Virus record (IMG/VR): IMGVR_UViG_3300009332_000248 | Span: 1-30,347 of that record | DNA: 30,347 nucleotides | Strand: one strand, 5' to 3' | Source of the DNA: a virus | Shown here: piece by piece, positions 1 through 30,347 of the stretch | Layout: each line of letters starts with the position of its first letter | Position numbering within the stretch: position 1 is the first letter of the stretch | Translations under genes and position numbers: made by a program | Notes under the pieces: model-generated | Seen by the model: only the letters and a program-made list of their open reading frames with translations | Told to the model about the DNA's origin: nothing | Databases searched by the model: none

Positions 1-58
1 TTTGTTAATTTTAATTTACAATGATAATATTAATAACACAGACACACACACATGACTT

Positions 59-268
59 ATGAACGTGAATAAAGAGGCTGCAGGAGAGGCTAGGAGTAAA
101 ATTTTCTGCTCATTAGTAATGACTGAGGGAAAAATCAAACGAGGAGTGCTAATTAGTCGTATGCACATATCTGATCAGACCTTTGCTAGAGAGTATATGT
201 CCTATCTTGAGCAGTACCCAAATATCCACTATTCAACACAGAATAGGGAGTTTACATATCAACCTTGA
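59..268 (+). CDS. Small hypothetical protein, winged-helix-like
   Basis: A 69 aa protein of unknown function. The middle part (GKIKRGVLISRM, then SDQTFAREYMSYLEQ) reads as two helices followed by a short beta hairpin (IHYSTQNREFTY), the order seen in small winged-helix DNA-binding domains, so a viral regulator is possible. An earlier ATG at 52 stops after six codons, so the ATG used here is the first usable one. The preceding 58 bases are very A/T-rich (TTAATTTTAATTTA) and could hold its promoter. The next gene starts inside this stop codon (TTGA). The fold assignment is by eye and weak. Confidence 0.55.
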   Translation: MNVNKEAAGEARSKIFCSLVMTEGKIKRGVLISRMHISDQTFAREYMSYLEQYPNIHYSTQNREFTYQP

Positions 269-447
269 AACGCTGCAGCCCGTGTAACAAATCACGACAC
301 TATCAGTGCCAAGGCAAATCCTGTGAGTGTAAATGCACCCAGTATGAGGACACAGTGAAAAACAGAGTAGACGAGCCCCATGAATACACAAAGGAATCTC
401 AGGAGGAATTTGAGGCATTAATGGAGCAGTGGAAAAAAACCCACTAA
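265..447 (+). CDS. Small Cys-rich, probably zinc-binding protein
   Basis: A 60 aa protein. Six cysteines (4, 7, 15, 20, 22, 24) and a histidine (12) lie in the first 25 residues, ending in CECKC; the remainder is charged and helical. This suggests one compact metal site and a helical tail. The start is TTG, overlapping the previous stop as TTGA, a junction used repeatedly in this window. A CxCxC ending recurs in another small protein (2207-2323), suggesting a viral family. Function unknown. Confidence 0.6.
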   Translation: MKRCSPCNKSRHYQCQGKSCECKCTQYEDTVKNRVDEPHEYTKESQEEFEALMEQWKKTH

Positions 448-488
448 CCTTTTTTATTTATTTAGTTAATTGATTTAATATGTAAATG

Positions 489-497
489 CTTAAATAA
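489..497 (+). promoter_or_regulatory. TATA-like box, early type
   Basis: CTTAAATAA lies in the 77 nt gap before the next gene and is followed by AAAGTATTAG, resembling the downstream part of the cassette promoters at 12.9-17 kb. The start codon is about 33 nt downstream, so a short leader containing AAGGA is likely. Confidence 0.45.
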
Positions 498-524
498 AGT
501 ATTAGTTTTTAGGAATGTAAGGAA

Positions 525-692
525 ATGAGTACCGTATCTAAAGAATTAGAATTAGCCAGAAAAAATTACGCTAGAGGCGATTTATGTCGCCATTTACACC
601 CTACAATGCCATTTAGAATCCCAAAATGTGATTTTGTCCAAGTGGACTGCATGGTATGTGGGAAAATTTTACAGAGGGTTTATGATCAATGA
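525..692 (+). CDS. Small zinc-finger-like protein
   Basis: A 55 aa protein reading MSTVSKELELARKNYARGD at its N-terminus, then C21xxH23xH25, C35 and C42xxC45: a helix followed by a candidate zinc site. It is the first gene of a chain of eleven genes, nearly all overlapping, and its stop overlaps the next start as ATGA. AAGGA sits just before the ATG. Function unknown; the regular overlap and unbroken frame are the main evidence that it is real. Confidence 0.6.
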   Translation: MSTVSKELELARKNYARGDLCRHLHPTMPFRIPKCDFVQVDCMVCGKILQRVYDQ

Positions 693-970
693 GTCAAGAA
701 GAAAAATCCGCCTACTACTCAGTCAGAATGAGAATGGGCGACGTAACAAGTCCAAAAGACCTCATAGGTACCAAAGATTTCACAGTTGAAATCACTATGG
801 GTAATCAGGACGCTCTAGTCATTAGAGACAAAGCAGACGTAGCCAAAATAGAGAACAAATCTGTATTTGATTTGGTAGAGGATCTATTTGTCCAGAGAGA
901 CGAATGGAATAAGAAACCAAACAGAGGCTACAAGTTTGTAGACCAAATTTCCAAGGAGGAGTCTAAATGA
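689..970 (+). CDS. Hypothetical protein
   Basis: A 93 aa charged protein with no recognised domain. The first part (SVRMRMGDV, FTVEITMG, ALVIRD) looks beta-rich and the end (SVFDLVEDLFVQRDEW) helical, so a small globular fold is expected. Translation is probably coupled to the upstream gene by the ATGA overlap and to the downstream one by another ATGA. No signal peptide, membrane segment or metal motif is visible. Confidence 0.6.
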   Translation: MSQEEKSAYYSVRMRMGDVTSPKDLIGTKDFTVEITMGNQDALVIRDKADVAKIENKSVFDLVEDLFVQRDEWNKKPNRGYKFVDQISKEESK

Positions 971-1029
971 CTTCCCTTATTTTTTACTCACTATTTTACA
1001 CAAACTTAGTGGGGGGGAGAGGACTTTGA
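967..1029 (+). CDS. 20-residue hydrophobic peptide (micro-ORF)
   Basis: A 20-codon frame that starts in an ATGA overlap with the previous stop and ends in a TTGA overlap with the next start, bridging what would otherwise be a gap. The peptide is mostly hydrophobic and aromatic (SLIFYSLFYTNLV) and could insert in a membrane. Its 3' end contains a G-rich Shine-Dalgarno-like tract (GGGGGGAGAGG) for the next gene. It may be a real micropeptide or simply a translational coupler. Confidence 0.4.
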   Translation: MTSLIFYSLFYTNLVGGRGL

Positions 1030-1274
1030 CGTTAGGTTCATTTCCAACCTCTCCTCAATACGATTTTTCATTAATGGATACAAAGCCTGAGGAACTAATT
1101 GCAGGACAGGTAGCCCCTAAACACAAAATGCAGTATTTCTGTAGACTCTGCAGGAAATATGATGTAAGAACCCCAAAGACCCACCTCAGAGACGAGCATA
1201 ACACAGATTACAGAGCCACACAAAACAAAAGTTATGATGATATTATCAAGTGTTTATTCAGGGAGGTCTACTAA
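1026..1274 (+). CDS. C2H2-type zinc-finger protein
   Basis: An 82 aa protein. C39xxC42, a spacer of about 10 residues, then H53xxxxxH59 (FCRLCRKYDV...THLRDEHN) is the pattern of a single classical C2H2 finger, usually a nucleic-acid-binding unit. The TTG start is supported by GGGGGGAGAGGAC immediately upstream and the TTGA overlap; a downstream ATG at 1074 is the alternative. A single finger in a small archaeal-virus protein fits a transcription factor, but the target is unknown. Confidence 0.65.
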   Translation: MTLGSFPTSPQYDFSLMDTKPEELIAGQVAPKHKMQYFCRLCRKYDVRTPKTHLRDEHNTDYRATQNKSYDDIIKCLFREVY

Positions 1275-1381
1275 TGCGGTGTCCTGAATGTCTACTGAAA
1301 ATCATTACCTATGAGCCAGTATCTTATCCGTTTACCTGTCCAAGTTGTCACTGCGATATACATGAGGAGGGAGACGACTAA
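1274..1381 (+). CDS. 35 aa zinc-ribbon-like micro-protein
   Basis: Two CxxC knuckles, C3PEC6 and C22PSC25 plus C27, separated by 15 residues, make a minimal zinc ribbon. The start overlaps the upstream stop in TAATG, and its own stop overlaps the next start in another TAATG. No function can be named; short zinc ribbons in archaeal viruses are often taken as nucleic-acid or protein adaptors. Confidence 0.55.
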   Translation: MRCPECLLKIITYEPVSYPFTCPSCHCDIHEEGDD

Positions 1382-1521
1382 TGAGCAGAAATACTCAAAA
1401 AGTCAGATTTGGTATGTGTCTAAAATGTGGCTGCAGCATAGATGATAGTCGTATTGAGACATGGTGCCAGACCTGTTTTGAGATTATGAGAAAATCCCAC
1501 ACGGAGACACTATGTCAATAA
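1381..1521 (+). CDS. 46 aa zinc-ribbon-like protein
   Basis: C13xxC16xC18 and C29xxC32 form another short zinc ribbon (MCLKCGC ... WCQTC), followed by a basic helix (FEIMRKSH). It sits between overlapping neighbours: TAATG at the front and a 10 nt overlap with the coiled-coil gene behind. Function unknown. Confidence 0.55.
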   Translation: MSRNTQKVRFGMCLKCGCSIDDSRIETWCQTCFEIMRKSHTETLCQ

Positions 1522-1706
1522 GTCCCCTAGCAGGCGATATTAAGATGGCTGCAGACCCTACACTCATGTCTATGTATAAGAAAATTAACGAATTAGTAGG
1601 AGCCAGTAATGATGATTTTAAATCCGTATACAAACTACAGGGAGAGATAGCAGCCCTACAAAAGGAACTCAAGGACATTAAAATGAGAATGATGAACTTT
1701 GGGTAG
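1512..1706 (+). CDS. Small coiled-coil protein
   Basis: A 64 aa protein whose second half (DDFKSVYKLQGEIAALQKEL onward) has heptad-like spacing of L/I/M and is probably a coiled coil; the first half contains another helix (MYKKINELV). No enzymatic motif. It could oligomerise or be a small regulator. It directly precedes the DNA methyltransferase gene. Confidence 0.55.
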   Translation: MSISPLAGDIKMAADPTLMSMYKKINELVGASNDDFKSVYKLQGEIAALQKELKDIKMRMMNFG

Positions 1707-1710
1707 TTAT

Positions 1711-2124
1711 ATGCCACCTAGCAAGTCTGACACTCATATTACGCCAGACGAGGTATTTGATAAAATCAAGGAGTTAGGCTGGGGGGAGTCTAATTTCTTT
1801 TATGACCCATGCCCTGCAGACTCTAAAATAGATGGATTAATCACATCATGGCACAAATGGAACTATGTAAATCCCCCATACGGTAACGGCTCAAAAGATA
1901 AGGACGGTAATACATTACTGGCTAGATTCGTTAAAAAAGCCATAGAGGAGGTAGAACTAGGACATTTCTCAATTATGCTATTACCTAGTAAGACTGATCA
2001 AAAATGGTTCCACTGGCTATTAGAGAGAGAGTATTCTATGTATTGGTTCGACCATAGGCTAAAATTCAAAAATAACAAGTGGGCAGCCACTCAACCTCAT
2101 TTCCTAGTGGAGATAGCACCATGA
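1711..2124 (+). CDS. DNA N6-adenine methyltransferase, Dam-type (phage family)
   Basis: This enzyme would transfer a methyl group from S-adenosylmethionine to adenine N6 in DNA. Diagnostic features are DPCPA (residues 32-36), DGLITSW, the catalytic NPPY (54-57) and a later LLPSKTDQKWFHW segment, all in the order of the phage N-6-adenine methyltransferase family (Dam, PF05869). At 137 aa it is a little short at the N-terminus. The ATG chosen leaves a 4 nt gap after the upstream stop; an in-frame TTG at 1699 would add four residues and overlap. Likely role: protection of viral DNA from host restriction, or marking of viral DNA. The target sequence cannot be read from the protein; the excess of CTGCAG in this genome is a candidate. 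Confidence 0.88.
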   Translation: MPPSKSDTHITPDEVFDKIKELGWGESNFFYDPCPADSKIDGLITSWHKWNYVNPPYGNGSKDKDGNTLLARFVKKAIEEVELGHFSIMLLPSKTDQKWFHWLLEREYSMYWFDHRLKFKNNKWAATQPHFLVEIAP

Positions 2125-2210
2125 GGGAGGATACTAAATTATTCATAGTTGGAGCAATAATGTTCGCTGCAGGGTGGTACATACACGCTCTAGGAGTATT
2201 TCTAAAATGA
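2121..2210 (+). CDS. 29 aa single-pass membrane peptide
   Basis: A short polar N-terminus (MREDTK) is followed by one hydrophobic segment, LFIVGAIMFAAGWYIHALGV, which would span the membrane once. It overlaps both neighbours as ATGA, so it is embedded in the operon rather than a chance frame. Function unknown. Confidence 0.5.
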   Translation: MREDTKLFIVGAIMFAAGWYIHALGVFLK

Positions 2211-2323
2211 GTCTAATCGAGAGAACTAAATCCCATAGGTGCTTTAACTATCAGCACAGTATGTGTAAGGGAGTATTCAAGAAAAACGGCTATAAGAAAT
2301 GTGAGTGCGATTGCCATGACTAA
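2207..2323 (+). CDS. 38 aa Cys/His-rich protein
   Basis: Five cysteines and several histidines, ending in C32xC34xC36H37. The tail resembles the CECKC segment of the protein at 265-447, so the two may be paralogues. Probably zinc-binding. ATGA overlap at the front, 8 nt overlap at the back. Confidence 0.5.
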   Translation: MSLIERTKSHRCFNYQHSMCKGVFKKNGYKKCECDCHD

Positions 2324-2453
2324 CCCCTCTCCCCCTCAAACTCCCCCACACCCCAAATGTGGAATAATGGGGACTATCAAGTCTGATGAGAAATGCAATG
2401 AATGTGGGGAATGGTTCGGAGACCATAAGGACGACTGTAAGTTAAATATTTAA
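2316..2453 (+). CDS. 45 aa zinc-finger-like protein with Pro-rich N-terminus
   Basis: Begins with a proline-rich stretch (NPSPPQTPPHP) and continues with C15, then C27xxC30 and H37xxxC41 (CNECGEWFGDHKDDC), a compact C-C-H-C zinc-finger pattern. Last gene of the overlapping chain; its end overlaps the promoter of the next transcription unit. Function unknown. Confidence 0.5.
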   Translation: MTNPSPPQTPPHPKCGIMGTIKSDEKCNECGEWFGDHKDDCKLNI

Positions 2454-2455
2454 AT
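2442..2455 (+). promoter_or_regulatory. Cassette-type double TATA-like promoter
   Basis: TTAAATATTTAAAT followed 22 nt after the first A of the second TTTAAA by GTG GAA ATG. This is the arrangement repeated in the 12.9-17 kb island and implies a leaderless transcript starting at the GTG. Confidence 0.6.
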
Positions 2456-2473
2456 GAGTACCACTAATGAATA

Positions 2474-2887
2474 GTGGAAATGATCCAAAAAGCAAATAAC
2501 ATCGAATACGAATACTCAGGTCATTACCGTGGTAGACGTCAAGGAGAGGCTAAATTACTTAGAGCCATTAAGAATGTCTATGAGGGGCACAATATCAAAT
2601 CTGTCAAACTCATGGTCTACGACAATGACGACTATCCAAGAAAGAGGGTCTATTCTCTCTCAATCATGATGAGAATCCCAGAGAACCATGAGGAGTCAGA
2701 CCGTATAGGCGGTAAGTTCTTTTACAGACACGCAAAACTTGGCTCCCTTGAGGTAGAGAAAATACTTGAAATCTACAAAGGGTTCAAGTTTGACGGTGTG
2801 GACTTTAGTGATTCTTACATGGATAAGAGGAGGGATCTTAGACAACCTGAGGTCGAATTAAGTTTTAGACGTGAAGTCAAGGCTTAA
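2474..2887 (+). CDS. Hypothetical protein, MEM-start family
   Basis: A 137 aa basic protein with no recognised domain. The N-terminal MEMIQ and the DNA context AGTGGAAATGATCCAA are nearly identical to the start of the minus-strand gene ending at 13107, and the MEM start recurs in three more genes. The GTG start is preferred because it sits where the upstream promoter predicts transcription to begin; the ATG at 2480 is the alternative. Secondary structure looks alpha/beta (SVKLMVYDND, VYSLSIMMRI). A T8 run follows the stop directly. Confidence 0.6.
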   Translation: MEMIQKANNIEYEYSGHYRGRRQGEAKLLRAIKNVYEGHNIKSVKLMVYDNDDYPRKRVYSLSIMMRIPENHEESDRIGGKFFYRHAKLGSLEVEKILEIYKGFKFDGVDFSDSYMDKRRDLRQPEVELSFRREVKA

Positions 2888-2895
2888 TTTTTTTT
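2888..2895 (+). terminator. Oligo-T terminator (T8)
   Basis: Eight T residues follow the TAA stop immediately. The same stop+T6-8 arrangement closes at least seven other transcription units here, as expected for archaeal T-tract termination. Confidence 0.6.
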
Positions 2896-2923
2896 AAACC
2901 CCATTTTGACCTCCTTTTACCAT

Positions 2924-2976
2924 TCTGACCGTAAATATTACCCCGATTGATTATCCGAGGTATTGTTATGGTCAGA
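2924..2976 (+). other. Imperfect long hairpin in a 145 nt intergenic gap
   Basis: TCTGACC (2924-2930) and GGTCAGA (2970-2976) form a perfect 7 bp outer stem. Inside, TACC-CG (2939-2945) pairs with CG-GGTA (2956-2962) with one C/A mismatch and a 10 nt loop. The element lies between a terminator and the packaging genes. It could be a regulatory RNA structure, a protein-binding site or a packaging-related signal; none of these is shown. The rest of the gap ends in a C-rich tract before the next ATG. Confidence 0.4.
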
Positions 2977-3032
2977 TTTGCTCCTACAGTTAATTATTAA
3001 CACATTTAACCACCCCACCCCCCTAGTATTTA

Positions 3033-3317
3033 ATGACTAAAGGTCAAAGCCTAGTAGAGCATTATTCTAAATCTAATCATAATATGCACGATAAACTAAT
3101 GAAACGATTTATGCTAAGTGACAGAGACGACGACGTAGAAATGATGATTAAATTAGCCTCAAGCATAGCCTATATGCAGCAGACCCAGACCACACTTACA
3201 AAGAATCTATACGTAGAGCAGCACATTAAAGACATTAACCGTAAACTGGACAGAATCCCTCCAGAGGTATTGCAGAGCACTATGAGCCCTGCTGTGTTGG
3301 AGCCTATTGAGACTTAA
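3033..3317 (+). CDS. Hypothetical protein; candidate small terminase subunit by position
   Basis: A 94 aa, largely helical protein directly upstream of and overlapping (TAATG) the large terminase gene. Small terminase subunits usually sit there and contain an N-terminal helix-turn-helix and a helical oligomerisation region; here two long helical stretches are visible (DDDVEMMIKLASSIAYMQQ and KDINRKLDRI). No clear helix-turn-helix motif is seen and the protein is short for the family, so the assignment rests mainly on context. Confidence 0.45.
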   Translation: MTKGQSLVEHYSKSNHNMHDKLMKRFMLSDRDDDVEMMIKLASSIAYMQQTQTTLTKNLYVEQHIKDINRKLDRIPPEVLQSTMSPAVLEPIET

Positions 3318-5185
3318 TGACAGGTACTATATCCACAGAACTTAACAAGATAGCCAAACGAATGAGCGTAGAGGCTGCCGTAGTTTTACCTAAATTACAT
3401 AAAAATGACTGGGAGTTTGCTCTCCATGATAGGAAATTCATTGGAGGCACTGAGAGGAAATGGGATCTCATACCATTCTACCCACCTATTTACTTAGACA
3501 ACCACCCATCAAAGACAATCCTCGCAGGCAGACAGACTCACAAAACTACCTATGCTGCAGATAAGGTAGCAAGCAAACTACTACGCAATAAGGGCAAAGA
3601 AGTCACATACGTGGCAGACAATGAGCCCCACAAATCAGCATTTAGTAGACAACGATTTAGACGTGAGACCATGCTGGCTAATGATAATCTAAGGGCTTAT
3701 CTCCCACATGGAGGACGTGCTGCAGTAGATACTCTGGAGTGCTTGAATGGCTCAGTTGGCTACATGGTCACAGACGAGGGAGAATACAAGAACGTAGAGG
3801 GTAAGAGTAATTATTATCTAGCCTTTGACGAGACACAATACCATGATTACCAATTTGTATCTCATGCTACCTACTCACTTACTCAAACACATGGACAGTT
3901 TGAGACTATGGGGATTGGAGGAGAGGCAGGCTCTGAATGGGATAACCGTTGGCTCGCAAGTGATCAAAGAGAGTGGATCTATGATGATAGCAGCGATTAT
4001 ACCGACAAAAGTACAGGACGAAAGTACGAACATCAAGGCTGGAGAAATAACCTAACCTATGATGAGTATGGCATAATTAATAACAGCCCAGAGGATCTAA
4101 AGAAAATACTAGCAGGACAATGGATACCACAAAACCCAGACGCTACAGAGGTAAGAGGCTACCACCTACCGCAAAGAATATTCCCATCTATTCCATTGAC
4201 TATTCATAGTGCCGTTAATGACTATCAAATCCCATCAAACATTAGTATAGAATGGCAGGAGAAAAATCAGCCACAGTCAATATTCCTAAGTCACTGTGAG
4301 GGCAAATTCTACAAGGCAGAGAGGAGACCTATCACTCCAGAAATGGTCAAAGCCTGCATGAGACCGTATGAATATCTAAACCTTTTATCAGGAGACGAGG
4401 TAAGAGAACTCAAGAATCAATATGGTAACGAACTCAGGGTACTGGGTGGTATTGACTTCGGATCTAGCACGACAACCCCTACAACAGTTTTGGCAATTCT
4501 CTTACACTGGAGGAAGTCAAAGCGTTATCAACTCGCATGGATTGAAAAAATCGCCCAAACAGACCACCCATACGACAAAGCCAGACATATCGCAGAAACT
4601 TTCGCAGCATACGGAGTCGATATAGCAGTTGGAGATATTGGGCATGGACAGGATATGGTACCCGTTATTCAGGACGGAGGCAGAGACTCACAGGATCAAC
4701 CATTCTCAGGACTTGGAAAATCCACATTTTACTCCTGCAGAACCATATCAGATGAAACAAAGCCCCACATGGACATTCAAGCAGACTCAGAGCCAGAGGG
4801 AGAAGAACTTGGCAGATTCCAAGTAGACAAAACTACTATCATTCAACAGTTTGTCGATTTTATAGGCTGGAAAGTAGACTGTGCTCATATCAGAGAACCA
4901 TGGAGAGAATTAACAAGAGAGGACGATCCTATCGCTATACCTAAACTTATGATCCCTTATGCTAAGAACTGGGAGACAGACTGGCTAGTTAAGGACTGGG
5001 TGCAATTAACCCGTAAGGACTTGGAAAAACAACAGGAGGGAGCAGTAGAGGACGGCAGGCAAAGAGTACGTAAGGAGTTTAACCACCCTCCAGACTCTAT
5101 GATGGCTATCATTTACTGTATGGTAGGAGATAACAATTATGATGAGGGCTCATTCAGTATTAGCAGAGTTAGACGAAAGCGGTAA
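3317..5185 (+). CDS. terL: Terminase large subunit (TerL), packaging ATPase/nuclease
   Basis: The DNA-packaging motor that binds at the portal, hydrolyses ATP and cuts concatemers. The ATPase half has a Walker A-like AGRQTHKTT (residues 70-78) and a Walker B YYLAFDE (166-172). The C-terminal RNase H-like nuclease has its acidic residues in GGIDFGS (D380), VGDIGHG (D440) and HPPDSMMA (D593). At 622 aa it is of usual length. One oddity is that the last glycine of Walker A (GKT) is histidine (HKT). It follows the candidate small terminase with a 1 nt overlap. Identification is secure from motif order and spacing. Confidence 0.93.
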   Translation: MTGTISTELNKIAKRMSVEAAVVLPKLHKNDWEFALHDRKFIGGTERKWDLIPFYPPIYLDNHPSKTILAGRQTHKTTYAADKVASKLLRNKGKEVTYVADNEPHKSAFSRQRFRRETMLANDNLRAYLPHGGRAAVDTLECLNGSVGYMVTDEGEYKNVEGKSNYYLAFDETQYHDYQFVSHATYSLTQTHGQFETMGIGGEAGSEWDNRWLASDQREWIYDDSSDYTDKSTGRKYEHQGWRNNLTYDEYGIINNSPEDLKKILAGQWIPQNPDATEVRGYHLPQRIFPSIPLTIHSAVNDYQIPSNISIEWQEKNQPQSIFLSHCEGKFYKAERRPITPEMVKACMRPYEYLNLLSGDEVRELKNQYGNELRVLGGIDFGSSTTTPTTVLAILLHWRKSKRYQLAWIEKIAQTDHPYDKARHIAETFAAYGVDIAVGDIGHGQDMVPVIQDGGRDSQDQPFSGLGKSTFYSCRTISDETKPHMDIQADSEPEGEELGRFQVDKTTIIQQFVDFIGWKVDCAHIREPWRELTREDDPIAIPKLMIPYAKNWETDWLVKDWVQLTRKDLEKQQEGAVEDGRQRVRKEFNHPPDSMMAIIYCMVGDNNYDEGSFSISRVRRKR

Positions 5186-5209
5186 ATAGGGAAATTAAAT
5201 AGTTAAACC

Positions 5210-5572
5210 ATGGATCTCGATAAATCCAAGAAATATATCATAATGGGAGTAGCACATAATGGGACTTGCTCACTTGAGCGATTTATGGTTCAAAAGGGCT
5301 ATGATGTAATCAGAAACGAGACAGCCTATAGACAGAGAACTCCTGCCATGTATGCACAACTATGGGGAGACCGCAGACCTATTTTCATTACTTCACATAA
5401 AACCCACATTACAGACCTTGACTTTATAGAAAAAGAATGGAAAGACACAGATCCTATATTCCTTAAACTATCAGATATGCAACAATATGATGATTTTCCA
5501 TGGGAGAATAAGGGCAACAAATTTACTAAAAGACCTGACTATCACAAATATGAGGACGGATTCAATGAATAG
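5210..5572 (+). CDS. Sulfotransferase-like protein, N-terminal part only
   Basis: A 120 aa protein opening with KKYIIMGVAHNGTCSLERFM: the GxxxxGTxSL segment (13-22) matches the 5'-phosphosulfate-binding loop of PAPS-dependent sulfotransferases. The usual second motif (RNPxxxxxS, 3'-phosphate binding) is not found and the protein is about half the normal length, so it may be a degenerate paralogue or a partner of the next gene, with which it overlaps by 8 nt. It is not simply the first half of a broken gene, because the next protein has its own complete P-loop. Activity is doubtful. Confidence 0.6.
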   Translation: MDLDKSKKYIIMGVAHNGTCSLERFMVQKGYDVIRNETAYRQRTPAMYAQLWGDRRPIFITSHKTHITDLDFIEKEWKDTDPIFLKLSDMQQYDDFPWENKGNKFTKRPDYHKYEDGFNE

Positions 5573-6104
5573 ATCCCCCTATATCATGGGCTTTCAGAAA
5601 TGTGGCATTAATTCTATAATCAAATGGTATACCAACAAATATCCAGACTGGGTCTCAACTATCCATACCACTGAGGACATTACGTCAGTTAATTGTCTGC
5701 CAACTTACGAACCGTTCAGAGATACGCACTTTCCTGTAGTAATAGTAAGAAATCCCGTGGACGCTATATGGTCAATGTATTGGTTCTTTGGATACCACAA
5801 AAACCACACCTTAGAGAAATTCTTGGAAATTGACAAACCCTCCATTCAATACGGTAATGAAAATCCCTGCAATAGAGTAGACTTTGAATATCACTTATCA
5901 AAATTTGACGGCTTTGAGGACGTTGTAGTCCATAAACTAGAGGATATGCCAGACATACCACACCTTAACAAAACTGAGGATATGTTCAAACAGAATAACA
6001 TGGACGGTCACAGGAAACCTAATCCACATGAGAAATTTATCATAGCAAAAGCATTAGATAATTATAACAGAAATAATCTCAAACATAAAGTGAAATTAGT
6101 ATGA
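5565..6104 (+). CDS. Sulfotransferase family protein
   Basis: A 179 aa protein with both PAPS-binding motifs of the sulfotransferase fold: a P-loop YIMGFQKCGINSI near the N-terminus and VVIVRNPVDAIWSMYWFF (58-75), in which R62 and S70 would contact the 3'-phosphate. It would move sulfate from PAPS onto a hydroxyl or amino group of a glycan, lipid or protein. The start chosen is the ATG that overlaps the previous stop by 8 nt; a longer frame from 5487 runs inside the upstream gene and lacks family residues. In a head-gene block it may modify virion or host-surface glycans (inference). It is short for the family. Confidence 0.75.
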   Translation: MNRSPYIMGFQKCGINSIIKWYTNKYPDWVSTIHTTEDITSVNCLPTYEPFRDTHFPVVIVRNPVDAIWSMYWFFGYHKNHTLEKFLEIDKPSIQYGNENPCNRVDFEYHLSKFDGFEDVVVHKLEDMPDIPHLNKTEDMFKQNNMDGHRKPNPHEKFIIAKALDNYNRNNLKHKVKLV

Positions 6105-6178
6105 ATGTCAATTTTATTAATGTATGCGATTCTTTAGGACTTGTAGACATAGAGGACTATGAATACCCAAAACCCTAA
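6101..6178 (+). CDS. 25 aa acidic micro-ORF
   Basis: A tiny frame starting in an ATGA overlap with the sulfotransferase stop and extending into the next gene by about 20 nt. The peptide is acidic (SLGLVDIEDYEYPKP). No motif. It could be a translational coupler. Confidence 0.3.
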   Translation: MNVNFINVCDSLGLVDIEDYEYPKP

Positions 6179-6293
6179 CCATATCAGACATAGATGTGTG
6201 AACGTTATGACAATTTGGCAAAGAGACAATCCATATACTCTTAGGTGCCTGCTCACTAAAGACCATGAGGGCGACTGTAGTTATGAGATGTAA
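6159..6293 (+). CDS. 44 aa Cys/His protein
   Basis: C13, then C30 ... DHEGDC40. The LTKDHEGDC ending resembles short phage proteins that end in DHxGxC/H and are thought to bind zinc. Overlaps the previous and next small genes. Function unknown. Confidence 0.5.
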   Translation: MNTQNPNHIRHRCVNVMTIWQRDNPYTLRCLLTKDHEGDCSYEM

Positions 6294-6420
6294 GACTTGT
6301 ACCAAAACAAACCTCCACAGCAAAACCAAGTTTAAACACTGTTGGATCCACGGTCAGTGTGCTAGGTGTCATTATCTAGGCTTGACAGGCGGAGGCAGGA
6401 AGCACGCAAATAGTCAATAA
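6283..6420 (+). CDS. 45 aa zinc-ribbon-like protein
   Basis: C3xxC6 and C26xxC29H30 with additional C20 and H23 (CKTC ... HCWIHGQCARCH) form a compact metal site, followed by a Gly-rich basic tail (GLTGGGRKH). It overlaps the upstream gene by 11 nt. Function unknown. Confidence 0.5.
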   Translation: MRCKTCTKTNLHSKTKFKHCWIHGQCARCHYLGLTGGGRKHANSQ

Positions 6421-6475
6421 TCGTTAATAGATAACTATATTCGTACATACTTCGCTAAGTTTTAACCGTAAGCGT

Positions 6476-6685
6476 TTGCGTTGTATTGGTTATAGGTATC
6501 ACACTGGCTGTAAGAAAATTACTAAAAACCCATACGCCCACAACTGGACTGAATGGCAGTTATGTTTTGACTGTGCTAATATCGTACACCCTGAATTTTA
6601 TAAGAATAGACCAAAGAGAGGCACTGGCGGCAAATACCTCAAGGAGAGTAACGTCAGGAATATGATCGAGATTTACAATGATTGA
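6476..6685 (+). CDS. Small Cys/His protein
   Basis: A 69 aa basic protein with C3, H9, C12 and C30xxC33 (LCFDCANIVH), compatible with one zinc site. The only in-frame starts are TTG codons, so the 5' end is uncertain. The 55 nt before it is non-coding and contains ATATTCGTAC, a 10-mer repeated upstream of the scaffold gene. It ends just before the portal promoter. Function unknown. Confidence 0.5.
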   Translation: MRCIGYRYHTGCKKITKNPYAHNWTEWQLCFDCANIVHPEFYKNRPKRGTGGKYLKESNVRNMIEIYND

Positions 6686-6694
6686 CACTTTTAT
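6684..6694 (+). promoter_or_regulatory. Late-type promoter (GACACTTTTAT) of the portal gene
   Basis: The last A of CTTTTA is 24 nt upstream of the portal ATG, the same distance as at four other late genes, implying a leaderless transcript. It overlaps the 3' end of the preceding small gene. Confidence 0.6.
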
Positions 6695-6716
6695 CGAGAT
6701 AATGCCCTAAATTATC

Positions 6717-8519
6717 ATGGGATTCGGTTCGAGACTACGTAGAGGACTAGGAGATATTATCTCTGGAGGAAACCAAGTCAATACTGGACGCTTACAAAAC
6801 CAGCACTTGAACGTAAACTCAATCCAATACGCTGCAGCCATGTCACATGAGCAGGGATTCTCCCAGCCTGTGTTTGGAGCAGAACTCTCAACTGTAGGGT
6901 CGTATTCCAGAGAGGGTTATACCTCAAGGACATTCGATACCCCTACAGTCCCTTTTTCTGTTCAATCCTATTACGCAGAGAGAGACGAGGACGTAGCCCT
7001 AGCAGTCAATGATTTATCATCTAAAATTACAGGAGGAGCCCACTACTGGAAATCAGAAATAGAGGCAGTGCAGGACAAAATGTCACAATTCTCCAAAGAC
7101 ATAGACTTTGACTGGATTGACACTATCCTAGTAAAAGAAGTAATTACCTATGGGAATAGTTTTTGGAAACCACGTTTAGGAATTAACAATATCAGAAATA
7201 AAGACGATTTAATGAATATCCCTATTTCATCTGCTGTCCGTATATGGTGGGACAGACAAAGACAACCTTACAAATTTGAATTTAGAGGCTCTGAATATCA
7301 GGGCTACCACAATGCTGCAGACATTATGCACTTTTTGTGGAATCCAATTAACGCCTCAATGTTTGGTACAGGAGTAATGGTAGCATTAACCTCTACTAGA
7401 GACTTTGAGGAAATTACTCCGTCAGGTACAGTGCAAAAGAAACTCCCTAGCCTTATGGATAGGAAATACTCTACTGCCATGACAATGCACCTGACTGAGA
7501 GACGATACACCCCACACAATGTCTACGTCGCACAGAACGCCTCAACTGCTGAACGTTCTCAACTATCCTCAGACCTCGCTAGCCTTGACACTGGAGAGGA
7601 TATTGTTGTGGGAAACAAAGTAGAAGTTCAAGAACTTGGCACAGCAGCACGGGCTTTTGACCCTACAATGTTCACAGATATGGTTCAAGGAGAGATCCTC
7701 AAAGGTCTGCAGACTTTCACAGGTAAGCAGGGACAGGAGGAATCCCATCAATACGCAAACGCTGAGGAATCATCAGCCCAGACAGAGATAGGACTTGCTA
7801 GTTTCCCATTGGCTATAACTAGACAATTACAGAACCAACTATTCCAGCCATGGTATGACGCTACAGGTGGAGCATTAGACAACTCAGTCGATATGTATGG
7901 CTTTGCTGCAGGATATGGCGGAGGTATGGTCGCAGTACCATGGGAGGAGGCAAATCCAGAGATTAGTTTTGGTAGTGAGATTAAAACAGATATTGACTCA
8001 GAACAGCAAATCAAACTATTAGAACTAGCAATACAGACAGGAGCCGTACAGGATCCAGTAGAAATGAGACAATTAATCGAGGACGCAGGACTCAACCTTA
8101 GACAGGAAATGACTGATCAAATGCAGCAGCAGTATAATCCTGCCATGGGAGGTATGCCACAACCACCTCCAATGCCAATGCAGCCAGAGTTTAGCACATA
8201 CGCTGCAGACCAAACACCTAGACCTATGGACAGTGCTGACTATACCTCATCTAACAGAGACTCAGAACCTCAGCAGTCAATGGACGCCAGCCCTGACGTA
8301 ACTAACTCTTATGACCCTCAGCCATCAAATCCACAACTCAACTGGACAGAGACAAAGATAGCAGGACGCTCCAAAGTAGACAAATCACTCCCTGCAAAAC
8401 TGGCAAAACAACCGTCACAAAACCCAGCAAATCTAAAGGATAAGAAAATCCCTAAATTCAAAAATCTCAAGTTATCAGATGTAAACGCATTACTAGACGC
8501 AACTGAAAACTTAGGATAA
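6717..8519 (+). CDS. Portal protein
   Basis: A 600 aa protein with the layout of HK97-type portals: an N-terminal segment ending in TVPFSVQSYYAERDEDVALA, the characteristic entry of the portal core; an alpha/beta core with YGNSFWKPR and ADIMHFLWNP; a helical region with QEESHQYANAEES; then QNQLFQPWYDATGG. The dodecameric portal forms the channel for DNA entry and exit and docks TerL. The C-terminal 130 residues are low-complexity (MGGMPQPPPMPMQPE and Ser/Asp/Gln-rich), probably disordered, and share a 19-nt identity with the scaffold gene. The first metallopeptidase gene begins 1 nt after the stop. Confidence 0.88.
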   Translation: MGFGSRLRRGLGDIISGGNQVNTGRLQNQHLNVNSIQYAAAMSHEQGFSQPVFGAELSTVGSYSREGYTSRTFDTPTVPFSVQSYYAERDEDVALAVNDLSSKITGGAHYWKSEIEAVQDKMSQFSKDIDFDWIDTILVKEVITYGNSFWKPRLGINNIRNKDDLMNIPISSAVRIWWDRQRQPYKFEFRGSEYQGYHNAADIMHFLWNPINASMFGTGVMVALTSTRDFEEITPSGTVQKKLPSLMDRKYSTAMTMHLTERRYTPHNVYVAQNASTAERSQLSSDLASLDTGEDIVVGNKVEVQELGTAARAFDPTMFTDMVQGEILKGLQTFTGKQGQEESHQYANAEESSAQTEIGLASFPLAITRQLQNQLFQPWYDATGGALDNSVDMYGFAAGYGGGMVAVPWEEANPEISFGSEIKTDIDSEQQIKLLELAIQTGAVQDPVEMRQLIEDAGLNLRQEMTDQMQQQYNPAMGGMPQPPPMPMQPEFSTYAADQTPRPMDSADYTSSNRDSEPQQSMDASPDVTNSYDPQPSNPQLNWTETKIAGRSKVDKSLPAKLAKQPSQNPANLKDKKIPKFKNLKLSDVNALLDATENLG

Positions 8520-8520
8520 A

Positions 8521-10188
8521 ATGACCTGTGGCTGTAATAAAACTAAAGAGATTAGCACTAGCAATAGTGTTGATAATCCTCCGCTCAAAATAGAGGGCTT
8601 AGACCTTACTGAGAAAATCGACACATTATATCTAAACACTGACTCTACCAAATTTCCTAATGATGAATTAACCGCAGTAAATGGAGAGCCATATCCTCAC
8701 GAACCACACTTGGACGAATTTGTCCCATGCGACACATATTGCCCAGTGCAGGAGATTTGGCTGCCACGCACTCAGGAAACCTATGATGATTCAAAACACC
8801 CCAGAGCACCTAAAGGGGCTGCAGGCAGTAAGGGAGGACGTTTTATCAAAAAGGGCGAATCTGCCTCCGTTGGCGATTCTGACCGTAAAAATGACTTTGA
8901 TCAGGAAATAGACGCTGAAATAGACAGTTATCAAAAACGCATGAGAACTTTCATAGATTATAACACAAAGCCAGAAATCAAAAATAAAATAATATCTGAG
9001 ACTAAGCGTGACTATGAGTTAGCCCATGGAGAGGGAGTATGGATAGGCAGAGATCAGGAACTATCTAACAAAAACTGGATTGATTACCATAACCAAAAAG
9101 TCACAGATCACGCAGCATGGAGGGCAATAGACACAGAAATCAAGGAGCGAGAGTTTAACGAGGAGGAATGGAATAATAAATCTGCTGCAAACAGAGAGGC
9201 ACTTGACGATATGGAATACCAATACGACAGAAACTTTAGAAAATTAGTAGGAGACGCTATTTTTCTCAGAGGTTCAGAACCTGAAAATATTAAAAATTAC
9301 ATTAAAGACAATACCCCATACACTGCAGATAAGGCAAATGGTAACGACCATTTTTACACAGACGTACCTGAGGAGGAATGGGATAAGGCAATAAAATTAG
9401 TCAAGGAGAGAAATAAACTCACAGGAACTAAGGGACAAATCTCAGGAGATGAGAATGAGTTACGCAGACTGAAATTCGAGCAAAAAGAACTCGAATGGCA
9501 ACAAAAAAACCTAGTTGTATCCAGTATCCCTAGAGCCTCATTTTATGTCGAAAAAGACTCACTACATTCCCACATAGTCCATCAGATCACGTCTCAAGTA
9601 CGTGCTGCAGCACCTCACATGAATGACGGGTCAGGAGTCACACCTAAATTAAAAATAAAAATACACGCTGGGAGGAGTGAGGCTACATTCAAAGTAGGTA
9701 GAACTCTCTACCGCAGAGGTGCCTCATGGAATAAAAATGATGAAACTGTAAATGTTTTCAATGCAAGTGACGACAGGCATAAATCCGTTCAGGGTACAAT
9801 GGCTCACGAACTGGCTCACGGTCAATATGATAACATGATTATAAATGATAAAACAAAAACTGCTATGGGAACTTTCCATGAGGAGGCAGCCAAACTCAGT
9901 AGATCAGTCAAGAAATCTGAGGACATTACTGACTATTTCTCAAAGTATGCAAAGCAGCGTAGATCCGATAAAAAGCAGGGCAAATATCAGAGAGGTTATG
10001 GTAATAATATGGAGACTGAATTATTTGCAGCACTGGCAGAACATCAGATGGACAGGAGAATCGGAGGCAAACCCTTTGACGGAGAGGGTTTTATCCCTAA
10101 GTATGACAGACTCAAAAGAGACTATCCTAAACTGTTAAAATCCTTTGAAACATTACGAGGCATGGAGGGCACACATTTTGGCGAATGA
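8521..10188 (+). CDS. Head-associated zinc metallopeptidase (HELAH), candidate virion cargo
   Basis: A 555 aa protein. It starts with a Cys pair (TCGC). Residues 88-112 carry DSKHPRAPKGAAGSKGGRF, a motif that in many phages precedes effector domains attached to minor head (MuF-type or polyvalent) proteins. The middle is helical and acidic. The C-terminal part has H429ELAH433, the zinc-binding signature of zincin peptidases, with ETELFAALAEH downstream, which could supply the third ligand. It lies between portal and prohead-protease genes, where phages place head-internalised proteins. Likely role (inference): packaged in the head and delivered with DNA, or a maturation protease. The peptidase call is good, the cargo call moderate. 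Confidence 0.7.
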   Translation: MTCGCNKTKEISTSNSVDNPPLKIEGLDLTEKIDTLYLNTDSTKFPNDELTAVNGEPYPHEPHLDEFVPCDTYCPVQEIWLPRTQETYDDSKHPRAPKGAAGSKGGRFIKKGESASVGDSDRKNDFDQEIDAEIDSYQKRMRTFIDYNTKPEIKNKIISETKRDYELAHGEGVWIGRDQELSNKNWIDYHNQKVTDHAAWRAIDTEIKEREFNEEEWNNKSAANREALDDMEYQYDRNFRKLVGDAIFLRGSEPENIKNYIKDNTPYTADKANGNDHFYTDVPEEEWDKAIKLVKERNKLTGTKGQISGDENELRRLKFEQKELEWQQKNLVVSSIPRASFYVEKDSLHSHIVHQITSQVRAAAPHMNDGSGVTPKLKIKIHAGRSEATFKVGRTLYRRGASWNKNDETVNVFNASDDRHKSVQGTMAHELAHGQYDNMIINDKTKTAMGTFHEEAAKLSRSVKKSEDITDYFSKYAKQRRSDKKQGKYQRGYGNNMETELFAALAEHQMDRRIGGKPFDGEGFIPKYDRLKRDYPKLLKSFETLRGMEGTHFGE

Positions 10189-11236
10189 GCAAATATTCCT
10201 CAATGATAAACAACAAGTCGTAGAACCTGAGAACGCTACACAGATGATTAATTATATTTTTGAGAATGATGTTTTAGTAGGAGTAGAGCGATTCTACCCA
10301 GATACAATTCAGGAGGCTCAAGTCTTTGACGAGAACGACAGACAGAGAGTCCCTGCAGGATCTTCAAAGGGCGGAGAATGGGTTAAGGGTTCTGCTGCAG
10401 GAGGATCCAGTGAGGAATCTGGAGAGGAGCAATTATCGCAAACTAAAGTATGGAGACGTAAGCAGGAATACTTTGCAGCAAAACGTCAGGAGTATGCAGC
10501 CTATGATGAGTTAGGCGACGACGTTACAAACAAAGACGAAATCAGAGACACTCCAGAACCTAACGATTACCATAGAGCCACAGCATACAGAGTCTTAGAA
10601 CTATATCCTGAAATGGACGAGGAGCAGATGATAAAAAACGCATGGCTAGTAGACATTGAGAGACGCAAACATCAGAAAAACATGGACGCCTTGGCACCTC
10701 AACTGGAGCAGGCAGTCGCAGGAATAGAGGGAGCAATCGTATTAAACAGAGTTAAGACTAGATTCAAAACATTGGAAAAAATGGGCAGAAAAACAAAATA
10801 TGATAGCCCCTCAAAAATGGGAGATATTTCTGGATACATGATAGTAGTCAATAATTTGGACGACGTAGCCACTGCACGCAATAGGGCAGCCAGTGTGTCT
10901 AATACAGATCCTGATAAAATGGAGGACTTTAACACTGCACCTAAGGACGGCTACAGAGCAATCCATGAGGAGTTAGTAATGGGAGACGGCACCGTCGCAG
11001 AATTACAATTTAAGACAGAAAAACAAAAGAAATGGGCTGATTATTGCCACGACAACACATACAAGCCTGACAAAAATACAGAGACAGGTAGAATCATTTT
11101 AGATAATAAGACAACTTTCAAGGAATACACTGAGGCACACTCTGACTATTATCGAGAGTTAGACCTTGGCAATACTGCAGCCATTCCTCCTCCATGTCCT
11201 GACGTCGTAAGAACTAGCATAGGGTGTATGGAATGA
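10178..11236 (+). CDS. RelA/SpoT-domain (alarmone synthetase-like) protein with cargo motif
   Basis: A 352 aa protein. Residues 58-68 carry VPAGSSKGGEW, the same type of linker motif as the preceding metallopeptidase. The C-terminal half matches the RelA/SpoT nucleotidyltransferase domain: NRVKTRF (190-196), GDISGY (215-220, with D216), DGYRAIHEEL (257-266), then VAELQFKT (273-280, E275 being the catalytic-type glutamate) and WADYCHDNTYK. Such domains pyrophosphorylate GDP/GTP (alarmone synthesis) or, in toxic small synthetases, make (p)ppApp or modify tRNA. In DIxGxR the arginine is replaced by M221, so activity is uncertain. The TTG start is supported by GGAGG eight nt upstream; another TTG at 10145 would lengthen it. 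No HD hydrolase domain is present, as in toxic small synthetases. Confidence 0.75.
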   Translation: MANEQIFLNDKQQVVEPENATQMINYIFENDVLVGVERFYPDTIQEAQVFDENDRQRVPAGSSKGGEWVKGSAAGGSSEESGEEQLSQTKVWRRKQEYFAAKRQEYAAYDELGDDVTNKDEIRDTPEPNDYHRATAYRVLELYPEMDEEQMIKNAWLVDIERRKHQKNMDALAPQLEQAVAGIEGAIVLNRVKTRFKTLEKMGRKTKYDSPSKMGDISGYMIVVNNLDDVATARNRAASVSNTDPDKMEDFNTAPKDGYRAIHEELVMGDGTVAELQFKTEKQKKWADYCHDNTYKPDKNTETGRIILDNKTTFKEYTEAHSDYYRELDLGNTAAIPPPCPDVVRTSIGCME

Positions 11237-12900
11237 GTACGGGACTATTCAAAGCAGCAGAGCAGGAGCGAGAATCATGCACACCTCCAGTAGGCTTTAA
11301 CGTCTGTGAATATGACCCAATGGGAAAAAATGGAGACAACCTAACCGTCTGGAAATGGTTTGAGGACAGACTCTCTGCAGAGGCATGGGCAGATACTCAA
11401 AGGGCTCAAGGTGCCACCATGTACGTATTTGGAGAGGAGACTGAGTTAGATATTACAGAGACTTTGGATAATTACCCACATGATGATCAACACAAAAAGA
11501 ACTACGTAGCCACTGGAGCAAAGGTAGACTCAGAGCCTGCCATGACTAATGAGGAGGGCTGGAGTGGAAACGTAGGGGCTCCTAGAGGGTACGAAAACCA
11601 CGGTAAACAGGATAAAATCCATGATCTGCCACCTCACTACACGCAGGAGACAGAGCACGAATATGCCAAGTATGTACGTTATCCACACAAAGACGATATT
11701 CTCTGTGAGGCTTTTGACGGTAAAATTATTGATTTGAGTATCCCATCTTTTAGACCAATTCCTCCAAGTGAGGACACGCAATTTACCAACACGGCAATAA
11801 ACTGTAAGTGTTACTGGCTAAGAATCGAGCAGCCTCAGCCTATAACCAAAGAAGAACCCAAAGCCCGTGACGAGGTAACTGGCAAATACAAAAAGGAAAA
11901 AGACCCACATGATCCATACAAAGAGATCCAACAGGTAAACACCCCACCTAGTACCGTCTCACAGTTTGGCAAATACACTCGAACTGGAGACGAGGACTGT
12001 GATATTTGCGAATCCTTTGAGGGAAAAATCTATGACTTGGCACAAAAGCAGAGACCTGTCCCACCGTCAGAGGGTAAGGGCTATACCAACGTACACCCAA
12101 ACTGCAAATGCTACTTTGAGCCAGTGGACAATCCTGAGGACGAAACAAAACGCATGGCAGTGCCTACCAAATTAGACGTACTAAATGCCATAGAGAAAAA
12201 GCACGTCCATTCAATCCACAGAAAAATAGGTCAGAGAGCCAAAGCAGGCAAACTTCACACAATATTCCAAGATGGAAAATTATCAAAGAGAACTAGAAAG
12301 ACTAACCCTATGAAAGAAATCAAGGAGACCCTAGTAGAATTACACGGTCAATTTAATTGGTTTACAGATGATTACCTAGCCAAAATTGGAGAGTTAGACA
12401 AATCCATTGGAGGCAAGTTTATCCTAGTCAGAGCCAGTGCAGAGACAATCACAGACCACAGATCCGAGGGAGAACCTTACAGACGATTACTCAAGGGAGA
12501 GGAATTAATGCAATTAACTAGAACAGGTATTGGCAAATCAACTGACATTAATCACTTAGGATTAGACTACAAAGTAGACAGTCAAGTATTAGACGCAGAG
12601 TTTGACCCTATACGCAAGGAATCACAAATGCTAGTCCATCTAAAGGATCCTGAAATTATCCACTTTATTGAAACTGGACAAATTACAGCAGTCTCTATTA
12701 ACGCAGGAGCACCTAGGAGAATGGATACAGAGTGCGATACTGGAGAGTGCTTTGTAGTCCCTACTGGCTTAATCCTTGGAGAGTTGGACGGTATTGCATT
12801 TACATGGGTGGTCTCTGACCCTGCAGGCATAGTCTGGAGAGGCAAATTCATTCCAAAGGCTACAGCAGGCGTTAAGACAACGAAAATAGAAATAATATAA
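11233..12900 (+). CDS. MuF-like double Cys repeat fused to prohead-protease-like domain
   Basis: A 555 aa protein starting in an ATGA overlap with the previous gene. Two copies of a roughly 50-residue unit occur at 147-198 and 247-298, each reading CE(A/S)F(D/E)GKI.DL, RP(I/V)PPSE, TN....NCKCY: the zinc-binding-like C-terminal motif of MuF/SPP1 gp7 minor head proteins. The C-terminal third resembles phage prohead maturation proteases, with H441 (DINHLGLDYKV) and S488 (ITAVSINAG) 47 residues apart, close to the His-Ser spacing in HK97 gp4, and MLVHLKDPEIIHFIETGQ between them. It probably combines minor head and capsid-maturation protease roles. It is the last gene before a convergent minus-strand gene. 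Confidence 0.7.
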   Translation: MSTGLFKAAEQERESCTPPVGFNVCEYDPMGKNGDNLTVWKWFEDRLSAEAWADTQRAQGATMYVFGEETELDITETLDNYPHDDQHKKNYVATGAKVDSEPAMTNEEGWSGNVGAPRGYENHGKQDKIHDLPPHYTQETEHEYAKYVRYPHKDDILCEAFDGKIIDLSIPSFRPIPPSEDTQFTNTAINCKCYWLRIEQPQPITKEEPKARDEVTGKYKKEKDPHDPYKEIQQVNTPPSTVSQFGKYTRTGDEDCDICESFEGKIYDLAQKQRPVPPSEGKGYTNVHPNCKCYFEPVDNPEDETKRMAVPTKLDVLNAIEKKHVHSIHRKIGQRAKAGKLHTIFQDGKLSKRTRKTNPMKEIKETLVELHGQFNWFTDDYLAKIGELDKSIGGKFILVRASAETITDHRSEGEPYRRLLKGEELMQLTRTGIGKSTDINHLGLDYKVDSQVLDAEFDPIRKESQMLVHLKDPEIIHFIETGQITAVSINAGAPRRMDTECDTGECFVVPTGLILGELDGIAFTWVVSDPAGIVWRGKFIPKATAGVKTTKIEII

Positions 12901-12906
12901 AAAAAA
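12899..12906 (-). terminator. Oligo-T terminator for the minus-strand gene
   Basis: A8 on the plus strand reads T8 on the minus strand, directly after the minus-strand stop codon and overlapping the end of the convergent plus-strand stop. Confidence 0.5.
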
Positions 12907-13107
12907 TTAGACTACAAGTAACTCTCTGACGAGTTTCATAGCCTTGACAAATTCTGCGTCTGCTTTTTCCATCTGTCTATTTGCCTCAAAGACAGCACGA
13001 CCCATAGCCTCAATATTATTGACCAAAGGAGCAAACGCTCTGTTTTTTTCCTTGAGTTTGATGAGTTCATCTACCTCAAGTTCTAAATCTTCTTGGATCA
13101 TTTCCAC
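12907..13107 (-). CDS. Small coiled-coil protein, only minus-strand gene
   Basis: A 66 aa highly charged helical protein (LELEVDELIKLKEK, then FEANRQMEKADAEFVKAMKL), probably a coiled coil. Its start, GTG GAA ATG ATC CAA, nearly matches the start of the gene at 2474, and the GTG lies 24 nt from the first A of the TATA-like box on this strand. It is transcribed divergently from the gene at 13164 and converges on the protease gene. Function unknown; small divergent genes at a shared promoter are often regulators. Confidence 0.6.
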   Translation of the reverse strand: MEMIQEDLELEVDELIKLKEKNRAFAPLVNNIEAMGRAVFEANRQMEKADAEFVKAMKLVRELLVV

Positions 13108-13128
13108 TATCTGTAAGTGAATACTTTA

Positions 13129-13143
13129 TTTAAACATTTAAAT
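13129..13143. promoter_or_regulatory. Bidirectional double TATA-like promoter
   Basis: TTTAAACATTTAAAT reads as a valid cassette box on both strands. Rightward, the first A of the second TTTAAA is 24 nt from ATG 13164; leftward, the equivalent A is 24 nt from GTG 13107. Both starts carry NTGGAAATGA. One 15 bp element appears to drive two divergent leaderless genes. Confidence 0.6.
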
Positions 13144-13163
13144 TAAAACAATACGTAACTTAG

Positions 13164-13268
13164 ATGGAAATGAACAAACTACAATATCTAGCAGGGGTTT
13201 TAGGGCTCAACCTCGACAATCCAAATGACGCCCTCGTTATAGGACTTGCAGCAAAAGTCCTCAATTAG
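13164..13268 (+). CDS. 34 aa MEM-start micro-protein
   Basis: Encoded alone between a promoter and a T8 run. It starts ATG GAA ATG AAC and reads MEMNKLQYLAGVLGLNLDNP then DALVIGLAAKVLN, a short hydrophobic and helical peptide. The first ATG is placed at the predicted transcription start; the second ATG (13170) is the alternative. The complete cassette architecture is the main evidence. Function unknown. Confidence 0.5.
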   Translation: MEMNKLQYLAGVLGLNLDNPNDALVIGLAAKVLN

Positions 13269-13276
13269 TTTTTTTT
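13269..13276 (+). terminator. Oligo-T terminator (T8)
   Basis: T8 immediately after TAG. It overlaps the start of the next double TATA-like box, so terminator and promoter are merged. Confidence 0.55.
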
Positions 13277-13288
13277 AAATATTTAAAT
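13274..13288 (+). promoter_or_regulatory. Cassette-type double TATA-like promoter
   Basis: TTTAAATATTTAAAT followed by AACGTATTACCC; the first A of the second TTTAAA is 26 nt before the ATG. Confidence 0.6.
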
Positions 13289-13310
13289 AACGTATTACCC
13301 TACTTGTAGT

Positions 13311-13469
13311 ATGATTCCAAAGAAAGCGATGGAGGCAGGAATATTTCTAGTAAAGAAACTCCTGCAAAACGGAGTCCCCGATGATCAAATCAAGGAGGGC
13401 TTGCGTCTGGCTGGCATGGAGGAGGACGACGTTAATGTCGTCTTTTATCATGGCATGATTGACGCATAA
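13311..13469 (+). CDS. 52 aa hypothetical protein
   Basis: A compact helical protein: AMEAGIFLVKKLLQNG, then DDQIKEGLRLAGMEEDDVN. The pattern helix, turn, 'I..GL..AG....DV' resembles a small three-helix or helix-turn-helix-like domain, so DNA binding is conceivable but not shown. It occupies a complete cassette with its own promoter and T8 terminator. Confidence 0.55.
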   Translation: MIPKKAMEAGIFLVKKLLQNGVPDDQIKEGLRLAGMEEDDVNVVFYHGMIDA

Positions 13470-13477
13470 TTTTTTTT
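13470..13477 (+). terminator. Oligo-T terminator (T8)
   Basis: T8 directly after the TAA stop. Confidence 0.55.
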
Positions 13478-13494
13478 ATGTGACTAATTAACTG

Positions 13495-13509
13495 TTTAAA
13501 CATTTAAGT
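13495..13509 (+). promoter_or_regulatory. Cassette-type double TATA-like promoter
   Basis: TTTAAACATTTAAGT followed by AGGGTATTACCGTAGTAG, close to the downstream sequence of the neighbouring cassette promoters. A TTG lies 24 nt and an ATG 29 nt from the key A. Confidence 0.55.
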
Positions 13510-13534
13510 AGGGTATTACCGTAGTAGAATTGAA

Positions 13535-13705
13535 ATGGACAGAAAACCAATGCACCGTGTCTTTGCCGTGTTTCAAGGCTATCATGTCCCTCTCAGAGAC
13601 AGAGGGGCTATGCTCGAAAAGGGGTTAAACCCTCACGGGTTCGGTGTTGTTCTCGCTGTCCTTATCAGATTTATCAGGCAGGAGGCTGCGGTATGGGGGC
13701 TCTAA
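13535..13705 (+). CDS. 56 aa hypothetical protein
   Basis: A basic N-terminus and a hydrophobic end (GFGVVLAVLIRFI) that could associate with a membrane. First gene of a three-gene cassette. A competing frame from TTG 13530 (32 codons, to 13628) begins at the predicted transcription start, so which frame is used is uncertain. The ATG frame is preferred because it runs on to overlap the next gene. Confidence 0.4.
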   Translation: MDRKPMHRVFAVFQGYHVPLRDRGAMLEKGLNPHGFGVVLAVLIRFIRQEAAVWGL

Positions 13706-13836
13706 TGGATTTCATTGAGGGACTAATCGAATATTTGGAGGACGAGCAAAGACTAGACAATCTCAGTTCAACTCTCCAACTTGACGCATACAAATTCGTG
13801 CTTAAAGAGATTTTAAGAGGAGGTGTTAGAAAATAG
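13693..13836 (+). CDS. 47 aa helical hypothetical protein
   Basis: Reads MGALMDFIEGLIEYLEDEQR, then LSSTLQLDAYKFVLKEILRG: two amphipathic helices. The ATG is supported by GGAGG at 13681-13685 with a 7 nt spacer; a second in-frame ATG at 13705 overlaps the previous stop as TAATG. Its 3' end carries the AGGAGGTG ribosome-binding site of the next gene. Confidence 0.5.
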   Translation: MGALMDFIEGLIEYLEDEQRLDNLSSTLQLDAYKFVLKEILRGGVRK

Positions 13837-14216
13837 CAGAATTAACTGAGCAATTAGTCAAGGACAAATACAAAGTCCTAATGGGATTCTTGAGCAGAAA
13901 TGAGGAGACGGAGGCATTATACAAGGCTGAGGAAAAACTCCACAAAGCCCTAGATAATGCAGCCCGTGAGACCTTACTCCTAAATGGAGACAAGCCAAAA
14001 AAACTAGATGAATTTCAAGAAAAAGGATACTGGGAATTTCCAGACAAATTCTACAGTCAAGGTATCCCATCAGCACTCTATCAACTCTTAGAGTCCTGTG
14101 ACAAAAAAGCAGTAGACTTGGCTGTCCTAGTATACATTACGAATAACTGGGATAGGATACGAAAGTTCAAGAAAGAAATAGACGAGTCAGCAGAACAGAT
14201 CCCAAAGGATCTCTAA
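13833..14216 (+). CDS. Hypothetical helical protein with apparent AUA start
   Basis: From ATG 13881 the product is 111 aa, but the frame stays open upstream and reads AELTEQLVKDKYKVL, which looks like protein. A strong AGGAGGTG lies seven nt before ATA 13833, and ATA overlaps the previous stop as ATAG, the same 4-nt geometry as the ATGA junctions elsewhere. This suggests initiation at AUA, giving 127 aa; the ATG at 13881 has no such site. The protein is helical and charged (ALYKAEEKLHKALDNAARE; then LYQLLESCDKKAVDLAVLVY) with no recognised domain. A substitution or sequencing error in an original ATG is the alternative. Confidence 0.5.
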   Translation: MAELTEQLVKDKYKVLMGFLSRNEETEALYKAEEKLHKALDNAARETLLLNGDKPKKLDEFQEKGYWEFPDKFYSQGIPSALYQLLESCDKKAVDLAVLVYITNNWDRIRKFKKEIDESAEQIPKDL

Positions 14217-14245
14217 TTTTTTTTATACAAATTATTTTTGTATAA
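14217..14245 (+). terminator. T8 run followed by a perfect 9 bp hairpin
   Basis: T8 follows the stop codon. TTATACAAA (14223-14231) and TTTGTATAA (14237-14245) pair around a 5 nt loop. It may serve as terminator or as an operator for the promoter that starts 6 nt later. Part of it (ATTTTTGTATAATA) recurs at 17979-17992. Confidence 0.5.
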
Positions 14246-14250
14246 TACAA

Positions 14251-14264
14251 TTAAATGTTTAAAT
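14251..14264 (+). promoter_or_regulatory. Cassette-type double TATA-like promoter
   Basis: TTAAATGTTTAAAT followed by GGTAAAACC. The expected transcription start is near 14285, which rules out start codons before it and leaves a short leader with a ribosome-binding site for the ATG at 14301. Confidence 0.55.
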
Positions 14265-14300
14265 GGTAAAACCATGTATTTGAAGTATGGAGGTGTTAAA

Positions 14301-14555
14301 ATGAGTGAATATATCGCATACGCTGTTCGTGAGAAATTTGGGCATTTGTTCAATAAATCTTACGACATAGAGTCCCACGGTAACGAGGTCGTGATCTCCA
14401 ACAATGGCGTTGGAATTATGGTCTGGATACCACAGTTTGCAGATATTGTAGAGTTGATCAAAGTCGAGGCTGAAAAGTCTGACTTAGTGATTAAATCGCT
14501 GCAAGTATATCCGCACCCTGATAAGGTTCGAGTAGTTTTTCAACTTGGACGGTAA
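14301..14555 (+). CDS. 84 aa hypothetical protein
   Basis: Alternating beta and alpha segments: SEYIAYAVREKFGHLF, EVVISNNGVGIMVWIP, ADIVELIKVEAEKS, DKVRVVFQLG. This is a ferredoxin-like order (alpha-beta-beta-alpha-beta), but no family is recognised. The start was chosen because GGAGGTG lies 5 nt upstream and because the promoter box excludes the in-frame starts at 14238 and 14274. It forms a one-gene cassette ending in T7. Confidence 0.55.
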   Translation: MSEYIAYAVREKFGHLFNKSYDIESHGNEVVISNNGVGIMVWIPQFADIVELIKVEAEKSDLVIKSLQVYPHPDKVRVVFQLGR

Positions 14556-14562
14556 TTTTTTT
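14556..14562 (+). terminator. Oligo-T terminator (T7)
   Basis: T7 directly after TAA. Confidence 0.5.
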
Positions 14563-14570
14563 ACACTATG

Positions 14571-14585
14571 TTTAAACATTTAAAT
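14571..14585 (+). promoter_or_regulatory. Cassette-type double TATA-like promoter
   Basis: TTTAAACATTTAAAT followed by GGAATACTAACGTAACTAC; the key A is 24 nt from TTG 14606 and 30 nt from ATG 14612. Confidence 0.6.
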
Positions 14586-14605
14586 GGAATACTAACGTAA
14601 CTACT

Positions 14606-14782
14606 TTGGAAATGAACCAAAACAAAGCACGACAAAAACTCAGGGAAGTCCTTGAGGTCGAAATAGGAATTGCAGAGCAAGGGCTCATTAAAGATCCACT
14701 GCTCAAAGATCATTTAGTGGCACTGCTTGAAGCCCAGCAGTATCTCAAAGAAGTCAAGGAGGTCGCTCCGATTTATGGCTGA
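14606..14782 (+). CDS. 58 aa MEM-start helical protein
   Basis: Begins TTG GAA ATG AAC, the recurrent NTG-GAA-ATG start; the TTG coincides with the predicted transcription start, while ATG 14612 gives 56 aa. The protein is helical (QKLREVLEVEIGIAEQGL; HLVALLEAQQYLKEVKEV), perhaps an antiparallel hairpin. It overlaps the next gene by 8 nt. Function unknown. Confidence 0.5.
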   Translation: MEMNQNKARQKLREVLEVEIGIAEQGLIKDPLLKDHLVALLEAQQYLKEVKEVAPIYG

Positions 14783-14978
14783 GGCTCTCCTTGTAGTCAT
14801 TGAGGGTGCCCCACGCCCTGCAGCAAAAATCAGGGAGGCACTCATCAGACAGGACTTAGAGCCAGTGGACAAAGCCATGGCTGACGTTGGTTACAATTAC
14901 AAAGCAGCAGCAGTTAGACGTTATTACAATCAAATCAATCTACGTAAGAGAGCCAGACTGGCTAAGGAGGTACATTGA
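14775..14978 (+). CDS. 67 aa basic protein, helix-turn-helix-like
   Basis: Reads APRPAAKIREALIRQD, then DVGYNYKAAAVRRYYNQI and a basic tail (LRKRARLAKE). The central part could be a recognition helix, so a DNA-binding regulator is possible. The ATG chosen overlaps the previous stop by 8 nt; an in-frame TTG at 14727 lies well inside the upstream gene. The next gene begins on the base after the stop. Confidence 0.5.
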   Translation: MAEALLVVIEGAPRPAAKIREALIRQDLEPVDKAMADVGYNYKAAAVRRYYNQINLRKRARLAKEVH

Positions 14979-15272
14979 ATGGCATTAAATTTGTTAGGTA
15001 GCAAAGTCGCCTGTGAGGATTGTTTGAATCATTGGGTCAAAGTCAAGAAAAACTGGCTCCCAGAACATATCCCAGACCTGAGAGGGCAACCTATCCACGG
15101 GTTAATCGGACTCATGGATAAAAACGCCAATGCAGAGGACGTTTGTAAGGGCTGTGGAAAACCACTTGGCGACGACAGAATGATTGGAGGCGACGGTTTG
15201 GTCGGCTGTGATCACTTGGAATGGAGATGGCACGACGCCTGCTTTTATGGTCGATTTGGTTATATCGACTAA
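14979..15272 (+). CDS. 97 aa zinc-finger-like protein
   Basis: C12xxC15 (CEDCLNHW), C56xxC59 (VCKGCGKP) and a C-terminal C-H-H-C cluster (VGCDHLEWRWHDAC): enough ligands for two zinc sites in a treble-clef or RING-like arrangement. The spacing CxxC...CxxC...CxH...HxxC is similar to cross-braced domains, but no family is firmly recognised. Third gene of its cassette; followed by T8. Confidence 0.6.
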   Translation: MALNLLGSKVACEDCLNHWVKVKKNWLPEHIPDLRGQPIHGLIGLMDKNANAEDVCKGCGKPLGDDRMIGGDGLVGCDHLEWRWHDACFYGRFGYID

Positions 15273-15280
15273 TTTTTTTT
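15273..15280 (+). terminator. Oligo-T terminator (T8)
   Basis: T8 directly after TAA. Confidence 0.55.
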
Positions 15281-15290
15281 AAATTAAGTA

Positions 15291-15305
15291 TTGAAATATT
15301 TAAAT
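15291..15305 (+). promoter_or_regulatory. Cassette-type TATA-like promoter
   Basis: TTGAAATATTTAAAT followed by AACGTATGCACGTAC; the key A is 26 nt before the ATG. The left half-site is degenerate compared with the other copies. Confidence 0.55.
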
Positions 15306-15327
15306 AACGTATGCACGTACTTGAGAT

Positions 15328-15462
15328 ATGAAAGCACAATTAATCCACGCTGCAGCAAGAAAGCACGTAGAGGGAAAATTGGCAAGTCCTGAAATCTTTG
15401 ATCTCAGACACTTACTCAATGATCTCGTCTTTCACTTTGCTGTCCACGGTGTAGGAGTATAG
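15328..15462 (+). CDS. 44 aa hypothetical protein
   Basis: A helical, His-rich peptide (LIHAAARKHVEGKL; FDLRHLLNDLVFHFAVHG). No recognised motif. First gene of a three-gene cassette; the ATG sits where the promoter predicts a leaderless start. Confidence 0.45.
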   Translation: MKAQLIHAAARKHVEGKLASPEIFDLRHLLNDLVFHFAVHGVGV

Positions 15463-15467
15463 GAACT

Positions 15468-15638
15468 ATGGCAAATCAGGTACACATAGGTCTAAAAAAC
15501 CATAATATCCCAGCGTATATCGACGCTGCTCTCAGGCTATACATAAACGGTCAAAAAGATAAGATGGCTCCTAGCAATAATGATTTTCTTCAAGTCGTTG
15601 ATTTTCTTAGAGCCCAAAATAAACGGAGATCAAGATGA
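15468..15638 (+). CDS. 56 aa hypothetical protein
   Basis: Five nt after the previous stop and overlapping the next gene as ATGA. Contains IPAYIDAALRLYINGQKDKM and FLQVVDFLRAQNKRRSR: two helices with a basic tail. No family recognised. Confidence 0.5.
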   Translation: MANQVHIGLKNHNIPAYIDAALRLYINGQKDKMAPSNNDFLQVVDFLRAQNKRRSR

Positions 15639-15808
15639 TAGGACTTAGCAAAAAACAACTTGATGGAGTCAAAAAGGTGTTCTTAACGCTACCGTGTGGA
15701 CACCCAGTTCAGGACTGTGTAGAGATTTGGCATATCAATGCAGTTGGAGAACCTTACAAACGTGAGGACTATTATCTCTGCAGCAAGCACAAAAAACTCA
15801 AGAACTGA
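15635..15808 (+). CDS. 57 aa Cys/His protein
   Basis: C21xH23, C28, H33 and C49xxxH52 are spaced as a possible zinc site (LPCGHPVQDC ... YYLCSKHKK). ATGA overlap with the upstream gene. Ends the cassette and is followed by T8. Function unknown. Confidence 0.5.
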   Translation: MIGLSKKQLDGVKKVFLTLPCGHPVQDCVEIWHINAVGEPYKREDYYLCSKHKKLKN

Positions 15809-15816
15809 TTTTTTTT
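15809..15816 (+). terminator. Oligo-T terminator (T8)
   Basis: T8 directly after TGA. Confidence 0.55.
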
Positions 15817-15822
15817 ACAGTG

Positions 15823-15837
15823 TTTAAATGTTTAAAT
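15823..15837 (+). promoter_or_regulatory. Cassette-type double TATA-like promoter
   Basis: TTTAAATGTTTAAAT followed by AACGTACTAACGTAC; the key A is 24 nt from TTG 15858. Confidence 0.6.
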
Positions 15838-15857
15838 AACGTACTAACGTACAGATA

Positions 15858-16640
15858 TTGATAACAATGCAAGAACTTCAAAAGCAAGAACTTTCACGGG
15901 AACTCATTAAACAAATTAATGAGATTCAAATGCAGATCGGATACATCAAAATTCAGGACAAAAAGGACGACTACTCTTTCAACTCAGAGGCAGCCATTGA
16001 AGAACTGGAGAAAAAACAGTTAGAAATCTCAGGCTTTGAGAGTATTGAAAAAATGCACAAAGCCATTGGCAGATTTTATCATGGCGAACTTGAGTTAGAC
16101 TCTGACTGGGGTATTAGATATTCCCAGTTAAGACGAGGACTGCTCAAAGAGGAGGAAATGAAACCACTCTTAGGCAATCATGCCCACGCCCTAGTTCAAC
16201 GACTAGGGTGGTTAGCAGATGGAGGAGACTGGCTTGAACAGATGTATTACATGAGATTACTCATTGAAATCCTAGAGGACAGACCTTACGGTCAGGGCTT
16301 ATTCAAGCACGTCCCAGAGGAAAAAGATGAGAAACTCTCAGACGAGAGCAAGGAGGTCGCAGTAGGTGGATACCATGTTTGGAATGGAGCCAAAAAAGAT
16401 GTTAATTATCACATTAACATCGATTCAGGGATTTATCTCTTTGAGATAATGAAAATCCTTGAGGATCACGGCTTTGTAGTCCACGTAGTAGACCCACTCA
16501 GCGTCAAAAGTGCCTCCTATTTCTCAGAGGACTTTCAATCAGTCCGTGAAGTAAGTCGTAAGGGCTATCTTGGTCTCAGAGTTGATGTACGAAAATACAG
16601 CAACTATCACAAAGAGCCAGAGATAGAACTACACATCTAA
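15858..16640 (+). CDS. Hypothetical protein, 260 aa
   Basis: The largest product of the small-gene island. The N-terminal 60 residues form a charged coiled coil (QELSRELIKQINEIQMQ; AIEELEKKQLEI). The middle is helical and aromatic (RLGWLADGGDWLEQMYYMRLLIEILE); the C-terminal part looks alpha/beta (YLFEIMKILEDHGFVVHVVD; YLGLRVDVRKY). No enzymatic signature or family is recognised. TTG is preferred because it sits 24 nt from the promoter A; ATG 15867 would shorten it by three residues. One-gene cassette. Confidence 0.6.
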   Translation: MITMQELQKQELSRELIKQINEIQMQIGYIKIQDKKDDYSFNSEAAIEELEKKQLEISGFESIEKMHKAIGRFYHGELELDSDWGIRYSQLRRGLLKEEEMKPLLGNHAHALVQRLGWLADGGDWLEQMYYMRLLIEILEDRPYGQGLFKHVPEEKDEKLSDESKEVAVGGYHVWNGAKKDVNYHINIDSGIYLFEIMKILEDHGFVVHVVDPLSVKSASYFSEDFQSVREVSRKGYLGLRVDVRKYSNYHKEPEIELHI

Positions 16641-16642
16641 AA

Positions 16643-16648
16643 TTTTTT
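16643..16648 (+). terminator. Oligo-T run (T6)
   Basis: T6 two nt after the TAA stop, weaker than the T8 runs of the neighbouring cassettes. Confidence 0.4.
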
Positions 16649-16656
16649 ACACTAAC

Positions 16657-16677
16657 AGTATGCTTACTTTGCATACT
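16657..16677 (+). repeat. Perfect 7 bp inverted repeat upstream of a cassette promoter
   Basis: AGTATGC and GCATACT separated by 7 nt. It lies after a terminator and about 18 nt before a double TATA-like box, so it is a candidate operator or a terminator hairpin. Confidence 0.45.
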
Positions 16678-16694
16678 TTGGATACCGTGTATAG

Positions 16695-16708
16695 TTAAAT
16701 ATTTAAAT
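16695..16708 (+). promoter_or_regulatory. Cassette-type double TATA-like promoter
   Basis: TTAAATATTTAAAT followed by GGTAATTGTG; the key A is 22 nt from TTG 16727 and 28 nt from ATG 16733. Confidence 0.6.
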
Positions 16709-16726
16709 GGTAATTGTGTAGTTATA

Positions 16727-17041
16727 TTGGAAATGAACTACAAACTTGTGAGCAAAGGCGACGATCTGTTTGTCGAAGTGTTTGGCAAACTGAAAAAAGT
16801 CATTAAAGGATTTGAATCCTTTAGCGGTTGGTATTGGTTCGCCTTTGAATTAGACCATGTCCAAGACAGTGACATGGGCAACGGTCAAGTCATTCTCCAA
16901 GATAAAATCTTTTACGGACTCGTTCAGGGTCAGGAAGAAGAACTTGGATATTTTTCAGAGGGCGAGATCCTTGCATTAGGCAAAGCAAAAGTATGGGAAA
17001 TTCCAAAAAAGGCACTGGCTTACAGTGGGAGACGTAATTAG
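16727..17041 (+). CDS. 104 aa MEM-start hypothetical protein
   Basis: Begins TTG GAA ATG AAC, the recurrent start motif. The protein looks beta-rich (YKLVSKGDDLFVEVFGKLKK; GWYWFAFELDHVQ; IFYGLVQGQEEELGYFSE), suggesting a small barrel or sandwich. First of a five-gene run of compact genes. No family recognised. Confidence 0.55.
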   Translation: MEMNYKLVSKGDDLFVEVFGKLKKVIKGFESFSGWYWFAFELDHVQDSDMGNGQVILQDKIFYGLVQGQEEELGYFSEGEILALGKAKVWEIPKKALAYSGRRN

Positions 17042-17042
17042 C

Positions 17043-17573
17043 ATGGCTGACTACGTTCACTTTTTTGGAGAGATGGACTTGTATCTCAATTTTGGAGAGA
17101 AGCATATTGTCCGTCAGGCAGCAAGAATAGCCGAGGACTGTGGCTATGGTGGGGGCTATGACCCAGACAACAGGGACATATTTCACATCAACGACGGCTA
17201 CGGCTATGAAATGGGCAAGATCCATTTCAAGGACGGCAAGGTCGTCAAAGTTGAACGCTCATTAGATAAGGGCGAGAACTGGGAGCAGTGGGACAAAAAG
17301 GAGAAAGTCTTTGGCGTCTCGGAGGCTGTGCTCAAGAAATACATTGAATCAATAGAATGGTTCGACTTAGATCCAGCACCTAGCCTACCTATGAGTCAGG
17401 GGTTAGTCCTGCAGGAGATCATCAAAGCCAACGGATTTCCAGCAAAGAGAGTGGGTTACAAAGCGGATCTGCTCGCAGTAGCAAGCAAAAATCAGATAAT
17501 TGTCTACAGGGACAACGGTGTCGGGGCGGAGTTCCTCGGCATAGTAGACATTGAGCAGGAGGTTCCTGCTTAA
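17043..17573 (+). CDS. Hypothetical protein, 176 aa
   Basis: Mixed alpha/beta protein with EKHIVRQAARIAEDCGYGGG, DIFHINDGYGYEMGKIHFKD and a C-terminal segment NQIIVYRDNGVGAEFLGIVD. No recognised family. Start uncertain: this ATG begins 1 nt after the previous stop; an in-frame GTG at 17025 would overlap that gene and add six residues. The stop overlaps the next start as TAATG. Confidence 0.55.
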   Translation: MADYVHFFGEMDLYLNFGEKHIVRQAARIAEDCGYGGGYDPDNRDIFHINDGYGYEMGKIHFKDGKVVKVERSLDKGENWEQWDKKEKVFGVSEAVLKKYIESIEWFDLDPAPSLPMSQGLVLQEIIKANGFPAKRVGYKADLLAVASKNQIIVYRDNGVGAEFLGIVDIEQEVPA

Positions 17574-17749
17574 TGGACTTTGACAAAATCCAGCACGGGG
17601 ATAAAATTGTCATTAAAGTTAATGGCAAACTCCTCAAAGGTAAGGCAGTTATGAAGTCACGGCAAGTAGACGCATGGGTGCTCAATATCGGAGGAGCACA
17701 TGGTATTCCAAAACTAGCATTCCGAGATAACGTCGTGGAGGTGGACTAA
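17573..17749 (+). CDS. 58 aa beta-rich protein
   Basis: DKIQHGDKIVIKVNGKLLKG, then DAWVLNIGG and RDNVVEVD: a sequence of short strands like a small SH3-type or OB-like barrel. Overlaps both neighbours in TAATG junctions. Function unknown. Confidence 0.5.
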   Translation: MDFDKIQHGDKIVIKVNGKLLKGKAVMKSRQVDAWVLNIGGAHGIPKLAFRDNVVEVD

Positions 17750-17862
17750 TGGCAAAAAAGAAATTGGGCGAGCACCTCTGTTTAATCTGTAAGATGGGCA
17801 GATATGATGGCGTCAGTTGTGAAAATATCATGGCTCACGCTGGGAGGTATTGGGACGCATGA
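17749..17862 (+). CDS. 37 aa Cys/His micro-protein
   Basis: C11xxC14, C24 and H30 (LCLICKMGRYDGVSCENIMAH) could bind one zinc ion. TAATG overlap in front and ATGA overlap behind. Function unknown. Confidence 0.45.
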   Translation: MAKKKLGEHLCLICKMGRYDGVSCENIMAHAGRYWDA

Positions 17863-17957
17863 CAGTAGAGTGCGTCAAGTGCGGTGCTAGGGGCTCTAAC
17901 AAAACTGAGTATAAGTGCCCATGGTGCCGTAACAAAATGGTCGTCGTGGACGACTAA
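17859..17957 (+). CDS. 32 aa zinc ribbon
   Basis: Two knuckles, C5VKC8G and C20PWC23, separated by 11 residues: a textbook minimal zinc ribbon with a hydrophobic tail (KMVVVDD). Last gene of its run. Confidence 0.55.
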   Translation: MTVECVKCGARGSNKTEYKCPWCRNKMVVVDD

Positions 17958-17965
17958 GTCTTTTT

Positions 17966-17975
17966 CTTTAAATAA
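17966..17975 (+). promoter_or_regulatory. TATA-like box
   Basis: CTTTAAATAA ends about 21 nt before the next ATG (26 nt from its first A). It is preceded by T5 after the previous stop and followed by ATTTTTGTATAATA, a 14-mer also found in the hairpin at 14223-14245. Confidence 0.5.
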
Positions 17976-17995
17976 GGAATTTTTGTATAATAATC

Positions 17996-18163
17996 ATGCC
18001 TTACTGTATGTGTAATGAGGACTTTAATTTCTGTAATTGTGACGAGCATATCTGTCATAAACATGGCAAAAAAGTAACTCTTAGACCTCCAACACCTAAC
18101 CCATTCCTTAACGATTTTACAGGATCTCACACTGTTAATTTTAGTACAGAGGTAACAACTTGA
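17996..18163 (+). CDS. 55 aa Cys/His-rich protein
   Basis: The N-terminal half is packed with ligands: C4xC6, C13xC15, H18, C20, H21 and H23 (YCMCNEDF, FCNCDEHICHKH), enough for two metal ions. The C-terminal half is polar and probably disordered. TTGA overlap with the methyltransferase gene. Function unknown. Confidence 0.55.
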   Translation: MPYCMCNEDFNFCNCDEHICHKHGKKVTLRPPTPNPFLNDFTGSHTVNFSTEVTT

Positions 18164-18720
18164 ACGAAATTTACTACGACTATGTAGATTACTGGAAAAA
18201 GGAGGGGGAACGCTCCAAAGTAGACTCGTTATCATTCAGACTTACTAGAGAACATGAGGTACAGGAAAAACCAATAATAGACGCAGTGAAACTAATCAAT
18301 CCAAAATCAATCCTAGAGATAGGAGCAGGCTGGGGAAGAATAGCCAAACTACTCAGAGGAGCAGGAGTAGACGCTCAATATACAGCCATGGATTTATCCT
18401 ATCTCAGACTGCAGCAAATCACAGATAAAACAATAGGCAGGATAGTTACTGATTTTTACACTTATGCTGAGGATATACACTATGACACAATTTTAGCCAT
18501 AGAGACACTAATGCACATACCTCCTGATATTATCGAGGACTTTGTGGCAAAAATGAAACGCTATGCAGATACAATTATCATTATAGACTATGACCCTCAA
18601 GAACATAGAGACATAGAACTAGCAGACCATAATTTCCAGCATGACTATGACAAACTATTTCCAAACTCTACAGTAGATCAAATCAACTATGTCCAAAAAC
18701 TGAGGGTCTGGCAAAAATGA
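18160..18720 (+). CDS. SAM-dependent methyltransferase (class I)
   Basis: A 186 aa protein with motif I ILEIGAGWG (51-59), an acidic post-II residue in AMDLS (D78) and YDTILAIETLMHIPPDIIEDF as motif IV region, the hallmarks of small-molecule or glycan class I methyltransferases rather than DNA enzymes (no NPPY). The end YVQKLRVWQK is typical of the family's last strand. It starts with TTG in a TTGA overlap and lies next to a glycosyltransferase-like gene, so methylation of a glycan or another surface molecule is plausible (inference). Confidence 0.8.
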   Translation: MNEIYYDYVDYWKKEGERSKVDSLSFRLTREHEVQEKPIIDAVKLINPKSILEIGAGWGRIAKLLRGAGVDAQYTAMDLSYLRLQQITDKTIGRIVTDFYTYAEDIHYDTILAIETLMHIPPDIIEDFVAKMKRYADTIIIIDYDPQEHRDIELADHNFQHDYDKLFPNSTVDQINYVQKLRVWQK

Positions 18721-18812
18721 AAGGACTTTGCACTAAATGTTTTTCCAGTAATGAGGAGATAACATTAGACGATATAACAGGGGAGGGAGTTTGTAAGAAA
18801 TGTCAAAAATAA
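18717..18812 (+). CDS. 31 aa zinc ribbon
   Basis: C5TKC8 and C26KKC29 with a 17-residue acidic spacer. It is embedded between the methyltransferase (ATGA overlap) and the glycosyltransferase-like gene (13 nt overlap). Function unknown. Confidence 0.5.
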   Translation: MKGLCTKCFSSNEEITLDDITGEGVCKKCQK

Positions 18813-19612
18813 ACCCACTACTCTGCTGCCCTAGTCCCAGAGATATTCCTGAGGTCTATGAGGCACTCAAAGAGACTGGATACGACAGACTCTATGCCAA
18901 ATACTATCCAGAAAAAACAGCCTATGAATTATTCAGACGTTGGTTTGTAGACCATGAGGAGTATACTCACTTAGTAATCTGTCCTGACGATTTAGTTATC
19001 AAAAAAGAACACATGGACGCATTAATCGAGGATCTGCAAAAAGACGACTATGCAGTGTTATCAGGAGTTTGTAATGTGGATCAAGGAGCAAACAAAGACT
19101 ATCTAAATATCACATACAATTTACCACACCCTGTCAGAATGGTTCCTGAAAAAGGTCAGGTGGGCTGGAGACATTATCACTGGGTACACAAAGACGAACC
19201 ATTTAATGTCAATATTCAGCCGTTCTTATTCTCTGGATTTGCTGCTATGATTATTCGTAGGGACGTAATGGAAAAAATCAAGTTTACTGACGACGCTAGG
19301 CAAAACGGCACCCCTAGCATGATTACTGGAGCAATAGATGTTATGTTTAGTAATGTTTGTGCTATACTGAAAATCCCTCAAATGGTAGATACCACAGTCC
19401 GCATGGAGCACCTCAAAGGTAAGGAGAGATTTTTCGATATTACTCTGGGAGATGGAGAACTTAGATTTTACCACGCTAACAAGGACACATACGAACTAGA
19501 GGCTAGTGAGGCTAAGGGTAAGCGTAGAACTTGGAATATGACCAAAGGAGACGAGATAGTAGAGGGAATCGTAGACGAGGTAGACGATTTTGTTGAGAAC
19601 GGTACAAAGTAA
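18800..19612 (+). CDS. Glycosyltransferase-like protein (GT-A type)
   Basis: A 270 aa protein. THLVICPDDLVIKKEHMDAL (56-75) looks like the end of a Rossmann-type strand with an acidic nucleotide-sugar/metal motif (DD at 63-64), and FSGFAAMIIRRD (144-155) is the kind of acceptor-side segment seen in GT-A glycosyltransferases. The C-terminus is charged. It would transfer a sugar to a virion or cell-surface acceptor. It precedes the scaffold-capsid block and pairs with the methyltransferase upstream. The family is not pinned down. Confidence 0.65.
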   Translation: MSKINPLLCCPSPRDIPEVYEALKETGYDRLYAKYYPEKTAYELFRRWFVDHEEYTHLVICPDDLVIKKEHMDALIEDLQKDDYAVLSGVCNVDQGANKDYLNITYNLPHPVRMVPEKGQVGWRHYHWVHKDEPFNVNIQPFLFSGFAAMIIRRDVMEKIKFTDDARQNGTPSMITGAIDVMFSNVCAILKIPQMVDTTVRMEHLKGKERFFDITLGDGELRFYHANKDTYELEASEAKGKRRTWNMTKGDEIVEGIVDEVDDFVENGTK

Positions 19613-19623
19613 TACGATATTCG
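19611..19623 (+). promoter_or_regulatory. Candidate operator AATACGATATTCG (copy 1)
   Basis: This 13-mer overlaps the glycosyltransferase stop and sits just upstream of the scaffold promoter; with the following TA it contains the palindrome TACGA-TAT-TCGTA. An identical 13-mer lies at the decoration-protein promoter. Confidence 0.5.
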
Positions 19624-19630
19624 TACTCTC

Positions 19631-19641
19631 GACACTTTTAA
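19631..19641 (+). promoter_or_regulatory. Late-type promoter (GACACTTTTAA) of the scaffold gene
   Basis: Matches the late consensus; the last A of CTTTTA is 28 nt from the ATG, slightly longer than usual. Confidence 0.6.
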
Positions 19642-19667
19642 ACTAAATTGAACTAATCACAGTACAC

Positions 19668-20339
19668 ATGAACTTCAAGAAATTACTTGATTTGACAGAC
19701 TATGCTGACGCAAAGGCTATCCTTGAAACTGTACCAACACTTTCAGAGGCTAGTTACACATTGGCACAAACAGCCTACCAAATCAAAGAAACACAACCAC
19801 AAGTAGCACGTAATTTCCTCAAAACTGTAATCAAAGAAATGGAAGATGAAGAAAAGAAAGTTGAAGAAACTGACGATAACACAGACACCCAATCTAGTTC
19901 TACCACTGGATTAGAAAAAGTTGGCACTGACAAAGGAGACGGAGAAAAACCCGTAGACGGAGCAGGAGATACTAAAGATCAAATGGGAGTCGCAATCGGA
20001 GAAATGGCACCTCCAATGGGTATGCCACAACCACCTCAACAACCACCTCAACAACAACCACCTCAAATCCCTCAACAACAAATGCAGTACACTGTTCAGG
20101 AAGCCATGGCTTTCAGAAGTCAGTTTAAGCAAATCGCTGAGGCAATCAAATCTTTAGACAAAAAGATTACAGAGACACAAAACTCTCAAATTAAATCCAT
20201 AGACGCAGGCACCTCCTACAAAGGAGAAAAATCTACTGGATCATTCATTAGAGAAACTACAGGAAATGCAGAGGCTGATCTACAAAAAACTAGATTGGAC
20301 ATTACAAAACTCAACGACGCTATTAACAAAGGGGCATAA
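19668..20339 (+). CDS. Candidate capsid scaffolding protein
   Basis: A 223 aa protein directly upstream of the decoration and major capsid genes. It has an N-terminal helical region (ASYTLAQTAYQIKETQPQVA), an acidic linker (EMEDEEKKVEETDDNTD), a Pro/Gln-rich segment (MGMPQPPQQPPQQQPPQ), and a C-terminal helical part (FRSQFKQIAEAIKSLDKKIT). A long, acidic, helical, low-complexity protein at this position fits a scaffold that shapes the procapsid and is later removed. It shares a 19-nt identity with the portal gene's Pro-rich tail. Codons are richer in GAA than in the packaging genes. Assignment is mainly by position and composition. Confidence 0.6.
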   Translation: MNFKKLLDLTDYADAKAILETVPTLSEASYTLAQTAYQIKETQPQVARNFLKTVIKEMEDEEKKVEETDDNTDTQSSSTTGLEKVGTDKGDGEKPVDGAGDTKDQMGVAIGEMAPPMGMPQPPQQPPQQQPPQIPQQQMQYTVQEAMAFRSQFKQIAEAIKSLDKKITETQNSQIKSIDAGTSYKGEKSTGSFIRETTGNAEADLQKTRLDITKLNDAINKGA

Positions 20340-20344
20340 GCCCA

Positions 20345-20359
20345 CTTTTTCCCTTTTTT
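20345..20359 (+). terminator. T-rich terminator after the scaffold gene
   Basis: Two T runs (T5 and T6) separated by CCC soon after the TAA stop. Confidence 0.5.
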
Positions 20360-20365
20360 CGGCAA

Positions 20366-20376
20366 GACTCTTTTAA
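20366..20376 (+). promoter_or_regulatory. Late-type promoter (GACTCTTTTAA) of the decoration/capsid genes
   Basis: The last A of CTTTTA is 24 nt from the ATG. The candidate operator AATACGATATTCG lies between box and start codon. Confidence 0.6.
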
Positions 20377-20379
20377 ATA

Positions 20380-20392
20380 AATACGATATTCG
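20380..20392 (+). promoter_or_regulatory. Candidate operator AATACGATATTCG (copy 2)
   Basis: Identical to the copy near the scaffold promoter, but here between the promoter box and the start codon, a position where a bound protein would block transcription. Confidence 0.5.
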
Positions 20393-20398
20393 ATAATT

Positions 20399-20887
20399 AT
20401 GACAGATAACTACGCTGGTCTATTTGACGGTTCAGCAGACTCTGGAGCAATAGTAGTTAATGCTATTGCAGATGAGGCTATTGAAATCGGAGCCCCAGTT
20501 ATCGTAGTCGCAGCAGGCACAGGAGAGTTAAATCCCCGTGTTGAACCTACAACAGACGGCACATTATATGTAGCAGGAGTTGTAGTTGGTGGCGACGCTA
20601 ACGGTATTTGGGTAGACGGTACAACCGCAAATGACGGCAACGCAGCAGACGCTGCAGGAGAATCAGTCAAAGTATGTACTCACGGCAGATGTAAAGTTAG
20701 AGTAGATGGCTCAACAGGCGGAGCAAACAGCAATATCGCACTAGGAGATCCTCTTAGTTGTAGCGGTACTGATGAAGTCGCACAAAGAGCAGTAGCCTCA
20801 GACTTTGTATTTGGTAGAGCACTACAGACCTCAACTGCAAGCACTGACGCAATTCTGTGTGAAGTAACATTGGAGGGTATCCTCTAA
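20399..20887 (+). CDS. Candidate head decoration (cement) protein
   Basis: A 162 aa Gly/Ala/Val-rich protein immediately upstream of the major capsid gene. The pattern IADEAIEIGAPVIVVAAG, then LYVAGVVVGGDANGIWVDG and RCKVRVDGSTGG, resembles the beta-rich capsid decoration proteins that share the DUF2190 style ('intrinsically exposed' small beta barrels binding the capsid outer surface). It is of usual size and the major capsid ATG lies 1 nt after its stop, as in many tailed viruses. Two cysteines in the middle (CTHGRC) are unusual. Assignment from position and sequence style. Confidence 0.65.
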   Translation: MTDNYAGLFDGSADSGAIVVNAIADEAIEIGAPVIVVAAGTGELNPRVEPTTDGTLYVAGVVVGGDANGIWVDGTTANDGNAADAAGESVKVCTHGRCKVRVDGSTGGANSNIALGDPLSCSGTDEVAQRAVASDFVFGRALQTSTASTDAILCEVTLEGIL

Positions 20888-20888
20888 A

Positions 20889-22073
20889 ATGCCTAAAACT
20901 GGCGAGACAATCTCTCGTAATTCCTTGTTAGAATCTAACGATTTTACAGGTATTAGAGAAGCATTGAACCACGCAGCAGATGGCTACCAATCTCAAGGTA
21001 AATCTTGGGATTTCTGGAAACCAATTAGAGAAACACCTCTAGCAGTATTCTTTGACAAGGCAGACGGTTCCATGGACGACATGAGACTTAACCCTAACTT
21101 ACCTAGAATCTGGCACGAACACTATGGTATCTCCATAGGCGACTATGCCTCCAAAGGAGGAAACTCAATTAGAGAAACAGTTAGTGTACCAAACTCACTA
21201 TCTATTTTGAAAATTGCAGATGAGATTATCGAGGGTGCAGAACCTTACAGTGACTGGAAACAATACTCCAGACTCATTGAAATGGACGCCCCTAAAGTAA
21301 ACGTACCAAAAACTAGATACACTGATCAAGTTGGTGGCTCAACATCAACAGCATACAAACTTGATATTTTCAAAGAATCTGGCGGTAAACCACCAATGAT
21401 AGGCGGTAAAATGGAACCTATTGAACTTGACTGTAGCAATACAAAAAACAGTTTTAGAGGTACCATTAGAGTCGAAAGAAACGATGTTAAGGATAACAAC
21501 TTCTTAGCAGTAGAACAACCACTCAAAAACGCTGGTAACTTATTCTACTACTTGGCTGGTAAAAGAATCATTGATCAAATGATCAGTGACACAACTACCA
21601 ACACTGACACCTTGGCAAACTTAGACTTTGCAACCCCGATTCACGCTGAATTTGAAGCATTAAGTAATGTTATCCGTTCTAAATTCAGAGGTTCACAGAG
21701 AAACACTGCAGATACTATGTTTATCAACCCTGCTGACGCTTACCAAACAGTAAGTAAATCAACAGGTGCAAGCGGATCTTATCTATTCTTAGATAAGAGA
21801 GTCTTGAGAGATGATAGTAATAGTGATGTAGTAAACAACTCTGGACTCGCAGCAGCATTAGGACTCAAAAACGTCTTTGAAACTCCACAAATCGCAGCAG
21901 GCACAGTTATGATCACTAAACGTGACGTAGCACAAGTCGTAGGTTTGAGAGAAGATTTGACCATTGAGAACTATGATATGACTGTAGGCGGTCTCTACGA
22001 TTCTGACCTTGTATTACGTTTCGACGTTAAAGAGGCAGACGAGAACGGTGCATACAAAATCACTTCATTCTAG
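20889..22073 (+). CDS. Major capsid protein, HK97-type
   Basis: A 394 aa protein after scaffold and decoration genes and before a strong terminator. It has an N-terminal arm, TPLAVFFDKADGSMDDMR, a long spine-helix region (NLFYYLAGKRIIDQMISD) and a late segment AAGTVMITKRDVAQVVGLRE followed by beta strands (YDSDLVLRFDVKEADENGAY), consistent with P- and A-domain order of HK97-fold capsid proteins. Its codons are cleaner and more GAA-rich than those of the packaging genes, as expected for a highly expressed gene. Several hundred copies would form the capsid. Confidence 0.8.
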   Translation: MPKTGETISRNSLLESNDFTGIREALNHAADGYQSQGKSWDFWKPIRETPLAVFFDKADGSMDDMRLNPNLPRIWHEHYGISIGDYASKGGNSIRETVSVPNSLSILKIADEIIEGAEPYSDWKQYSRLIEMDAPKVNVPKTRYTDQVGGSTSTAYKLDIFKESGGKPPMIGGKMEPIELDCSNTKNSFRGTIRVERNDVKDNNFLAVEQPLKNAGNLFYYLAGKRIIDQMISDTTTNTDTLANLDFATPIHAEFEALSNVIRSKFRGSQRNTADTMFINPADAYQTVSKSTGASGSYLFLDKRVLRDDSNSDVVNNSGLAAALGLKNVFETPQIAAGTVMITKRDVAQVVGLREDLTIENYDMTVGGLYDSDLVLRFDVKEADENGAYKITSF

Positions 22074-22099
22074 GAAAAGCGATCCTTTTTTTCTTTTTT
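22072..22099 (+). terminator. Strong terminator after the major capsid gene
   Basis: A small AGGA/TCCT hairpin overlapping the stop codon is followed by two T7 runs separated by a C. Confidence 0.6.
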
Positions 22100-22152
22100 T
22101 ATTCTTAAATAGGGGATACTCCCTACAATTACTGTCCACAAAATAGGGATCA

Positions 22153-22212
22153 ATGCCCAACGTTAGAACCCTTGAGTACACCGCAGGAGTAAGACCTTGG
22201 ACGGGTCAATGA
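22153..22212 (+). CDS. 19-residue micro-ORF after the capsid gene
   Basis: MPNVRTLEYTAGVRPWTGQ, preceded by TAGGGATCA and by a TTAAATA box about 46 nt upstream with a TAGGG/CCCTA hairpin between. The sequence looks protein-like but is very short. It may be a real peptide or a leader; no function is suggested. Confidence 0.3.
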   Translation: MPNVRTLEYTAGVRPWTGQ

Positions 22213-22227
22213 TGTGCCTGTAGAATT

Positions 22228-22238
22228 AACACTTTTAA
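22228..22238 (+). promoter_or_regulatory. Late-type promoter (AACACTTTTAA)
   Basis: The last A of CTTTTA is 23 nt before ATG 22260, which decides between that start and the in-frame ATG at 22251 (14 nt, too close). Confidence 0.55.
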
Positions 22239-22259
22239 TCTAATTAGGTAATGGATTTT

Positions 22260-22514
22260 ATGGGAACTTTACAGTGCAAAGTCTGTTTTATTACTGCAGA
22301 CGCTGAAAACAAAGAGACCGCTATATCAATAATTGATCATGCAGCCAAATCCAAAAAATGTGATGGCAAAGATGAGAACTGCGTTTGGTATCCAAAAGGA
22401 CTGCCAACTGTAGAATTAAATCCTGAGGTAGATCCAAAGAGACCTATAGAGGGAGTTAAGATAGCAGCACAGGTCTCAACCAAAAAGGCTGCTCCTAAAA
22501 AAAGTAGCAAATAA
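22260..22514 (+). CDS. 84 aa zinc-finger-like protein with Lys/Ala tail
   Basis: Reads LQCKVCFITADAENKETAIS, then IDHAAKSKKCDGKDENCVWY: C6xxC9, H27 and two later cysteines could bind zinc. The C-terminal 20 residues are Lys/Ala/Ser-rich (STKKAAPKKSSK), a histone-tail-like basic end that may contact nucleic acid. The start was chosen from the promoter distance; the longer form adds three residues. It follows the capsid gene on its own transcript. Function unknown. Confidence 0.6.
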   Translation: MGTLQCKVCFITADAENKETAISIIDHAAKSKKCDGKDENCVWYPKGLPTVELNPEVDPKRPIEGVKIAAQVSTKKAAPKKSSK

Positions 22515-22528
22515 TCTTTTTTCTAATT

Positions 22529-22539
22529 GACACTTTTAT
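22529..22539 (+). promoter_or_regulatory. Late-type promoter (GACACTTTTAT)
   Basis: Exact match to the portal promoter box. The nearest start codons are 31 and 38 nt from the last A, so a short leader is expected here. Confidence 0.5.
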
Positions 22540-22575
22540 TACTTAATTATCAGTAGAGATAGTGACACATGATTA

Positions 22576-22776
22576 ATGACTTGGAAAACGTATGCACCGT
22601 TGATACGCACAGGGGGAAATTTTGGCGTGACTTTCTTTAGTAGTTTAACCACTTTTAATTTTATTACGAATTTACCTAATGTGGATTTAATTGTAGGTGC
22701 TGCACTTACAGCAGGAGTAACAACAGGACTGGCAATCTCTTATGAGGCTAGGAAATATCAACTTGGCAAAAAATAA
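22576..22776 (+). CDS. Small membrane protein, holin-like
   Basis: A 66 aa protein with two hydrophobic stretches, NFGVTFFSSLTTFNFITNL and VDLIVGAALTAGVTTGLAIS, and a charged C-terminus (YEARKYQLGKK). This is the size and topology of a small two-helix holin, but holins cannot be identified from sequence alone and no lysis mechanism is known for these hosts. It follows its own late promoter and overlaps the next small frame. Confidence 0.5.
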   Translation: MTWKTYAPLIRTGGNFGVTFFSSLTTFNFITNLPNVDLIVGAALTAGVTTGLAISYEARKYQLGKK

Positions 22777-22846
22777 GAAATCTCCAGATCAATGCAACTG
22801 GCTTAGAGCATTATCATTTTTAATTCCATTTAGTGACGAAGATTAA
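22763..22846 (+). CDS. 27 aa micro-ORF
   Basis: A TTG-initiated frame overlapping the membrane-protein gene by 14 nt, reading MAKNKKSPDQCNWLRALSFL and a short acidic end. The basic start and hydrophobic middle could be a small membrane-associated peptide. Weak case. Confidence 0.3.
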   Translation: MAKNKKSPDQCNWLRALSFLIPFSDED

Positions 22847-22855
22847 CTCTTTTAA
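22845..22855 (+). promoter_or_regulatory. Late-type promoter (AACTCTTTTAA) in front of the hairpin RNA
   Basis: No open frame starts at the predicted start point; instead the last A of CTTTTA is 23 nt before the first base of the 11 bp stem at 22877, matching the 23-24 nt seen at late protein genes. Confidence 0.55.
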
Positions 22856-22876
22856 TTTCACATTCTCACAAAATTT

Positions 22877-22955
22877 GTTAGGGTAGACAACGATACGACC
22901 TCCCTCACAGGTTACCCTCCAGTACCTGTCTTAGCCTTGGTTATTCTACCCTAAC
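22877..22955 (+). ncRNA. Candidate structured non-coding RNA (79 nt)
   Basis: GTTAGGGTAGA (22877-22887) and TCTACCCTAAC (22945-22955) form a perfect 11 bp closing stem. Inside, ACAGGT-AC (22907-22915, one bulged T) pairs with GTACCTGT (22922-22929) around a CCTCCA loop, and AAC/GTT may extend the outer stem. The element sits in a 162 nt gap without convincing ORFs and begins where the upstream late promoter predicts transcription to start. It is not a tRNA: no T-arm signature, no D-arm and no anticodon arm are seen on either strand. Function unknown: packaging RNA, antisense regulator or mimic are possibilities. Confidence 0.5.
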
Positions 22956-23008
22956 CGTAAATAAAATTTGACAAACTACCACTTACACTTATACTACTAC
23001 CACTACCT

Positions 23009-23107
23009 ATGACACAATGTAACAAATGTGAATACAAGTGGGAGACCACTTCAAAACTTCAAAACGTTACCTGTCCATCATGCGGAGGCAAGGTCAAAAA
23101 TGATTAA
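23009..23107 (+). CDS. 32 aa zinc ribbon
   Basis: C4NKC7 and C22PSC25GG separated by 14 residues, the standard zinc-ribbon layout. It overlaps the secreted protein gene by 8 nt. Function unknown. Confidence 0.55.
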   Translation: MTQCNKCEYKWETTSKLQNVTCPSCGGKVKND

Positions 23108-24119
23108 ACTCCTTACAGCATTTCTATTGTTTACAATAGGTGCCATGAGTTTATCAATCGCACACGCAGAGGAGCAGACTAACGACGCTGTAATCGTACC
23201 ATTCGAGTTTAATGGACGTATTTGTGGAATGTTAGAGAATGGGAATTTTGTCTGTGAATGGGATCCATCTATAATCGATCTCAACGATATTATCGTTAAT
23301 GGCACAGAGACAATCCCTAATCCAACTGAGGCAAGTACCAAAGTCGAGGACGTACCTGAACCAATAGTCATAGAGGAGGAACCTGAGACTATTCTAACCA
23401 AATTCGAGCAAGATATGGAGAGATTAATCGAAAAAGATGATCTCGACCCTAAGGAAAAAGAATACTTAGCCTTATTGCAGAACTTGGCTGAATGTCAGAG
23501 AGGTTATGCCGAGTCATTCGGAGTCGTAACTCCTAGCAGTTTTGCTATTAGTTACACATGGATTAACGACAGAAATGGCGAATCCCCAGAATGGACTAAA
23601 GCCTTTGACTATACAGGCAGACACGCTGAACTCAAAAAAGGTATTGAGGAGTGCAAAGCAATACGCACAATCTTAAACCCTGTCACTCTAGGTGCATACA
23701 CCCTACACATGGGTCAATACTTTGGTCAAATCCAGCCACATCATAGCGAAAAAGCGATAGTAGATGAGGGCAGATGGCTAGACGTTAAGACTCACGTACC
23801 ACTCAATGAGCACAACTTCATAGAGTCAGTAGAGGACGCACAAAAGACAATCTGTACTCACACATTATACGAGCAAAGAACAAAGTCTCAGTATGACTGT
23901 CCGCCAGTAGAATATCCTGACGGAGATATTGTAAATCCTAAGGGCTTTGTAGAGTATGGTAGTTCAGTAGAGGACAAATTCCTAAAGTATCAAACTGACG
24001 GAGGAGCACAGCAAGCAAAACAAATCACTGGAGAAAAATACCGTGAAAAATTGCAACAATTACAAGAAGTTATGAAAGCACAACAAAACCAATACACAGG
24101 CGAGGGCTACGGAAATTGA
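23100..24119 (+). CDS. Secreted or virion-surface protein with signal peptide
   Basis: A 339 aa protein. The N-terminus, MIKLLTAFLLFTIGAMSLSI then AHA|EEQ, is a clear Sec signal peptide with a likely cleavage after AHA near residue 24. The mature part is acidic, with an EEEPET-type linker, a helical central region (YLALLQNLAECQRGYAESFG) and a Gln-rich helical end (LQQLQEVMKAQQNQYTG). At least six cysteines may form disulfides outside the cell. The ATG chosen gives the signal peptide; an in-frame start at 23028 would bury it. It overlaps the metallopeptidase gene (TTGA), so the two may act together at the cell surface. Confidence 0.65.
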   Translation: MIKLLTAFLLFTIGAMSLSIAHAEEQTNDAVIVPFEFNGRICGMLENGNFVCEWDPSIIDLNDIIVNGTETIPNPTEASTKVEDVPEPIVIEEEPETILTKFEQDMERLIEKDDLDPKEKEYLALLQNLAECQRGYAESFGVVTPSSFAISYTWINDRNGESPEWTKAFDYTGRHAELKKGIEECKAIRTILNPVTLGAYTLHMGQYFGQIQPHHSEKAIVDEGRWLDVKTHVPLNEHNFIESVEDAQKTICTHTLYEQRTKSQYDCPPVEYPDGDIVNPKGFVEYGSSVEDKFLKYQTDGGAQQAKQITGEKYREKLQQLQEVMKAQQNQYTGEGYGN

Positions 24120-24535
24120 GCCCAGCCTCTATTTTTCTTCTTATCATAGTTATCTCAATTTTTGCCATAGGAGCCATGAAAATTTATGGAGATATGCCTG
24201 ACGAATGGATTTGGGCTACAAATGACTATCTAGGAACTAGAGCAGTCCCGATATACTATGTAGATGAGATTAACGACTGTAATGATGAGCCTGCCTTTGG
24301 GTGTTATAATCCCAATACAGATGTAATTAGACTAGAGAAAAATATGATAGGTAAATGGATTCAAAGAGCCTGTGATATTAGGACTCACGAAATACTCCAC
24401 GCATGGGGATTAAACGAGGCAGAACTCAAAGCCTTTGACTGTCCTAATCCACACGCTGACTGGGACAGATTACAATACAATCCAGACTTTGTTAAGCACT
24501 GGAATCCAGACTATACATGGGAGGGTTATCATTGA
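24116..24535 (+). CDS. Membrane-anchored zinc metallopeptidase
   Basis: A 139 aa protein with an N-terminal hydrophobic anchor (IFLLIIVISIFAIGA, 6-20) and a short catalytic region with HEILHAWGL (91-99), an HExxH zinc signature preceded by RACDIRT. E101/E103 or H113 could be the third ligand. The domain is small and does not fit a named family for certain; HExxHxxGL resembles a reduced metzincin. With the preceding secreted protein it may cut cell-surface protein such as S-layer (inference). TTG start in a TTGA overlap. Confidence 0.65.
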   Translation: MSPASIFLLIIVISIFAIGAMKIYGDMPDEWIWATNDYLGTRAVPIYYVDEINDCNDEPAFGCYNPNTDVIRLEKNMIGKWIQRACDIRTHEILHAWGLNEAELKAFDCPNPHADWDRLQYNPDFVKHWNPDYTWEGYH

Positions 24536-24618
24536 ATTATACTGACTTTGTGGCAGGAATGGTCACAACCATGATTTTTTCTATTGTTGTGTTTACTTTG
24601 GGGTTTTACGCAAAATGA
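24532..24618 (+). CDS. 28 aa single-pass membrane peptide
   Basis: Mostly one hydrophobic segment, VAGMVTTMIFSIVVFTLGFY, with a charged end. TTGA overlap with the peptidase gene and ATGA overlap with the zinc ribbon that follows. Could be a small holin-like or accessory peptide. Confidence 0.45.
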   Translation: MNYTDFVAGMVTTMIFSIVVFTLGFYAK

Positions 24619-24722
24619 AACTACAATGTCCTAGATGTACCTCTGAAAATTTAGATCAGGGAATTAATGGAAAAATACTTTGTCATAACTGCAAGAGATT
24701 CTTAATACTATTCCCAGTTTAA
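24615..24722 (+). CDS. 35 aa zinc ribbon
   Basis: C5PRC8 and C23HNC26 with a hydrophobic end (RFLILFPV). ATGA overlap with the upstream membrane peptide. Function unknown. Confidence 0.5.
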   Translation: MKLQCPRCTSENLDQGINGKILCHNCKRFLILFPV

Positions 24723-24726
24723 CACT

Positions 24727-24737
24727 GACTCTTTTAT
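24727..24737 (+). promoter_or_regulatory. Late-type promoter (GACTCTTTTAT)
   Basis: The last A of CTTTTA is 24 nt from ATG 24760. The in-frame ATG at 24736 lies inside the box and is excluded. Confidence 0.55.
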
Positions 24738-24759
24738 GATAGTAATATTGGAGGGAGAC

Positions 24760-24939
24760 ATGGCAGACGTACCAATATTTAGTAAGGCAAGAGTCTCAAA
24801 CATCATGGCTGCAGCAACCATAGGAACTGTCCTTTATGGATTTGTCAGTGGAGCAGCAGCAGATGTAGCAAGCGGTTCGGCTATGGGTATCCTGTTAGGA
24901 TTCGCAGCAAAACACTTGTTTGACTCAGCACAAAGTTAA
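24760..24939 (+). CDS. Small membrane protein, holin-like
   Basis: A 59 aa protein, MADVPIFSKARVSNIMAAAT, then a Gly/Ala-rich hydrophobic segment (GTVLYGFVSGAAADVASGSA) and MGILLGFAAKHLF. Two short membrane segments are plausible. The start is decided by promoter spacing and by GGAGG 5 nt upstream. It lies directly before the metzincin gene; a small membrane protein next to a protease recalls holin-lysin pairs, but this is speculative. Confidence 0.5.
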   Translation: MADVPIFSKARVSNIMAAATIGTVLYGFVSGAAADVASGSAMGILLGFAAKHLFDSAQS

Positions 24940-24941
24940 GT

Positions 24942-24952
24942 AACTCTTTTTA
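24942..24952 (+). promoter_or_regulatory. Late-type promoter (AACTCTTTTTA)
   Basis: The A ending the box is 24 nt from the ATG of the metzincin gene. A T8 run ends just before that ATG. Confidence 0.55.
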
Positions 24953-24975
24953 CCTAACACTACACTCTTTTTTTT

Positions 24976-25719
24976 ATGTCTAATGTACCTACCACCCCTC
25001 TGCTATGCAAAGCAATTCTAGGGAAAAACGGAGTAGAATTTGAATCTGCAGATACTAGAGGATTAACATTATCTCAGACAATAGAGGACGATAAGAAATA
25101 TGGTACTATGAAGCCAGCCAACGGGAAATATTTTACTTATGCAGTATTAAATGAGGACGTAGAGTTCACACAAAAGCAGGCTACTAGAGCAGTACAATTC
25201 GGTCAGAGACGCTGGAGAATCTATGCAAATACTCCAAAATTCAAAAAGGCAAAGCCTGACGAAATAGTAGATTTTAGAATAGAGTTTAGGACAGTAGAGT
25301 CAGACCCTGACAAACAACTCAACGAAAATACTATCATGTATCATTACTACCCAATTAACAAAGTAGACCACCCTTTGAGAGGTCTATGTGTTGTAAACAA
25401 AGCGTTCTTTTTTACCTCACATGGAAACCCAGTCAAAGGAACTGAGTACGAGAAATTTGGTATCCCTGTGCAATATCCAAATAAATATTACAAATCCTTA
25501 GACTTTGATCAAGTATATGCCCATGAATTAGGACATGGGTTAGGACTACCGCATGACTCAGAATATGATAATATCATGGCATTTCGTTATGACTTAATGG
25601 CAGAGTATCCACAGATGAGAGATCAAGCAAGAATAATGACAAAGTATGGAGCACGGTTAATGTCTGCATGGCTCAGAATGAGATGGCTCAAATGGCTCAA
25701 ATGGGCTAGTGACAGGTAG
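24976..25719 (+). CDS. Metzincin (matrixin-like) zinc metalloprotease
   Basis: A 247 aa protein with H183ELGHGLGLPH193 (HExxHxxGxxH, the three zinc-binding histidines and catalytic glutamate of metzincins) and a downstream NIM (199-201) as candidate Met-turn, very close to the His motif. The N-terminal half is alpha/beta (VQFGQRRWRIYANTP; DFRIEFRTVE). No signal peptide is seen, so it may act inside, be part of the virion or leave at lysis. The C-terminus has an odd Trp/Arg-rich repeat (LRMRWLKWLKW). S-layer proteins are the obvious wall target in these hosts (inference). Confidence 0.85.
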   Translation: MSNVPTTPLLCKAILGKNGVEFESADTRGLTLSQTIEDDKKYGTMKPANGKYFTYAVLNEDVEFTQKQATRAVQFGQRRWRIYANTPKFKKAKPDEIVDFRIEFRTVESDPDKQLNENTIMYHYYPINKVDHPLRGLCVVNKAFFFTSHGNPVKGTEYEKFGIPVQYPNKYYKSLDFDQVYAHELGHGLGLPHDSEYDNIMAFRYDLMAEYPQMRDQARIMTKYGARLMSAWLRMRWLKWLKWASDR

Positions 25720-25729
25720 ACACTTTTAT
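25719..25729 (+). promoter_or_regulatory. Late-type promoter (GACACTTTTAT)
   Basis: The last A of CTTTTA is 23 nt before the ATG at 25751; overlaps the last base of the metzincin stop. Confidence 0.6.
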
Positions 25730-25750
25730 TGTAAAACTATTAGATAACGT

Positions 25751-26311
25751 ATGGGATTTCTGCACGAAATTGACTTATTCTTAGGACAGGCATTACAGAA
25801 CTTATCATGGTGGGTTAATCACGAAATTCCTATCGGATTAGGAATGAAAGAAAATACTGCCTCTCAAGGTCGTTTAACAGTCATTAAAAACATGGGTAAA
25901 CCAAACGAGGAGATCATCTGTAAGGATAAACGTAACTTATTGACAGACGCAGGACGAACTAAAGCCCATGCACAAATTTACACTAATACCTCAGCAGGAG
26001 CCAGAGGTTGTGGATACATTGCCGTCACTGTAAACACTGGATCTCCAGCAGACGGAGACACAGTTCTTACAGGCGAAATCACAACAGGAGGTTTAGAAAG
26101 GGCTGACGCTTCAACAAAATCTACTTCAACAAATACTACAACAATATCTCACACTTTTACTGCTTCTGCAACTCATACTGCCGTCCAAAAAGCAGCATTA
26201 TTTGACGCAGCAAGTTCAGGAACAATGTATCACATTAACACATTTACCGCTACTACCCTTATCAGTTCAGACACCTTAACCGTTACTTGGACTTTGACCT
26301 TAGACGATTAG
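25751..26311 (+). CDS. Virion structural protein, probable tail or fibre component
   Basis: A 186 aa protein. After a helical start (DLFLGQALQNLSWWVNHEIP) it becomes a Thr/Ala/Gly-rich beta protein (RGCGYIAVTVNTGSPADGDT; TSTNTTTISHTFTASATHTA; TLTVTWTLTLDD). Such sequences are common in tail-tip and fibre proteins of marine tailed viruses. It has its own late promoter and precedes the long repeat fibre. Exact role unknown. Confidence 0.55.
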   Translation: MGFLHEIDLFLGQALQNLSWWVNHEIPIGLGMKENTASQGRLTVIKNMGKPNEEIICKDKRNLLTDAGRTKAHAQIYTNTSAGARGCGYIAVTVNTGSPADGDTVLTGEITTGGLERADASTKSTSTNTTTISHTFTASATHTAVQKAALFDAASSGTMYHINTFTATTLISSDTLTVTWTLTLDD

Positions 26312-26320
26312 GGGTACTAA

Positions 26321-27877
26321 ATGACTCTAGCCTCTACATCATGGAAAGAAGCCACAGACACAACCTCTGGAGATTCTACTAAATACGGTGTCCCTGACGG
26401 ACTTTTACTATATGCTCAATTATTCAATGGAGATCTTAATGTTGATAATGTAGATATTAACTCTCCATGGTTTTTCAGAACCTCAAAATGTCAATTTCAA
26501 AACACTGCTAATACTTACGGGTATATCATAGACTCAAGTGCTGCAATCGTCGCAGACAGAACCGTCTCATTTCCTCTAATGGTAGGAGACGGCACCTTTG
26601 TCATAGATGATATGATTCAGACTATTTCCAGTAAAAAAATAGGTAACTGGCTTGACGCTACAGAGGTCGCAGCACCTAGTTCTCCTGCAGCAAGCACTCA
26701 TAGAATTTATGCAGATTCTACATCTAATCAATTAACCACTAAGAACAGCTCAGGAACCGTGCAAGAATTAACTACAAACTCTGCCACTCAGACTTTAACC
26801 AATAAGACGCTCACAACTCCTACAATCAATATTTTGGATAACGCTTTCAATCTCAAAGATAATGCTGACAATACCAAAATAGCAGTATTCCAATGTTCAA
26901 CTATTTCAACAGGAACAACTAGAACCGTGACAATACCTGACGCTAGCGGTACAATGATGTTAAACCTATCAGACGATACAAGTCCAACTCTAGGAGGAGC
27001 CCTAGCAGGAGGAGGTTATGATATTACGGGATTAGGCACATTATCAATGACTGAGCAGGCTGCTGCAAATGCTGACGTGGCAGGAGACGGTCAATTATGG
27101 GTATTAACCGCTACTCCAAATACTCTATGGTTTACTGACGACGCAGGGACAGATTTCCAAGTAGCCACATTATCAGGAACTGAGACTTTAACCAATAAGA
27201 CATTAACGAGTCCTACATTTACTGCTCCAGTATTAGGAACTCCCTCAAGTGGAACCATAGACGCTGATAATGTAACAATATCTAATTTGGCTATTGGAGC
27301 CGAGGTATCTGCCACACTCACTGCAGATATAGAAATGGCAGGATATAATCTCCAAAATGGGGGTGTAATATTCCTAGCAGAGCAGGCAGCAGCAGACGCT
27401 GACGCTGCAGGCGAGGGACAAATTTGGGTAAAGACAGCAACACCTAATCAATTATGGTTTACAGATGATACAGGAACTGACTTTCAAGTAGCCTCTAAAA
27501 CAGGAACTCACTCTGCAACAGAAGCCCTAATAATTGCAGCCAGTGATGAAACAACAGCACTCACAGAAGGAACAGGGAAAACAGAATTTCAAATGCCTTA
27601 CGCTTTTACATTAACAGCAGTTAGAGCAACAGTCACAACTGCTCCGACTACAGATAATGCTTTCACAGTTGATATTAACGAGGGTGGCACATCTATCTTA
27701 TCCACAAAAATAACTATTGATGCAACTGAAAAAACATCTACTACAGCAACAACTCCCCCAGTAATATCTGATTCAAGTTTGGCTGACAGTGGGGTTATTA
27801 CAGTAGATATTGACGCATTAAGTACAGGAGCAACAGAAGCAGGATTAAAGATTTACTTGATAGGATACCAAACTTAG
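26321..27877 (+). CDS. Tail-fibre-like repeat protein
   Basis: A 518 aa Thr/Ala-rich protein. It has two near-identical units of about 40 residues (at about 245 and 353): EQAAA.AD.AG.GQ.WV, then TATPN.LWFTDD.GTDFQVA. It also has two TLTNKTLT(T/S)PT motifs, a repeat common in phage tail fibres. The C-terminal 120 residues form a beta-rich head (FTLTAVRATVTTAPTTDNAF ... TEAGLKIYLIGYQT) that probably trimerises or binds the receptor. It starts 9 nt after the previous stop with GGGGTACTAA upstream. Confidence 0.7.
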   Translation: MTLASTSWKEATDTTSGDSTKYGVPDGLLLYAQLFNGDLNVDNVDINSPWFFRTSKCQFQNTANTYGYIIDSSAAIVADRTVSFPLMVGDGTFVIDDMIQTISSKKIGNWLDATEVAAPSSPAASTHRIYADSTSNQLTTKNSSGTVQELTTNSATQTLTNKTLTTPTINILDNAFNLKDNADNTKIAVFQCSTISTGTTRTVTIPDASGTMMLNLSDDTSPTLGGALAGGGYDITGLGTLSMTEQAAANADVAGDGQLWVLTATPNTLWFTDDAGTDFQVATLSGTETLTNKTLTSPTFTAPVLGTPSSGTIDADNVTISNLAIGAEVSATLTADIEMAGYNLQNGGVIFLAEQAAADADAAGEGQIWVKTATPNQLWFTDDTGTDFQVASKTGTHSATEALIIAASDETTALTEGTGKTEFQMPYAFTLTAVRATVTTAPTTDNAFTVDINEGGTSILSTKITIDATEKTSTTATTPPVISDSSLADSGVITVDIDALSTGATEAGLKIYLIGYQT

Positions 27878-27888
27878 AGGTGATATGA

Positions 27889-28089
27889 ATGGTTAAAGTA
27901 GAAAGAGAAGATTTTGATGAATCATTTACAACAATCCTCAGATTCATAGATGGAAACAAAGCACAGGAGATTCAAGTCTATGCATGGGAAGCAGATAATA
28001 TTGAAGCAGCATTAAAGACACTATCTTTAGAAGTAGTAATGGGATTTTATAACAAATCTGGAAAATCAATAATCAAAGAGTGGGTATAA
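27889..28089 (+). CDS. 66 aa hypothetical protein
   Basis: MVKVEREDFDESFTTILRFI, then AQEIQVYAWEADNIEAALKT: a small alpha/beta protein. GAGGTG lies 7 nt upstream of the ATG. Codons shift here towards GAA and GAT compared with the left of the window. Its stop overlaps the next start (TAATG). It may be a chaperone or accessory for the fibre genes by position only. Confidence 0.5.
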   Translation: MVKVEREDFDESFTTILRFIDGNKAQEIQVYAWEADNIEAALKTLSLEVVMGFYNKSGKSIIKEWV

Positions 28090-29165
28090 TGATTCAGGAT
28101 TCATTCCTTAAATCATTTAGAGAAACAAAATCTCCATTCATTACAAATCCATACAGATTTGCAGCAGGAGATGTAGGTGGTTGGGTTGAACTTGGAAGAA
28201 CTACTTTGGGAAGTGCAGGAGCTTCTATTGACGTAACATCATTGGCAGATAAGAGATATTATATGACTTTGGTAAATATGCCTGTAAGTGGTAGTAATGT
28301 TCAACCACGTTTAAGATTAAATGCTGATTCTGACTCAAATTATGCAATGAGAACATCACAAGATGGTGGAGGAGATGGAACATCAGAATCTAGTAGTGGC
28401 ATAATAGCTCCTGATGGAATTTATACAGGTAATATTGGGTTTGAAGTTTTCTATTCTGCTAATCTACCTACAAAAGAAAAACTAATCCAAAGATGGCACG
28501 CAAGTAACAGACCAAGTACAGGAGCAGGAACAGCTCCAACACGAAAAGAACAAGTAGCAAAATGGGTAAACACAAGTAATGCCATAGACCAATTTGAAAT
28601 AAATTCCCTATCCAATACTTTTGCTAGTGGTGCTGAAATGGTCGTACTAGGTTGGAATCCATCAGATACACATACTGATAATTTTTGGGAAGAATTGTAT
28701 TCAGGAAGTGGAAATGCAGGACTAGATACAGGTTTAGCTGGATTTACAGCAAAAAAATATCTTTGGATTCAAGTTTACATGGAAGGTATGGCAAGTGCAG
28801 GGAATGTTCAAATGGTCATAAATGGAGCAGACGCTTCTGGCAATTATGCTATAAGATATAGTCAAAATGGTACTGGTGATGGTCAAATTACAAGTAGAAA
28901 CGATAATTTAATTCACGTTGGGTTTGGTGGTGAAACAGAAATTAATGGATTTAAAAATATATTTATGATTAATGATGGAACTAATGAAAAAATGGGTATA
29001 TGTCACGGAGTAATGGAAGGTGGAACAGGAGCAGGAAATGACCCATTAAGAGATGAAATTGTATTTAAAGACGCAAATACAACACAAGCAACTGACATAG
29101 AAGTTAGACGTGCCTCTGGCTCTTTTGGTGATAAATCTTGGCTTAAAATATGGGGTGCTGACTAA
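28089..29165 (+). CDS. Receptor-binding/tail protein with two repeated domains
   Basis: A 358 aa protein containing two copies of a beta-rich domain. Copy 1 (about 27-185) reads WVELGRTTLGSAGASIDVTS, YAMRTSQDGGGDG, GAGTAPTRKEQVAKWVN. Copy 2 (about 200-355) reads FWEELYSGSGNAGLDTG, YAIRYSQNGTGDG, GTGAGNDPLRDEIVFKD. The next gene carries a third copy. Tandem duplicated binding domains are common in adhesins. The ATG in a TAATG overlap is preferred to GTG 28080. Composition is clearly richer in GAA/GAT/GGA codons than in the packaging genes, suggesting separate acquisition. Confidence 0.6.
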   Translation: MIQDSFLKSFRETKSPFITNPYRFAAGDVGGWVELGRTTLGSAGASIDVTSLADKRYYMTLVNMPVSGSNVQPRLRLNADSDSNYAMRTSQDGGGDGTSESSSGIIAPDGIYTGNIGFEVFYSANLPTKEKLIQRWHASNRPSTGAGTAPTRKEQVAKWVNTSNAIDQFEINSLSNTFASGAEMVVLGWNPSDTHTDNFWEELYSGSGNAGLDTGLAGFTAKKYLWIQVYMEGMASAGNVQMVINGADASGNYAIRYSQNGTGDGQITSRNDNLIHVGFGGETEINGFKNIFMINDGTNEKMGICHGVMEGGTGAGNDPLRDEIVFKDANTTQATDIEVRRASGSFGDKSWLKIWGAD

Positions 29166-29183
29166 TGGAAGGAGTGAATTAAA

Positions 29184-29681
29184 TTGGCATGGGGAAAAAA
29201 TGGAACACCTAGCACGTTAGGAAGTTCAGGAGATGATTTGGATATTACGGATTTAACTGCAAATAAATTCAATTTATTTTTATCACATATTATAGCAACA
29301 GGAAGGGTTCGAAGAGTACAAACTTTCAACAATAATACAAATTCTGTTTATGCTTGGAGAGAATCAGCTAATGGTGTAACAGATGGAACAATTACTTCAT
29401 CATCTAATATTGACCAAGTATCAGGAATTGGTACAGAAGATGCAAGTGATTCATTTAGTGTAATGTATGTTTGTTCTATTTCTGGAGAGGAAAAACTGGC
29501 AATAGAATTTGTGGTTTGGCATGGTGGAACAGGAGCAGCAAATGACCCCGAAAGAAAAGAAGCAGTTAATAAATTTGTCCCAAGTCCTGATGCAGATATA
29601 ACTAGAATAGATTTTAATAATACAACAGGTGGAGCAGATTATCTTACTAATTCTAATATTTCAGCACTAGGAACCGATTAG
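29184..29681 (+). CDS. Tail protein with one copy of the repeated domain
   Basis: A 165 aa protein carrying the third copy of the domain of the previous gene: LGSSGDDLDITDLTANKFNL, YAWRESANGVTDGTI, GTGAANDPERKEAVNKFV. The TTG start is supported by GGAGTG eight nt upstream. It probably arose by duplication and may provide an interchangeable tip domain. Function beyond a binding role cannot be named. Confidence 0.6.
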   Translation: MAWGKNGTPSTLGSSGDDLDITDLTANKFNLFLSHIIATGRVRRVQTFNNNTNSVYAWRESANGVTDGTITSSSNIDQVSGIGTEDASDSFSVMYVCSISGEEKLAIEFVVWHGGTGAANDPERKEAVNKFVPSPDADITRIDFNNTTGGADYLTNSNISALGTD

Positions 29682-29682
29682 A

Positions 29683-29964
29683 ATGGACTTGGAACTAGAA
29701 TGGTATGAAGGGGTAAGAAACGGGAATAATTATCTCTGTGACAGGTGTAATGAGAGAGAACTAAACATAGATGAATTTAGTTATAACATTAGAGAAATTT
29801 ACAACTCTTCTGATTATATGAGATACTGTAATGGTTGCAGAAACTGGATTGAACTAAAAAATTGGAGATGTAATGATTGTAAAATATCTGGAACTCATAG
29901 AAGTGAGACAAACTTTAAGATTTGCCCAAATTGTCGTAAGGAAGTAATATTGGTGGTTAGTTAA
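29683..29964 (+). CDS. Multi-zinc-ribbon protein
   Basis: A 93 aa protein with four CxxC knuckles (LCDRC, YCNGC, RCNDC, ICPNC), enough for two zinc ribbons, resembling small zinc modules of ribosomal or transcription proteins. It lies between tail-fibre genes, which is unusual for a nucleic-acid-binding protein, so a structural zinc role is also possible. Starts 1 nt after the previous stop. Confidence 0.6.
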   Translation: MDLELEWYEGVRNGNNYLCDRCNERELNIDEFSYNIREIYNSSDYMRYCNGCRNWIELKNWRCNDCKISGTHRSETNFKICPNCRKEVILVVS

Positions 29965-30347
29965 TTGACCTCATATACTAGAACTATTGCCGAGGGAGGT
30001 GGTGGGTATGTTTTATCAGGATATGTTAGTTCAGGATATATTACTGCCTCAACTAATTGGTCAGATACAACTGCTAGGACTCTTGCCTCAACTAGAACTG
30101 CCTCCCAAACTGTAACTTTAACGGACGCAATAAAATTAGGAATTGTAAGATTTATCACAACTCAAGCCCAAACTATCACTGACGCATTAACTAGAGGAAT
30201 TGTAGCAACTAGAGAGTTGGCTATTGGAACGGCAGGATATACTTCAACAGGTTATGTTTCATCAGGATATTTGACAGAGGCAAAAACCTCCATTTCAGAT
30301 TCATTAGTAAGAGTGAGAGATGTTCCAAGATCTATTTCTCAAACTGT
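29965..30347 (+). CDS. Fibre-like repeat protein, 3' end outside the window
   Basis: An open frame from TTG, directly after the previous stop (TAATTG), running off the window edge after 127 codons. It is Thr/Ser/Gly-rich with repeats GYVLSGYVSSGYI and GYTSTGYVSSGYL, and segments TITDALTRGIV and TLTDAIKLGIV that also repeat. This looks like a repetitive fibre or structural protein. The 3' part, and hence the function, cannot be seen. Confidence 0.6.
   Translation, partial: MTSYTRTIAEGGGGYVLSGYVSSGYITASTNWSDTTARTLASTRTASQTVTLTDAIKLGIVRFITTQAQTITDALTRGIVATRELAIGTAGYTSTGYVSSGYLTEAKTSISDSLVRVRDVPRSISQT

Follow-up and report, generated by a model that had tools for sequence, protein, structure and literature searches.

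A 79-nt intergenic element in the genome of an uncultured virus folds back on itself through an 11-bp closing stem, and the first base of that stem lies where a promoter box of the late type predicts transcription to begin. The closest relative carries a homolog at the syntenic position, in which paired bases have changed together, and further relatives carry elements of the same architecture and unrelated sequence at or near the same site. We favor, at about even chances, a model in which the element is a discrete late noncoding RNA that acts in trans, with its own archaeal-type promoter and a stem sealed from +1. It is the resemblance of this promoter to those of the late genes that suggests late expression.

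The window, that is, the whole 30,347-nt stretch that was analyzed, is a virus record in which a terminase (phrog_675) and a protein of head morphogenesis are encoded. Its TATA-like boxes, followed by leaderless starts, and its T-runs after genes are archaeal-type features, and we are probably dealing with an uncultured tailed virus that has an archaeal host; a marine origin is a guess. Size, gene order, and wide conservation in 48 related contigs are our grounds for calling 20889-22073 the capsid gene. Family models gave no match to its product, and scans of genome contigs with capsid proteins found no provirus.

A closing stem at the predicted start site

The arms of the closing stem (Table 1) are perfectly complementary and form the only perfect 11-bp inverted repeat with a span of 40 to 120 in the entire window. 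Inside the stem sits an 8-bp hairpin with a single bulged T (ACAGGT-T-AC paired with GT-ACCTGT). The 79 nt fold with a minimum free energy of -25.2 kcal/mol (z -3.8), a value equalled by 1 of 200 shuffles. The final A of the late box lies 23 nt before the first stem base, and the distance from CTTTTA to the stem is 28 nt; at the late genes, most of which are leaderless here, the distance from CTTTTA to the ATG peaks at 28 to 31 nt.

On which strand is the RNA encoded? The minus strand of the region also folds (z -4.1), so the strand is not given by folding alone, and the closing stem contains no G.U pairs and is hence uninformative on this point. Rather, it is the box that fixes the strand, since its distance to the stem is that between box and ATG at leaderless late genes. 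The plus strand is indicated as well by the analogous RNAs of three relatives (L037, L039, and L004), in which all G.U pairs of the closing stems lie on the promoter strand.

No open reading frame (ORF) of at least 20 aa lies within 22877-22955 on either strand; a 32-aa minus-strand ORF overlaps the last 5 bases of the RNA, and a 34-aa ORF upstream of it terminates inside the promoter box. The original prediction had described the perfect stem, which can be read directly in the sequence, the inner 8-bp hairpin with one bulge, and the 23-nt distance between box and stem. All three hold, and the distance matches the position of the ATG at leaderless late genes. Its further statement that the gap lacks a convincing ORF is correct for the RNA itself; the gap also holds a small zinc-ribbon ORF and the 34-aa ORF.

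The zinc-ribbon ORF is followed by a sequence encoding a secreted or membrane protein. Such a protein is encoded by the downstream ORF in L004, L006, and L037 and by 23009-24119 in the window; a zinc-ribbon or ribbon-helix-helix-like domain forms its N terminus in some relatives and is a separate small ORF in others. Elsewhere in the window, a second structured intergenic element, TCTGACCGTAA...TTATGGTCAGA (2924-2977; z -5.3 for the fold of an 80-nt window), lies about 31 nt after a T-rich/TTTAAA stretch. Its homolog in L146, from the same record as L002, keeps the flanks ACCGTAA and TATGGTCAGA and has a changed interior. The gaps at 15343 and 17880 also contain strong folds but, by reading, overlap small ORFs.

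Table 1. Features of the RNA locus in the window
Feature	Position	Strand	Basis or remark
Late promoter box ACTCTTTTA (TATA-like)	22846..22854	+	Leaderless late genes 6717, 20399, 22261, 25751 share box and spacing
Structured RNA, 79 nt, predicted 5' end 22877	22877..22955	+	Fold z -3.8; L002 homolog
Closing stem 5' arm, 11 bp, GTTAGGGTAGA	22877..22887	+	No other perfect 11-bp inverted repeat with a span of 40 to 120 in the window
Apical hairpin 5' arm ACAGGT	22907..22912	+	AATGAT in L002; three pairs with compensatory changes on both sides, no pair lost
Apical segment TACCCTCCAGT (TACATTCCAGT in L002), with bulged T and inner AC/GT pair	22913..22923	+	Conserved
Apical hairpin 3' arm ACCTGT	22924..22929	+	As 5' arm
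Closing stem 3' arm, TCTACCCTAAC	22945..22955	+	As 5' arm; nine pairs kept in L002
Zinc-ribbon ORF (MTQCNKCEYKW...), CA-rich leader	23009..23107	+	Zinc-ribbon-like, below Pfam cut-offs; leaders compared across relatives

A homolog in the closest relative and analogous elements in others

The conservation and covariation among relatives that the original prediction had named as a test of itself are found: the closest relative has a homolog at the syntenic position whose changes are compensatory, and analogous RNAs occur in other relatives. That closest relative (L002), whose capsid protein is 89% identical to that of the window, has in its syntenic gap (3081-3161) an 81-nt element, GTTAGAGAGGAAATG...CCTCCTAAC, that begins 28 nt after its own box. 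The homolog was spotted by reading the gap and afterwards tested statistically: its alignment with the window RNA scores 48, which none of 2,000 shuffles reached (maximum, 43.5). The apical loop TACNNTCCAGT is common to the two RNAs, and the apical segment is identical at 9 of 11 positions while the stem beneath it has changed. Among the six hairpin pairs below the loop, three are changed on both sides and none is broken (permutation p ~0.007). The closing stem in L002 keeps nine pairs with one bulge, and three of these pairs are changed on both sides (permutation p ~0.002, with the bulge chosen by eye). The L002 RNA folds weakly (-13.8 kcal/mol), and its closing stem needs the bulge.

These two sequences make up the exact RNA family as found. 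When 38 records were searched with a covariance model built from both, no additional member emerged, and blastn with the RNA region as the query had no match in any locus or phage record. Viral contigs were also scanned with an exact 24-base pattern and with a loop pattern; neither brought up another family member, and the matches that remained had at most 2 flanking base pairs versus 6 in the two true members. Similarities to the window RNA in L008 and L010 proved spurious: the alignments lie in or over the sequence of other genes and have no stem. In L002, the RNA is followed by an HNH gene instead of the zinc-ribbon gene. The same hairpin of about 37 nt (ACTAGCCTAACACTGAAATACATCAGTGTCAGACTAG) stands ahead of each of two HNH endonuclease genes there, at ~2155 and ~3166, an arrangement that resembles a mobile unit.

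Structured elements with sequence unrelated to that of the window RNA occupy the same site in L004, L037, L039, and L006 and a nearby one in L047. Scans for a box plus a stem without an ORF yielded L037 7477-7543, L004 7516-7584, and L039 7477-7543, and across 217 box-like sites the strongest closing stems at orphan boxes were those of L037, L004, and the window. Measured from a TATA-like box whose variant was chosen per locus, the distance to the stem is 28 nt in the window, L002, and L037, 29 nt in L004, 30 nt in L039 and L047, and 25 nt in L006. The elements of L037 and L039 are homologous (0 of 1,000 shuffles as good), and their closing stem has three compensatory changes (p ~0.0007). Apart from this pair, the elements have architecture alone in common; that L004 might be a further homolog of the pair was unsupported by the alignment test. 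In L037, two elements stand in tandem behind one promoter; the first separates that promoter from the second element, which gives the impression of an insertion at the start site. The second is also present in L006, has weak stem evidence (p 0.14), and could lie on either strand. The element of L047 (7223-7305) forms a three-way junction and adjoins the capsid gene.

Most relatives have no such RNA, including most of those that share the capsid protein, and the capsid proteins of L004 and L037 are 87% identical, yet their RNAs are unrelated. The site downstream of the capsid gene acts like a slot in which one late RNA with sealed ends can take the place of another, and the RNA sequence family that fills it, to judge from these comparisons, turns over rapidly.

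Discrete RNA, mRNA leader, or DNA element

In the model that we favor, transcription would start with base 22877, the first of the closing stem, such that the 5' end would be base-paired from +1 and both ends of the RNA would be sealed together. An RNA whose ends are sealed from +1 should be stable against exonucleases, and a 5'-3' exonuclease is known in archaea, namely, in Sulfolobus (PMC3792030). The closing stem would hold up the apical hairpin, and the loop, conserved on a changing stem, is probably where a protein or RNA target would be contacted in trans. In the slot after the capsid gene, different viruses would carry different RNAs of the same build, much like phage "moron" genes, and their rapid replacement by unrelated RNAs suggests a host- or competitor-facing role, such as that of a regulator or decoy, and speaks against a core function of the virion. 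The search for a target found none; complementarity to the ribosome-binding region of the capsid gene was within the shuffled range. An antisense role at that ribosome-binding site was rejected on this ground, and the complementarity is not kept in L002.

The original prediction had spoken of a discrete late RNA of about 80 nt. The structured RNA, the late promoter, and the stem at the predicted start all stand, but discreteness remains a prediction: there is no tract of at least four T's within 290 nt after the RNA (the first TTTT comes 290 nt on), which means that a discrete RNA would have to get its 3' end by processing, or else the hairpin would remain the 5' end of a longer mRNA. This missing terminator keeps alive the main alternative, which we regard as real though somewhat doubtful, that the zinc-ribbon/membrane-protein mRNA begins with the element as its structured 5' leader, in which case the +1 hairpin would shield the mRNA's 5' end from 5'-3' decay or act in cis on the translation of the gene that follows. 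Given the archaeal 5'-3' exonuclease described in PMC3792030, a stem at +1 would be the simplest protection. By reading, no late box was found between the RNA and the next gene, and small zinc-ribbon or possible ribbon-helix-helix proteins are often encoded downstream of the slot. Does a leader, then, account for the distribution of these RNAs? Late genes in this virus are mostly leaderless, and a CA-rich leader of this kind precedes the zinc-ribbon gene even in relatives that lack the RNA, which weakens this explanation. In L002 it is the HNH gene that follows the RNA, and in L047 the RNA precedes another gene with a possible box of its own (by reading, GATATA 28 nt before the ATG). With this possible box, and with the zinc-ribbon leader kept where the RNA is absent, the RNA looks like a separate module. 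Moreover, end protection alone would not explain why the loop is conserved while the stem changes.

It is also conceivable, if improbable, that the inverted repeat works as DNA, whether as a packaging or replication site or as a small mobile element. Inverted repeats of unrelated sequence at one site would fit such a role, as would the HNH endonuclease genes in the same slot of L002. Against a DNA element stand the distance of 25 to 30 nt between promoter box and stem, which recurs in seven elements, and the G.U pairs, which in L037, L039, and L004 lie only on the promoter strand; the repeat is also present in a single copy in the window and missing from most relatives. Chance alone we consider very improbable. 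Some 0.4% of dinucleotide shuffles of the gap (20 of 5,000) contain such an 11-bp stem, and the window holds many gaps, but a stem that starts within 2 nt of the predicted start arose in only 2 of 5,000, and the syntenic homolog with its compensatory changes and the analogous elements in relatives also speak against chance.

Known RNA families and the post-capsid slot

No known RNA family fits the window RNA. The Rfam search that the original prediction had suggested was run and gave nothing similar: Rfam 15 at the gathering threshold had no match in the window or in 10 relatives, and a permissive search produced chance-level matches only. ARAGORN found no tRNA or tmRNA gene in the window. Among 21 relatives, tRNAs occur in L034 only, away from the slot, where two tRNA-Gln genes and one tRNA-His gene stand in a row (4128-4352, minus strand). 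Archaeal C/D box sRNA motifs (C box RUGAUGA, D box CUGA) are absent from 22877-22955 by reading, consistent with the negative Rfam result, and the 3' flank CGTAAATAAAA lacks the ACA box of archaeal H/ACA RNAs.

Adenovirus VA RNAs and Epstein-Barr virus EBERs are small viral noncoding RNAs of about 160 to 170 nt, transcribed by RNA polymerase III in animal viruses, whose ends are paired in a terminal stem below an apical stem-loop and whose protein partners are known. The window RNA resembles them in outline only, in a stem that would pair its two predicted ends and in the apical stem-loop, and its sequence and spacing would fit such a stem from +1; it differs in its 79-nt length, its archaeal TATA-type promoter, and the lack of any sequence relation. 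The packaging-motor RNA of phi29-type phages (pRNA) is likewise a phage-encoded structured RNA that keeps its fold while its sequence diverges. It is needed by the packaging motor and universal in its group, whereas the RNA described here is missing from most relatives that share the capsid protein, and there is no Rfam match. Similar in genomic behavior are phage "moron" genes and prophage-encoded sRNAs (e.g., Pas sRNAs), described for bacteria, which are independent transcription units inserted between conserved genes and variable among relatives; a stem sealed from +1 and a slot shared with unrelated RNAs are absent from their description.

Animal viruses and bacterial phages are well known to encode small RNAs. 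To our knowledge, those of archaeal viruses have hardly been described, and a literature search for a small RNA encoded by an archaeal virus found no paper. We raise, tentatively and as a rather unlikely generalization, the possibility that a group of uncultured archaeal tailed viruses has a dedicated post-capsid slot for small RNAs that change fast, are unrelated to one another, are each closed off by a stem at +1, and are exchanged like cassettes. Unrelated RNAs of one architecture in close relatives point to rapidly evolving RNA effectors, and the cassette slot, if real, would represent an arms-race layer of such effectors in archaeal viruses. A search rule for more of them follows from the geometry, namely, a late box without an ORF and a closing stem that starts about 28 nt downstream.

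Two contigs (L003 and L009) stop at or just before the slot, as if assembly breaks at a variable site, and the end of L009 directly follows a sequence that resembles a promoter box. In five relatives (L016, L018, L021, L028, and L029), AT-rich inverted repeats built on AAGGTATTTT recur upstream of the capsid gene.
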